From Bactericera cockerelli (taxonomy: Eukaryota > Arthropoda > Insecta > Hemiptera > Triozidae), in NCBI GenBank assembly GCA_024516035.1, contig CM044967.1:18698810-18762809 (forward strand): a stretch of 64,000 nucleotides of DNA, in the 5' to 3' direction. The translations under genes and the position numbers were made by a program. Of this stretch, positions 1 to 64,000 are shown piece after piece. Below the pieces are notes generated by a model that was not told where the DNA came from, made no database searches, and saw nothing but the letters and a program-made list of their open reading frames with translations. The first letter of the stretch is position 1. Every line of letters begins with the position of its first letter.

Positions 1-397
1 AATGAAGAACAATATAAACAAGAAATAAAGATGAATAAATAAATAAATGTGTTTCTTTGTGTTATTATATCACAATTGTAGTGGGTAGCGCAGAATTATA
101 GGACTTTTCCATATCATTAATATCCCAATATCCTATTTTTGCCTATAATTCCGCCACTGGTCGCTGCTCACATTAAAGCAGCTACTCATTTTTCCTCACG
201 AGGTATGAGTGGACCCCGAACACCCAAGAACAGAGCAGAAAAAATCCTGCCCCGCTGGGAATCGAACCCAGGTCACCGTGCGTGCAATGCCTAGCGCGCT
301 AACTCACTCTGCCACGGTGACTTCTAATAAAGATGAATAACATACATAAAAAATATATACAGATGTCCTAACTAAAGGGCGGGGTTATTGCCTATGG
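1..397 (-). mobile_element. LINE 3'-end copy (family G) split by a SINE
   Basis: Family G is a dispersed retroelement end. Its sense strand begins GGGTTGGGTGGAAGAGATTG, passes through a CAATAACCCCGCCC block and ends near an AATAAAGTGT signal with an A/T-rich tail. Here the sense strand is minus, and 323-397 holds the CCCCGCC block. The copy is interrupted by the SINE at 45-322. The 15-bp word AATAAAGATGAATAA occurs on both sides of that SINE (24-38 and 326-340), a clear target-site duplication. The truncated 5' starts and polyadenylation-like tail suggest the 3' UTR of a non-LTR retrotransposon. No coding part is present, so the clade is unknown. Confidence 0.6.
45..322 (-). mobile_element. 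SINE family D, full-length copy
   Basis: On the minus strand the head reads like a tRNA: GTCACCGTGGC, then GTTAGCGCGCTAGGCATTGC, then a B-box-like GGTTCGATTCCC. A non-tRNA body and an A/T-rich tail follow. It is inserted in the family G copy with a 15-bp target duplication. Other copies lie at 4449-4738 and 63424-63690, with fragments at 11960-12100, 14035-14100 and 62825-62925. It is a retroposed, pol III-type element and not a working tRNA gene. Confidence 0.75.
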
Positions 398-612
398 CTG
401 TTGAGGTTAATGTGGGTAACTAGTACGATTCCCAGCGAATGGAGGGTAAAACCCCCGTCCTCATCCAGGACATTAAATCAAATAGAATCGTTGGCTTTAG
501 GAAGGGCATCAAATGTGCCAAAACCAACCAACCTCAACCATGAGGTTGAACAACGTCGACCCTGCTTAAGCGGGATATGACAGAGTAAAAGAAGAAGAAG
601 AAGAAAAGAAGA
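398..612 (+). mobile_element. SINE family E 3' part with (GAA)n tail
   Basis: This is the body of family E, beginning at the GAGGTTAATGTGGGTAACTA block and ending in CAGAGTAAAAGAAGAAG and a GAA-rich tail (about 590-612). The tRNA-like head is missing; full heads are seen at 7415-7665, 24990-25268 and 48695-49016. It interrupts the same family G copy, whose beginning (CCACCCAACCCC) resumes at about 613 and runs into the tandem array. Strand is by sense of the SINE. Confidence 0.6.
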
Positions 613-1730
613 CCACCCAACCCCTAGGACTCACCCCTGGCATGATCACCCTCTCCACATCCCCCATGATGGTGTCCCACTTCTCAGGGTCCACTCTCTT
701 CCACCCAACCCCTAGCTAGGACTCACCCCTGGCATGATCACCCTCTCCACATCCCCCATGATAGTGTCCCACTTCTCATCAGGGTCCACTCTCTTCCACC
801 CAACCCCCAGGACTCACCCCTGGCATGATCACCCTCTCCAAATCGCCCATGATGGTGTCCCACTTCTCAGGGTCCACTCTCTTCCACCCAACCCCCATCA
901 CTCACCCCTGGCATGATCACCCTCTCCACATCGCCCATGATAGTGTCCCACTTCTCAGGGTCCACTCTCTTCCACCCAACCCCCATCACTCACCCCTGGC
1001 ATGATCACCCTCTCCACATCGCCCATGATGGTGTCCCACTTCTCATCAGGGTCCACTCTCTTCCACCCAACCCCTAGCTAGGACTCACCCCTGGCATGAT
1101 CACCCTCTCCACATCCCCCATGATGGTGTCCCACTTCTCAGGGTCCACTCTCTTCCACCCAACCCCTAGCTAGGACTCACCCCTGGCATGATCACCCTCT
1201 CCACATCGCCCATGATGGTGTCCCACTTCTCATCAGGGTCCACTCTCTTCCACCCAACCCCTAGCTAGGACTCACCCCTGGCATGATCACCCTCTCCACA
1301 TCCCCCATGATGGTGTCCCACTTCTCAGGGTCCACTCTCTTCCACCCAACCCCTAGCTAGGACTCACCCCTGGCATGATCACCCTCTCTACATCACCCAT
1401 GATGGTGTCCCACTTCTCATCAGGGTCCACTCTCTTCCACCCAACCCCTAGCACTCACCCCTGGCATGATCACCCTCTCCACATCCCCCATGATGGTGTC
1501 CCACTTCTCAGGGTCCACTCTCTTCCACCCAACCCCCATCACTCACCCCTGGCATGATCACCCTCTCCACATCGCTCATGATAGTGTCCCACTTCTCAGG
1601 GTCCACTCTCTTCCACCCAACCCCCAGGACTCACCCCTGGCATGATCACCCTCTCCACATCGCCCATGATGGTGTCCCACTTCTCATCAGGGTCCACTCT
1701 CTTCCACCCAACCCCCAGCACAGCACTCAC
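613..1730 (-). repeat. Minisatellite of 12 extra copies of a decarboxylase exon end plus splice donor
   Basis: The unit is 88-96 bp. On the minus strand each unit holds the last ~50-60 bases of the exon at 1731-1903, then the donor GTGAGT. This is followed by a short linker and GGGTTGGGTGGAAGAGA, which is the first 17 bases of the dispersed family G element. Exon-end positions equivalent to 1731 fall at 1635, 1547, 1459, 1368, 1276, 1181, 1089, 994, 906, 818, 727 and 635. Two unit types alternate, with and without a 3-base ATG (plus strand CAT) inside. All copies keep the donor. The array lies inside the intron downstream of the exon. Open frames on either strand are by-products of the repeat. 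Confidence 0.9.
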
Positions 1731-1903
1731 CCCTGGCATGATCACCCTCTCCACATCGCCCATGATAGTGTCCCACTTCTCAGGGTCCACAGGCGCGGAG
1801 CCAGGGATCAGGCTGCGGAGGTAGCCGGGCTTCACGTCGGGGTAGACTCGCCGGCTGCGGATGTTCTCCAAGTAGTCGGCTATGTAGTCCACCATCTCCT
1901 TGC
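1731..1903 (-). CDS. Hdc: Histidine/aromatic amino-acid decarboxylase, second coding exon (partial gene)
   Basis: This 173-base internal exon encodes the N-terminal segment of a pyridoxal-phosphate group II decarboxylase. Readable landmarks are [15 protein letters not shown], then [13 protein letters not shown], then [10 protein letters not shown]. In this family they precede the 'THWxSPxFHAY' region, which would be in the next exon outside the window. The acceptor is TTCTCCCCCAG ending at 1904 and the donor is GTGAGT at 1730-1725. The exon starts with two bases of a split codon and ends in phase 0 after MPG. It joins in frame to the exon at 4746-4799. These enzymes make histamine (Hdc) or dopamine/serotonin (Ddc). 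The [21 protein letters not shown] stretch across the junction favours Hdc, while LIP and PEKW resemble Ddc. The family is secure and the paralogue is likely but unproven. Confidence 0.82.
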
Positions 1904-1920
1904 CTGGGGGAGAACAGTCA

Positions 1921-2055
1921 GTATTTATTTATTTATTTTTATTTTTTTATTTATTTACACTTTATTAGGTAATAGGACATATTATATACAATACCAATAA
2001 TTAGAAATAAAAATACAATATACAATCAAATAGAAGAAAAAAAAAAAAGTAGGTA
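1921..2055 (-). mobile_element. LINE 3'-end copy (family G), tail part
   Basis: On the minus strand the sequence ends in CCTAATAAAGTGTAAATAAA, as at the ends of the copies at 25478-25650 and 53385-53570. The GGGTTGGG start is absent. It lies in the intron just upstream of the decarboxylase exon acceptor, only about 17 bases from it. Confidence 0.5.
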
Positions 2056-2125
2056 TAATCAGTATAAACAGAAAAGTGAGAAGTTGTACTAGATGTACAT
2101 GAATATCAGAACAGTGAGGAATTAA
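2056..2125 (-). repeat. Fragment of hammerhead-associated repeat (family L)
   Basis: The fragment contains CAGTATAAACAGAAAAGTGA followed by AGAAGTTGTACTAGATGTAC and ATGAATATCAGAACA. This is the reverse complement of the segment lying just 3' of the ribozyme cleavage site at 38553. The ribozyme core itself is absent. Confidence 0.6.
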
Positions 2126-3090
2126 GAAATAAAACAATGTCCGAAAACAACTTTTTTGGTATCCTGAGTTCCTGAGGTTATAGAATAGAATAGAATATTT
2201 TTGAATTTCGTTTATTTTCAATAATATACAAAGGGATATACAGAAGGATAACAGTTTTAGATATAATACTTATAGGTTAAGTACTTAGTTCTAGCTAGGT
2301 GTTAGTGACAATAGAATAGAATAGACCTTGTTTATACTGCCGAGGTAAGACTGAAAAGTCCCTTTACTCCAGCAGTCAAACAGGTCTTATATATTTTATA
2401 GGATAAAAAAATGATTATGATTCGTCCAGAAAATGTGAAAAACTGGGTAGGTCAAATATTCGACGAATACTTTCTTTTTTATATTATAAGGAAAGTAAAA
2501 TATGAGAGGTTTCTTTGATAAAAAATGAGAGATTTTAAATTGAGTTTTCTTTGAGCTAAGTAGAGATTTTTTTTAACAAATAGATGTTTTTATTTCATTA
2601 CGTTTTGGTTGTAAAGTTCGCGAGAAACTTTATATCGCGATCATGAAAAGGCATTCAATTGGATTACGAGACAGATACGAGGTATTATTACATGGAGTAA
2701 ATTAGGAGTTATTGGACAAACGGCTGTAAAATTCAATCAACTGTGTTTGCAAAGTCAGAATGAGGAAACGAATAGAATTTATTGTTCCATGCAGTATTTA
2801 GGAAAACAACAAATTGACAATAAAGTAAATCAGGATTCGTTTACACATTTACATTTATTGTGTATCGACATTTTCCAGGTCTATGTTTAAAGCTCCTAGG
2901 TCTGTTTTCAAAGGCTTTGTAAAAGGCTGTGTTAAAAGGCCTCAGGTTTGTATTTAGTTTGGCGGCATGTGAAATACCTCAGCACGTTTTATTACGCCCG
3001 AGATTGGACAAAAAATTGTTTTTTGGATATTCAGAGTATTCGAACTCTGCTGAAAATATGAACAGCTCCAAATCGGACCAGTAAAGTCTG
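2126..3090. other. AT-rich intronic DNA with small TE fragments
   Basis: At 2338-2400 there is GAGGTAAGACTGAAAA, the terminal word of the element at 35963-36434. At 2405-2500 there is a decayed copy of the family I end (CGACGAATAC and AAGGAAAGTA words, as at 58357). (ATAGA)n-like runs occur at 2170-2200 and 2310-2325. No gene is seen between 2500 and 3090. Confidence 0.5.
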
Positions 3091-3295
3091 TCCCGGTAGC
3101 TCAATATGGTAAAGGCGGCACTCTGTGAATCCAAAGATTCCAGAGGTCGTGGGTTCGAAACCCAGCCGGGATATGACAATTTATCCTCCCATTTGGGATT
3201 TTTACCACATAATAATATGTCTTGGGCTTACTGCTGGAATAATGGGACTTTAATAGTCTTATTCGGGCAGTATAAATAAAGCGATATTATTATTA
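3091..3295 (+). mobile_element. SINE family C copy
   Basis: A tRNA-like head, TCCCGGTAGCTCA then GGTTCGAAACCC, is followed by a body with TTTACCACATAATAATA and a (TTA)n tail. Related copies lie at 16075-16290 (minus), 17168-17345, 17675-17790, 31318-31535, 59035-59235 (minus) and 61150-61345 (minus). The region 3296-3520 shows no feature I can support. Confidence 0.7.
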
Positions 3296-3521
3296 TTATT
3301 CTGTCTCTGCCGCTAATTAGAACAAGGAATCAAGGAGAATATACTGACAGCGGTGGCACTGATGGTGGAGAGGAGAACACAAGAAACTAATGAGCAGTGA
3401 GTGGAGCTATGTGAGTGGAGCTCAGAGAATAACAGCAAATAGGATTTTACTTGACGGATCGACTTAGATATTTTCTGTTTTTTACTGTCCATTAGATATT
3501 ATTATACCGTTTAGTACTACA

Positions 3522-3958
3522 GTCGAACCTGGATATAAGAGAACTGAAGGGACCCGATTTTTTTCTCTTATATCCAGGTTTCTCTTATAAAAAAGTTATT
3601 TTCCCTTGTAGAAAGGTAAATTGGACCTAGAAATTGGTCTCTTATATCCAGGTTTCTCTTATAAAGAGGTTATTTTACCTTGCAGAAAGGTAAATTGGAC
3701 CTGGAAATTGGTCTCTTATATCCAGGTTTCTCTTATAAAGTAGTTATTATACCTTATAGGAAGTTAAATTGGACCTGGAAATTGTTCTCTTATATCCAGG
3801 TTTTTTTTATAAGGAGGTTATTTTCCCTAATAGAAAGTTATTTGGACCTAGAAATTGGTCTTTTATATCCAGGTTTCCCTTATAAAGAGGTTATTTTTCC
3901 TAATAAAAAGTTAAATTGGACCTGGAAATTATTCTCTTATATCCAGGTTCGACCGTAT
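3522..3958. mobile_element. Pogo/Tigger-like MITE with internal tandem repeats
   Basis: The left end is TACAGTCGAACCTGGATATA and the right end is TATATCCAGGTTCGACCGTA. They are inverted and flanked by TA, as expected for a Tc1/mariner-pogo type target. Inside, a unit of about 85-90 bp carrying CTTATATCCAGGTTT and AAATTGGACCTGGAAATTG is repeated about four times. The open frame here is made by the repeat. Relatives: 10445-10690, 22078-22219, 25862-25990, 31537-31672, 40310-40440 and 46047-46500. Confidence 0.65.
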
Positions 3959-3979
3959 ACTGTTTAGTATTATTAATCA

Positions 3980-4258
3980 AGCATTGGTGGTCAAAGTGGT
4001 TACGGCGCTAGAGTTGTAATGTAAACAATCTAGCGCGTGGATCCGTGATCTGCAGATTGGATCCCACCCAATGCTTGGATTTTCTCTCAATAGTTTGAGT
4101 TTTTGATCACATAATAATAAGAAGGTAACCACTAGTCGAAGTTAATGCTCAAAACATATTCCACCACATAACCCTCAGAGTATTTTTATTCTGTGGTCAA
4201 ATACTCAAATAAAATATGAAGGAACAATTCAAACATTGGGTGGCATCCGATCCACATC
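3980..4258. mobile_element. Two family B SINE relatives in inverted arrangement
   Basis: From 3980 to about 4125 a plus-strand B-like head and body is present (GGTGGTCAAAGTGGTTACGG, CCCACCCAATGC). From about 4123 to 4258 a minus-strand B-type body follows (AACCCTCAGAGT, CATTGGGTGG). The head variant with GTTTACATT inside the anticodon arm is the same variant that hosts the hAT MITE at 7221-7386. Confidence 0.5.
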
Positions 4259-4388
4259 CGAACAAGAAAGAAAGAGAAAGAGAGAGAAAGATAAAGAAAG
4301 AGAAAGACAGAGAAGAGAAAAGAGAGAAAGAGAGAGAGAGAAAGACAGAGAAACAGAGAGAGAGAAAGAGAAAGAGAGAGAGGGGAGT
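4258..4388. repeat. GA-rich microsatellite
   Basis: A run of imperfect AGAGAA/GAAAGA repeats. The serine/leucine-rich minus-strand frames across it are low-complexity artefacts. Confidence 0.85.
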
Positions 4389-4431
4389 GTGAAACATTAA
4401 AATCATACAAGGTAAGTTTCAGGGAACAAAA

Positions 4432-4750
4432 TACATACCTCGTTTTGTAGTCACCGTGGCCGAGTGAGTTAGCGCGCTAGGCATTGCACACACGGTGAAA
4501 TGGGTTCGATCCCCAGCGGGGCAGGATTTTTTCTGCTCTTTACTTTGGTGTTCGGGGTCCAGCACTCATACCTCGTGATGAAAAATGAGTAGCTGCTTTA
4601 ATGTTAGCAGCGACGAGTGGCGGAATTATAGGCAAAAATATAAGGTATTGGGATATTAAAAATACGGATAAGTCCTATAATTCTGCGCTAAACACTAAAA
4701 CTGTGATATAATAACACAAAGAAACACATTATTATTATTACATACCTCGT
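4432..4750 (+). mobile_element. SINE family D inserted at a splice donor, with 12-bp target duplication
   Basis: The full-length SINE body occupies 4449-4738. It is flanked by perfect copies of TACATACCTCGT at 4432-4443 and 4739-4750. The right copy overlaps the last bases of the decarboxylase first coding exon and its donor (minus strand ACGAG then GTATGTA). The target duplication therefore contains the splice donor itself, and the insertion left exon, donor and reading frame intact. The SINE sense strand is opposite to the gene. Its (ATT)n tail ends one base before the duplicated donor. Confidence 0.85.
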
Positions 4751-4799
4751 CTCCGGTATTCATCGACATCCATCTTGAAGAATTTAGCGTATAACCGAA
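4746..4799 (-). CDS. Hdc: Histidine/aromatic amino-acid decarboxylase, first coding exon
   Basis: On the minus strand a strong acceptor, TTAATTTCCTTGTTTCAG, ends at 4800. It is followed by a 26-base 5' UTR segment and ATG at 4773-4771. The exon reads MDVDEYRRR plus one base, with donor GTATGT at 4745-4740. The leftover G plus GC at the start of the exon at 1903 gives glycine, so the joined protein reads EYRRRGKEMVDY, the typical start of this family. This short start-codon exon is the reason for choosing 4773 rather than the internal Met at 1895. The strong acceptor ahead of the ATG shows that a non-coding upstream exon is spliced on. The intron to the next exon is about 2.8 kb and holds several transposon copies. 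Confidence 0.82.
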
Positions 4800-5596
4800 C
4801 TGAAACAAGGAAATTAAAAAAAAATAACTATTTATACTGTCGAAAATAAAAATACCCACTAATTTCTCGAAAACTCTCAAATATTTTTACTTTAAAATAT
4901 GTAAATAGTACTAGAGACTCTGAGAATTGTTTCTAAACTTCTCACTTTTGTTGGAACGTTCGAAACTTCTCACTCTTTTTCAAAGCACACACGTCTGAGG
5001 CTAATGAGGTTGGCCAAAGTCTAGTGGGATAATCATTTCAATGTGTAAGTAATCCATACGGAATATTATTTCGGCCTGAATCCATACAAATGAAACCATC
5101 ACAGCACGAGACCTGGATATATGGGGCAGATAGCTGACATTGATTGAATAGAAATGGTGTGAACGTATATTATTAATTTAAATCCCTGAATTTTCCAAAT
5201 AAATACTTCGTGTAATGAATTCGTCAAGTAAAAATTACTAATGTGAATGTAAAAATTATAAACCTTCTATGAACCTGTAAATACCAAGAACCCTGCACTC
5301 ATTTGGATCCAGCCTTCACAATCGAAGTTCTGAGGTCGGTGTGAATAGCAAAAAATATGAAGTGCATTGTTGCATACCCTATACAAGTATACATTTACAC
5401 ACAATTTTAAAGTTTCTTTTTCAATCAAGAATAGTAATAAACTAATTGATTTTTTTTTCATCACATGAAATGTAATTTTCACAATAGCAGAATCAAATAA
5501 AATAAATCTCATTAAATAGCAGTCTACTCATTGTTTTTAACTTTTCTTCTATTGGTTTTTTTTCGAGTCATTTAGAAATAAAAGTGAGAAGTATAA
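4800..5596. other. Intronic AT-rich DNA, nothing recognised
   Basis: Family L words (CTTCTCACTTTT) occur near 4937 and 4968. Otherwise I see no gene, RNA or clear mobile-element structure. Confidence 0.4.
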
Positions 5597-5863
5597 GATA
5601 AGATAAAGAAATATAAGACCGTCAAGCGAAAGCTGTTATCTGCTTTCAAAAGCCCCATTAAAAAGGTTTCACACCTGGTCTCTGTTTTAAAATCACTCGA
5701 AGAAAATTGTCCCGAAGAAAATTGTCTCGCTGCAACTAGGGAATTACGACATTATTTTCGTGGCTATTTTGCTGAATTCAATCATCATCAGTCAAGTCAA
5801 GATGCTGCTACAGATTCGAGACTAATCAACAAATTGCACCATTTGTCAACACCAACATGTTGA
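5597..5863 (+). pseudogene. Unrecognised 88-codon open frame, possible exon or TE relic
   Basis: The frame is open from a stop at 5594 to a TGA at 5861 with no internal start codon. Its composition is more balanced than the surrounding AT-rich DNA, and it uses mixed codons. It reads like a soluble, charged protein (for example AFKSPIKKVSHLVSVLKSLE and ATRELRHYFRGYFAEF). I do not recognise the family. No convincing splice sites were found, so it may be a decayed transposon coding fragment inside the decarboxylase intron, on the opposite strand. Confidence 0.25.
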
Positions 5864-5939
5864 GGAAACTCGGGCTGTTTGGAGTGACGGAATTTTTTCC
5901 TTCGCTTTGCCTTTTTACTTAGTTTTATGTTTATTATTT

Positions 5940-6122
5940 TTTTATTATTATTTTAAGGTAGTGGTGCCCCGGAACCGCTTTCGCATTTATTCAGGGCACT
6001 TTACCTTTACATCCATGCTATTCCGGAAACGGAAAATTTCGGTCAGAAATTTCCGGTCCGGCCGGGATTCGAACCCACAACCTCCGGGTCAGTAACCACA
6101 AACCAATGCGCCACGGAGGTTT
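5940..6122 (-). mobile_element. SINE family F copy
   Basis: The minus strand begins AACCTCCGTGGCGCATTGGT and has GGGTTCGAATCCCGGC as a B box. A body with the word GGTTCCGGGGCACCACTACC follows, and the copy ends in a poly-T/A tract at its 3' end (5930-5955). Only one good copy of this family is seen in the window. Confidence 0.6.
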
Positions 6123-6284
6123 TATGTAACGGTGATCATTTTTATAAAAAAAGTACCGTCGAATCACTATAAATGGAAGGGGATAAAATAGATTTTTTTT
6201 TATAGTTTTCTATTTTATCCACATCACTTAGTCATAAGTTGGTCCGTAAGTTAGATAGGGTGACAATGTTTTATACATTTTTCA

Positions 6285-6600
6285 ATGTCCTACAAACAAT
6301 TTTTTTTAAGATGAGTGTTTCACAGCCTTTTTTATTTCGTAGCCATGAAACAGGAGCTACTGTAGACGCTTGTGGTCTGTGTTGTAGCCTGCCCATCCCG
6401 TAGTATACCTCCCCTCTGATGGGCGAGAAGTGACACATTACTTCCCATTTAGGTGCTGGGTCAACACGAGCGCACCGGATGGTATCCCTTATAAACAACT
6501 GTAACCAAATTTTGAATACAATTTTTTGTCGGCGCGGGGGTTCGAACCCTGGACCTTCCGCATGGCATGCGAGTGCTTAAACACTGAGCTATTTGTTCAC
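6285..6600. mobile_element. Repeat family M fragment and an adjacent tRNA-like head
   Basis: 6296-6400 contains GATGAGTGTTTCACAGCC and CATGAAACAGGAGCTACTGT, which recur at 32840-32888 and 48580-48660. At 6528-6598 the minus strand carries a tRNA-like block with B box GGGTTCGAACCC, resembling a second SINE head. The two may be parts of one composite SINE. A similar but poorer head occurs at about 10360-10400. Confidence 0.4.
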
Positions 6601-7140
6601 TCTAAATACACTAAACTATACTATACTATAATAATAGAGAAAATCTCTGGTCCCTGCGTCACCTTTTAATGTGTAATAGATAACTCAGTAAATTAGAAAC
6701 TTCTTTAAAATAGATTTTGTCCCTTATAATTTAAATCAAGATTCGACTGTAATAATAGAACCCTTAGGAAAACGTATCCACTGTATCAATGAAATTTATT
6801 TGAACCTAAATCTTGAAATAATCGTCAGCTCTTTAAATTAAAATTCTAAACAATTAATTTACTTGGCATTCGTATGTATACATTTTTTAGGTGGCAAATT
6901 ATTTCCAAAAGAATAAAGCAAAATTTTAATTTAGACCAAAATCTTTCATTTTGCCCACATATTTCGATATTAGGTTGTGACCTACGTCTTATGTTCGTGT
7001 ATAATTTTTCTTTTTGAGTGTAGGATAGGACTGCACCGGAGTTCTGGCCAAGGAATGGCCCTGTATTTATTTTTCCTAACCCTACTCTACACAATGAGGC
7101 ATTACTCAAACATTGCATCGTTTCGGGCCTGAATTAGGCG
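6601..7140. other. AT-rich DNA with a relic of minisatellite P
   Basis: 7050-7095 carries words of minisatellite P (GGAATGGCCCTGTATTTATT, CCTAACCCTACT). Nothing gene-like is seen in the rest. Confidence 0.35.
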
Positions 7141-7220
7141 CCACCGATAGAATAGAATAGGTAGGTAAAATCCAAACATTGGGTGGGATCCAATCCACAG
7201 ATCCCGGATCCATGCACTAC

Positions 7221-7386
7221 CAGCGGTTCCCAACCGGTGGGCCGCGGGCAGCTCGCTACTGGGCCGCGGATGCTGGCCAAAACTCAAGAAATAATATTAA
7301 AATAGTGCAAAATAAAATCGGAGTGGGCCGCAAAATTATTTTAAAAATATTATTGGCCCCCAAGCTAAAAAGTTTGGGAACCGCTG
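7221..7386. mobile_element. Non-autonomous hAT-type MITE
   Basis: The ends are CAGCGGTTCCCAACCGGTGG and AAAGTTTGGGAACCGCTG, the classic hAT MITE terminal words. It sits inside a family B-like SINE head. The flanks TGCACTAC and TGCACTAG suggest an imperfect 8-bp target duplication overlapping the right terminus by two bases. Length is 166 bp, with GC-rich ends and an AT-rich core. Confidence 0.7.
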
Positions 7387-7414
7387 CACTAGATTGTTTA
7401 CATTAATATTCTAG

Positions 7415-7665
7415 CTCCCTGGCGTAACGGTTATGACTACTGCCCGTAGTCCAGAGATCCTGAGTTTGATCCCCGGTTGGGGCAGAACATTCACACAGAA
7501 AATTCTGTTTCCTCTGAACACGTGAGGCTGGCAAATTCCGGCCCTACCCAGGCTGGGTAACGTTAAAGTGGGTAGCTGGTACGATTCCCAGCGAATGGAG
7601 GGTAAAACTTCAGTCCTGACTATCTCAAATCAGGACGTTAAAACCAATAATATAATCAATGGACA
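7415..7665 (+). mobile_element. SINE family E, nearly full copy
   Basis: The head runs CCCTGGCGTAACGGTTATGA to the B-box-like TTTGATCCCCGGTTGG. The body contains GTGAGGCTGGCAAATTCCGG, CCCAGGCTGGGTAACG and GATTCCCAGCGAATGGAGGG. Other copies lie at 24990-25268 (minus) and 48695-49016 (minus). Confidence 0.7.
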
Positions 7666-7824
7666 TGAAAGGAGCCTATAAATTGGATCTAGCCGTCCAT
7701 AATAATATAATCCTCTCACCAGTCTCACCACCGTGATTTAGGTATCTTTGCCTATCTCACGGACACAGATTTTTTATTGAAATTCGAGTGCCGTTACCAC
7801 CTTAACTACTAGTGCATGGTACCG

Positions 7825-7990
7825 ACCTCAGAAGCTTGATCGATAAGGCGGCGGACTTGTAACCTGGAAGTCGGTAGTTCAAGTCCCGGTTTCAGCGTAG
7901 ATTTAGTAAAGCGAGTGAGTTTGAGTAGTTGTGATATCACAAAAGTGATTAGCACAAATATGATAACTGTACTAGTGCATGGTATGGTAA
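7825..7990 (+). mobile_element. SINE family A copy
   Basis: The head contains GCTTGATCGATAAGGCGG, ACTTGTAACCTGGA and a B-box-like AGTTCAAGTCCC. The body has TTCAGCGTAGATTTAGTAAA, and the 3' end reads GTGATTAGCACAAATATGAT. It is the commonest SINE here, with about twenty copies. Plus: 17892-18030, 22660-22812, 24560-24695, 27890-28040, 32705-32830, 37440-37512, 45935-46040, 52285-52395, 53183-53330, 54370-54490, 60030-60180 and 61680-61780. Minus: 9178-9322, 15278-15395, 15948-16070, 29150-29305, 30515-30630, 44745-44890 and 57400-57525. The old copy at 10745-10885 is degenerate. Confidence 0.8.
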
Positions 7991-8129
7991 TTTTTGATGG
8001 ATGAGATGTGGAATTTGGCTTTTTATGTCCGGAATGATACACAAAGTGTAAGTTGAAAAGAATCTTATGAGCAAAAACTTGCAAAAAGAGTAAAGAAGTT
8101 CGTTTTATTCCAATGATTAATCAGTGCAA

Positions 8130-8175
8130 TCAGTATAAACAGAAAAGTGAGAAGTTGTACTAGATGAACATCTAG
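8130..8175 (-). repeat. Family L fragment
   Basis: CAGTATAAACAGAAAAGTGA followed by AGAAGTTGTACTAGATG. It is the same 40-base word as at 2060 and 21267, with unrelated flanks. Confidence 0.6.
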
Positions 8176-8429
8176 AGACATATTTTTATAGAGACATATA
8201 CATCTAGAGACATATTAACAATCTAGAGACATATTTTCGCGTACTTGTATTTGTGTAATACTATGAACCAATGTATTCTTTAATTTATATTCATACTACC
8301 TGTACATTTCATTAAACCAAAAAATGAGACTGTTTAAACTGCCAGCAAAAAGGAGACTCCTAAGTAATACGCCAGCATCATAAATAAAGTATTTGTAATT
8401 CGTACTTAATAGGCGAAACAATAGCCGTC

Positions 8430-8720
8430 TTTTTCTCTCCAATCAAAGTGGATGCAACTGGAATAAAATGAACCAAACTGGAAGCAAGTCATTTTTCTTT
8501 TGGAAGAGGAAATTTTTCCTCTGCCTTCTTCCAGTTTGGTTAGCCAAAATGGAGGTAGAAAATTCTTGCTTCCAGTTCTTTTATAGGTTAAGTCCATTGT
8601 TTATTTTTAAAAGTACCAAAACGTATTTTTCTTTCACGAATGTGGTGAAGTTGACTTTGGAATAAAATGGAAATATTTGGAAATATCGAACTTGGAAAAA
8701 AAAAATTTATCCAAAAGAAA
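8430..8720. repeat. Dispersed repeat family N
   Basis: It shares long diverged stretches with the reverse complement of 20765-21065, including AAGTCCATTGTTTATT, TCTTTCACGAATGTGGTGAA and GGAAATATTTGGAAATAT. The short frames across it exist because of the repeat. No transposase or RT signature is readable, so the type is unknown. Confidence 0.5.
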
Positions 8721-8889
8721 AATACCTCTAATGTCTCCAGATTAACACAAGTAGTTAAATCTCAAAGTATTTAGGAAAAACAAAGTTATCATACCTACTT
8801 GTGTCAATCACGATGTGATTAACAATGAAGTAGGTACTCAAACTGTTTTATTTTATTCTTGCTTAACTTGGGACACGAACTATGGACCT

Positions 8890-9065
8890 TTTCATTATTT
8901 TTATTAAATTATTTATTAGATAATAAGACATATTATGTTCATTACAAAGAATGATTACAATAAATGTATCAAAAAATGGAAACAATATAAACAAATTAAA
9001 GGAAGGAAAAAATAGATAAATATATACACAAATGTAATAACTAAAGGGCGGGGTTATTGTTTTGA
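8890..9065 (-). mobile_element. LINE 3'-end copy (family G)
   Basis: The plus strand shows TTTATTAGATAATAAGACAT, then GGAAACAATATAAAC, then CTAAAGGGCGGGGTTATTG, so the sense strand is minus. It stops before the GGGTTGGGTGG start. Further copies: 17490-17670 (+), 25478-25650 (+), 28770-28950 (-), 48300-48358 (-, short) and 53385-53570 (+). Confidence 0.55.
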
Positions 9066-9177
9066 AGACCAGTAAAAAGTAGGTAATCCCGTTATCAAAA
9101 TTAAATTTCAAATGCATTTTTCAAATATTAGGAACCTACCTACCATTTTTCTCGACTAAAATATTCCTGTAATACAA

Positions 9178-9322
9178 GTTATCATATTTGTGTTAATCAC
9201 TATCGTGATATCACAACTACTCAAACTAGCTTTACTAAATCTACGCTGAAACCGGGACTTGAACCACCGACCTCCAGGTTACAAGTCCGCTGCCTTATCG
9301 ATCAAGCTACTGAGGTCGGTAA
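9178..9322 (-). mobile_element. SINE family A copy
   Basis: Full head and body on the minus strand, including GGTTCAAGTCCCGG and the 3' end CACAAATATGATAAC. The interval 9323-9893 to its right is AT-rich with no feature I can support. Confidence 0.75.
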
Positions 9323-9899
9323 TATTCCTGTAATGTGTACAATGATTGAGAAAAATCTTTCTCTAGAAATTAAGTGTCCGAATTTTAACAGTCGACCTTG
9401 AGAACCTTTTTCAATGTCCTTTAAATACTTGTAGTTGACATAATTTAATGAAACTTCAGAACGGTTCTAAATCATAACCTATTAGCTATTAGCTTTATTG
9501 GTTCCAAATATGAGTGAATTAACTTTAAACATACCTAATGTTTGATAAAAAGTGGTTATGAAAAAATAGGTTATTTTATTATTTTTTTAATTTTATTGAT
9601 CAAAACAGAAAAGTCATTCTAGGGTTTTATGAGGACCAACTCATCAACCAGGAAAATTTCATGAACTGATATTAAAAACGGGTTGCAAATTAAAATAATA
9701 AAATTTTGTAGTTGATTAATCATTGATTTTCCAAAAACTAGGTAAAAAAAAACAAATACACCAAATAAAAAGATTTTCCGTCGAAATATGACCAATTGAC
9801 CATGCAGTTGAAAAAAACGTTAAACGCAATTAAAAAAAAAAAAATGATTTCGTTTCCAAAAATCGTGGTTTAAAAGGAAAATTGAAATTGTGTACTTAC

Positions 9900-9925
9900 G
9901 TTTTCCAGATATGCCAGCAACTAAA
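9900..9925 (-). ncRNA. Candidate non-coding first exon (5' UTR) of the decarboxylase
   Basis: The minus strand reads TTTTAGTTGCTGGCATATCT then GGAAAAC and the donor GTAAGTACA (9899-9891). There is no ATG, so it would be a 5' UTR exon. The first coding exon at 4799 begins behind a strong acceptor, so an upstream non-coding exon on this strand is required, and this is the best placed candidate. The start point is inferred from the TATA box about 30-36 bases upstream and the initiator-like TTTAGTT. No transcript evidence is available from sequence alone. Confidence 0.4.
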
Positions 9926-9950
9926 AGAGAATCTCCTTCCTGTGCTCTAG

Positions 9951-9958
9951 CTTTTATA
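9951..9958 (-). promoter_or_regulatory. TATA box upstream of candidate first exon
   Basis: The minus strand carries TTCTATAAAAGC in a non-repetitive, locally GC-richer block (9905-10015). An initiator-like TTTAGTTG lies about 36 bases downstream, and a consensus splice donor follows at 9899. The spacing is a little long for a TATA-initiator pair, so a start nearer 9927 is also possible. Confidence 0.4.
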
Positions 9959-10015
9959 GAAAATCGCTCTGGCTGTCAGCAGCCCTTGCTGCCTTGCTGA
10001 CAAATAATGTCCCTG

Positions 10016-10440
10016 AGGGATGTCTCTGAGAATCTTCATTAGAGGGAATTTTTCTGGGGATTACCGAAGAATTCTTTTGGAGATTTATATTTTTTGCTTC
10101 TCACAGTAAAAACTAAGAAGTATTTAATTAGGGGGCTATATGAAATCAAGTCATGCAATCAGATTTTTTGTTACATGAAAATGTTGAAAGCATAATTATT
10201 CATTATTGCTGTTTGTCCGATAGAGATTCTTGTTTTTTTTTTTTCTTTTTTTCACTGTGAATGACGTCCTTTTTGAGTTTATAAAACCTTTTGTTAACAA
10301 ATCGAGGTGCTTTGAAACCAAGATAGTTAAAAAAAATTACTGTAGTAAGTCTGAATATCCATGTTTTGTCGGCACCAGGGATCGAACGGTAAGAATACGT
10401 AGCGAGTGTTCACTCTCCTGTTTATTTTAGGAGAAGTTTT
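10016..10440. other. AT-rich DNA, nothing firm
   Basis: A poor tRNA-like block (TTTTGTCGGCACCAGGGATC) occurs near 10362-10385. No gene is seen. Confidence 0.3.
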
Positions 10441-10444
10441 GATT

Positions 10445-10690
10445 GATTCCAAAACAGTGGAACCTAAATGTAAGAGAACTCAAGGGACCGGAGATTTTTC
10501 TCTTTTATCCTGATTACTCTAATAGGCATCTAGTTCTCTTATACAAAGGTTTCTCTTATATCCAGGTTTCTCTTATATCCAGTTCTTTTATACCCAGGTT
10601 TCTCTTATATTCAGTTCTCTTATACCCAGGTTTCTCTTATATCCAGTTCTCCTATACCCAGGATTCTCTTATATCCAGTCGTCTTATACC
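10445..10690. repeat. Pogo-like ATATCCAG tandem block
   Basis: Starting AACCTAAATGTAAGAGAACT, the block contains about eight short repeats of CTCTTATATCCAGTT and CTTATACCCAGGTTT. It ends CCAGTTTCGATTGTAA. It is a shortened relative of the MITE at 3522-3958. The 130-codon frame here is repeat-derived. Confidence 0.55.
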
Positions 10691-10744
10691 CAGTTTCGAT
10701 TGTAATCCACATCATCTCATTTTCTGTATTATTTTACTCATCAA

Positions 10745-11500
10745 GCTAATAGCAATCCTCAGTACCACGATCGGAAAGGCTGCGGATTTTTATCCTGGAG
10801 GCCGGTTGTTCGAGTCCCAAATAATGCAAAAATAGCAAAGCCATAGTTGCAGTAATTGAAACATCACTATTGTGATTAACTCAAATCAAACACCTCGGCC
10901 GAGGTGTGAAGAACGCCTATACAAAGAAAGAGACAGCCCGGCAGAGTGTAAGGTTACGGAAAACATAGTTCCCATGCATTTCATGTACTTTCAGCCAGCG
11001 AAAAGTGCAACATGAATTTCAAAAATTGCGATTTTTATTGCAGAAATGGACTCTACGTTGAAAAATAAATTGATTTGACTTTTTGTTTGACTTCCTAGGC
11101 CAACGGGAACCCTATTTCCGAGACCCCCGAACAATCGTGAAAGACATGAAAAGATTCATAATTTTTTTTTTTTTTTTTTTCCGTTTTTTTTTTTCATACG
11201 GATCCTTTGAGACCCGACTTCGTGTCCTTAACTTGGCACTGAAGATTAAGTGAGGTGTCTAAAGTCATCAAGATATAATGGAGATGAGCCCGGACCAAAA
11301 AAAAATTCTAAATTATAAGCGGGCGGCCCATTTGGGCGGCCTCGGATTTTGGGAGCCCAAATCGGGAATTGAAGGATAATACTATTCTTAAGTGGTATCA
11401 AATGAAAGATCTTGATGAGCAGATACCAAATTTATTGATTTTATTCCTTCATCCGGTCCACTGGGTGGCACCTGGTGGCCTTTTCATTTTCTTTGGCGGA
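10745..11500. mobile_element. Degenerate SINE A, an 18-bp palindrome and an unclassified TE-like block
   Basis: 10745-10885 is an old family A SINE (GGCTGCGGATTTTTATCCTG, TTCGAGTCCC). A perfect palindrome ACACCTCGGCCGAGGTGT occupies 10890-10907. From 10910 to 11500 the DNA is more balanced in composition, with GGTATCAAATGAAAGATCTT and GGGCGGCCCATTTGGGCGGC. It reads like non-coding transposon sequence, but no terminal repeats or protein could be identified. Confidence 0.3.
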
Positions 11501-11639
11501 TAGGTACCTTCGAATCCTTAGCTTAGTGGTCAGATCTTGGCCAGTATGTATTTTTCGAGATGACCTCGCTCTCTCACTGCAAAATTTTAATGTTTAAGTT
11601 TCCAAGTATATTTAGTTAGTTCATTTTCCGTCCGTTTCT

Positions 11640-11765
11640 TCAGAAGACAACTTTGTCTATTGGTAGCAAGCTCGACCTGCAACCCAGTCAACATGGGTTC
11701 GAATCCTGGCGGAGACGAAATTTTTTAGCTCTATATTTTCACTTTGGGCTTAACGTTGTTTTGTT
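11640..11765 (+). mobile_element. tRNA-headed SINE fragment (unassigned family)
   Basis: It shows TTTGTCTATTGGTAGCAAGC, then TGGGTTCGAATCCTGGCGG. This is a plausible A-box/B-box pair about 40 bases apart. No other copy was found in the window. Confidence 0.4.
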
Positions 11766-11959
11766 TTTCCGATCTTTATATCTGATCTTCATGACGACCC
11801 CATTACCCTCGCGAGGAAAATTTTAGTAGTTGCAGAATTGGCCAATGACGTGTGGCGGCATTACGAGATTGATTTTGGACAATCATGGTTGGATGGAGAT
11901 AAAATATGATGAATTAGCTCTCATATTGTCGATGCTACTCATTAAAAGTTGTGACAAAG

Positions 11960-12100
11960 TAGTGACTTTGGCCAAGTGGGTAGCATACTAGGCTTGCACG
12001 CACGATGACTTGGGTTCGATCCCCTTTAGGGAAGTTTTTTCTCTCTGTCCATTATGTCCAGGGTACACTCATACCTCGTGAGGTATTGATAAGGGACGTC
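11960..12100 (+). mobile_element. SINE family D truncated copy
   Basis: GTGACTTTGGCCAAGTGGGT, CGCACGATGACTTGGGTTCG and CATACCTCGTGAGG match the D head and early body. The 3' half is missing. Confidence 0.6.
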
Positions 12101-12224
12101 ACCACCGTGTTTTCTCCCGCTCATGGTTTTATGAACACCTAATTGTCTCCCGTCGCGTCACTTGCATTTTTACCTGAGTTTAAATCTACATATTTTAGGC
12201 CTAGCATAAACATTATAATCGAAA

Positions 12225-12440
12225 CACCTAGGAATCATTGATGTAGACCTGAGGCATGGCCTTCTATGTATTTTTCCTAGCCATATGATAAACCCAAGAC
12301 ATGGCCTTCTATATATTTACCTAACCCTACTATAAACCCGAGGCATTGCCTTCTATGTATTATCCCTAACACTTCTATATTCCTAAGGCATGGCCTTCAA
12401 TGTATTTTACTTAAATCTACTATACACTGAAGGCATTGCC
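12225..12440. repeat. Minisatellite P, about four units
   Basis: The unit is about 50-55 bp, built from GAGGCATGGCCTTCTATGTA, TTTTACCTAACCCTACTATA and AACC. The same unit forms the array at 57925-58135, with a relic at 7050-7095. Confidence 0.7.
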
Positions 12441-13020
12441 TTTCATTAGTTAGAAATTTTTATAAAAGGTCGATTCTTATATAAAAATGATAATTTTATA
12501 GTTTTCATTTTCTTAAATACCTAATGTAAAAAAAACATGGTCCAATTTCCGGGAGAGATACTCATGGTGACCCCTACGACAAGCCGGAGAGAATTCGGGT
12601 AAGAAAAGGTCAACGGGAGAGAACTCATTACCTCACCTTGATAAGGTGATTAGTTGATTACAAATTAATTTCTTTGTCATTTATAAATCCAGGTGTTTCA
12701 GTGTCCCTCATAGGAGGTCTATTCAGGAGGCTCCGAGGTCTATTCAGCATTGAAAGATAAACCTAATCATGTGGAGTATAGAATCAAAAGGTCTTGCATT
12801 GCAAATTTATATATTATTTACTCACTTTGGGGACGCAGGGGGCCAAATCTGTGATCCAAATACATATTGACCTTAGAATAATTAAATACCTACTACTTAA
12901 ACTATATCTTAAAAAAAAGACAACTTGGTACATTCACATTTTCCCAGCTTATTTAATTTTGTTATTCATAATGTTTCAGTAGTGTATGAACCTATATTTT
13001 CGTACAAAAAGAACTGATAT
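12441..13020. other. AT-rich DNA, no feature
   Basis: No gene or repeat structure can be supported. A chance 62-codon frame at 12794-12982 has no start context or recognisable sequence. Confidence 0.3.
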
Positions 13021-13560
13021 CCCCCCAAAAACACCACTTCGTGGTTAAAAAAAGAAGAACGCCTCACTCAAAAGAATGATTATAATTAGCTAAAAATAAA
13101 TGATATCAAATTGAGAACACCTTACCCCTTCTCTTTCTATATCTCTGCACTCCTCTGTGTTTTTATTCCTCTTATGTTTATCTTTCTTTATCCTTTCTAG
13201 GGGTCATCCCAAACTTGATTTCTCTTTAAATTTACTTGTTGCACGGCAATAAAAAATGGCGGTCGTGGTGTAATTTTCTCGATTCAAATCAAATAAGTTC
13301 AGAAAAATCATACTCTGACAGCCAAATTTTATTGCCGTGCAACAAGTAAATTTAAAGAGAAATCAAGTTTGGGATGACCCCTAGAAAGGATAAAGAAAGA
13401 TAAACATAAGAGGAATAAATTCACAGAGGAGTGCAGAGATATAGAAAGAGAAGGGGTAAGGTGTTCTCAATTTGATATCATTTATTTTTAGCTAATTATA
13501 ATCATTCTTTTGAGTGAGGCGTTCTTCTTTTTTTAACCACGAAGTGGTGTTTTTGGGGGG
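13021..13560. mobile_element. 540-bp foldback element with 234-bp near-perfect arms
   Basis: The left arm (13021-13254) begins CCCCCCAAAAACACCACTTC. The right arm (13327-13560) is its reverse complement and ends GAAGTGGTGTTTTTGGGGGG. Only a few mismatches are visible, at about 13160 versus 13420. The loop of 72 bases (13255-13326) is unrelated to the arms. No coding capacity and no clear target duplication were seen. The low divergence between arms means recent insertion or gene conversion. Confidence 0.85.
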
Positions 13561-13561
13561 T

Positions 13562-13800
13562 AAGTATAACATTTCACTTCCGAGAAATTTCCAATATTAG
13601 AAATCGGAACTATCGGAACTATTTTCCTCCGATTCCAATTTTTTTCATCTTTTTGGATGCTTCATAAACTCCTGAGCAACTTTGGTTTTATGTCTGTCTG
13701 TATGATACATTCCTCAGAAACTATTAAACGGAATTTGACGAAATTTTGTACTCATATAGGCGAAATTCTGTAGATGGTCCCATTACAATTTCACCAACTT
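13562..13800. mobile_element. Repeat family K fragment
   Basis: Contains CTTCCGAGAAATTTCCAATA, TTTTGGATGCTTCATAAACT, TCTGTCTGTATGATACATTC and ATTCTGTAGATGGTCCCATT. The same words recur, in reverse order and strand, at 41860-42200 and 55000-55200. The TTCCGAGAAATTTCTAATAT word also occurs at 30740-30790. The class is unknown. Confidence 0.45.
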
Positions 13801-14034
13801 CGCACTAGCGGTTCTGGTTAATAGAGACCGTGTGCAATGTATTTTTACTGTACCGTGCTATATCATCAAAATAGTCTGCAAAATCAAAATACTCGGAGAA
13901 ACAGCCATCTCCACATAAAGTCAACGAAAAATTTATTGAAAAACCCTTTCCTGGAAAAGCCTTTAATTTTGTATTGTACCTCTTTCCCAGTTTTTTTTTA
14001 TAACTCATACAGGACCCTTAACATCCAAGTGCAG

Positions 14035-14100
14035 ATCAAAAAACTCCCTGCTCCGCTGGGGATCGAACCTAGCGCTCTAACTCACTTGGCCACGGTGACT
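14035..14100 (-). mobile_element. SINE family D head fragment
   Basis: CTCCGCTGGGGATCGAACCT and TTGGCCACGGTGACTG on the plus strand are the reverse complement of the D head. Confidence 0.55.
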
Positions 14101-14239
14101 GCGAATTACATTAAATTTATACTTATTACTATTTAAATTTTTGTGTCATGTTATTTATGACCCATCATAAACTTGTCACAAAACTGTCAGGACAACAAAG
14201 GTTTGCTGTTTTTCGACTTAAAATAAATAGATACCTGTT

Positions 14240-14570
14240 TTAGATCATGAAGTAAGTTGCCATGAAACAGTAAAGTGTGCTCCACAACACCTCTTCTTTC
14301 TATCATCCTGCTGCCACCTAGTGGATTTTTCAGGAAACTTTTCAACACTACTCTTGACATTAGTTTTCGAAGAGTTGAAGTACAGCCGTTTCAGCAGTTC
14401 TAAATAGTTCCTCGCTTCACCGGTAGAGGGCGCCGAAAGTTTAGGTTTTTGTCGACAATGTTGGCATGCAGCAGAACTCGTGCAAGGACATGATCGATAC
14501 TGCATGCATGCAACCCACTTGCCGCCCCCGCTGGCTAAGGAAACTTAAGTATCCACAATTTGTTGGAGCA
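14240..14570 (-). other. Unique GC-richer block with two CTCF-like motifs and an 86-codon frame
   Basis: This non-repetitive island stands out from its AT-rich surroundings. The minus strand has CCACTAGGTGGCAGC at 14324-14310, a full match to the vertebrate-type CTCF core CCANNAGRKGGCRS. The plus strand has CCGGTAGAGGGCGCC at 14420-14434, one mismatch from the same core. A minus-strand frame (14505-14245) is cysteine- and lysine-rich and matches no family I know. The block could be a regulatory or insulator element, a 5' exon, or both. Confidence 0.35.
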
Positions 14571-15277
14571 TGCGCCGCGAAATTAAAATTTTATTCATTT
14601 TTTTTTGGAGCGCTCATCTGTCGAAAAGAACTTCCTTAGAAGTTACGAAAATGCGGATGCAAAGAGACAAACCTGAAACAAAGTTGTATGAAAGTCAAGA
14701 TTTATGCAATTCCAAAAAACTCTTGTAGTTTTATTTATTATTTTAAAATATGTAGCTACTTGACTTGAAAAAAACTGGTCGAAGACAATTGTTTTGTCAT
14801 GAGTCACATGCCAAAAGGAGGAGATTATGTCGGCATTGACGGCGCTTTTTGTGGCTTTTTTGGAAACTATTTTATTTATTTTATCACATAGCTAAAAAGA
14901 AATTCAGTTTGGTGCTCGTAGGAAATGCAAGGGAAAAGGTTAAAGCGCAGGGGGAGGAGAAAATTGTTATTTTTGAGGAAGAGGGTTGGGGAGGGAGCGA
15001 AATCGATAGCGGGCGAAATGTGGCGGAGGATCACAAGCGGGTTTTTCCCTTCCAAGGTGAAAGAACTCCACGGCAGGAGTGTCTGAGGTTGAAAAAAATC
15101 CCGAATCGTTCCTCCTACGTTCCTTATGAAATGATTAAAAAAGTGATAAAAAAACTTGCTGTAAAAAAAAATATCAAGAGCTGAAAAATACTGCTAGAAA
15201 ATATTCAAATATTTTCGGTTGTTTGTTTGTTTGTTTTTTTTTTTTCTTTTCTTTTCTTCTTCTAAGTTTAAGTTTAA
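14571..15277. other. AT-rich DNA with one repeat fragment
   Basis: 15046-15125 (CCAAGGTGAAAGAACTCCAC ... AATCGTTCCTCCTACG) is similar to the reverse complement of 16293-16378, so part of the 111-codon plus-strand frame here is repeat. I do not call that frame a gene. Confidence 0.4.
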
Positions 15278-15395
15278 GTTATCATATTTGTCACTTTCGT
15301 AGTTTTACTAAATCTACGCTGAAACCGGGACTTGAACCATCGACCTGCAGGTTACAAGTCCGTCGCCTTATCGATCAATCAAGATACTGAGGTCC
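15278..15395 (-). mobile_element. SINE family A copy
   Basis: The minus strand shows GGTTCAAGTCCCGGTTTCAG and GTAGATTTAGTAAAAC. The 3' end is shortened. Confidence 0.7.
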
Positions 15396-15774
15396 GTTAG
15401 ATGGTTACTTCTTCAAATTAGGATCTTATTCATTATATCATGTATTGTCGACCAAAACTAGGATGTCCCACTAGGCCAACAGATCGTCCCAAACTATGGT
15501 AACAGCTTTATTTTTCAAAGATCTTTTCGTAAAAATAAAAATTCATGGCTTAATTTGACTGGTCATTTTATTTTCATACTGCAAATTTGTTTTCAAAGAA
15601 TGCCCGTGCTCCTCGTGAAAACTAGACTGGGTTAAAGGCGGGTTTATTTAACTCAGTTTTCACCATTTTTTCTACCATTGATTTTTATTTACTATTACCT
15701 ATAAGGTGTAGAAATTGAGCTGATAACATTTCTGGTTTTAAAATCTTGTTGAGGGATTAAAGGATTGAGAATAA

Positions 15775-15925
15775 GAGCCAAGTTATAAAATGGATTACAA
15801 AAAGAAAAGAGTTAATTGTCCCTCAATTTGATCTTTCCACCAATCACAGCTCACTATAATCCAACTTGATGATCAGTGTACCTTTAGCTATGTTGTCATC
15901 TTATTTTATAATTTGGCCCTAGGAA
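15775..15925. mobile_element. Short TIR element (AGGGCCAAATTAT type)
   Basis: The left end is AAGAGCCAAGTTATAAAATG and the right end is ATTTTATAATTTGGCCCTAG, in inverted orientation. Relatives with the same ends occur at 43060-43155 and 55790-56407. Confidence 0.5.
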
Positions 15926-15947
15926 CAAAATAAAGGTCCAAGTTTTC

Positions 15948-16290
15948 TGTGATAATCACAATCAAATTACTAAAACTCGCTTTACCAAATATTTGCTAAA
16001 CTTGGGACTTGAACCACCGAGCCCCAGTTAACGAGTCCGCCGCCTAATTGATGAAGCTCCCGAGGTCGGTTTATTGTAATAATACTAATAATATCGGCTT
16101 TTTTATACTGCCCTATTAGGACTATTAAGTCCCATTATTTCAGCATAAAGCCCAACACGTATTATTATGGGGTAAAAATTCCAAATGGGTGGATAACTTG
16201 TCATGTCCCGGCTGGGGTTTGAACCCGCGACCTCTGGAATCTCTGGTTTCACAGAGTGCCGCCTTTACCACTGAGCTAACGGGACAGACA
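15948..16290 (-). mobile_element. SINE A copy followed by SINE C copy
   Basis: 15948-16070 is a diverged family A SINE (ACTTGAACCACCGAGCCCCA). 16075-16290 is a full family C SINE in the same orientation, with TTTCACAGAGTGCCGCC and GGTTTGAACCCGCGACC. The two abut with little between them. Confidence 0.65.
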
Positions 16291-16429
16291 TTGTAGGAAC
16301 GATTTTTAATTTCAAACCTCAGTTGTTTCCTGGTGTGAAGCGAAGTTCTTTCACCTTGGTAAGGAACACCCCATTGCAAATTTTCTACATCATTCGCCTG
16401 ATATCGATTACGTCTCTTCCTCGTCTCTC

Positions 16430-17110
16430 CTACCCGAAATTTATCTCCCCTCTCCGTCCCTCTCTATCCCTTTTTACTACCCCTCTATGTCCCTTTCAGT
16501 CCCTTTCAGTCCCTCTCTATCCCTTTTTACTACCCCTCTATGTCCCTTTCAGTCCCTCTCCATCCCTTTCAGTCCCTCTCTATCCCTTTCCGTCCCTCTC
16601 CATCCCTCTCTATCCCTCACAGAGCTCTAGCCGTTTCTCCTACACTCACCACTTCTACTAGTTTTTGAAATTTAACTCTCCCTTGCTACGTCGCTATAAC
16701 TATTTCTTCCTGCTCTCTCTCTCTCTCTATATCTGACTCCTGTTTCTTTTCCTGTTTTTATTCTCTGTCTTTCTTCGCTCTGTTTATGTCTGACTCCTGT
16801 TTTTATTCTTTGTCTTTCTTCTCTCTCTCTATGTCTGACTCCTGTTTCTTTTCCTGTTTTTATTCTCTGTCTTTCTTCGCTCTGTTTATGTCTGACTCCT
16901 GTTTTTATTCTCTGTCTTTCTTCTTTCTCTTTGTGACTGACTCCTGTTTTTTTCTGTTTTTATTCTCTGTCTTTCTTCTCTCTCTTCATGTCTGACTCCT
17001 GTTTCTTTTCCTGTTTTTATTCTCTGTCTTTCTTCTCTCTCTTTATGTCTGACTCCTCTTTCTTTTCCTGTTTTTATTCTCTGTCTTTCTTCTCTCTCTC
17101 TCTCTCTCTG
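16430..17110. repeat. CT-rich minisatellites
   Basis: 16440-16620 is built from CCCTCTCTATCCC and CCCTTTCAGT words. 16725-17100 is a tandem array of six or seven units of about 49-60 bp with TGTCTGACTCCTGTTTCTTT and CTGTTTTTATTCTCTGTCTT. The serine/phenylalanine-rich frames (16786-17209) are produced by the repeat. Confidence 0.8.
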
Positions 17111-17167
17111 TTTTTATCTTTCTGTTTTATCCCTGTTCCTCTCCTCTATATCTGTCTCTCTCGCTCA

Positions 17168-17345
17168 ATGTATACCGGTAGCTCAGTGTTCAAGGCGTCC
17201 GTCTGTTGATCCAGATGTCGCAGGTTCGAAACCCAGGCGGGACATGACAAGTTAATCTCCCATTTGGAATTTTGTACACATACTAATACGCCTTTGGCTT
17301 AATGCTGGTGTAATAAGACTGATTAGTCCAAGTCGGTCAGATAGT
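17168..17345 (+). mobile_element. SINE family C copy
   Basis: The head is TACCGGTAGCTCAGTGTTCA with GGTTCGAAACCCAGGCGGGA. The body has TTTGTACACATACTAATACG. It is sandwiched between CT microsatellites (17100-17165 and 17345-17462). Confidence 0.65.
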
Positions 17346-17408
17346 TCTCTTTTTTTTTCTATCTCTGTCTCTCTTCTCTATCTCTATCTCTCTCTTTCTC
17401 TTTCTCTT

Positions 17409-17462
<54 letters not shown>
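17345..17462. repeat. CT microsatellite
   Basis: Nearly pure (TC)n at 17415-17461, with imperfect CTCTTT repeats before it. Confidence 0.9.
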
Positions 17463-17465
<3 letters not shown>

Positions 17466-17489
17466 CAGTGATCATATCCCGGTAGATAA

Positions 17490-17670
17490 CGGTTGGGTGG
17501 AAGAGATTACCACAGGCAATAACCCCGCCCTTTAGGTAGGACATTAGCTTTATTCTCTTTTTTGTTCTTGTTTCTTTGTTCAATCTATAGATATTTTTTC
17601 TTTATAATTTCATTGTATTGTACTGTAAATATCGTTTTTTGTCTATACCTAATAAAGCGTAATATAATAA
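17490..17670 (+). mobile_element. LINE 3'-end copy (family G), complete start
   Basis: Begins GGTTGGGTGGAAGAGATTAC, then CAATAACCCCGCCC, and ends CCTAATAAAGCGTAATATAA. This copy shows the shared 5' truncation point of the family. Confidence 0.6.
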
Positions 17671-17674
17671 TAAG

Positions 17675-18125
17675 TGGACAAGGCGTGGGTAATTGAGAGA
17701 ACTTGGGATGTGGGTTCGAAACCCAGCCTGGGACATCCCATGTTATAATAATAATTTTTGACCACATAATAATACGTCTCGGGAAAAACTAAAGAGTAAA
17801 GGGCGCGTTTTCTTTTTTAGGCCCAAATTATTACAACATAAGATTACAACAAAGAAAACCGTCTCTCAAGTCAGACTATAGTGCTCTGTGGCCGACCTCA
17901 GTAGCTTGATCAATAAGGCGGCGGACTTGTAACCTGGAGGTCGGTGTTTCAAGTCCCGGATTCAGCGTAGATTTGGTAAAGCGAGTTTGAGTGGTTGTGG
18001 TATCACGAGAGTGATTAACACAAATATAACTTGAGAAAAAGTCTTGGGATTCTTGAATTTACTTATGGTGTAATGGTTCTACGAGTAGTCGGGCAGTATA
18101 AATAAGAAAGATAATATTATTATTT
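17675..18125 (+). mobile_element. SINE C fragment, SINE A copy and C tail
   Basis: 17675-17790 has GGGTTCGAAACCCAGCC and the C body. 17892-18030 is a full family A SINE. 18045-18125 carries the C-type 3' end (AATGGTTCTACGAGTAGTCG, GGCAGTATAAATAAG). The A copy probably inserted into an older C copy. Confidence 0.55.
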
Positions 18126-19304
18126 ATGTCTGTCTCCCATTTCTATCCCTGTCTCTCTCCTCCTTTTCTTGTCTCCCTTCTTCTCACATTTCCTCAGCTC
18201 TCCTCATTGAAATTCTAAAACTATGTAGCTTCCTCTTTTCTCCTTGCTAATCAACGAACATCTTTTCTCCGACGCATAATTCTGTTCCTAACTCTTTCAT
18301 TCATTACAAAATTGTAATAAATATGTATTTGTATTTATTTTCCGCCATCTCGCTTTCTTTGAAAATCCTGTGGTGTTATGCCAATCTCAATGAAACGTTA
18401 GCTAGTGCGGGATAAAGGTAAGGTAGATATCACCCATAAGGTGCCTAAAAGACAATTACTAATTTAAAATAACTTACTTACTTTATTGTGACGACGGCCT
18501 TAACAATTATTAATTTAAAATTATGCTTTGTTAATAATTTTACTGCCTACATTCGTGATTTAGGACTTTTATCCGGCCGGCAAAACTCGGTCGAACTTAT
18601 GGCAGGTCTTGGCAGCTATTGATACAAATGGTGACATACGTATGAGTCTGTCAGTCAAAACAATAAAGTGAGAAGTCCAACGAATTCCCAAGCTCATGCC
18701 TGGATTGCCAAAGAAACGCCTTGACTATGACCAATGTAAGATGGTGTAGACTAAGGTGGTAGAAAGACCAGCAAGCTGTAACAAGTAGTATAACTTCTTA
18801 CTTTTCTGTTTTTGAAAGATAGGAACTAACTGGATTGCAGACCTTAAGTTGTTGTTAAATTCAGCCATATAGAAATCTATTTCTCCTCCTTAAGGAGGAG
18901 GCCCATGCTCCGTAAGGGGTGCCGAAGGGCTTATTATTATTATTATTCTTTATCATTGGTTTTGAAATGGACGATTTCTTGCAAAGTTCATTTCTAAGGG
19001 TTTAACGTGACTAAACACTAATTTTGATAGCTTACTCTAAACTCTTCGAAAGTCCCGAATCGACTATTTGTTCATAAGATAAGAATGAGTGATCAGTCAG
19101 TAAAAACATAAAAGTGAGAAGTTCTACTAGATGATGAATTTTATTGTGAGAGCATTCCTACCTATCGGATGACATGACCCCGTCATTAGTTTCCCGTGTG
19201 GAAACTCAATTATTAATCAATTCCGTTGACTTTCACATAATTCCCCAACAAACATGCATATCAACTTGAAAGCTTGTAAGGCATGAAGAGAAAGTTTTTT
19301 TCAG
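18126..19304. other. Mostly unique AT-rich DNA
   Basis: A perfect palindrome CTCCTCCTTAAGGAGGAG lies at about 18883-18900. Family L words occur at 18664-18690, 18788-18812 and 19102-19130. No gene is seen. The ATTATT run at 18934-18948 may be a SINE tail. Confidence 0.35.
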
Positions 19305-19335
19305 CTTTCCAAACGCAAGCGTATAGGAGGCTCGG
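19305..19335 (+). CDS. Candidate 31-base micro-exon of an unrecognised plus-strand gene
   Basis: A strong acceptor (AGAGAAAGTTTTTTTCAG, ending 19304) and a consensus donor (GTAAGTATTT from 19336) bracket 31 bases. In phase 0 the bases read LSKRKRIGGS plus one base, open throughout. The outgoing phase fits the incoming phase of the candidate exon at 21777. Splice signals this good at such spacing are unusual by chance, but no homology is recognised. The call rests on signals alone. Confidence 0.3.
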
Positions 19336-20760
19336 GTAAGTATTTCATCAGTTCGCAGGCCTACTGAGTTCTATATTTCTGTTTAAGGCCTGTTTTCGAA
19401 GCCCGTTGCAGAGTTGGAGTTTTCCACTGAGTCAGAGGAGGTGGTTGTTTTCTAGTTCTTTTTTCCCGAACAAAATTCAAAATGTTGAAACCAAGTCCCA
19501 CTCAAAGTTTTAGACATAAAATCAAGTTTTAATGTATGTACAATTGTAGTAAAATTCATTTCTAGTTAAATTTATAGTGAAATTCGATTCGTGATTCTGT
19601 GTAAAGTTGGAATAACTGTCACGGGTTTATAGCAAATTAGTAAATTTTTCGACTGCGTACCCTTTCATTTTATTTAAATTTAATATAAAGTTTGTGTAAA
19701 AAATATTTAGTTACAATTTTTAAAGTGCCTATTAGAGTATATTTTTAAGTGTTAAGCCGTTTTATTTTTGTGAAGACTTAAAATTTAACGAATTCAGATT
19801 GTTCGAGTTTAGTAAGTTCATTTTTTTTTTACTTTCTATTATTCCAATATAAATCATCATTCGTAATGAATCGATAATTTAACAAAAAAATTGACTAGTT
19901 GAAAATTTATGTAAGATTTTGAATTTGAAGTCTTGAGAATGACTGATCTGACTGTACTCATGACATACCGGGGGTTGTGCCAAAGGTTCTTACTCCCACA
20001 AAAGGTCAAAAGGCGGGGTCATTTGAGTTCAAACAGAATTTAACATTCTAACGAGATTAAGAGGTTGGACCTGAAATTGCAGGCGGGGAGCAACGAAATT
20101 CAAATTATTTCCTGTCTAAAAATTAAGTAAAGGTTTTTTATACTTTTTTTCATTGAGCTCTGTTTTTAAATTATGTTTCACTACAAGCATGGAAGCAGAT
20201 AATTACACTATTTAGAATTTTGAGGTTTCTCAAATCTCAAAATCTGAAATGAAAAATATTTTATGGAAGTAGCAAATAATTTTTACATAAAAATGAAATT
20301 GGTAAAAAAAACATACTTGGGAGTTTTTTTCACTGTAGGGTCGATTTTCATCCATACATTTATTTAACGCTGTTTTTTTTTTAAATAACTTCTCACTTTT
20401 CTGTTTTCACTGAAAAGTTAGATTTTTACATTTTTATATAGAAAAGTTAGATATAGTGTATACTATGTAATTGGGTGCTGGCTAACTTTTGTAAAGCCAA
20501 CACCTGTATTGTAATGCACTCTAAATAAAATATACTTATACTTATATCCTCTTATTTTAAGTATGCCTTATTTGCTTTGATTTGGTTCTATCCCTGTATC
20601 TCTGTTATAACTTATAACTGAGAAAAGGCAAATGAAAATCAATTTACTGACACTTTTATTTGCTACTTTAAGTAAGCAGAAAAATGAGAACAAGTAAGCA
20701 AAAAAATTAGTCTTGCAGAAAAAGACTTTTACTTTATCAAGTACAACTAAATAAGGAATA
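19336..20760. other. AT-rich DNA, no gene seen
   Basis: A family L word (AACTTCTCACTTTTCTGTTT) is at 20389-20408. A TATACTTATACTTATA run lies at 20530-20548, similar to the runs at 33880 and 34310. Nothing else is supported. Confidence 0.35.
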
Positions 20761-20764
20761 CAAA

Positions 20765-21065
20765 AACCGTGTTTTTCTTTTGGATAATTTTTTTTTTCCA
20801 GGTTCGGTATTTCCAAATATTTCCATTTTATTCCAAATATTTCCAGTTTAGCTTCCCCACTATTCGTGAAAGAAAAACTCGTTTCGGTACTTTTAAAGAT
20901 AAACAATGGACTTAACCTACTCGTATAAAAGAAATGGAAGTAAGAATTTTATAAATCCATTTTGGTTAACCAAACTGGAAGCAAATTTTTCCTCTTCCAA
21001 AAGAAAAATGACTTTCCTCCATTTTATTCCATTTGAATCCACTTTAGTTAGAAAGAAAAATACAG
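20765..21065. repeat. Dispersed repeat family N, inverted relative to 8430-8720
   Basis: Shared words include TTTCCAAATATTTCCATTTT, ATAAACAATGGACTTAACCT and CCTCTTCCAAAAGAAAAATG. The frames at 20906-21112 and on the minus strand fall within it and are not called. Confidence 0.5.
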
Positions 21066-21264
21066 CTAAAAAGTTCAACCCCCAGAACATTTTCAACACT
21101 AATTTAAACTGAAATGACTATTCACGAACTAAACTGAAAACTGATCAGTTTTTCAACATAGATTTACCTACTTTAGCTTTATTTCAGTCAATGATTTCAG
21201 TTCTTGCTTAAACCACAACAGACCAAAGTTTTCAAATCAGAAATAATAAATACACCTAAAACAA

Positions 21265-21521
21265 ATCAGTATAAATAGAAAAGTGAGAAGTTGTACTAGA
21301 TGTACATGAATATCAGAACAGCACGAATTAAAATTTCCAATAATAATAACAACAGTCTTTAGTTGAAGGTAACCACCAGGCGAGGTTAATGCTCAAAGCT
21401 TTTCCTACCAACTAACCCTCAGAGTCTTATTATTATGAATTGAATTAAATTATGTGGTCAGAAACTCAAATTAATGAGGAAAATTCATGCACTGGGTAGG
21501 ATTTGAACCAACAGAATAAAA
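21265..21521 (-). mobile_element. Family L fragment followed by SINE family B copy
   Basis: 21265-21325 carries the 55-base L segment. 21339-21521 is a B SINE body on the minus strand (AGTCTTTAGTTGAAGGTAAC, ACCAGGCGAGGTTAATGCTC, TGCACTGGGTAGG). Its head is truncated. Confidence 0.6.
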
Positions 21522-21776
21522 CAGACTAAACTTTTTTCAATAATTATTTATCAATGGTTCAATTCATCAACTTACCATCTTTTGACCTTTCCAAATCATG
21601 AACTAAACACGTTTTAAACAGAGAAAATTATTAAAATCAAAACCTAGTTCAACACAGTAAAACTAAATAAGAAGCTAAGTTCAAGAGCAGTTTCATTTAC
21701 CAACAGTGATTTGTTATTTAAACACTGACAAAAAAAAAAAAAAAAAAAAAAACTAGAAAATAACTGAGATCTTTAG

Positions 21777-21938
21777 TTCAACGCGAAGAAAACTATCAGC
21801 CGGTTATTCGAAAGCGGAAGGCGGCTTACGTCAGTCTGGCCAACACGAAGAGCAATGACGCTAAAGCGGTGGGGGAAAGCAAAGAGGCTGTCACAAGCCG
21901 TCCAGTCAGCACGGCGCCACGCGTCTCGGATATGACAG
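21777..21938 (+). CDS. Candidate coding exon of an unrecognised plus-strand gene
   Basis: A GC-richer 162-base segment is open in the frame reading ENYQPVIRKRKAAYVSLANT and, further on, SRPVSTAPRVSDMT. It ends at a good donor (GACAG then GTGAGAAT). The acceptor AG at 21775-21776 has a weak pyrimidine tract. The phases (1 in, 1 out) match the micro-exon at 19305 and the candidate exon at 38081. The product would be basic, serine-rich and probably disordered. The reverse strand is also open across this block, so strand and coding status are uncertain. Confidence 0.3.
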
Positions 21939-22077
21939 GTGAGAATTGAATTTGAATTAAATAATCTTATAGATAATAATAATGAAGATCTTAATTTTTT
22001 TATCTTTTGTATATACATTTTTGTGTTCCCATGGAGTACTAGTGTACTTTTCGGGAACTTTATCTCTGATAGAGATA

Positions 22078-22219
22078 CACTCAAACCTGGATATAAGAGA
22101 ACTCAAGGGATTGGATTTTTTCTTTTACTATCAAGGATCCTCTTATAAAGGTTATTTTCCCTTGTAGAGTAATAAATTTGATCAAAAATTGTTCTCCTAT
22201 ATCCAGGTTCGACTGTATA
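22078..22219. mobile_element. Pogo-like MITE, 142 bp
   Basis: The ends are ACTCAAACCTGGATATAAGA and TATATCCAGGTTCGACTGTA, inverted. The right end is followed by TA. It is the shortest member of the family in the window. Confidence 0.7.
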
Positions 22220-23250
22220 ATATCCTCATCTTTTGCATTTTACACGAATTACACCTTATATTTTTAATTTGGCTTAAAAATAACAACATTAAATTAATAT
22301 TATCTATCATTTTATAATGTCAATCAATATTTTTCTGTGCAAATGTGAATCTCCAAAACTCAACTTTAGTAATAAAGAAATTGAGAGTTAGGTAATTTAA
22401 AAATTGTCAATTCTCTGTTCCCCACATGGACTTCACCCAGTCTGGGTGGTTCACTTGGGAGGTAAGACTTCTTTTGGAAACTTTCTGAGGTATCTTTCCA
22501 AAAATAAACACAGAAATTACAATCACTGCACATTGCATATTCAAACTTGACTTTTAGGCGCTCATAAGAAATAAGAACATGAAAATCTCACACTGAGCGC
22601 AATATTTTGTCTTGCACGTTAAATGAGAAGTAGATTCATTGATAATGTATTAACGTAAAACAACCGACCTCAGTAGCTTGATCGATGAGGCGCCGGACTT
22701 GTAATCTGGAGGTCGGTGGTTCCAGTCCCGGTTTCAGCGTAGATTTAGTAAAGCGAAGTTTGAGTAGTTGTGATATCACGAAAGTGATTAACACAAATAT
22801 GATAACTTTTTTTTACTAACGTAAAACACAAAACTATTTGTCTTGAAAGAAAGCAAAAACCAAATTCAATTATTTAGGATTTTTTTGTTGTTGTAGCAAG
22901 GGTTGTGGATAACTTGTAGGTACGTATTTTATAATTTTGTCCAATTAATCGACAGTTTTTCAAAACATGTTTATCTGAGAAATATCTTCACACATCATTT
23001 TCTTTACTGGCACCATTTCCTTTACTAGCACCATTTCCTTAAACGTACACACTGTAATTACATGCAATTTACAAACGTTTGAATGTATACTGTAGAATCT
23101 GTAGATACTTGATTATTTTCATTAATGTTACCTATTCTTATAATTCTTTAATTGAAGCCCCAATCCCATTCTAAAAATGACTTTTTTACAACAGGTATAT
23201 GTCTGACTGGGTGACTTCCAGAGTAGAATTTTTATACCTCACCGGATATC
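22220..23250. other. AT-rich DNA with one SINE A (22660-22812)
   Basis: The SINE A copy is plus-strand with the full head and body. A 21-base segment at 22438-22458, bounded by CACCCAG and GTAAGA, looks like a micro-exon but is not called. Nothing else is seen. Confidence 0.5.
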
Positions 23251-23254
23251 TGGT

Positions 23255-23410
23255 CTGGTTGGGGGACTATAAACAGGGAGTAGACCAGCAGTCTGGTTGA
23301 GGACTATAAACAGGGAGTAGACCAGCAGTCTGGCTGGGTGACTATAAACAGGGAGTAGACCAGCAGTCTGGCTCAGGGACTATAAACAGGGAGTAGACCA
23401 GCATTAGCTT
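23255..23410. repeat. Minisatellite, about four units of 37-38 bp
   Basis: The unit is GGGACTATAAACAGGGAGTA followed by GACCAGCAGTCTGGCT. Units differ by a few substitutions. Confidence 0.85.
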
Positions 23411-23439
23411 GGTTCTGGGGCCCTTGTCAATTATTAGCC

Positions 23440-23525
23440 TTCTTGTAAAGACAGTGGTAGTAGTGCTGAGTCATTCCACCAATGTCTGGCTACCATCGTT
23501 CACGATGACGCCACCCATGATGATG
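23440..23525 (-). repeat. Dispersed repeat family Q
   Basis: On the minus strand GGGTGGCGTCATCGTGAACG and ATGGTAGCCAGAC match 51266-51325 and 55463-55545 on the plus strand. The three share about 60-75 bp including GGAATGACTCAGCAC. The interval 23526-24320 shows no gene, only an L word at 23837. Confidence 0.5.
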
Positions 23526-24323
23526 ATATGAAAAATATATACCCATCCTTATACAATTTTTGCATCGGAGATTACATGTACGGGCCATTGGTTTAATTAT
23601 AGCTCTCAAATGTCCTAAAAGTCCGCAATAAATTACAAGCCGGAACTCATAACATTTAATTTTGGACAGTCTAAATTAGAAATTCAAATAAACCAAACCG
23701 GACTTTGCGACATGTTGAGTTGTTGAGTTCGGAGACTTGATAGCGAGACTTTCACCTGGACGCCCCCGGATATGTTATTATGTTTGTACCCCTCCGCAGT
23801 GGTCTTCAAATCATGAATCAGTCACGCGAAACAAAAAGTGAGAAGTTTCTGCCCTTCTGCAGTGGTATTCAGATCAAAGTTCAATCGATAAACTAGCTGA
23901 TCTGAAAAAATTATTGAAAACTGAAAATAACCCCGTTCGAGTTTCTTAAAAGCCTCAAGAAAAAAGCAAAAATGAAGCATATTATACATAAAATACCTGA
24001 ATAAACCTTAGTGATTGTTTCCAACGCTCTCGTACTAATGAATAAACATAATATAAATTGTACATCTAGTTATACAACTTCTCATTTTTCAATCTATGAA
24101 ATAAAAAATGTTGCGCGGGCGCGAAAAGTTGCATTTTTCTTTTACTCAATGATAACGCGGAAAACACGAAAACTTTCAGCTGATGATAGGGACCAAATTT
24201 GTGCTCTTATATTGCATTTGTTTCTCAACGTAATTAGACTTTTCCTTTTGACTTTTGGATATGGATTTTGCATAGGCAGAAGATTATTTTTCATCCATCA
24301 TTTCATTATCATATATGTGCATT

Positions 24324-24535
24324 GTGCACTGATAGTCAAGTGGTTAACGCGCTAGTCTGGTAATCCAGGTAGCGTTGGGATCCGTTGGTTCGAATCCCAC
24401 CCAGTGCACGAATTTTTCCTCATTAATTTGAGTTTGTGACCACATAATAATAAGACTCTGAGGGTTAGGTGGTAGAAAATGCTTTGAGCATTAACCTCGC
24501 CTGGTGGTTACCTTCCACTAAAGAGTATTATTATT
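24324..24535 (+). mobile_element. SINE family B, full copy
   Basis: The head is GTGCACTGATAGTCAAGTGG, then TCTGGTAATCCAGGTAGCG and GGTTCGAATCCCACCC. The body has GAGGGTTAGGTGGTAGAAAA, and the 3' end is CACTAAAGAGTATTATTATT. Further copies. Plus: 29622-29712 (3' part), 31195-31317, 43440-43570, 43915-44030, 44243-44470, 49524-49738, 50965-51178 and 63728-63905. Minus: 56604-56823 and 62640-62815. Confidence 0.8.
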
Positions 24536-24559
24536 ACATTATATATTAATATAGTGGTA

Positions 24560-25268
24560 CCGACCTCAGTAGCTGGATCGATAAGTCGACGGACTTGTAA
24601 CACGAAGGTCGGTGGTTCAAGTCCCGGTAGATTTAGTAAAGCGAGTTCGAGTAGTTGTGACATCACGAAAGTGACTATGGCAAATATGATAACTTAAAAA
24701 AAAAAAATAGCTGGTACTATTTTCAGTGGTCAATTTTATTGAAATTTCTACTAAAACAATTTGCTGTAATGTCTATACAGAACCTCCAAAACCATGTCAA
24801 TAGTTTGTTTTTTTTTCAGAACGAAACCCACCTGAGGACAGACAAGTTATCCACTCATTTAGGATTCATCCTTTCATGACTGTTTCTTTTCTCTCTCTGG
24901 ACATGACAAGTTTTCCTCCCATTTGGGATTTTGAACCACAATAATACGTCTTGGGATTACAGCTAGAATAATGGACTCATTAATAATAATTGCGTGTCCG
25001 TATAGATAGGTATTGATACCTAAATCACGGTTGGTGAGAGGATTGTATGGACGCCCAGATCCAACGGAGGTTTTACCCTCCATTCGCTGGGAATCGTACC
25101 AGCTACCCACATTTAACCTCACCCAGCCTGGGGTAGGGCCGGAATTCCAAACTCACATGTTCGGAGGGAACAGAATTTTTTTGTGCCAAAAGTTTGCTCC
25201 AACCGGGAATCGAACTCAGGATCTCTGGACTGCGGGCAGTAGTCACAACCGTTACGCCACGGAGGCTA
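24560..25268. mobile_element. SINE A (+), SINE C fragment (+) and SINE E (-) cluster
   Basis: 24560-24695 is a plus-strand A copy lacking TTTCAGC in the body. 24880-24990 contains the C body (GACATGACAAGTTTTCCTCC). 24990-25268 is a minus-strand E copy with CAGCTACCCACATTTAACC, GGAATCGAACTCAGGATCTC and CGTTACGCCACGGAGGCT. Confidence 0.65.
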
Positions 25269-25477
25269 GTTCCTAATGTTATTATTAAGACGATGTTATA
25301 TTATATCCAGGTTCCACTGTACTGAATCTACACCACACACAGGAGACCTCGGATGTCCAGGTGTGTTTCATACCCCTATCAATTCTTCCACTATCAGAGT
25401 GCATAACATCACCATGGACACGGAAAGTCAAATACTAATTCTGTGGTAAAAATGTTTCTAAAATCTAAAAATAATAG

Positions 25478-25650
25478 GGTTGGGTGGAAGAGATTGTTAT
25501 AGGCAATAACCCCGCCCTTTATTAGGACTAATTATGTTTCTATATATTTTTCTATTCTTTTTCATTTTATGTAATTGTTTCATTTTTTCATTGTTAAAAT
25601 AATTATTTGTACTGTACATATGTCCATTTATATCTAATAAAGTGTTTAAA
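25478..25650 (+). mobile_element. LINE 3'-end copy (family G)
   Basis: Starts GGGTTGGGTGGAAGAGATTG and ends ATCTAATAAAGTGTTTAAAA. Coordinates at both ends agree with the 17490 and 53385 copies, so the truncation point is shared. Confidence 0.6.
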
Positions 25651-25861
25651 ATAATAAAATATGGGTTAAAAAAAATGGTCTTTACCCTTTCAAAAGACAG
25701 GAGCTCAAGCAATTGCCGAATGATAATTTTTTTCTAAATTTACTGTAATTTGGTCTGTTTAGTTCGTAATTAATAACTTATTCGTAATTAATTCAAAAGA
25801 AAGATTTATTTTGAAAACTTCATCTGATGGATCTCTAACAGTGGAATTTTATTTATTTATT

Positions 25862-25990
25862 ACCTAAACATAGGAGAACTCAAGGGACCGAAATATCTTT
25901 CTCTTATATCCAGGTTTCCTTTTTTGAAAGGTAAATGATCTGAAATTGTCTCTTTGATCGAGGATTTTCTTAACGCAGGTTTCACTGTAA
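25862..25990. mobile_element. Pogo-like MITE, degenerate
   Basis: Contains ATAGGAGAACTCAAGGGACC and TCTTATATCCAGGTTTCC, and ends GCAGGTTTCACTGTAA. Confidence 0.5.
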
Positions 25991-27888
25991 AAATGATAGA
26001 TAATTTATTATGCAATTATTAGGACTCCAGTCGTGCAGTAACTTTTATATGACATAACAAAATATAAATTGGAAAAAAAAATAATAAATAGCAACAGATA
26101 TGCATTCAAACAAAAATATTGAATAATGTAATCTCTATGCATATCTATTAATAAATACACATGGGTTAGACCCGTAAATTTGCATTTAAAAAAAAAATTG
26201 AAAAGTTTATGTCCTTACTGAAGAACGGGGTAATAACCAGACAAATAGCCTGCGACACTCTCTTCCACCCAACCCTTTATTTGTAATTTGTAATCACTTC
26301 ACACCCAGTTGCTGCGATTCTTACAGCTTCCTCATCCACATGCAAATATCGTAGACCACAGCCGAAATTCGAGAAATGAATCATTACCCAAGTAGGTTCA
26401 TAACTAGTAACTCATTACTTGTCTTAATAAATTACATAATTTTTGTAAAAAAAAAATATATATACAATGGATGTATAAAAAATATATACTACGATAGCAA
26501 GCAGTCGAGGGATATGAATATGAAAGTTCGGAAAGAGAGAGTAGGGAACTTGGAGAAATCAGAGAGAGAGAGAAGAGAGCGCGAGAGAGAGAGAGAAAGA
26601 GTGAGAGAAGCAAAGAGTGAACAGTATGTTTGTGTCGAGAGTCGAGCTGCTTGTTGGACCGCTAGGTAATAGCCGAAGTGCGCGTGTTTCCTAATTTCAA
26701 ACTAAAAAATTCGATCTTTATTTTATCAGGATTTAAGTACTATTATTTTTTTTTAAAGAAAAAAAGTGTATGTAAAAGATAACGAAAAAAAATGACTTAA
26801 AACACGATCACCAAAGGCCCTCCACTCTCCTATCGCTGCCCGATTATCTCTCACTCGGTTTTGGTTGTGGTGTAAATATTTATCCACGGTCCAAAATAAA
26901 AGAAAGTTCTGATTAAATCCTCTCAATTTAAACTTTTTTTTTTAATAATTTAAATAAACGTTTTCTTAACATTTTTCATTCTAATCTTTTAACGTCTGTT
27001 TTAAATTTTATTGATTGAATATTTTTTTACAAAGTTTCTTTAATATCAAGTGTTACTTAATTTCAGTCGTGTTTATTTTAAAGATTTCTATTTCGATTCA
27101 TGCTCAGTATGCCGTTTGTGTGTCCATTTGTGAGTATAGTACCTACTATTGCAAATAATTCCTAGCAATATTTATAAAATGGAGTTAAACCAATTGAATA
27201 ATTAGTAGCCAAACAAAATGAATGAATGTATTGTAGGTAGGTACCTATTAATTGATAACCTACCCGTTATATACAGCCTGAGTAACTGGACTACCCAGTA
27301 CAGTTAAATCAAGCTGTTCATATCAGAAGGAAAAAAATATTAGGGTGTTTTTTAGAGGTTTGATTTGCACATCCACCACTGATGAGGCCTCTTTGAATTT
27401 CGAAAGTGCTCAGTAAGTTTTGCCATTTTTTTAAATTTTGTGCAAAACACTACACGCCTAATGCCATCTTTTTATGTTAAAAAAAAAACATTACTTTGAT
27501 CTTCTTGAAGGGTGTGTGATCTTATGCACTGAAGTTTATCAGTCAGAACAAAAAAGAGAGAAGTTATGATTCGCGATCGAGTGTATTGACACTGATAGAT
27601 TGTTTTTTTATGGGGTCTTTTGAGATTGCTAGTCTTCAGATTATTAACTTTAGATTTTGGGCACTGAGGATAATAAACTGAGATAATAATACGAAACTGA
27701 GGAAAAAATATCACCCGCCTCATTTTTGAAAGCACGAGCCGTTTAAAAGGTGGTCGAAAATTTGACTTCTCGGTTGGGTTCGATTCAAGTCAAACCGCGG
27801 GGCCAATTATGCCCGTTCAAAAAAAATACGTACATTTGCTAGAACAATTTGCATGTCTTTATGTTTTACTCAAGTTTGAAGTTATAAA
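25991..27888. other. AT-rich DNA with a GA microsatellite; otherwise nothing firm
   Basis: 26555-26620 is a GAGAGA microsatellite. It runs into a short unique block (26625-26690) with TCGAGCTGCTTGTTGGACCG and a donor-like TAGGTAATAG. A second GC-richer patch is at 26815-26870. These could be 5' non-coding exon or promoter DNA, but nothing proves it. A G-type end word (CTCTTCCACCCAACCC) occurs at 26261-26276. Confidence 0.35.
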
Positions 27889-27889
27889 C

Positions 27890-28040
27890 TAGAACCAGCT
27901 TGATCGATTCGTCGGCGGACTTGTAACCTGGAGGCTGGTGGTTCAAGTCCCGGATTCAGCGTAGATTTAGTAAAGCGAGGTCGAGTAGTTGTGATATTAC
28001 GAAAGTGATTAACACAAAATAAAAATATGATAACTTTATT
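27890..28040 (+). mobile_element. SINE family A copy
   Basis: The head lacks the first bases (starts ACCAGCTTGATCGATTCG). The B box reads GGTTCAAGTCCCGG, and the 3' end is CACAAAATAAAAATATGA. Confidence 0.7.
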
Positions 28041-28429
28041 TATATTGAACCAATTTGCATGTATTTGTGTTTCACTCAAGTTTGAAGTTATATACCTCAA
28101 CCAAATTTACCTACATTACTTCCGAGAATTTATTTTTTTAAAGATATTTTATTGATGTTTTTAACAAGTGGGGCTTTTAACATCAAACAACCTTTATAAT
28201 TTAATATTATAGGTAGGTATGTAGAATCTTATCGTATGAAGTACACGAACTGTGTTCTGCCTACCAATTAAGCCTGACTGAAAGAAAAGCGACTAACTGG
28301 ATGTACGATAGGGTTCAGTTACCTTTACGCGTAGGATTTTACTTAGAAAACGCAATTATCCTCATTGAAAGTTTACTTTGAATATGTGTACAGATTTAGG
28401 AAACGCCTTTTTTGTTCTCACACAGGTCA

Positions 28430-29600
28430 CTTTAGGTCAGAAGTGATAGTAGGAAAGAAGGTATCTAAAACACAAGCCACTGAACACATTTGTATAATAA
28501 TAATAAGTTTTATTGTGAATATGATATATAAAAATATACGTACATAACGTTAAATTAAAAGTTAAAAAAGAGGTAAGAGTAAGGACTAAAGAACATTAAA
28601 ATTAAAATTTATGAATACAATAGATTTAAGATTAAGGTTCATAATTCAGGGATACTCCTTCAGAATGTCCAGGAACTTGTATTTTAAAATAGTTATATTT
28701 GCTTTCACAAAGGACTGTTACCAATCTCAGGGGTGGATGATATGAAAGTTTCATTAATATTATTATTTTACACTTTATTAATGAGGACATCTATACAAAC
28801 AGACAATCACAAATTCATATAAAAAATTGGAAACAATATAAGAAAAAAAAAGAAAATCAGAAAAAAATCTGATAAAATATGTACACATGTCCTAACTAAA
28901 GAGCGGGGATATTGCCTTTGACAATCTCTTCCACCCAACCCTTAGGTAGGTACATCTAAAACACAAGCCACTAAAAATTGCTAATTTACTTCCGATAGTG
29001 GTAATCTGAACACCTTTCCTGTTCTATCATAGGTCACAAGTCACAAGTGATATGGTGAGAAAGTAGGTATATCTTAAACACAAGCTGCGAAAATAACTGT
29101 TTAGTTACTTCCGAGTATAGGAAACTAATAGATAGGGGAAGTAAAAAAAGTTATCATATTTGTGTTAATCACTTTCGTGATATCACAACTACTTAAACTC
29201 ACTGTACTAAACCTACGCTGAATCAGGGACTTGAACCACCGACCTCCAGGTTACAAGTCCGATGCCTTATCGATCAAGCTACTGAGAGTACTGAGGTCGG
29301 AAGATAGCGGAAGTATTTGAAAATATTTTTACACACTCAAAGGATTGTTTGAGTTACCAATCTTATAGGGTCACAATCTAATGCATGGATAAGCCAATAT
29401 CTATGTACATATTTTCAAATGCTGGGATTGTTCTCTGATATCAAGCCACTAAAAAACCATTTATTTACTTCCGATAATAGGAACCTAATATAAATCGAGA
29501 AGTATTTTAAAATATAGTTACACAAAGGACTGTTACCAATCTCAGAGGTGAAAATAGAAAAGTAAATTGTTTATTTACTTCCGATCATAGAAACCTAATT
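28430..29600. repeat. Degenerate tandem repeat interrupted by LINE G and SINE A
   Basis: Words such as CTAAAACACAAGCCACT, TTTACTTCCGATAATAGG and AAAGGACTGTTACCAATCTC recur about five times at irregular spacing. A family G copy (28770-28950, minus) and a SINE A (29150-29305, minus) sit inside. No coding sequence is seen. Confidence 0.5.
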
Positions 29601-29621
29601 AATTTGAGATTGTGATTTATA

Positions 29622-29712
29622 AAAAGACTCTCAGGGTTAGGTGGTAGAAATGCTTTAAGTATTAACCTCGCCTGGTGGTTATACCTTCTACTAAAAAGTG
29701 TTATTATTATTA
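29622..29712 (+). mobile_element. SINE family B 3' part
   Basis: GACTCTCAGGGTTAGGTGGT, ATTAACCTCGCCTGGTGGTT and an (ATT)n tail are present. The tRNA-like head is missing. Confidence 0.65.
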
Positions 29713-29723
29713 TAATTAATATA

Positions 29724-30418
29724 CAGTATGTTTCAGAAAAGGTGGCCACCCCCTCGTAACTTTTGAACGCGACGGAATTTTTCAATTCTGTAAAGTCCTA
29801 AGTATAGAAAATGCCCTATGGCCCATCCTATGGTCATATTTATTTTTGGCCCCGGTTGGCCCTTCCGACTTTTAGGCCATATTTTTTCATTTTTCTCGAG
29901 AATTTTAAATGGAATGCTATATTTTTTATTCCTGTTAATTAAAGTCCAAGTTAGGCTGAGTATAATAAGATTTTAAAATTTTCAAAAACCTTATCAGGGG
30001 CGGAGTTAGTAGGGTGCAAGGTTCAAAACTGTAACACACTGTATTGCAGCGTTAGTTAGATTTTTTAGTACTTTTCTTATTTTCATAGGTTCAAAATATT
30101 GTTTTATACACCATATGAAATCAAAAAAATATTCTTGTTTACATCTAATCAGGGTCATAGTAAGGTTTTTGTAAAAGTACTTTTTTTCTCACGTCAATTT
30201 TTTTTGGAATGCTATAAAAAATATAGCATTCCATTTAAAATCCTCGAGAAAAATGAAAAAATATGGCCTAAAAGCCGGAAGGGCCAACCGGGGCCAAAAA
30301 TAAATATGACCACAGGATGGGCCATAGGGCACTTCCTATACTTAGGACTTTACAGAATTGAAAAATTCCGTCGCGTTCAAAAGTTACGGGGGGTGGCCAC
30401 CTTTTCTGAAACATACTG
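29724..30418. mobile_element. 695-bp TIR element with ~220-bp arms
   Basis: The ends are CAGTATGTTTCAGAAAAGG and CCTTTTCTGAAACATACTG, flanked by TA on both sides, as for Tc1/mariner-type targets. The arms (about 29724-29940 and 30200-30418) share GGTGGCCACC, CGTCGCGTTCAAAAG and GGGGCCAAAAATAAATATGA. The centre is AT-rich and non-coding, and the 110-codon frame across the right arm is not credible. An internal palindrome lies at 30210-30236. Confidence 0.8.
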
Positions 30419-30514
30419 TATATGTCCATAATTTCACATTCTGGTGTTATCTTCTGCTATCCCCAGATATCACAGTATGAAAAAATCCTTGAATAATTGT
30501 GAAATTTAGTTAAA

Positions 30515-31190
30515 AGTTATCACATTTGTGTGAATCAGGATAGCACAATTACTGAAACTCGGTTTACTAAATCTTTTGCCGAACTTGGGACTCGAACCAC
30601 CGATCTAGGGTTACAATAAGTCCACCGACTTGTCAAGATAGAAAAGTGAGAAGTTTCAATAGATTTCACAACTTTAGTTGCCCTGAGGGTAGGGTTATCT
30701 AAAAAGAAATTTGAAAAAGAAAATCTCCTCGCTTGATTTTTACTTCCGAGAAATTTCTAATATTAAAACTCGGAAGTATTTTTTTATCAAGTGAAGAGGG
30801 TTTCTTTTCTTATTTCCATCATCATGGTACTTGACTGACTTGATAACACCTCTAAATACGAAAGAATTATACATAAGTCTGCTATGAAAAAAGAACTCTG
30901 TGCTGACACAATGCCTGCACTTGATTTGGTTTTTTGAGCTCTATATACATCCTAAGACAGTTTTTTCGGCCATCCCTCATTTATAAATCTGATCCAACAG
31001 GCAATGGATCAGAGCGTCCATGTAATCTTTCCACCACATGAAGACTGGACATCTTATAATATAGACACAGAATAAGTCCGCTAGTTTATTTAAGTACACA
31101 TCAGTTATTGCTGATATATCCTTCCAAAGAAAATATCAGTATAGATGTATAAAAAAAGAAGAAAAAAATATTATTAAAAAACATGCATAC
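30515..31190. other. SINE A (30515-30630, minus) then AT-rich DNA
   Basis: The SINE A copy is diverged (GACTCGAACCACCGATCTAG). An L word follows at 30644-30662 and a family K word at 30740-30790. No gene is seen to 31190. Confidence 0.5.
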
Positions 31191-31194
31191 AAAA

Positions 31195-31535
31195 CGGTGG
31201 TAGAATGGTTAAGGCGCTAGTCTGGTGATCCAGGTAGCCTAGGGACCCGTTGGTTCGAATCCCAACTAATGCAATAATTTATCCTCATTTACTTGAGATT
31301 TTGACCACATAACAATGGCCTCCTCAGTAGTGAGGAAGTCAGTCTGGTAATGCAGAGGTCGCTGGTTCGAAACCCAGCCAGGACATGACAAGTTATATTC
31401 CAAGTTATGTTATTAAAATTATTACTCTCGATTGGGATTTTGACACATAATAATACGTCTTAGGCTTACTGCTGGAATAGTGGGACTTTTTAGTTCTAGG
31501 ACAGTATAAATATAAAATAAGGCGATACAATTCAA
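31195..31535 (+). mobile_element. SINE B copy joined to a SINE C copy
   Basis: 31195-31317 has the B head and early body (GCGCTAGTCTGGTGATCCAG, GGTTCGAATCCCAACTAATG). At 31318 it passes directly into a C-type head (CTGGTTCGAAACCCAGCCAG) and C body to 31535. The junction may be a nested insertion or a chimeric SINE. Confidence 0.55.
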
Positions 31536-31536
31536 T

Positions 31537-31672
31537 ACCCTGGATATAAGAGAACGATTTGCAGGTCAAATTTACCTCTGTATAAGGTAAAATAACCTTT
31601 AGACAAGAGAAACCTGTGGATATAGAGGAAAAAATTCCTTGAGTTCTCTTATATTCAGGTTCAACTGTATTA
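31537..31672. mobile_element. Pogo-like MITE
   Basis: From CCCTGGATATAAGAGAACGA to TCTTATATTCAGGTTCAACT and GTA. It has inverted ends and an internal AAATTTACCTCTGTATAAGG. Confidence 0.65.
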
Positions 31673-33239
31673 TTTTATTATTATTAATTTAAACGTCCAG
31701 GACTGATATCGAGAATACGGCCACCGAATTCGTACACAAAAAATCCATTAAATTTTACAGCCCCCACTACACAATTTTTCACCGTGTTCATATTGAACTA
31801 GAATTTACATCAGGTATTATGTGCCGTCACTAATTTTGAACCATCCCTTGGTACTCTCATCAGCTTGACATTTCGCTGAAATTCGAAAGCTGTCAAATGT
31901 TAACGAGGTGGGAGATAGAGGGATGAGGAAGGAGAGGGAGAAGGAGAGTGGAGAGGAGTGTGTGAGAGACTGAGAGCGAGAGAGATAATGAATGTTTGAG
32001 GAGGTAGGGAGAGGATGTGTGTGTGAGAGAGAGAAGAGTCCATTGCAAATATACCCTCTCTTATTTTTGACAAGTTCAATCCTAAAAAAGTACAACCTAC
32101 TTACAGATTTTCCAATTTCGGGTACACGACGTTTTTCCCCAAAATTAGTGAATGTCTGAGAGTTTATAATAATAATAATGTTCTGTAGTTTGTGGGTCAT
32201 AGAAATAGATCACAATAAACCTAAATATCTAATATTTATTCATGTAATTCACAAACATTGAGATAGGTTTTTTAGGTTTTTGAGGGGGTCGATAGTTATA
32301 TTTCTCATAACACAGTTTCCTAGCCGTTGGGAAAAAGTACACCCACTAGATTCATTTTCTTTCTTTTAGGAATAAATTAATTTCATAGCTATAAAAAAAA
32401 TACGAATACCTATAAGCTGGGTATACAGAAATTTAAAATAATCAATGAGAGAATTTCTGGGCTTTAATTTTGTAATGTACAAAAGATTTCAATCTAAGAG
32501 GTATAGGTAGGTAAGTGGAAAATAAAATATTAGGGATATTACAATACTCGTACAATTTTTTTTATAAACTGCTAAGATGTATAAGTGGATGAAACTCTAA
32601 GAAGCTGATCTCGAAATTTGTAGAGGTCCAGCTTCTTGATTCTGTAAAAAAATTGTTTTATGGTTATTCTTGATAATCTTTAGAAAAAAACCGTTAAATT
32701 TAGTAACTGACCTCAGTAGCTGGATGGATAAGGCAACGGACTCGTAACCTGGAGGTCGGTGGTTCGAGTACCAAGCATTGAGAATTTTGAAAGTGTTAAT
32801 TTGAGTATTTGTGACATCGCTCTTGTGATTTTTTTTTATATTAAGATGAGTGTTTCACAGCCTTTCTTCGATTTTGTAGCCATGAAATATCATGATTAAA
32901 ACAAATATAAAAATCGTCAATTTTAGTAACATTTGGCTTTCAAATTTTGAAGAGAAATTTGTATGTCAGTAACCGAAGATAATTTATTATTGATGATTTT
33001 AAATTATTGATTAACTTGAAAATTGTTTGAGCTCTCTTAAAAACTAGGCAAGGTTTATATAATGATGTGGCAGCTTTGGTATAGCAGTCCGATATAACCG
33101 CACCTTCCAGGAATATTAGCCAGAAATTGAAATTGCACAAGAAGATAAATTTATTTGGGTTTTTACAATCCTCTCAAAGTTCACTTGCCTAAAGCCGAAT
33201 AAACTTTGGGATATGAATAATAAGTAGTTATATGTATAA
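31673..33239. other. AT-rich DNA, SINE A (32705-32830) and family M word
   Basis: 31905-32035 has a GA-rich imperfect microsatellite, which produces the serine-rich minus frame. 32836-32888 carries the family M block (TTTCACAGCCTTTCTTCG). No gene is recognised. Confidence 0.4.
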
Positions 33240-34715
33240 TGTACCAATATGTAGCTACAAACTTTTAGCAAGTGAGGTCGAGTAGTTCAAACATCTGAAA
33301 TACTACCTAACATTTTTAAAACCAGCCTTTATTTGGGGTTTACCAGTTACATAAATCCTTTAGTAAATACATTCATAAATCCTCCAGAAATACATCTTGC
33401 CTCTAATGGCTTATAAAATATTAGGATATGAATAATATTTATGGACACAAACTTTTAGCAAGTAAGGTTGGAAAGTTGATTTCTCTGAAATATTTTTATA
33501 ATCAACCTTTAGTTGGGGTTTATCAGACACATAAATCCTCTTGTACATATTAAATACATTCATAAATACATCTTGCCTCTAATGGCTCATAAAATATTGA
33601 ATATTATTTTCTGGGCACAAACTTCTAGCAAGTAAGTTTGGAAAGTTCAACCATCTGAAATACCAACACTTTAAAACAAGCCTTTATTTTGAGGTTTCAC
33701 AAATTCATGAATGGTCTAGTAGAACACTTGACTCTAAGATAACTATGTATAAGTACAACGGTACTTCATGGAGATGTAATAGGAATTCAAATGTATATGA
33801 AAAAAAAAAAAAAAAAATATTTATTATTATTATAAACTGTTGGCATAATGGGACTACCTGTCTTGCGCTGACAGTACTTATACTTATACTTATTATTTTA
33901 TAAGTACTGACAGTACTTATAAAGCACTACTTATACTTATTATTTTATGATCTCGGAAGGGAAGCGGACAAGTAATAAGAAATTAGAAACATTAGGATAT
34001 GACTAACAGAGGTATAATCACAAACTTTTAAAGAGTGAGATTGGATAGTTAAAACCTCTCAAATACAAACACCAACACTCTAAAAAAAACAACCCTCTAT
34101 GAAGTTTTTTTAACCTATAATCTAATAGTTTACTTGCCTTTATACTCTATTAGTTCCAAAAACGAATGAAATTTAGGATATGACTTATAGGTATAGTAAA
34201 AAAAAATTAAGCAAGTGACGTGAATAGTTCAAACATCTGATATGTTATACTAAACTGTTGGCATAATGGGACTACCTGTCTTGCGCTGACAGTCTAAATA
34301 AAGCACTACTTATACTTATACTTATACTAACTCTTAAAAACTAGCCTTTATTTGTGGTTTTGTTTTACAATTACATGTTAAAGGGGCTTTCAATAGTTAA
34401 AGAGACTTCCAATAGTTCCTTAAAAACGAATGAAACTGAGGATAATATATATATTATATGTATAGTAGGTACGTGTATGTATCTAAAAACTTTTAGCAAG
34501 TGAGGTTGGTTCAAACATCTGATATGTTATACTAACTCTTTAAAACTAGCCTTTATTTGTGGTTTTGTTTTACAATTACATGTTAAAGGGGCTTTCAATA
34601 GTTAAAGAGACTTCCAATAGTTTCTTAAAAACAAATGAAACTAAAGATAATATATGTATAGTGGGTAGGGTACGAGTATGTATCTACAAACTTTTAGCAA
34701 GTGAGGTTGGTTCAA
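33240..34715. repeat. Long degenerate tandem repeat, about seven units of 170-290 bp
   Basis: Repeated words are ACAAACTTTTAGCAAGTGAG, TTCAAACATCTGA and AGCCTTTATTTG. They start near 33256, 33449, 33617, 34020, 34200, 34487 and 34688. Parts of neighbouring units at 34230-34420 and 34500-34640 are nearly identical, so duplication continued recently. A TATACTTATACTTAT run and a TGGCATAATGGGACTACCTG word are interspersed. Confidence 0.65.
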
Positions 34716-34719
34716 ACAT

Positions 34720-35161
34720 CTGAGAAACGAACAGAATTTCAGCTTGGTAACTCTTTCGATTCACCGAGGAGAGGTAGCATACTCGATTGTCCGAGAGAAC
34801 TCCAAGAAGAGATAACCAAAACGAACGGTTTCTTAAACTGGAGAGCTGGCAGGCTGGCACAGCGGTACCACGAGTACCGTTGCTGCGAGTTCCTGGCTGA
34901 GAATAGTCGGATTCATAATGGCAAGGTACCGTTACATCACCGTGCGATCGTGATACCATCCGCCTCACGAGATTCCAGGAAGAGTTAGAGTGTTACGTCA
35001 CTCTCTGCGCAAGAAAGTAAATAGAAAGTTAAACCCGTTGCTAGAGTTCCTTCTTGAGCCAATGTACTCTCGCGAGCAGCACACTGGAGAGGCCAGTGCT
35101 CCCTACACGAGTACAATGTTGGAGTCGCATTGGTTATCTGTGCCTTGGCTCAGGTTCCGAG
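34720..35161 (+). other. Unique GC-richer block, possible exon or transcribed region
   Basis: Starting abruptly inside the last tandem unit, about 440 bp have balanced composition and open frames on both strands (plus 34701-34988 and 34990 onward, minus 34968-34684). No domain is recognised. The block continues beyond a hAT insertion at 35869-35960. The sequence may be old transposon or gene-derived DNA. Coding status is not decided. Confidence 0.3.
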
Positions 35162-35860
35162 CAGTGTTGCCAACAGATTTAAAAAAAAATCGTCATGGCG
35201 TAGCAAAAATCTCGTCAAAAAATCGTCAAGGAAGAAAAAAAATCGTTAAAAAAGTCGTCAACAATATTATCCGATTTACCACTATGAAAACTTCATGCCC
35301 AGTACCTACACCAAACCATGCTACACTATTTACAGTATTTACTCAGTTTACACTTACATTTTATCACTAAAACACATAAAAGTTTAGAAGTAACCAAAGG
35401 GAAAATTAACTGAAATGAGTTTGAACTTTAAAAAAAATTAAATTTCAAAATTCATTTTACAGAGTCTAGAGTACCGGAGACCTGGCGGCTCGGTGACCGA
35501 GAAACAATGCTCACAAATATAAAAGATCTCGATGCGCTCATAATTACATAGTACATACGCCGCATAGTGTCGCGTCTACAGGCTACACCTACGTAATACG
35601 TAACCTACACATTAAAATGTAAACAATAGGGCGTGTTCACACGAGGAAAATAACAGCGGGAACGAAAAAATCGATTCAAAAAATCCAATTTTAACGGATG
35701 GATTTATGTCCATAGCTTTCCACAGAAATCGTCAAAAAACCGTCAACTATAAGAAAATATCGTCAAAAACTATCGTCAACCGTCAAAACATTTTTTTTCC
35801 CGTCAAGAGAGTTAAAATATCGTCAAATATGACGAGAAAATCGTCATGATGGCAACACTG
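35162..35860. mobile_element. 699-bp non-autonomous hAT element with 8-bp target duplication
   Basis: The ends are CAGTGTTGCCAACAG and the inverted TGATGGCAACACTG, sharing 11 perfect terminal bases. The target duplication GTTCCGAG is perfect (35154-35161 and 35861-35868), the hallmark length for hAT. Many subterminal copies of ATCGTCAAAA / TTTTGACGAT are present, like transposase-binding repeats. There is no transposase frame. Confidence 0.88.
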
Positions 35861-35868
35861 GTTCCGAG

Positions 35869-35962
35869 GTACGACTGTAGGAATTGGGAAGGGTGAATAT
35901 TCGCATGACTGGTAGATGGAGATACACAGGGGAGTGGATGGAGTAGGTCTTGCTTTTACGGT
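35869..35962. other. Continuation of the unique GC-richer block
   Basis: This 94-bp piece resumes the sequence broken by the hAT element, then stops where the next element begins. Confidence 0.35.
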
Positions 35963-36434
35963 GAGGTAAGACTGAAAAATCCCTTTGCTCCAGAAGTCTA
36001 ACAGGTCTTTTGTACTTCAATTTTATTGGGACGTTTTAAACATTATACACAATTTACAAATAGTTTACCAAAGGTAGAAAAAATATTAACAATTTTTTTT
36101 CTCTCTATTTCATTTCATTAATATTTTTTATAAACGATAGTACATTATATAGATAATGGTTCTTGGTTAAAAAATATTAAAAAAAAAATAATAATAATAA
36201 TAAAATATAAAAAACCCAGGAAGTAGGAAATTTTTACTGCATTTGTGCTTATTAGTGGGGCTCTAACCCTTCTTAGGAACAATACTAAATAAATAAATAA
36301 TTAAAATATAATTATAAGGTCTACTCCACCAAATACTAGCTATCTACAAGAACTTAATTTATTTGCCTATGAAATACATAAGACTTGTTTCACTGCTTTA
36401 GTAAATAATTAAAACGACTTTTCAGTCTTACCTC
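35963..36434. mobile_element. TIR element, 472 bp
   Basis: The ends are GAGGTAAGACTGAAAA and TTTTCAGTCTTACCTC, perfectly inverted for 16 bases. The interior is very AT-rich, with an (AATAAT)n run at 36185-36205. A single end of the same family occurs at 2338-2400. No clear target duplication was found. Confidence 0.65.
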
Positions 36435-38080
36435 GTTAGTTTTGACGTAGGTCCTGAGCGATTTTTTTTTTCAGTCAATTTTTTCCTTACCTTCAAGAAT
36501 GCAAGGAAAATAATATAAATCAAGTTGGAAAAAACATTAAATGAGGGGGAAAAGAGTTACTGTTATATCTGTACCTGTGACCTCATCGTAGGTAGTACTT
36601 AACATTTCGTAAATCGGTGTCTTTTATGATAAACTCCTGAAATTGTAATGAAATTTATTATTGATTTGTCTGTTATTTTGGGTCATAGATTTCTCTCACT
36701 ACGAAGAAACAGACCATGGAAGGAAATTTTTCCTACTTTAAACCAACATAATATATTACAACTTCTCACTTTTCTGTTTTGACAGAGTTAAAAAATAAAT
36801 ACTTTAAAATAAATACTTAAAAAATGAATACGCCATAATAATAAAGTGTTACAATTTTTACAATAGATGTAATCTGGTTAAGGTGCTAGTCTGTGTTAGT
36901 AGCGGGACTTTATTTTTTAAGAAAAAATCCTTTTTAAGGAAGTTTAGATATCAAATTTAAAATGACCAACAAAATTGATTCTAAATATACAGACCTAGTT
37001 TTAAAAAAAATGTATATATACGAAGATTTGAGAATTTGACCACAAGCAATCTAACGACTGTTTGAATTTAAATTCCAGGGCAATTTAATTACGCTATATT
37101 TTATTATTATTAAGTAGTTGTCATAAAGGGGAAAAATCCAGTCTGTTAGTCAAAACAGAAAAGTGAGAAGTTCTACTTAACCGAGAGGAATGTCCTCACA
37201 GAAAAGTGAGAAGTTATACCCTAATATTTACCGAGAGGTATAACCTGACAGGCTAGACCGAGCCTGACTCCGTTCATTCAAGCGGACTCAGTCCATACAT
37301 ACTTACTGAATCTTGGTTTACTTGCTAGTTGCAAATTCAGCATATCAGCACATTAATAATCAGCATATTATCAACAAGCTAGATGTCAACAACCCGACTT
37401 GATAGAATGATAGAGCATTGCATTTCTTTGTGTAATTACCGACCTCAGTAGCTAGCTGGATCGATAAGGTGGCGGACTCGTAACCTGATGGTCGATGGTT
37501 TGAGTCCCAAGTATCACGCAACAATATTAACATTATCAAAAATAGGTACCTATCTACATCATTCATGCAATAGAAATTCAACATTATTTATTTATTGTGT
37601 ACGTTCATAGGTGAAATGAGGTTAAGGGTCTTTTGATTCGTTCTACATAGAATGTTAGTATTGGCTATTTGAAGTAGAACTTTGTCAACTTTGATAATCA
37701 TCGAAGTTCTAAGATTCTATGATTTACTGAAATTTTCTTTTCCTTCCAGCTCTTTTTGTAAATAATTATAAATAACTATGTAATATGAAACACCTAAAAT
37801 TGAAACATACGAATAATCAAGCGTAACCGATACCAATATTACTTTTGTAACTGTTCTTCGATTCAACATTCTACATCATCAACATTTAAATCAGCACGTC
37901 GACTTTTTTTCTCGAATCCTAAAACCATGTTTGATATACGATAGTGTGGGCCCGACGCTTTCGATCGGAGGGCCAAGTGAATTTCCAAGACACGCGGTGT
38001 CTTGATGATGAAAAGGATCAACTTTAAAATGAAGAACGCTGGTATCCTTTTGCAAATCAAAAAAATATTGTCGCCACAAG
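36435..38080. other. AT-rich DNA with L words and a SINE A fragment
   Basis: L words are at 36761, 37143 and 37198. A SINE A head fragment lies at 37440-37512. At 37860-38000 a short frame reads CLIYDSVGPTLSIGGPSEF and could be a relic of a transposon protein. I do not recognise it and do not call it. Confidence 0.35.
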
Positions 38081-38233
38081 TCCGACGCCCTGAATTAACT
38101 ATGTTTGAAATGTGGGAAAGCGTTCACTCCAAGCTGACGGAGCATGACGAGAGAGATGATGACGACTCGCAGCAGCAGCAGCAGCAGATGCTCTTGGCTC
38201 AGCAGCCCCACACCTCGTCGGGCTCTATCAAAG
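38081..38233 (+). CDS. Candidate coding exon with acidic and polyglutamine tract
   Basis: The 153-base segment reads RRPELTMFEMWESVHSKLTE, then an HDERDDDDS acidic run, six glutamines, and LLAQQPHTSSGSIK. It ends at a good donor (AAAG then GTAAGATC). The assumed acceptor AG at 38079-38080 has a poor pyrimidine tract, and the same frame is open upstream to 37981, so the start is uncertain. Phases (1 in, 1 out) fit the candidate exon at 21777. Codon choice is mixed, unlike the surroundings. I do not recognise the protein. It may be an intracellular, low-complexity segment of a larger protein. Confidence 0.4.
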
Positions 38234-38243
38234 GTAAGATCAG

Positions 38244-38310
38244 TCAGCACAGTTCTGATATTCATGTACATCTAGTACAACTTCTCACTTTTCTGTTTAT
38301 ACTGATCAAA
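38244..38310 (+). repeat. Family L fragment (post-cleavage half)
   Basis: Begins GTTCTGATATTCATGTACAT, the 3' strand of ribozyme stem I and beyond. It then has AACTTCTCACTTTTCTGTTT and ATACTGAT. It lies just 3' of the candidate exon donor. Confidence 0.65.
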
Positions 38311-38505
38311 GAACCGAAAATAGGACTTTTACAAAAATAAGCCCGATCGACCTTCAAGTTGCTGTATTAAAATAGTGCGTGATTGGTTGATATGCACCAT
38401 TACAAATAATAAAGGAATGAAATGTAACAATACTAGCATAAATATAGCTATAGGTTTCTGTTTATACTCATTAAAATAGAGAGGTTGGTTGAAGACATGG
38501 ATATT

Positions 38506-38566
38506 CAGAACTATTACCTGCTGATGAGAGCAAATAAGCTCGAAACAGCTGTCCAGGTATGTTCTG
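38506..38566 (+). ncRNA. Type I hammerhead self-cleaving ribozyme
   Basis: All conserved parts can be read. Stem I 5' strand is CAGAAC and TACCTG (38506-38511, 38515-38520). The core CTGATGA is at 38521-38527. Stem II is GAGC/GCTC with loop AAATAA (38528-38541), followed by GAA (38542-38544). Stem III is the palindrome ACAGCTGT (38545-38552), and the cleavage nucleotide C is at 38553. Stem I 3' strand is CAGGTA and GTTCTG (38554-38559, 38561-38566). Stem I pairs perfectly over 6 + 6 bp, with an asymmetric internal loop TAT/T that could make the tertiary contact. The loop-less palindromic stem III is like the minimal type I hammerheads of animal retroelements, which work best as dimers. Activity is inferred. 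Confidence 0.9.
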
Positions 38567-39060
38567 ATACTAATGTACATCTAGTACAACTTCTCACTTT
38601 TCTGTTTATACTGATTTATACTGACAGTTTTTGTAAAACAAAAAAGTGAGAAGTTCTGTAAGATGTACCAGTCAGCAATTTTTTTTATATGTTCCATACA
38701 AAACAAAAAAGTGAGAATTTCTGTAAGATGTAAAAGTCAGCAATTTTTTTTATATGTTGCATAGAAAAAAAAGTGAGAAGTTCTGTAAGATGTACCAGTC
38801 AGCAATTTTTTTTATATGTTCCATACAAAACAAAAAAGTGAGAAGTTCTGTAAGATGTACCAGTCAGCAATTTTTTTTATATGTTCCATACAAAACAAAA
38901 AAGTGAGAAGTTCTGTAAGATGTACCAGTCAGCAATTTTTTTTATATGTTCCATACAAAACAAAAAAGTGAGAAGTTCTGTAAGATGTACCAGTCAGCAA
39001 TTTTTTTTTATATGTTGCATACAAAAAAAAGTGAGAAAACTGTAGGATGTATCAGTCAGC
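38567..39060 (+). repeat. Family L segment and a 62-bp tandem array
   Basis: 38567-38615 is the L segment that follows the ribozyme. From 38635 to 39050 a unit of about 60-63 bp is repeated seven times. It holds AAAAAAGTGAGAAGTTCTGT, AAGATGTACCAGTCAGCAAT and a poly-T, TATATGTTCCATAC stretch. Each unit carries the L core word in reverse sense. Unit identity is very high. Confidence 0.85.
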
Positions 39061-40560
39061 ACATTTTTTTATGAAACAGTAGAATGAGAAGTTCTGAGAG
39101 ATGACGTACCTCTTATGTTTTATAAAACAAACAAATGTGAAGTTTTATGAGATGCACCCGTCAGCACACTTCTTATATTCGGACGATATAAAAATTCATA
39201 ACCTGATGAAGTTTATTACATAATTGATACCTATTTTACTTTGAATAAAAGTCAAAGTTCGAATAATGAAAAAAATACACTCGGTATAAACAGAAAAGTG
39301 AGAAGTTCTGTTAGATTTACCAGTATATAAGCACAGTTTTTCAACGAACCCCCAATTGCAAAGTTACCAATGGAGAAATTTAATAGTCCATTTAATTTGA
39401 ATTTTCTTTCGAAGTTCGTTGCTCTGACCAAATCTATCAATTTTTTCAATAATCAGCAATTTAAATGGTAAACTTAACTTCATTTCCATAGTAGGTGCCT
39501 CCATGAGATCTTGAACTTACTAAGTGAAGAGCCATTTGATTTTGTATATTTTTTCCCATTACGTTTTCGAGTTCATTCCTCAATTAGCAACTATGCAACT
39601 GGGGTAAAGTATAAAAAGAAAAGTGAGAAGTTCATCACAGATTAGTGTTTTGATCTTCAACCGGTCCTTATTATTATAGTAGCAAGTCAGTAAAAAACAT
39701 TAGTGTGTTTTCATCAGTGATAACTATGATCAGTCAGCAAAATATTATATGAAAGTATTTTAATCTGTAATCAGTTAATTTGTATGAAAATATTCTGATC
39801 AGTATCCAGAATATCCAGTATGTAAGAATACGAAATTTAAGTGCTGACTAGAAAGTGAATCAGCAGAAATGTCAGGTGTATGTTAAATTTACTGATGAAG
39901 AATTATCAACAATACTCGTTATAAATGAAACTATATTTCTTTTTTAATCACTTGCACTTCATATTTCACAAGTTGGTTTTGTCTGGGTGGTGATTTGTTT
40001 ACAAACTTGGGATGGAAACGTTGCAAACGTTGACAGAATATATTATTATTATTATTATTGGATACTTTTTCGAAGGACAAATACAAACAAAAATAAATTT
40101 CCAATATCCTAATTTTTTTTCATGTAAATTAAATTTATCTGTACATGTATTTTGTTTTGTAATTTTGCAAAAATAAAACTACCACTCTAATGCAATTGTT
40201 ACAAATATAAGAATAATGTACCATGTTGAGCATGAGGGAAATAAAAGAACCAAAATATACTCATTACATCAATATGAAAGTACATATCTCCAATATGTAC
40301 AGTACAAAAACCTGAATTTAAGAGAAAATCTTTTGTCTGATCTTCAATATAAGAGAAACTGAATTTAGAAGAAACTTCAAAGAGAAATAATTATTGGTAC
40401 TTTGTATTCTCATATATCCAAGTTTGACTCTATTGACAACCTACCCAACTAAAAAAGGAAGTTAAGATTCCTAATATTTGTATATGAACTTGGTTGGGTG
40501 GAAGAGCTCAAATTATTGAGAATCCTGCCAATAAATTTAAATGAATTTACAAAATACAAA
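39061..40560. other. AT-rich DNA with scattered L words
   Basis: L core words at 39289 and 39617, and degenerate ones at 39085 and 39135. A pogo-like fragment (CCTGAATTTAAGAGAAAATC) lies at 40310-40440, and a G-start word (GGTTGGGTGGAAGAG) at 40492-40506. No gene is seen. Confidence 0.4.
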
Positions 40561-40564
40561 AAAA

Positions 40565-41045
40565 TAAATGAATTCAGTAAAAAAAAGTGAGAAGTTCTGT
40601 TTAGATGTCGTACATAGAAAATTAGTAAAATACAAAAGACATTGTTTTCTTTTGAATAGCTTTACTCGAGAAAATTTAGAGAACCATGATATAGAGAATC
40701 CTGCGATGAAAGCCATAAAAATTAAAAGAATTTACAAAATACGAGCAGTTTCAATGAAAACAGAAAAGTGAGAAGTTCTGTTTAGATGTCGTACATAGAA
40801 AATTACTAAAATACCAAAGACATTGTTTTCCTTTGAATAGCTGTACTCCAGAAAATTTAGAGAATCCTGCGATTAAAGCCTTAAAAAATTAAATGACTTA
40901 ACAAAATACGAGCAGTTTCAGTAAAAACAGAAAAGTGAGAAGTTCTGTTTAGATGTCGTACATAGAAAACGAGTAAAACACAAAAGTCATTGTTTTCCTC
41001 TGAAAAGCTTTACTCCAGAAAATTTAGAGAACCATGTCCATTGAG
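40565..41045. repeat. Tandem repeat, three units of about 170-185 bp, with L core word
   Basis: Each unit has CAGAAAAGTGAGAAGTTCTG, TTTAGATGTCGTACATAGAA, GACATTGTTTTC and GAGAAAATTTAGAGAACC. The last unit ends near 41040. The 67-codon frame 40568-40771 is inside the array and is not a gene. Confidence 0.8.
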
Positions 41046-41154
41046 GAAAGAAAGTACGCAAAATAGAGTCGGGGAGAAAATAACGCAATCGCGTAACTAG
41101 TCGCAGGGAGGCAACGTTGCCAAAACTCCTTTTCAGAGAATTTATCTTTTTTTT

Positions 41155-41574
41155 TTGTCTCCCACCTTCCTTTGTCTATGCAATCCTTCCTACCCTCCTC
41201 GTCACTTTTCCCCTCTCTCCCTTTTCATCCTCCCTCATTACTCCTTCCCTCTTCCTTTTTCTATGTATACAACCATACTTCCCCTTTCTCTCTCTTTTTC
41301 TCTTTCTATCCCTCTCTTTCTCTCTCTCTTCCTCCTTCTCTATTTCTCTCCGTCTCTCTTTCACTCTCTCTCCCATTTCCTCTTCTTCTTTCCATACAAC
41401 CCCACTTTCCCTCCCTGTCTCTCCCTCTCTCTCTCTTTCTTTCTCCCTTCCTCTACCTCTCTCTCCCATTCCCTATTCCTTTTTCTATGCAACCTAACTT
41501 CCTCTCTCTTTCTCTTTTTTCTCTGTCTGTCTGTACCTCTCTCTCTGTCTCTCCCCTCCCTCTCTCTGTCTCTC

Positions 41575-41639
<65 letters not shown>

Positions 41640-41690
41640 CTCTCTCTCTCTGTCTTCCTCTCTCATCCCATTTTCTCTTCCTTGTAAATA
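41155..41690. repeat. CT-rich microsatellite tract
   Basis: Imperfect TCTCTC/TTTCCC repeats include a pure (CT)n stretch at 41580-41635. All long Ser/Leu/Phe-rich frames on plus and Arg/Glu-rich frames on minus here are artefacts of composition. Confidence 0.9.
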
Positions 41691-41859
41691 TTATTCTTTT
41701 GAATATTAAACATAATGTTATCCTCTTCATGCACTTCCGAGGTTGAGGGGGTGAGAATGCCTAAGGGTTGAATTATAAGTTGGCGTTTCATCCAGTATCA
41801 GTGCACTATTATGATCCGAATTGAATCTTGAGGAATTCAATTAGGAATTCTTGAGGGAT

Positions 41860-42200
41860 TCAATACATGAATTTAAAATGGGACCATCTACAGAATCTAT
41901 TGATCATCTACAATTATGCTTATCATATTTCGTTGAAATCCGTTCAGTAGTTTCTGAGATTTGCGCGTAACAAGGAATGTTTTTAACCGACAGACAGAAA
42001 GACACAAAACCAAAGTTGCTCAGAAGGTTATGAAACGTCCAGAAATATGAAGAAAAAAAATAGAAATCGGAGCAAAATAATATTATTATTTTTTACAAAA
42101 ACGAACACAGTACTTTCTATTTCTAATATTAGACATTATTTGGAAGTAATCTTAATATCTGAAGAATACAATTTTTATCTTTATTTAGTTTTTACAAATA
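41860..42200. mobile_element. Repeat family K copy
   Basis: GGGACCATCTACAGAATCTA, GTTTCTGAGATTTGCGCG, CAAAGTTGCTCAGAAGG and TTCTATTTCTAATATTAGAC match the reverse complement of 13562-13800 and the plus strand of 55000-55200. Confidence 0.5.
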
Positions 42201-43059
42201 AAAAACTTCGTCCATTTTGTTGTCGTCGGGGATAGACCCCATAATGCTCACGGATAGACCCACGGAAGTAATTATTCCCTGAATCTAAATAAATAAAATA
42301 GATATCGAGATACATTACCATTTAATATGATTAATTATTTATCACAATACATGCATATTCAAACCCACTTGATTCATCAAAACATTGACTGAGTAACTTT
42401 TGGGGTCGCGTGGAAGTCACTCAATATTTTTGGAGGGCCAAAGAATACCAACCACCCTTAAAAATATATTATTAATTCATGTAAAGAAATAAATATGTTT
42501 TTTTATTTACATGAATTAACAGGAATTACCGTTAAAGGTACGATTTTTTGTCCTATTCTATTACATAATTACATATATTATTTTAAATCTAGATAAAAAC
42601 TTAATTTAAATTAATAAATAAATATATTTTTTAAGGGGTGCAGGGGGGGGGACTCTTTTGGCACTCCAAAAATATTAACAGACTGCCTTGCGGCTCCCAA
42701 AACTTACCCGGTCAATGTTTTGACTAATCAAGTGGAGCATTAAATAATGACGTAAGTGTGAATATGCATGTGCTAAATAATTAATCATATTAAATGGAAT
42801 TAAAATATCCAGGAATTAAAATGGAATTAAAATATTTATAAAATAAAATATATAAATAAATAATATCTAAATACATAATATCAAAATAAATAATTACCAC
42901 TGAAATATCTATGTCCAAATAATTACAAAAATAAATATAATACATAATTATACATAATGAACATACGTTAGTTCATTAGCTCAGAATGCTTAGATGATGT
43001 TTATAATATGTAACTTATAAGAATAGATATAAAAAGTTTCAAATTCATGTCTGAGGGCC
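42201..43059. other. Very AT-rich DNA, no feature
   Basis: Runs of AAATAAATA occur, and a C-rich patch GTGCAGGGGGGGGGAC lies at 42638-42653. TTAATTCATGTAAAG and its inverse lie at 42471-42520. No gene is seen. Confidence 0.3.
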
Positions 43060-43155
43060 AAATTATTATACAGGATTAAAGTTAACCACAACGCACTATA
43101 GCCCAACTTGAGGAACAGTTAATCTTAAATTTAATCCTGTTTTATAATTCGATCC
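43060..43155. mobile_element. Short TIR element (AGGGCCAAATTAT type)
   Basis: AGGGCCAAATTATTATACAG at the left and CTGTTTTATAATTCGATCCT at the right are inverted. It is about 96 bp. Confidence 0.55.
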
Positions 43156-43439
43156 TAAATAAGATTCAGATCGTGTTTTATAATGAGAAAGAACAACAAC
43201 AATAAAACAATATTTAAAATGATGTATTTAAAACATTATTTAATAATACCTAGTTACTTTCTATTGCCTCTAAGGTATAAAAAGTATTGTTTTTTTTTGT
43301 AATAGGTAGAGGGTACCGACATGAATTTGTAGAATTTGTATTTATTTTTTTATATTCTAAAGACTTAATACAATTTTTTTCTCATTTATTAGTATTTATT
43401 TATAAATAAAACAATGACCGCTGATGGCCATCCTTACAA

Positions 43440-44470
43440 CACACTTTCCTCATGAATTTGAGTTTTTGACCACATAATAATAAGACTCTGAGGGTTAGGT
43501 GGTAGAAAATGCTTTCAGCATTAACCTCGCCTGGTGGTAACCTTCCACTAAAGAGTGTTATTATTATACATACATATCCTTTGTCGTTCCGTTAATGAAC
43601 AGGTCGACGTTTTTATATTATTATAATTACAGTAAATTTAATGATTAAATTGATTGTTTGTTTAGGGATCCATGTAAAACCCTGTAGAATAGAAAGTTCG
43701 TATTGGACTGACGTAACTTAGTAATCTTTCTCCACCTCTTCCTCTTGGATATGTTAACTGGGCGGACTCGGAGAACTGGTTAAATTTTAAATTGATGTTT
43801 TTGTTGGTTTATTTTTTTTATTTATCTTTTCGATTATTTATGTTTATTATTATTATTTTAAATTGACCTATTGGTATAGGTAACTAAATTGAAGCTGTGA
43901 GGTTTTTTTTTGGGGTATGAGATATTTGTGACCACATAAGAATAAGACTCTGAGAGTTAGGTGGTAGAAAATGCTTTGAGAATCAACCTCACCTGGTGGT
44001 TACCTTCCACTAAAGAGTATTATTATTATTTTTTTTACTCTAGGTTGTGGGTATTTAGAGGAGGTAACATACATCGGTGGTAGAGAGGTTAAGACGTTAG
44101 CCTCTTGTACAATTCAATGAACTTTTGCAATTTATTAACTGATACTATTGACTGACGAAGAGTGCGGCCTGTATGGTCCTACATTTTCTTTTGTACCTAC
44201 AATTAAATAACTTTTCTAATTCAATAACTGATGCAATGACTACCGTGCACTGGTAGTCATTGTTAAGACAAGTGGTTAAGACACTATTCTGGTAATCCAA
44301 GTAGCGTAGGAATCCGTTGGTACGAACCCCACCCAGTGCATGAATTTTTCCTCATTTATTTCAGTATATGACCACATAATAATAGCACTCTGAGGGTTAG
44401 ATGGTAGAAAATGCTGCAGCATTAACCTCGCTTGGTGGTTACCTTCCACTAAAGGGTCCATTATTATTGG
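43440..44470 (+). mobile_element. Three family B SINE copies with AT-rich DNA between
   Basis: 43440-43570 and 43915-44030 are 3' parts with AAGACTCTGAGGGTTAGGTG-type bodies and (TTA)n tails. 44243-44470 is a nearly complete copy with head. All are plus-strand. 44040-44110 holds a decayed head-like word (GGTGGTAGAGAGGTTAAGAC). Confidence 0.65.
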
Positions 44471-44499
44471 TGTTTTATTGCACTATATCAAAAGATTTA

Positions 44500-45660
44500 G
44501 GTAGAATTATCTCTCGACAACATTGTTGTCTTACTCGATAATTGTCTTCCAAGTTAAATATTTGCTTACCAGGGACTCGAACCACCGAATTTCATGTTAC
44601 GAGTCATTGCTACATTACTGTTCCAAAGGATTTTCAACAGTCAGAATTATCTCTCGACAACTATGTCTAGCAGATCATCCATGTAATTCAGAGTTCTCTG
44701 AGAAGAGTAAGTCAAATAATGTCTTACAAGTCAAATAAAAGTTATCAGTTATCATATTTGTGTTTATCACTTTCGTGATATCAAAACTACTCAAACTCGC
44801 TTTACTAAATCTACGCTGAAACCGGGACTTGAACCACCGACCTCCAGGTTACAAGTCCGCCGTCTATCGATCAAGCTACTGAGGTCGGTTTACAAGTCAA
44901 ATATTTGCTTACTAGGAACTCGAACCACCGGCCTCCAGCTTACGAGTCTTCGTTCGAGCTACATTACCAAAGGATTTTAACAGGTAGAATTATCTCTCTA
45001 CAACTTTGTGTAGCAAATCGTCCATGTATTTCAAATATCTCAGTTGAATACTTGCACTGCTAGGGGTTCGAACCATCGATCTCCAGTCATAGATTGAGCT
45101 ACATCGGACTGAGTCCGATTTTTAATAGGCACAATTATCTCTCTACAACTTTGTCTAGCAAATCGTTCATGTATTTCAAATTTCTCAGCTGAATTCTTGC
45201 TCTGCTAGGGACTCGAACCACCGATCTCTTTGTTACGAGTCATCGATCGAGCTACATCACCAAAGGATTTTTAACAGGCAGAATTATCTCTCGACAATTT
45301 TGTCTAGAAGATGGTCCATGTATTTCTCTGAGAGTCAGTTAAATAATGTCGAACACGTCAAATATTTTTTCCTTTAAAGGAAATCGAACCTCCGACCTCC
45401 AGGTTAAAGGATTCTCAACAGGCAGAATTATCTCTCTCGACAACTTTGTCTAGCAAATTTTCCATGTATTTCAAATTTCTCAGTTGAATCTCCGCTTGCT
45501 CTGTTAGGTCTAAACACGTCAAATATTTTTGCCTTAAAAGGAAATCGAACCTCCGACCTCCAGGTTAAAGGATTCTCAACAGGCAGAATTATCTCTCTCG
45601 ACAACTTTGTCTAGCAGATCGTCGTCCATGTATTTCAGAGTTCTCTGAGAGTCAGTCGCG
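44500..45660. repeat. Tandem array of ~140-165-bp units containing a tRNA-SINE head
   Basis: The phrase AATTATCTCTCGACAACTTT recurs seven times (44508, 44643, 44989, 45131, 45282, 45426, 45588). It is followed by GTCTAGCAGATCGTCCATGT and by a reverse-complement SINE A head (ACTCGAACCACCGATCTCCA). One unit has been split by a complete SINE A copy at 44745-44890. Confidence 0.75.
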
Positions 45661-45934
45661 AGTTGGAAATACTTTAGTTGTAGTTGCTCCGTTGTTTGTT
45701 TGTTGTATCAAGCCAGGCAGTTTTGTTCTCTCGTGCTGACAAGTCAATGACCTGGCTGTAGGAGCATGCGCCTTCCCGTGCTATTACTAACCTACTTTCC
45801 GCAAGGCAAATATACTCCGTCGAACATCATCTCTTTTTCGTATATTTCTTGTTTTGATATCAATATTTCATATGGATTCTTTACGATTTTCGAGTTCGTT
45901 TTGCTATCTATAATAGTCGTAGACCCTTTAGACC
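45661..45934. other. Short unique block, possible promoter-like DNA
   Basis: This non-repetitive stretch has GTCAATGACCTGGCTGTAGG, AGCATGCGCCTTCCCGTGCT and an arthropod-initiator-like TCAGTC at 45652-45657. No exon is readable. The AGCATGCGCC word also occurs at 14566-14575. Confidence 0.25.
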
Positions 45935-46500
45935 GACTTCGGTAGCTCGATCGATAGCTCAGTAGTAGCAGACCCTTCAGGCGGTAGCTCAGTAGCGGCG
46001 GACTCGTAACCTGGAGGTCGGTGGTTCGAGTTCCGAGTACGGTAGATACAGTTGAACCTGGATATAAAGGAATTGGATGTAAGAGAAACCTGGATATAAG
46101 AGAAAAATACCAGCTCTAATTTACCTCCCTGTTAGGTAGAATAATCTCTTTATAAGAGAAACCTAGATATAAGAGAAAAATACCAGCTCCAATTTACCTC
46201 TCTGTAAGGTAGAATAAACTCTTTATAAGAGAAACCTGGATATAAGAGAAAAATACCAGCTCCAATTTACCTCTCTATAATTATCTCTTTATAATCGAAT
46301 ACTGTATATAAGAGAAAAATATGAGCTCCAATTTACCTCTCTAAAAGGGAAAATAATCTCTTTATAAGAGGAACCTGGATATAAGAGAAAAATACCAGTT
46401 CCAATTTACCTCTCTGTAAGGGAAAATAATCTCTTTATAAGAGAAACCTGGGTATAAGAGAGACAATTTTTTTTGCGTTCTCTTATATCCAGGTATATTC
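45935..46500. mobile_element. SINE A head fragment and tandem pogo-like repeat
   Basis: 45935-46040 is a plus-strand A head with an internal duplication of GCTCAGTAG. 46047-46500 starts TACAGTTGAACCTGGATATA and contains five units of about 75-95 bp with AACCTGGATATAAGAGAAAA and CTCCAATTTACCTCTCT. It ends TTCTCTTATATCCAGGTATA. Confidence 0.65.
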
Positions 46501-47054
46501 TATATTTATCTAATATTATATAAAGGCTAATACTTCCGACAGGGCAATCAGTATAAACGGAAATACATCTGTATTGATAGCATTGATATTATTATTTAAC
46601 TCCTTATATAAAGAGTCTTGATAGTGTACATATTCTGTTATGTCTCAGTGTAAAGTAGAAACTTTAGGTACCTTTGTAGAAACTGTGACTTGGAGAAACG
46701 ACTCTGTAGTATGTCTAGTTACTGTAACTGGTAACTGTACAGAGAGGTAGGCTGCTGTAACTGCAAATAAAACACATTATAAAGCTCTAACGGGGCATCT
46801 GACAGCAATAGTTATTATTTACACATTATAATTAAATAATTAAGAGGTAGCCTTATTACAATGCGAAGATATAATGTTTCAGTATAAACAGATTTTTATA
46901 GTATAAACAGAAAGGTGAGAAGTTGTACTTGGAAAATTATTCCGTATTTTATTAACTCATTATAATTAAATAATAATTGAAAGGTAGTCTTACAATGCGA
47001 AGATATAATGTTTCAGTATAAACAGAAAAGTGAGAAGTTCAATATAAACAGAAT
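46501..47054. other. AT-rich DNA with repeated L segments
   Basis: L core words are at 46903 and 47022, each preceded by TTTCAGTATAAACAGA and by GAAGATATAATG. A unit of about 110 bp seems duplicated at 46850-46920 and 46960-47040. No gene. Confidence 0.4.
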
Positions 47055-47240
47055 CAGTATAAACAGAAAAGTGAGAAGTTGTACTAGATGTACATGAATA
47101 TCAGAACATACCAGATAGCTGTTTCGAGCTTATTTGCTCTCATCAGCAGGTAATAGTTCTGAGTATCCATGCCATCAACTAACCTCGCTATTTTAATCAG
47201 TATAAACAGAAAAGTGAGAAGTTGTATTAGATGTTGTAGA
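47055..47240 (-). repeat. Retrozyme-like dimeric segment with degenerate hammerhead
   Basis: CAGTATAAACAGAAAAGTGA recurs at 47055 and 47198, so one whole 143-bp monomer is bounded by a second partial one. The ribozyme (47161-47102, minus) keeps CTGATGA, GAGC/GCTC and GAAA. Stem III reads ACAGCTAT, and one base is lost at the start of the stem I 3' strand, so it is probably weak or inactive. Confidence 0.75.
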
Positions 47241-47479
47241 GTTAGAGTTAGAGAAGTTGTACTTGAAAGGTTATTCTGTACCCGAAAGTTTGTTGTATAA
47301 AGCAGAATTATGTCTAATACTCTTTTGGCCGAACCATGTAACAGTATTAAAGTTAAGACAAGCCAGAATCTTAAATTTTCATCACTGGAAAAAATTATGT
47401 AACTCTATTCAATGATTATTGCAGTGATAATATAGTAATAACAACAATATTTTACATTTTTGCGCAATCCAGAAACGTG

Positions 47480-47484
<5 letters not shown>

Positions 47485-47522
<38 letters not shown>

Positions 47523-47524
47523 CT
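47485..47524. repeat. GA microsatellite
   Basis: (GA)n of about 17 repeats directly next to the palindromic element that follows. Confidence 0.9.
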
Positions 47525-48292
47525 GAGGGTGTCCCATTATCTCGAGAACTACTGATGATAGAAAAAATCTGTTCAAGATCATTTTCATAGCTCTAAAGGG
47601 GACATTTAATGTTGACCCCTAGAAGTTTCTCGGATGACCCCTTCAAGGTTATTTCAAGGTCACCTTCGGAATTTTAAAAGGCACCCCCTATTTTTATGCC
47701 ATTTTTGAAATCTACACAAAATTTTAGGTTAAAAAAATTCTTACTTGTCATTTTTGGCACAATCAATTTCACACTTTTTAGGGAGTGTGAGATTTTTTCG
47801 ATCTTAGACCATGAGTGCAGCATATCAAATCAGTCTACTTTTAAGTGTTGAACACGATAATTATATTGGTTTTTCATTTTACTTAACTTTTTAGGTCCCT
47901 TATACTAGAGATCGACTTTTTTAAGTAAAATGGAAAAACAATATTATTATCGTGTTCAGTACTTAAAATTAGACTGATTTGATATGCCGCACTCATGGTC
48001 CAAGATGGAAAAAAATCTCACACTCCCTAAAAGGTGTGAAACTGAGTGTGACAAAAATTTAAAGTAACCTAAAAATTTATGTTGATTTCACAAATGTTAT
48101 AAAAACTATCGGGTGCCATTTAAAATTCTAAAGGTGACCTTGAAATAACCTTGAGGGGGTCATCCGAGAAACTTTTAGAGGTCACCATCAAATGTCTCCT
48201 TTAGAGCTATGAAAGTAATCTTGAACAGATTTTTTCTCTCGTCAGTAGTTCTCGAGATATTTGAATGTCTCGTTTATAATGGAAACACCCTC
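47525..48292. mobile_element. 768-bp palindromic foldback element
   Basis: The left arm from GAGGGTGTCCCATTAT and the right arm ending ATAATGGAAACACCCTC are inverted almost to the centre (about 47890-47920), making arms of roughly 370 bp. Shared words include CTCGAGAACTACTGA, GCTCTAAAGG, GACCTTGAAATAACCTTG and ACACTCCCTAAAA. Arms differ by several small substitutions, so this copy is older than the foldback at 13021. It is non-coding. Confidence 0.8.
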
Positions 48293-48299
48293 TATATGT

Positions 48300-49016
48300 C
48301 CTAGCTAAAAGGCGGGGTAATTGCCTGTGGCAATCTCGTCCACCCAACCCTTGGAACTAGAAACGTCCCATTGCGGGTTCGGGAGCTCACAATGTCAGAA
48401 GCCTGCGGTTAAAGCCCCGAAAAAATAAGAGGAGAAGAAGAAGAAGAAGCAAACTTGAAGTTGAGCCAAAAAAAAGGAAAAAGAAAAACTATAGTCATCA
48501 GAAAAACAAACTCATTCACTAATACTCGTATTTTTATGAAAGACATTCCATTGATTTGAAACATTTTTTTATTTATTTTAAGATCATTTTTTCACTGCAT
48601 CCCGTCTTAGCCATGAAACAGGAGCTACTGTAGACGCTTGTGGTCTGTGTTGTAGTTTTCACATCCCGTAGAAAGCCTGCCCTCTCGAGAAGTGTCTCTT
48701 TTACTCTGTCTTATCCCGCATAAGCAGGATCGACGTTGTTCAACCTCATGGTTAAGGTTGGTTGGTTTTGGCACATTTTTACGGCTGGATGACCTACCTC
48801 CCTAACGCCAACAATTCTATTTGATTTAACGTCCTGGATCGGACGGGGGTTTTACCCTCCATCCGCTGGGAATTGTACCAGCTACCCACATTAACCTCAC
48901 CCAGCCTGGGTAGGGCCGGGAATGCCAGTCTCACATGTACGGAGGGAATAGAATTTTCTGTAAAAAATCTGCTCCGACCGGGGATCGAACTCAGGATCTC
49001 TGGACTACGGGCAGCC
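48300..49016 (-). mobile_element. LINE G fragment, family M fragment and SINE E copy
   Basis: 48300-48358 is a short G end (TCCTAGCTAAAAGGCGGGGT, TCCACCCAACCC). A GAA run follows at 48430-48448. 48575-48690 has family M words. 48695-49016 is a long E copy with its 3' end (TCTGTCTTATCCCGCATAAG) through the head (GGGATCGAACTCAGGATC). Confidence 0.6.
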
Positions 49017-49129
49017 CAGACTCATAATAAATATTATGCCAAGCCAAATTTAAAGATCTCCTTTTCTTGTTTCAATTTTATTCCACGCCTTTGCAGACCT
49101 TACTGAATGATTGTGAGGTATGCTCACAA

Positions 49130-49160
<31 letters not shown>

Positions 49161-49181
49161 TTCTATCTATCTCCCTCTCTC

Positions 49182-49212
<31 letters not shown>

Positions 49213-49300
49213 TTCTATCTCTCTCTCTCTCTTCCTCCCCCTTTTCTATCTCTGTTCCTCTCCTGTCTTTTTTATTTATCTCTCTTTTTTTCGTTCCCAC
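49130..49300. repeat. CT microsatellite
   Basis: Mixed (CT)n and CTTTCTATCT repeats. Frames across it are low complexity. Confidence 0.9.
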
Positions 49301-49523
49301 CTCTATTCAAGTTTTTATTTTCTTTCACATTTGTTTTATTTATGTAGAAAAATATTATTTTTTGCGCAGAATTTGCATTTTTTGTGATACTTTAACCAAT
49401 GAGAGATATCCGAGGTTTGATCAACTGATTGAAAAGTAAATTCGTAATAGCTATACGATAGGTACTCACCCAATACAAATTAACTTAATTTTTTTTTTTA
49501 TATCCAGAACTGTGTTATAATAA

Positions 49524-49738
49524 CGTGCACTGGTAGTCAAGTGGTTATCGCGCTAGTCTGGTAATCCAGGTAGCGTAGGGATCCGTGGGTTCGAATCCCA
49601 TCCAGTGCATGAATTTTTCCTCATTAATTTGAGTATGTGACAACGTAATAATATTACTCCGAGTGTTAGGTGGTAGAAAATGCTTTGAGCATTCACCTCG
49701 CCTGGTGGTTATCTTTCACTGAAGAGTGTTATTATTAT
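49524..49738 (+). mobile_element. SINE family B, full copy
   Basis: The head starts GTGCACTGGTAGTCAAGTGG. It has an intact B box GGTTCGAATCCCATCC and ends GAAGAGTGTTATTATTATAA. It is one of the best preserved B copies. Confidence 0.8.
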
Positions 49739-50050
49739 AATTACAGTATTATTAATACTATTGTAGAAAAAGACACCAACACTGGTGTCGCAAATCTCGA
49801 TTGATTTTACCGCGCAAAAGTAGAAAAGAAATCTCAAAGTTTACTTTTTTTCAGTTGTTTCCCTTTTTTTCAGTTGTTTCCTCTTACATTTCTGAGAAAT
49901 TTTATATTAAGCTATTGTACTCATGTCAGCAAGTCAGCCAGAACAAACAGAAAAGTGAGCAGTTGTATACACATGAATATTAGAACATTCCTGGATCAAA
50001 AAATGTAGGTAGGAGAGTTAAAAAATAAAACAAAAAACAATTAAATTGAG
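49739..50050. other. AT-rich DNA with an L word at 49945
   Basis: No gene. A duplicated TTTTTTTCAGTTGTTTCC lies at 49845-49880. Confidence 0.4.
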
Positions 50051-50053
50051 TAT

Positions 50054-50256
50054 CAGTATAAACAGAAAAGTGAGAAGTTCTATTTCACATGAATATCAGA
50101 ACATCCCTGGAGAGCTGTTTCGAGCTTATTCGCTCTCATCAGCAGGCAGTAGTTCTGAATATCCATGCCATCAACCTCTGCATGCCAGTATAAACAGAGA
50201 AGTGAGAAGTTGTATTAGATCTACACGAATATCAGAACATACTGGACAGCTGACAG
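50054..50256 (-). repeat. Second retrozyme-like dimeric segment
   Basis: CAGTATAAACAGA recurs at 50054 and 50186, a 132-bp period. The hammerhead on the minus strand (50157-50098) keeps CTGATGA, GAGC/GCTC with loop GAATAA, and GAAA. Stem III reads ACAGCTCTC and stem I is TGCCTG against CAGGGA. A second, 5'-lacking ribozyme end (CAGCTGTCCAGTATGTTCTG on the minus strand) is at about 50236-50255. Confidence 0.75.
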
Positions 50257-50964
50257 CAATTAATAAATAAATAATATTAATCTAACAGACTATGTTAAAA
50301 TTAAAGTTTAGTATTATTTTTTTAGTATTAGCATTAGTATTGATTGAACCATTGTTACATTTTAATGTGGAAGAGGTACTTGCCATTAAATTTAATTGAT
50401 ATACATAACATCAATAACGGTCGTTATTTTACTTTGAATATCAAATAATGCAAATTTTGCGCAAAAAAAATACCAAAATTTCGAACTACAAGGCAAAAAG
50501 AATCAAAATATTGCAATGAAATTCTGTAGATATCAGTTGTATGAAATGTACACTTTACAGTACACGTAATCTACCAGGATTTCAAACTCAAACGGACGAC
50601 TCGAGTTCTTTGCCCCTACGAAACAAGCGTTGTATTTTTAACCGAATGTGGGCGAAATAAGAAAATAGAGTCATCGGTTTGAACCGTAAATCGCTGATTA
50701 AGAAAACAATTAGTAATGCTGATCAAACCGACCGCTTATAAGGTTTCAGAAAGCATGTTTGATTTTTTTTGCCAGATTTGTAATTTATTTGCAATAATAA
50801 TATTGTAAATAATAAGTTTAATAGGTAACATATATTTAATGCGACTACCCCACACTAAGGGGATACAGTCCTCTTGTTTTGTGGGGTAGTTTCAATTCTT
50901 AAAATAGTTTTTTTTTTATCTCTAACTCATACTCTAAGAATCACTGGGTAATCACAGGGTGCAT
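50257..50964. other. AT-rich DNA, no feature
   Basis: An inverted pair, GCGACTACCCCACA (50840) and TTTTGTGGGGTAGT (50876), makes a possible hairpin with a loop of about 23 bases. No gene. Confidence 0.3.
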
Positions 50965-51178
50965 TGTGCACTGATAGTCAAGTGGTTAACGCGCTTGTCT
51001 GGTAATGCAGGTAGCGTAGGGATCCGTTGGTTCGAATCCTACCCAGTGCATAAATTTTTCCTCATTAATTTGAGTTTGTGACCACAAATTAATAAAACTC
51101 TGAGGGTTAGGTGGTAGAAAATGCTGTGAGAATTAACCTCGCCTGGTGGTACCTTCCACTAAAGAGTGTTATTATTAG
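50965..51178 (+). mobile_element. SINE family B, full copy
   Basis: The head is GTGCACTGATAGTCAAGTGG and the body GAGGGTTAGGTGGTAGAAAA. The (ATT)n tail is short. Confidence 0.75.
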
Positions 51179-51265
51179 TCTTTTTGGTTTTGTTAGTGTG
51201 TTTTGGAATATGGTAAATGTACCTACCAATTATTGGAAGATTTTCGATACTTTTGCTCATCATCA

Positions 51266-51915
51266 TAATAGGGTGGCGTCATCGTGAACGATGGTAGCCA
51301 GGCAGTGGAGGAATGACTCAGCACCTCTTTCGTGTTATTTGTGTTATCTGAATTTATTTCATTACCTACATTTCGTGTTATTTGTGTTATCTAAATTTAT
51401 TTCATTACCTACATTTCTTTTGTTACTTGTGTTATCTGAAGTTATTCCATTACACACATTTCGTGTTAGTTGTGTTATCTGAAGTTATTTCATTACCTAC
51501 ATTTCATGTTAGTTGTGTCATCTGAAGTTATTTATTTCTTTTATTTTTTATATAAATTTATTCCATTACACAGATTTCGTGTTATTTGTGTTATCTGAAT
51601 TTATTTCATTACCTACATTTCGTGTTATTTGTGTTATCTGAATTTATTTGATTACCTACATTTCGTGTTATTTGTGTTATCTAAAACTATTTCATTACCT
51701 AAATTGCGTGTTATTTGTGTGTATCTGAAGTTATTTCATTACCTACATTTCGTGTTATTTGTGTTATCTGAAGTTATTTCATTACCTACATTTCGTGTTA
51801 GTTGTGTTATCTGACGTTATTTCATTACCTACATTTCGTGTTAGTTGTGTTATCTGAAGTTATTTCATTACACACAAATCGTGTTAGCTGTCTGAATGGC
51901 GGATACCTACATTTC
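51266..51915. repeat. Family Q fragment then ~40-bp minisatellite, about 14 units
   Basis: 51266-51325 is family Q (GTGGCGTCATCGTGAACGAT). From 51326 the unit is TTTCGTGTTATTTGTGTTAT, CTGAAGTTATTTCATTACC and TACA, repeated about 14 times with point changes. The leucine/phenylalanine-rich frames at 51291-51814 are repeat-derived. Confidence 0.85.
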
Positions 51916-52284
51916 GTGTTTACGTGAGTGATTCAATGGTGGAACGGACGGGAACAGTTTGCCAGTGTGGCGTAATCATCGGAGGGGTTCATTCCTCCCG
52001 AATCAAGATTGTTAAAGTAAGAGAAGAGAGAAAGATAGAGAGAGAGATAGAGAGAGAGGAGGAGAGAGAAAGAGAGAGAGAGAGAGCAGTTACGTATACA
52101 TGCGGAAGAGAAACTTAAATCCAGTCTTCAGAATGCTCAAGCTTTCTGCCTGTACAGTTACGTATGTCTTGTAGCCCAGGCAAATCGAGAAAAAAATGGC
52201 AAAAATAGCCAGTTAGAGGTACCTACTCTTTTTTTTGCTGGGAAAAAAATTACAGAAATTGCAAATTAAAAGTACCTGCCTATA
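51916..52284. other. Short unique block and GA microsatellite
   Basis: 51920-52015 is non-repetitive and open in one frame (RTGTVCQCGVIIGGVHSS). It is followed by a donor-like GTAAGAGA and the GA microsatellite at 52020-52086. It is not convincing enough to call an exon. Confidence 0.25.
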
Positions 52285-52395
52285 GATTCTCACCGACTTG
52301 TAACCTGGAGGTCGGTGGTTCTAGTCCTGGTTTCAGCGTATATTTAGTAAAACGAGTTTGAGTCACGAAAGTATTTAACACAAATATGATAAATT
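52285..52395 (+). mobile_element. SINE family A, 5'-truncated copy
   Basis: Starts at GACTTGTAACCTGGAGGTCG and keeps GGTTCTAGTCCTGGTTTCAG and the 3' body. AT-rich DNA without features follows to 52869. Confidence 0.65.
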
Positions 52396-52869
52396 TTTAC
52401 CAGTAGATTCTCTTTTTTGCAGGTCTCTTGGCCAACTGAAGATCAAGAACTTTTCTAACTTTTTGAAAAAAATTCTACCAATAGTTACCTCTCTTGTGAA
52501 GTCTTTTGTCTATTTGAATGCAGTGTAGGCTTTCACTCTAATTATAACCGTTTTTTCCCCCTCTTTTTCCAAGGTCATTTTCATATCTCTATGTCAAGAT
52601 CATTCGTAAAAAAAAGCTTTTATAAAAAATAATTAAGTAAAAAGATCATGTGCGTTTATATCCCTGTAGGTTTTGTAGGGTGATCAAATATTTTAATGGC
52701 CCTTTAGATGTTTCCAACTTTCAATTATTTAGAATTTCAATGGTTTTATCAATAGTTTTACGCTAATCTTTTATTTTAACTAGTTGTTTTCCCGTACTTG
52801 GAAACGGGACTCCAGTGAACTAACACGTACATCAATAATTGTACTGCATGTATCAATTACCTATGTACT

Positions 52870-53061
52870 ATTTTGAAACACTTTTATGTGACTAGGATTC
52901 AAATTTTGATGACTTACTTTTCCCGACTTAAGTTTCGTCTATTTTATAGACAATTTCAAGGGAACTGAAAAATGTTGGTTGTGTACTATAGACAAAACTT
53001 AAGTCGGGAAAAGTAAGTCATCAAAATTTGAATCCTAGTCTTATAAAAGGTGTTTCAAAAT
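52870..53061. mobile_element. MITE with ~75-bp inverted repeats
   Basis: The left arm (52871-52949) begins TTTTGAAACACTTTTATGTG. The right arm (52986-53060) is its reverse complement and ends AAAAGGTGTTTCAAAA. The core AGTAAGTCATCAAAATTTGA is perfect in both arms. The loop is about 36 bases. Confidence 0.75.
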
Positions 53062-53182
53062 ATTCACAATAGGATGTCTAATGTAAACACCATGTTCAAT
53101 ATACCTATGTACTGTATTTAAAATAAAGAAAGCACAAAACGTTATTAAATAACAATATTATCAATTTATTTAATAAAACAAA

Positions 53183-53570
53183 CCGACCTCAGTAGCTTGA
53201 TCGATAAGGCGGCGGACTTGTAACCTGGAGGTCAGTGATTCAAGTCCTGGTTTCAGCGTGGATTTATTAAAGCTTGAGTTTGAGCAGTTGTGATATCACG
53301 AAAGTGATTAAAGCAAAAAGGATAACTTTTTTTATCACATAACACAACATAGATTATATAACTAACTAACTCACCCAACATAAGGGTTGGATGGAAGAGA
53401 TTGCCATAGGCAATAACCCCGCCCTTTAGTTAGGACATTATAGTTTATATTTATTTTTCTATTCTTTTTCCTTTTTATTGTATATATTGTTTCCATTTTT
53501 TCATTGTTATAATAATTATTTGTATTGAACATATGTCTTCTTATCTAATAAAGTGTATAATAATAATACA
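53183..53570 (+). mobile_element. SINE A copy followed by LINE G end
   Basis: 53183-53330 is a complete A copy (GATTCAAGTCCTGGTTTCAG). 53385-53570 runs from GGGTTGGATGGAAGAGATTG to TCTAATAAAGTGTATAATAA, a full-length G end in sense orientation. Confidence 0.7.
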
Positions 53571-53692
53571 ATTTCAGAAAGAGAAAAAATGATCACATTC
53601 AAAATAATTGAAAGCGATTTAGCTAACATCCAAAAAATATGGTTTATTCTCGATGTTAGTAATTTGTATTGTACCTACGGATAAAAAATAAA

Positions 53693-53908
53693 TTATCTTG
53701 CGTTGTATGCCATAATAATAGTACAGGACCCAAAAAAACAGGTGTTTACCCAAACATTGCTTAGTTTGACTGGACTATTGCGCCGAGTGATAGTAGTCGG
53801 GACTTGATCGGAGTCGGATATGATTATAAAGTTCTGGTGTTCTGGCAGTTTTGTAACCAGCGACCTAATTTCAGCTCGTAGGACTTGGTTGGATCTCGGC
53901 ATGGACAT
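53693..53908 (-). CDS. Unrecognised 71-codon open frame, weak candidate
   Basis: The region is non-repetitive and less AT-rich than its surroundings. The minus-strand frame starts with Met at 53908 and reads, for example, RAEIRSLVTKLPEHQNFIII and, later, SPVKLSNVWVNTCFFG. Codon use is mixed. There is no known domain, no splice sites were identified and no upstream promoter is seen. It could be a lone exon, a relic or chance. Confidence 0.2.
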   Translation of the reverse strand: MSMPRSNQVLRAEIRSLVTKLPEHQNFIIISDSDQVPTTITRRNSPVKLSNVWVNTCFFGSCTIIMAYNAR

Positions 53909-53955
53909 ACAAGTTATTTAAGACGAAATGGCCAGACTGGCGGAAGTTAAACTGA

Positions 53956-53997
53956 CTTGAAATATTGTCGGGGGTTTCCCCCCGACAATATTTCAAG
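53956..53997. repeat. Perfect 19-bp hairpin
   Basis: CTTGAAATATTGTCGGGGG and its exact reverse complement are separated by four bases (TTTC). The stem combines an AT-rich base and a G5/C5 top. Flanks do not continue the symmetry except for GA/TC after a bulge. Confidence 0.85.
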
Positions 53998-54000
53998 AAG

Positions 54001-54999
54001 TCCTCATACGAAATTAAAAAAAAAGAATATATTTTTTACTTTCTTCTATCTATAATAATTATTCTTTAAAGTTACATAGGACTATAGAATAAAGGAAGCA
54101 GATATTGTTTTTTTTTGAGAGTGGAGTAACTCAAGATTTCACGTTTAGATAAAGTATGAATTCATTATAAAATGTGTGGTAGAGAAAGAGCTTCTTGAAT
54201 TTTTTTTTTAACATTTTAATTGTTTATAATATTTATGTATGTTAACAATGTGAGAGGAAAAAAAAAGAACAGAACAAAACTAGTTACAATTTATTATCTT
54301 AATATCTTCGAATATTTTGTGGGTAGCAAAGCATTACTAGAACCTTCATTAACTTCCTAAATAGTTCCATGAGCTCAAGAGCTAGATCGATAAGGCGGCG
54401 GACTAGGAATCTAGTGGTCGGTGGTTCAAGTCTCAAGTTAAGCAGAAAATTAGCTAAGCGAGTTTGAGTAATTGTGAGGTCATTGTGCATTTTAAATTTT
54501 AGTGTTTAGTTTTTTTTCTAAAAGCAAATAATATGTATTTTTATTGTAAACAATTATTCTAGCATGGGAAATTTTTTCCGTAAACTAAATTTAAAAAAAA
54601 AGGTATGAGAGGACCCCGTACATCCAAGGTTTTTTTTTGTTTCATTGATAATTTTTTACATACAATATATGTATATTATGTATTACACTTTTAGAATTTT
54701 ACATGATTTTCATTTTTTTTCTTTCTTTTTTTTTCTTCTAATTCTTATGGAGGTTCTACATTCCACATTAAGAGTCACAAAGCTGAGGCCCTTGTATCGT
54801 GGGATGTAGTTAAAGATTTAAAGTAGAAAGTTTTCTACCAGCCGAGATTCGAACCTGGAATACATGCGTGTGGCCTACAGCGCTTGACTAACAGTGCACA
54901 ATGACTACAAAGACGTGTGGCCTACACGTCTCTTATAAACGTCTTTACAGAACGTCTCTTATAAATGTGTACATAATTTCGTTGAAATTATGTACACTT
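54001..54999. other. AT-rich DNA with SINE A and tRNA-like fragment
   Basis: 54370-54490 is a diverged SINE A (GATAAGGCGGCGGACTAGGA). 54600-54630 matches part of the SINE D body (GGTATGAGAGGACCCCGTAC). 54835-54905 has a minus-strand tRNA-like block with GGTTCGAATCTCGGC. An inverted duplication of AACGTCTCTTATAAA and nearby words lies at 54925-54965. No gene. Confidence 0.4.
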
Positions 55000-55560
55000 A
55001 TACAAGGAAATACAAGGAATGTATTTAACAGACAGATAGACACAATACCAAAGTGGCTCAGGAGGTTATGAAACGTCCAGAAATATGAGGGAAAAAATTC
55101 AATCGGAGCAAAAAAATATTTATTTTTACAAAAACAACACAAAACTTCCAATTTCTAATATAAGAACTTTGTTTAGAGACTTTCTTTAGACTGTGAGAGA
55201 AAAGTGACTGTTCAGAGTGTTTAGTCTCATTCCCGCAGGATAAACAAAGAGTTTTGTATGGTACGACTATTATATAACTGATATATTGATATATTTTTTC
55301 AAATCCATACTTGTTAGTTGATCCATACACAAGATCCAAAAGTAGACGTTAGATATAAAAAAAAATCTGGTGTAAACATTACACGACTCTCCTTATCCCC
55401 CAAAATGGGTAGGTCAATTTTTCGACGAATACAATACTTTCCTTATTATAGGATATCATCATATCATCATAGGGTGACGTCATCGTGAAAGATGGTAGCC
55501 AGATAGTGGAGGAATAACTCAGCACTCCTACCACTGTCTTTATAGGATAAGGAAAGTAAA
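55000..55560. mobile_element. Family K copy, family I end and family Q fragment
   Basis: 55000-55200 matches K (GGAATGTATTTAACAGACAG, GGAGGTTATGAAACGTCCAG). 55365-55450 matches the family I right end (ATCTGGTGTAAACATTACAC, CTCCTTATCCCCCAAAA) joined to its left-end words (TTTTCGACGAATACAATA). 55463-55545 is family Q. Confidence 0.5.
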
Positions 55561-55789
55561 AAATAGTCCCTGCATGGACCTGTACAGACATGACGTAGAG
55601 ATGAATGGCCTCACCTCGTAATGTATTATTGTAATCTCACCCTACTACTCATACGTCTGTATAGTTACCTCACGAAAATCTTTCAATTCCTGTCAAGTTG
55701 ATAAGGTGTAGGTGTGTGGACGACTACATGGAATGATTTTCCTGCCATCCTATCAGCTGTATCTCTAGCATCTTCCCTGCAATGAGTTT

Positions 55790-56407
55790 TAGGGCCGTAT
55801 TATGAAAACAGGATTGAGCACAAAACGTTGAGTTATATTGGGTCAAAATCCGTTCTGGTGGGCTGTTAACTTAACGCACCTGAATGCACTGGATAGTGTT
55901 CGGACTAAGGGCTAAATTATGAAACAAAGCGTTGAGCCATATTTGGTCAAAATCCAATCTGGTGGGCTGTCAGCACCTTTATTAAATTTAAACAGACTCT
56001 GAGATTTTATGCTGATATAGGAAGAAAGGAAGGAATTTATTTAATTTCATTTTACTGTTTTTTCATTAAAATCCCCTTGAAGTACAGCACCTAAAAATTG
56101 GTTGCAATGAACTTCTCTCATTGAGACCTTAAAATAATATCTCACACACACGACCATTTTATTTAAGATTTTTTAAGTTGGTCCGTGCCAGCCTGACTGG
56201 GGCAGTGTAGGCAATTTTTTTGTTGTTGAAACTTAATCCTCTAAAAAATTAAGGAATACGGGTTTTTGCGTTTTTCTATATTATCAGCCGTTTTTGAGAT
56301 ACGGGTACAAAGCCTTGCTTAGGTATGATTTCTACAGTTGTCAAGGTGAAAAGTAAGGGATAGTATTCACTAAGATTAACTAATGCTGTTTCATAATTTG
56401 GCCCTAA
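55790..56407. mobile_element. TIR element (AGGGCC-ATTATGAAA type), about 618 bp
   Basis: The left end is TAGGGCCGTATTATGAAAAC and the right end is TGTTTCATAATTTGGCCCTA, inverted. The internal segment with TTGGTCAAAATCCAATCTGG is duplicated (55805-55870 and 55920-55985). No coding sequence. Confidence 0.6.
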
Positions 56408-57399
56408 ATCATGTTATAAAATTGTTATTAGTCTACATCAACTGTACTTTATCATACGATGGGGGTTGGGCTATACGATGGGGTTTGGGCAGAATGAAAG
56501 AGTCAGATCTTTCTTCATCTTCTCCTTTCTTCCTTTTATCAAAATCTCCTTAGACGTTATCATGCTTGTGTTAATAATAATAATAATCGTGGCGGTAACC
56601 TCAAATAATAATAATTATACCTCTTTAGTGGAAGGTAACCGCACTATGCGAGGATAATTCTCAAAGCATTTTCCGCCACCTAACCCTCAGAGTCTTGTTA
56701 TTATGTGGTCACAAACTCAAAAAAATGAGGAAAAATTCTTGCACTGGGTGGGATGCGAACCAACGGATCCCTACGCTACCTGGATTACCAGACTAGCGTG
56801 TTAACCACTTGACTAGCAGCTCACAAAAAATCTCAAATTCATGAGGAAAAATTTATGCATTGGGTGAAAGCCAAACGAACGTAACAGACACTATTGTTTT
56901 GGTAACTTATTTCACTGACAGTGCACAATGACTACAAAGATAGAGATAGATTATAAGTCCTATCAGACCGTCATCGTAGATAAACCAAAGAAAAACTCGA
57001 TACGAAACTGTCTACATACATTTTAAACAAACATTCAGGACTGATAGTTGCTTGTATCTCAGTTCTTCAACCTCTGATGTGCTGCGATTGGTTGTCCACA
57101 ATCTCAGGACAGTTGACTGAAGTACCAGCAAAGCACAATCAGTAGAAACAGAAAAGTGAGAAGTTCTGCTAGATGTATAATTGAGAAAAAGATAAACACT
57201 TGTCTTCACTCGACAGAAATTTAAAATATAAGAACAGTTATAATTATTAAGGAAACAAGTATAAAAGTTCACAGAGTCGACATGTTTCGCCTACTCCTGT
57301 AGGCATTTTCAAGAAGAAGAAAAAAAAACATTTTCAAGACAATTATGACGTTACTTGACAAAGTATCCCTCCTGCAAAAATAGATGTATAATGTTATCG
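56408..57399. other. SINE B (56604-56823, minus), B fragment and AT-rich DNA
   Basis: The B copy is complete on the minus strand. 56830-56870 is a second B fragment (AATTCATGAGGAAAAATTTA). A duplicated word CTATACGATGGGGTTTGGGC and its neighbour lie at 56452-56490. An L word is at 57149. No gene. Confidence 0.5.
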
Positions 57400-57590
57400 G
57401 TGTTAATCACTTTCGTAATATCACAATTACTCAAACTCGCTCTACTAGATCTACGCTGAAACCGGGAATCGAACCACCGACCTCCAGGTTACAAGTCCGC
57501 CGCCTTATCGATCAAGCTACATATTGACCTTGAGGCTCGAACCACCGACCTCCAGGTCATATCCGCCGCTTTCCGTTAGTGGAATGACCG
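57400..57590 (-). mobile_element. SINE family A copy with duplicated head
   Basis: A full minus-strand A copy ends at 57525. A second partial head (GAGGCTCGAACCACCGACCT) at 57535-57580 follows immediately. Confidence 0.65.
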
Positions 57591-57636
57591 TAAGATTTTC
57601 TCACGCTGTCCCTGTGTAGTTATTACTTCTTTTTTT

Positions 57637-58355
57637 GGACGACACTGATTCCGTCCCGCGAGTTTTTTCTCTCAGGTAGTCGATACTCGATTCCGTCCCG
57701 AACCTCTCAGATCAATCACTGAATTCCGTCCCGTCACTTATCTTATGCACCTATGTACTATGTACATAAGTACCTGATATTATGTATTAGGCTATGTACA
57801 AGTTCGGTGCGAAAAATAAAAAATGTATGAATTCGGTGCCGCCTAAAAAAGGTCATGTATGAATTCGGTGCCCTGGTACTTGCCCTGATGATCAGGTAAT
57901 TATAGATTTTTTCCTTATAGGCATGGCCTTCAATTAATAAATCGAGGCATGGCCTATATTGTATTTTACCTAACCCTACTATAAACCCAAGGCATGGCCG
58001 TCATTGTATTTTACCTAACCCTACTATAAACTCAAGGCATGGCCTTCATTGTATTTTACCTAACCCTACTATAAACCCAAGGCATGGCCTTCATTGTATT
58101 TTACCTAACCATACTATGAACCCTAGGCATGGCCTTTATTTTTTTATTTTACGTGATTGAAAATAAACTGATGAAAAATGTTGAATTTATAATTTATGTA
58201 TTTATTTATGTATATAGGACGGAACATATGGGACGGAATCAGGTATTGAACCCTTAAGATGACCGGACGGAATTAGGTGTTAAAATATTGACGGGACGGA
58301 ATCGACGGGACGGAATAAGGTGAAAAAAAGGTAAATGGGACGGAAAACGGTGCCT
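57637..58355. mobile_element. Unclassified element with clustered inverted GGGACGGAAT words
   Basis: On the left three copies of ATTCCGTCCC occur at 57651-57745. On the right about six copies of GGGACGGAA or CGGACGGAAT occur at 58215-58345 in the opposite orientation. The middle has two ATGTATGAATTCGGTGCC repeats (57818-57875) and the minisatellite P array (57925-58135). This subterminal clustering of one short word in inverted orientation looks like a transposase-binding arrangement. No protein is encoded and no clean terminal repeat or target duplication was found. Confidence 0.5.
57925..58135. repeat. Minisatellite P, about four units of 45-51 bp
   Basis: The unit is AAGGCATGGCCTTCATTGTA, TTTTACCTAACCCTACTATA and AACCC. 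Three units are almost identical. It has the same unit as 12225-12440. Confidence 0.85.
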
Positions 58356-58356
58356 C

Positions 58357-59025
58357 CCCTTTTTTTACTTTCCTTATCCTATAATAAGGAAAGTATTGTA
58401 TTCGTCGAAAATTTGACCTACCCAGTTTTTCACATTTCTGGACGAATCATAGCCTCAGGATACCAAAAAAGTTGTTTTCAGCCATTGGTCCGTGCGTCTG
58501 TCTGTCTGTCTGTGTGTGTGTCTGTGTGTGAACAGGATATCTCGAGAACGGTAAGAGCTAGAGACTTGAAATTTGGTATGGAAATTAATTTTATACACCA
58601 GACGAACCACGAAACTTTTGGTTGAAATCGGCCGCATCCCACGGCCGCAGGGCCGCAAATATTAGTCGCAAGCGCCGCTTCTTTGAATTGGTTAAAGATA
58701 CAAAAAAATTTAGAGAACATCATTTTATTAGATTAAAAAAATAATAGGGGTCTATTCTGATCATTTTTTTGTTATCTTGAACTTTTTGGACCTCGGCTCC
58801 AATTTACCGGTATTTTGGGGGGACCCGCTTTGACTAACTTTTTTATTATTCATCCTATTTGGGGGTTGTGACATATCAAATTCAATGATTTTGAAGTGCT
58901 GATTACGAATTTCACATTTATTTTGAGTTATCTGTTACCGTTGAGTCACAAGTGGCGGAATTCGACTCCTTTTTGGGGGATAAGGAAAGTCGTGTGATGT
59001 TTACACCAGATTTTTTTTACTTGTA
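58357..59025. mobile_element. Repeat family I, longest copy
   Basis: Starts TTTTTTTACTTTCCTTATCC with an inverted AAGGAAAGTATTG. It contains CGACGAATCATAGCC, a TCTGTCTGTCTGTGTG tract and ATCTCGAGAACGGTAAGAGC, and ends GGATAAGGAAAGTCGTGTGA then TGTTTACACCAGA. The ends CTTTCCTTATCC and GGATAAGGAAAG are inverted. Fragments lie at 2405-2500 and 55365-55450. The short frames are not credible as proteins. It may be a non-autonomous DNA element. Confidence 0.55.
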
Positions 59026-59034
59026 AAGGCTGAA

Positions 59035-59235
59035 TTATAAAAATACCGCCTTATTTATACTGCCCGATTAGGACTTTAAACCCCATTATTCGGGCCGAAA
59101 GCCCAAGACGTATTATTATGTGATAAAAATTCCAGATGGGCGGATAACTTGTCATACCCCGGCTGGGTTTCGAACCCGCGACCTCTGGCATCTCTGGATT
59201 CACAGAGTGCCGCCTTTAGCACTGAGCTACCGGGA
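59035..59235 (-). mobile_element. SINE family C copy
   Basis: A full copy with GGGTTTCGAACCCGCGACCT, CACAGAGTGCCGCCTTTAGC and GAGCTACCGGGACA at the head. Confidence 0.75.
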
Positions 59236-59249
59236 CACAAAATATTCAT

Positions 59250-60029
59250 TCATTAAGGATAAGCCAAAGTCCCTCAAGTCAAGCTGAAGTGCGCTGTGAT
59301 AGGTTGAAACTCCTACTTGAGGGAGTGTCTGGCTTATCTTAACTTTAATCCCAATCAATATCACTATCTTAGAAGCCAAAAAAAATGGCTTAGGATGGGT
59401 CCTCTGTATACAAAAAAAAATAATATGAAGAATAAAACAAATGATTTATTATTATTATTATCATTATTATTATTATTATTATTTGTCATTTACCAATCAC
59501 ATTAAGCAGGGGTATAACTCACTAATCAGTTGATTAGCGCTGCACGTGTGCTGTGGTATCAATGACATGATTAATGGCAATACAAATACTATTGGAATTT
59601 AACAACTAACTAAAATAAAGGGCGAAATTAATTGCGTACTTTCTTGGAAATGGAAAACCCATGCTAAGCAATGACTTAAGTTATCTATTTTGTCTATTAA
59701 TTTTGCCCTAAGCGCTGACTAAATAAAATCAATTGATTTGTGTGACACTTCATAAATGCAGCAATATTTCCTATTAAGTTATGGGATAGCAATAGGAAGT
59801 ATTGTTTTTACTTTCTACTATCTATAAGGTATAGAAAGTATTGTTTTCGGTCGGTTTTTTCGAAATTGAGCTGATAACATTTCTGTGCAAATTACTCTCC
59901 TGATTTCAAAAAAGTATTTTTTTAAAGCTTAATCCGTCGAAAAGTTATATCTTTTGGCACAAGGCTCAAGACACTCGTCTAGTTAACTGAGGTTTTAACC
60001 CCACCTTAACTTCTGAAAGCTTAAAGTTA
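59250..60029. mobile_element. Short inverted-repeat elements and family J fragment
   Basis: 59575-59720 has AAAGGGCGAAATTAATTG at the left and TATTAATTTTGCCCTAAG at the right. Its left flank, with TACTATTGGAATTTAACAAC, is repeated in reverse at 61985-62025. 59815-59960 is a family J piece (TTCGAAATTGAGCTGATAAC) also seen at 15710-15740. An (ATT)n run is at 59447-59485. No gene. Confidence 0.4.
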
Positions 60030-60180
60030 CAACCGACCTGAGTAGCTGGATCGATAAGGCGGCGGACTCGTAACCTGGAGGTCAGTGGTTCAAGTCTCAA
60101 GATCGGGAAATTTTAGTCGAGCCAGTTATGAGTAATAATTATGACGTCAGTCGTCAGTATAATGTAGCATGAATACGATA
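60030..60180 (+). mobile_element. SINE family A copy
   Basis: The head is GACCTGAGTAGCTGGATCGA with GGTTCAAGTCTCAAG. The body diverges after the B box. Confidence 0.65.
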
Positions 60181-60249
60181 ACCTAGGAGGTATTTAACCT
60201 ATCATACATTCGAATTCGTATGTGAACAAAAAAAAATCCACGAAAAAAT

Positions 60250-60425
60250 TCTAGGTAAATATTGAAGAAGGAAAAAAAATTGAACCCGTTAGTTCTCGCT
60301 CGGGCTGACTCGGCTGTGTTCGGAAGCGTTCGGCACTGGAGCAAAGCGTTAGGTATATTAACTCCGGTCGTTGACCTGTGCTGAGCGCTGTGTACCCAAG
60401 TGCTAATGACCTTAAATGACAACAA
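60250..60425. other. Unique GC-richer block
   Basis: This non-repetitive segment contains CTCGCTCGGGCTGACTCGGC, GAAGCGTTCGGCACTGGAGC and GTGCTGAGCGCTGTGTACCC. Its composition is like a promoter or 5' UTR exon. No TATA, donor or coding frame convinces me on either strand. Confidence 0.3.
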
Positions 60426-60429
60426 CGAG

Positions 60430-61065
60430 TCTCCCTCTATTTCTTTCTTGCGATTCATTCTTCTTCCTTTTTTCTTTGTCATTCTTTCTTGATTTTTTCT
60501 CCTCGTTATTTCGTTTTTCTCTTTCTCCCCCGCTCTCTCTCTCTCTACTTGTCTCTTTTTTATCTCTCTCTCTCTCTCTCCCTCATTATTTATTTCTCTC
60601 TCTCTCTATCCCTCACTCATTATTTTTTTCTCTCTCTCTATCCCTCCCTCATTATTTCTTTCTCTCTCTCTCTCTCTCTATCCCTCACTTATTATTTCTT
60701 TATCTCTCTGTCTCTCTCTTTCGTTCTCTTTATAACCCTCATTCTTTATCTCTCACCCTCTCTCTTTTTAACTCTCTCTTTCTCTCTCCCTCCTTCCCTC
60801 CCTTTCTCATATTATTTTTCTCTCTTTCTTACTCTTCCTCCTACTCTCTTTCCCTTTCTCTCTCTCTCTCTCTCTCAGCTTCCCTCTTTATTTTTCTCCC
60901 TCTTATTTTTTCCCCTTTCTCTCTTATTTTCTTTTTTTCTCTTTCTTTCTCATTGTCTCGCTCATTCTCTCTCTACCTCTCTCACCTTCTCTATTTTTTT
61001 CTCCCTCCTATTGTCTTTCCTTTTCTCTCTCATTCTCTTCTTTTAGTTTCTTTTAGTCTCTATTT
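60430..61065. repeat. CT-rich microsatellite tract
   Basis: Imperfect CTCTCT, TCCCTC and TTATTTC repeats. The 219- and 185-codon serine/leucine/phenylalanine frames are composition artefacts. Confidence 0.9.
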
Positions 61066-61149
61066 AATTCTTTAATCGAAAAAAAAGTTCTCGTAAAAAA
61101 ACATGATTATGAAGTGAAAATTCAATCCTTTGATAAGGATAATAATAAA

Positions 61150-61345
61150 AGCAATAATATCGCCTTATCTTAACTGCCCGATTAGGACTAATGAGTCCCA
61201 TTATTCCTGCAGTAAGCCCGACGCATAATTATGTGGTCAAAATCACAAATGGGAGGATAACTTGTCAAGTCCCGGCTGGGTTTCGAACCCGCGACCTCTG
61301 GATTAGCAGACCGACGGCGACGCTTGATCACTGAGCTACCAAGGA
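61150..61345 (-). mobile_element. SINE family C copy
   Basis: GGGTTTCGAACCCGCGACCT and CACTGAGCTACC at the head, with body words TTATGTGGTCAAAAT. Confidence 0.7.
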
Positions 61346-62189
61346 TATACCTAAGAAGACTGAACTTCTACTACTGCCACAGCCATTTGAAGCCTCGAAG
61401 ACTTCTTGTCTGGCCAACAATGTACTAGCTCATGGACTCTTTGACTTCTTCTTCCGTACTGTTTATTTTTATATTTTTTTATTTTTATTATAATATCTTA
61501 TGTATATCTTTGATAGAAGTATATTTTTGATATACTACTTATTTTTTTAACTATTTTTCCATTTTTTCCTCTTTTTCTTCTTGTTCTCCTTTTTTTAGTC
61601 CTATATATCTAATCTGACGCGTATTTATACATTTATGTATTCATGTACAAAAAGAAAGGAAAATTGAAATGAACCCCGACTTCAATAGCTGGATGGATAA
61701 AGTGGTGACTCGTAAACTGGAGTCGGTGGTTCGAGTACCTAGAATGACAAATTTGAGTTAGTAATTGTGATATCACCAAACATCTTCCTATAGCTATCCC
61801 ATAATTAATGGAATAAGGCTGCGTTATGATTGTCCACAATCATAACTTTATTTATTTAACGTTAGGCAAATAATAGACAAAATTAGATAATTAAGTCATG
61901 CCTAGCATGGATTTTCATTCGAAAGTACGCAATCCGTAGATTGGCGCCAGAGGTATCGACCCAAAGTGTATAATTTGGGCCCTTATTTTAGTTAATTGTT
62001 AAATTCCAATAGTATTGTATGTGGTTAACACATTAATATGGTAACTAACCACTTAACACTAAATAATCGTTACGCATGCGATTTTTTTGTCATTAAGTAG
62101 AATATTAATTGGTAATATAGTGTTACTTCTTATCACGTATAAAAATATTATATTGTCTGCTTGTAATGCCCCGCTGATCACTATGCATA
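61346..62189. other. AT-rich DNA with SINE A and short element
   Basis: 61680-61780 is a diverged plus-strand SINE A (TTCAATAGCTGGATGGATAA). 61850-62030 is related, in reverse, to 59575-59720. A patch CAGAGGTATCGACCCAAAGT is at 61949-61968. No gene. Confidence 0.4.
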
Positions 62190-62365
62190 TAAGTACTGAG
62201 CTACTCATTATTCCTCACGAGTAGTGAGTACTGAGCTATCATTCTTTTCACGAGGTAGTGAGTACTGAGCTACTCATTCTTCCTCACGAGGTAGTGAGTA
62301 CTGAGCTACTCATTCTTCCTCACGAGGTAGTGAGTCTGAGCTACTCAATTTCCTCACGAGGTAAA
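62190..62365. repeat. Minisatellite derived from SINE D body, about five units
   Basis: The unit of 35-44 bp is TGAGCTACTCATTCTTCCTC followed by ACGAGGTAGTGAGTAC. The same words occur once in the SINE D body (AGCTACTCATTTTTCCTCAC at 181-200 on the plus strand), so a piece of the SINE appears to have been amplified in tandem. Confidence 0.75.
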
Positions 62366-62369
62366 CAAC

Positions 62370-63065
62370 GTAAATAGTAATAAAACTATCGGTCTAGATT
62401 TGAACCTAGGCTTGCACGTGCTAAGCCGGGTGGCGCGATTTCCGGCCTGAAATAATGTACAGCAATGCCTCATTGTGTAGAGAAGAAAAATTGTGTAGAG
62501 AAAAGAGAAAAAAAGAAGGAAAAAGAAGTTAAGAAAAATAAGTATAGGGCCATGCCTTGGGTCTTAACTTGGGTGCAGCCGCGCTACCCAATCCAAATTT
62601 ATGACATAATACCTCAAAGAAACCAAATTTACATTACAATTATAATAATACTCTTTAGTGGAAGGTAACACCAGGCGAGGTTAATGCTCAAAGCATTTTA
62701 CTACCACCTAAGCGTCAGAGTCTTATTTTTATGGTCATAATTCTCAAATAAATCAGGAAAAATTCTTTCACTGGGATTGATCCGAACCAACGGATCTCTA
62801 CCTGGATTATCAGTCCTGAATTTCAGAGCCGACAAAAATCCGACCCCGCCGGGATTTGAACCCGTCTCACCTTCGTAAAGCCTAGAATGCCGCTATTCAT
62901 TCAACCACAGTGACTCATGTCTCATGCTACTAAATTTGTGACATAATAACACAGAGAAACCACATTTACATTTACAGCACAGTTTTTTTTTTCCTCATTG
63001 ATTCGTTGGAGATACGACCACGTAATAAGGCAGACTACCTAGTCGGGCCTAGCGGCTAGGGTTAA
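62370..63065. mobile_element. SINE B (-), SINE D fragment (-) and tRNA-like piece
   Basis: 62380-62430 has a minus-type B-box word (TAGATTTGAACCTAGGC). 62640-62815 is a B body on the minus strand. 62825-62925 is a D head on the minus strand (CCGCCGGGATTTGAACCCGT, CAACCACAGTGACT). The short stretches between carry nothing. Confidence 0.5.
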
Positions 63066-63357
63066 CACGTTCGTTACCAAGCCAATTTTTTCAAGTTTTA
63101 CGTAGGGACCAGGCGGTAAAGTTGCTGTTGCATCCTGGGGACCAAATTTTGGTCCCCAGGTTTTTTTTTGCATATTTGGCATCGTATTTGTACAAGAATC
63201 GATCCTATATCTGTTCTAATACTAACAACCTACCTCCAAAAGGCCATATATGGATGTCCGGTCCCTCGTTAAAATTTTGATAACAGCCACATGTGTGTTT
63301 TCGGTCCCAAAGAAAAACACAAAAACATCCACATATGGCCGTTCGGTAACGAACGTG
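63066..63357. mobile_element. piggyBac-type MITE, 292 bp
   Basis: The ends are CACGTTCGTTACCAAGCC and GGTAACGAACGTG, inverted. They are flanked on both sides by TTAA (63062-63065 and 63358-63361), the piggyBac target. An internal near-palindrome CCTGGGGACCAAA / TTTGGTCCCCAGG lies at 63136-63162. There is no transposase. Confidence 0.8.
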
Positions 63358-63423
63358 TTAAGGGACTATTCGTGCTATCTAATTAAATACCTCTATTATT
63401 TTAACTCTATTATTTAACTCAGT

Positions 63424-63690
63424 AGTCACCGTGGCCGAGTGAGTTAGCGCGCTAGGCATTGCACGCACGGTGACCTGGGTTCGATCCCCAGAGGGGCAGG
63501 ATTTTTCCTGCTCTGTACTTGGGTGGTTCGGGGTCCAATCATACCTCGTAGAGGAAAAATAGCTGCTTAATGTTAGTGCGGAAATTATAGGCAAAAATAC
63601 AGGATATTAAAGAAAAGCCATATTTCTGCGCTACTCACTAAAATTGTGATAAAAATAACACAAAGAAAACATTATTATTAGTTTTATTTT
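63424..63690 (+). mobile_element. SINE family D, full copy
   Basis: The head GTCACCGTGGCCGAGTGAGT passes to GGTTCGATCCCCAGAGGGGC. The body has GGGGTCCAATCATACCTCG, and the end is AAAACATTATTATTAG. Small deletions occur in the middle. Confidence 0.8.
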
Positions 63691-63727
63691 AATTCTAGTG
63701 TTATTTTAATTCTGTCATACAAATTCA

Positions 63728-63905
63728 CTGGTAGTCAAGCGCTAGTCTGGTAATCCAGGTAGCGTCTAGGGATCCGTTGGTTCGAATCCACACCCAGTGC
63801 ATGATTTTTAACCTCATTAATTTGAGGGTTAGGTGGTAGAAAATGCTTTGAGCATTGACCTCGCCTGGTGGTGACCTTCTACTAAAGAGTGTTATTGTTA
63901 TTATT
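63728..63905 (+). mobile_element. SINE family B copy
   Basis: The head is CACTGGTAGTCAAGCGCTAG with an internal deletion. It has GGTTCGAATCCACACCCAGT and the B body to GAGTGTTATTGTTATTATTA. Nothing is recognised from 63906 to the end, except a SINE-A-like tail word and a terminal GCCACCGTGACG that may begin another D head. Confidence 0.7.
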
Positions 63906-64000
63906 AATTCCAGCTTGCGTCTTTGAAATTCGTCAGCAAATCTATGTAGGTTGTACGTTATCATTATTTGTGTCAATCACGCAAGGAGCCACCGTGACGA

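Follow-up and report, generated by a model that had tools for sequence, protein, structure and literature searches.

Insertion anatomy of a 144-nt repeat bearing a type I hammerhead core in Bactericera cockerelli

Introduction

How does a small repeat with a hammerhead ribozyme enter new places in an animal genome? The question is raised by a stretch of 64,000 nucleotides of Bactericera cockerelli contig CM044967.1, here called the window, in which an initial annotation had placed a type I hammerhead ribozyme within a dispersed repeat. Animal non-LTR retrozymes are described in passages of two publications (Cervera and de la Pena 2020, PMC7229834; PMC7761336) with units of 150-450 bp, a G+C content below 50% and target-site duplications that, when present, are longer than 4 bp. 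Regarding the return of their RNA into DNA, passages of one of these, a review, say that the partner is unreadable from the sequence and that such repeats have no conserved motif pointing to it (PMC7761336).

The kind of element is already known, and the added value of the present family is its readable insertion anatomy, of which no description was found in the titles and abstracts searched. From the two ends of its many copies a possible route of such repeats into new genome places can be proposed. With a common start point, re-iterations in the tail and 5' ends limited by the ribozyme cut, the family makes the question testable in one genome, namely if the template is linear or circular, which enzyme copies it and if cleavage is needed for mobility.

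Results

A complete type I hammerhead core was confirmed on the plus strand of the window (Table 1). The CTGATGA core (38521-38527) is followed by stem II (GAGC, 38528-38531, and GCTC, 38538-38541, with the loop AAATAA), by GAA (38542-38544) and by the stem III stretch ACAGCTGT (38545-38552), which starts with A, ends with T and is a perfect 8-nt palindrome. C17 corresponds to position 38553, directly 5' of the predicted cut. Stem I is composed of an inner helix of 6 bp (TACCTG, 38515-38520, with CAGGTA, 38554-38559) and an outer helix of 6 bp (CAGAAC, 38506-38511, with GTTCTG, 38561-38566), separated by a 3x1 internal loop (TAT, 38512-38514, opposite T, 38560). The ordered features of a type I hammerhead (CUGAUGA, stem II, GAA, A-U closure of stem III, H17 and an open stem I) are all present, and each invariant position as well as the asymmetric loop in stem I was found where the initial annotation had placed it. 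In the monomer stem III is very weak, with 2-3 bp at best.

Chance assembly of these parts had been considered very unlikely, and two controls agree with this. A strict hammerhead descriptor gave three matches in 264 kb (the window and 200 kb downstream), every one of them in the repeat family described below, and none in 20 first-order Markov shuffles, while the fold of the hammerhead RNA had a z-score of -3.94 that none of 200 shuffles equalled. The covariance-model hit that had been proposed as a check was obtained in part: the best Rfam hammerhead, Hammerhead_HH9 (RF02275), matched with 34.7 bits at an E-value of 4.2e-7 (501 bases searched), yet its gathering score of 52 was not reached. 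Neither the window nor any of 20 loci, taken from a set of 108, gave a hammerhead family at gathering score; in locus L043 Hammerhead_HH9 scored 34.2 bits, again below the cut-off. HH9 is a conserved single, non-repeat motif of vertebrates, whereas the core found here lies in a repeat. Rfam lines for mir-3914 (43.7 bits, cut-off 97, both strands) were disregarded because they originate in palindromic flanking sequence.

An exact 24-mer of the core was found 2,362 times in the 565-Mb genome (reversed-pattern control: 0) and three times in the window, which upholds the annotated dispersed repeat. The spacing of 144 bp between copies defines a unit of 144 nt with a G+C content of 36.1%. Most sampled copies are single dispersed insertions; tandem pairs at 144 bp occur in four of 96 loci (100 places listed on contig C1), and at 238 places genome-wide a core is preceded, one unit before it, by part of an upstream ribozyme. 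One copy (locus L066, 5154-5278) jumps from unit position 30 straight to 86 and has lost the ribozyme domain. The consensus unit is open throughout one plus-strand frame from unit position 2 (5.8% by chance in a first-order model), with an ATG at unit position 53, inside CTGATGA. In the Anolis element PAc an ATG likewise lies inside CTGATGA (PMC11167929). Since any CTGATGA holds an ATG, this open frame is a lead only.

The type I core, the small size of the unit and its 36% G+C, the tandem pairs and some excess of short duplications fit a copy of an animal non-LTR retrozyme, a kind of element that the initial annotation had named beside Penelope-like elements. The repeat resembles these elements, as far as they are described in passages of PMC7229834 and PMC7761336, also in its weak stem III and its thousands of copies. 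It differs from the same descriptions in its unit, which at 144 nt is slightly under the published range, and in that the majority of the copies sampled lie dispersed, lack part of their 5' side and share one usual 3' end. Plant LTR retrozymes (PMC4918200), as portrayed in parts of PMC7761336, carry type III hammerheads in LTRs, together with a PBS and a PPT; like the present repeat they are non-autonomous and bear a hammerhead, whereas the hammerhead of the 144-nt unit is of type I.

On its 5' side the insert has an exon-like open stretch of the same strand, followed by a donor-like AAAG/GTAAGA near 38233, and the short insert at 38252-38306 sits between this stretch and the larger one. Judged from this arrangement, the larger insert would be intronic. 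In the open frames of the window, inspected by eye, no reverse transcriptase and no autonomous element at the locus was seen.

Table 1. Positions of the repeat, its parts and its further copies in the window
Feature	Position	Strand	Basis
Whole insert, 161 nt (one full unit preceded by 17 nt of another; first base at unit position 128)	38455..38615	+	
One full 144-nt unit, TAAAATAG...TATACTGAT	38472..38615	+	Alignment of copies
5' half of predicted 12-bp stem closing the unit-junction loop (unit 3-14)	38474..38485	+	Folding
Type I hammerhead ribozyme	38506..38566	+	Sequence, HH9 match, fold, descriptor
Predicted cleavage site GTC/CAGG (unit position 82/83)	38553..38554	+	Sequence and unit alignment
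3' half of predicted 12-bp stem (unit 125-136)	38596..38607	+	Folding
Usual 3' end ACTGAT, 62 nt 3' of cut; proposed internal start of reverse transcription	38610..38615	+	
Re-iterated 3' tail TTATACTGA directly after ACTGAT	38616..38624	+	Sequence
Second core-bearing copy, with damaged stem III (ACAGCTAT)	47052..47234	-	
Third copy with core, diverged; stem III damaged (ACAGCTCT)	50052..50252	-	
Short ribozyme-less insert (unit 90-144), beginning 7 nt 3' of cut site	38252..38306	+	
Short ribozyme-less insert (unit 89-144 and 2 further nt)	2056..2113	-	
Short ribozyme-less insert (unit 89-144 and 1 further nt)	21264..21320	-	
Short ribozyme-less insert (unit 102-144 and 1 further nt)	8128..8171	-	

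Alignment of copies selected by their ribozyme revealed a variable 5' end and a 3' end that mostly coincides with ACTGAT or misses it by only a few bases; five copies (L005, L014, L022, L023 and L048) end elsewhere or are damaged. This conserved end is at variance with the statement, in a passage of the review cited above, that no conserved motif points to a partner (PMC7761336). The retrozyme tail has the form ACTTCTCACTTTTCTGTTT...ACTGAT, and an exact 28-mer ending at ACTGAT was matched 2,828 times in the genome (reversed control: 0). Behind the 3' end, short re-iterations (ACTGAT, TATACTGA, TTCTGTTTATACTGA) were present in 65 of 102 inserts, and some related tails finish in repeated GACT. 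Exact unit junctions were also found: 45 tails continue into unit position 1, and in no case does the cut end appear in the 30 nt after a tail (duplicates included in both counts). Since the shared end falls inside a repeat that continues in tandem copies, it is supported that the inserts were made by an internally starting enzyme.

Target-site duplications were compared with shuffled flanks in the same 102 inserts. The mean best match was 2.93, compared to 2.14 in shuffled flanks, and exceeded all 300 shuffles. Duplications of at least 5 bp were present in 19 inserts (8.8 expected; maximum of the 300 shuffles 17), whereas the counts for at least 6 bp (8 inserts, 3.0 expected, shuffle maximum 9) and at least 7 bp (4 inserts, 0.9 expected, shuffle maximum 4) lay within the shuffles.

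Sampling independent of the ribozyme yielded 72 BLAST fragments in 264 kb, pieces of satellite arrays included, many of which are short pieces of the 3' end. A 19-nt tail core with at most two changes was found at 82 places of the same 264 kb, many of them inside two local satellite arrays; extrapolated from this one region, if it is typical, tail pieces would number about 10^5 genome-wide. The insert is adjoined by a 65-bp tandem array of 6.8 copies (38635-39070) that includes the reverse complement of the tail core, and the tail also occurs inside arrays at 40692-41031 (167-bp unit) and in locus L063 at about 60-950 (unit of about 27 bp).

The 5' ends were analyzed in all exact-tail loci listed for the first 18.7 Mb of contig C1 (73 loci, of which 67 were kept after removal of one complex locus and five duplicates). 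Insert lengths were at most 62 nt in 22 loci, 63-143 nt in 13, 144-210 nt in 31 and 211-218 nt in one; none was longer. Counted from the 3' end backwards round the unit, the cut is met at 62 nt and again at 206 nt; 45 of 67 inserts pass it once and only one of 32 a second time (Fisher p 2.4e-10). Two further duplicates are among the 67 (L082 of L081, L107 of L106), without which the proportions are 44/65 and 1/31 (p 4.2e-10), and a broken or inner tail served as the anchor in at least three of the short inserts (L048, L073, L106); omission of the two duplicates and of these three loci gives 44/62 and 1/31.

Starts exactly at the first base past the cut are few, being found in L026 (206 nt) and L115 (62 nt), and 5' ends are scattered over the 60 nt 3' of the cut. 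Among the nine unique loci sampled that reach 201 nt by exact pattern, six stop at unit 75-87 and three (L008, L010, L012) continue, L010 to a stop at position 69 one unit further. Genome-wide pattern counts, in which tandem arrays are counted several times, fall from 428 places reaching 201 nt to 238 reaching 217 nt; this is a fall of 44%, or of 50% once corrected for exact retention of the 10-mers (50 and 56 of 69 copies). At these 238 places tandems extend beyond 217 nt. A second 5' stop, at unit 74-75, was seen in L087, L101, L125 and the third window copy (at 50252); it lies 8-9 nt beyond the predicted cut and coincides with the start of the palindrome ACAGCTGT.

Divergence from the consensus was measured in 81 inserts picked without regard to the ribozyme. 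The figures for CTGATGA (2.8%) and stem II (1.8%) were low compared to 7.0% in unit 1-30; the tail (unit 117-136) diverged by 1.5%, a figure lowered by the selection on the tail. GAA (4.1%), stem III (5.8%) and the 3' side of stem I (10.3%) were not specially conserved, and the cut base was altered or absent in 5 of 27 inserts. Constraint on the whole ribozyme is thus not clear-cut.

Folded as a circle, as a dimer and as a cleaved monomer, the consensus unit is predicted to form a rod with the ribozyme at one tip. At the opposite tip a predicted 12-bp stem closes a 10-nt loop, AUACUGAU/UA, which contains the unit junction ACTGAT/TA. The real tandem junction in L011 gave the same minimum-energy rod (z -4.27; one of 200 shuffles as good), and its centroid fold departs from the rod in the stem. 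The usual insert end thus falls in a predicted loop that is complete only with RNA past the unit end, as in a multimer or a circle.

Elsewhere in the genome a family with GIY-YIG was found at 30 places, with open frames of up to 837-838 aa and some copies head to tail. Judging from the GIY-YIG, the frame length and the head-to-tail copies, the family is probably Penelope-like. Pfam returned no family for 152 and 46 aa from the two protein ends of this element. A hammerhead-like motif (CTGACGA ... GAA ATGGCCAT C, with ATGGCCAT as palindromic stem III) precedes the ends of two of its copies, which lie at different points, 128 and 271 nt 3' of the motif. As its stem II is bulged and Rfam gave no match with E up to 1, this motif is not claimed as a hammerhead. 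The retrozyme tail was absent from a pseudo-LTR fragment (L129, G000:C7:37210300-37211990) and two 3' ends of one such family, and the probable Penelope-like fragment of this genome has no sequence match to the retrozyme.

Partners were also sought through shared upstream sequence of 196 tails (duplicates included); among the best 80 of 174 flush or near-flush pairs no obvious longer partner emerged, and these 80 were mostly segmental duplicates, satellites and other dispersed repeats off the tail. In one of the pairs, the upstream flanks of L041 and of the 21264-21320 copy are 68% alike over 237 nt right up to the tail, perhaps owing to AT-rich sequence or a common target repeat.

Discussion

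The anatomy of the inserts can be arranged into a copying cycle. Tandem copies would be transcribed, and the upstream hammerhead would cut the RNA so that its 5' end lies at unit 83, a step suggested by where the inserts stop. The RNA is predicted to fold into the rod, with the ribozyme and the 10-nt junction loop ACTGAT/TA at opposite tips. A reverse transcriptase, most likely that of a Penelope-like element, would nick the DNA and start inside the RNA in this loop, and such a start is proposed as the reason for the common 3' end. The end and its frequent re-iterations are observed; slippage would account for the latter. Copying would cease before or at the ribozyme-made 5' end, a limit that is seen statistically, giving at most about 62 nt with all hammerheads cut and about 206 nt with one uncut. 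Joining would finally produce short or no target-site duplications, in line with their slight excess. That the insert is a non-LTR retrozyme copy made by internally started reverse transcription on ribozyme-ended RNA, with every step of the cycle as proposed, appears to us evenly balanced. Against it stand the probable partner fragment without the tail, the stops at unit 74-75, the few starts at the cut, the tandems beyond 217 nt, the ribozyme parts that are not specially conserved, the very weak monomer stem III and the duplications of 6 and 7 bp that do not exceed the shuffles.

The Penelope-like enzyme is suggested by the start geometry, which is that of PAc, and by the GIY-YIG family in this genome. 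The reverse transcriptase of PAc starts inside its RNA in vitro, within a stem loop (frame positions +111 to +118), and the PAc hammerhead cuts at +26, i.e. the start lies 85-92 nt 3' of the cut (PMC11167929). In both systems a hammerhead is followed by an internal start within about 60-90 nt (in the retrozyme the proposed start lies at 62 nt), and both have partial tandems. PAc reverse transcriptase prefers ATT sites (PMC11167929). In contrast to PAc and other Penelope-like elements, the retrozyme unit shows no evident protein domain and, with 144 nt, does not encode a reverse transcriptase with a GIY-YIG endonuclease; a Penelope-like element may instead supply the enzyme that copies it. Mutants of the PAc hammerhead inserted unchanged in vitro (PMC11167929), which argues against cleavage being needed in PAc.

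In its most specific form the proposal holds that linear RNA with a hammerhead-made 5' end, and not a circle, is the main template, that a Penelope-like enzyme starts on it at the fixed loop and that the inserts record cleavage in vivo. A template 5' end at the cut would explain both length limits, and the number of uncut hammerheads would set the insert class (about 62, 206 or 350 nt). We hold this combination as tentative; the linear template taken alone would rank between tentative and evenly balanced.

The enzyme could also be that of a LINE, for example CR1- or RTE-like with a short-repeat tail, in place of a Penelope-like element, which we consider doubtful. SINEs copied by LINEs usually have a shared, re-iterated 3' end, variable 5' truncation and short duplications, so these traits suit a LINE as well, and the related tails that end in repeated GACT point in the same direction. 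Initiation within a longer RNA, downstream of a hammerhead, is, however, the geometry shown for a Penelope-like element (PMC11167929), and argues weakly against a LINE.

The published model, in which cleavage and ligation make a unit-length circular RNA that is reverse-transcribed round for more than one unit, differs in the template and seems rather unlikely here. Retrozyme circles have been shown in coral, mussel and axolotl, according to passages of PMC7229834, and a circle would readily explain the smooth crossing of the unit junction and the 45 tails that run exactly into position 1. It offers no reason, however, why the second pass should stop at the cut, given that 44 of 65 inserts cross it on the first pass, unless by coincidence strand displacement fails after about 60 nt.

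That the ribozyme is dead and the stop reflects a transcription start near unit 83 in source copies, where a promoter would mimic the same limit, is improbable: the weak monomer stem III, its damage in two of the three window copies and the 5 of 27 inserts with an altered or absent cut base are in favor of it, but divergence in CTGATGA and stem II is below that in unit 1-30, and the start site would have to coincide with the predicted cut.

Other features of the window and contig

An 88-bp tandem array of about 13 copies (613-1790) overlaps an exon-like stretch on the minus strand that matches aromatic L-amino-acid decarboxylase. The only Rfam matches of the window at gathering score are two tRNA-like ones, at 49527-49609 (42.4 bits) and 24326-24408 (29.6 bits). 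Telomeres of TTAGG are usual in arthropods; runs of five TTAGG units gave 1,711 overlapping matches and, among the matches listed, are clustered at a distance of about 0.43 Mb from one end of contig C1, its terminus.
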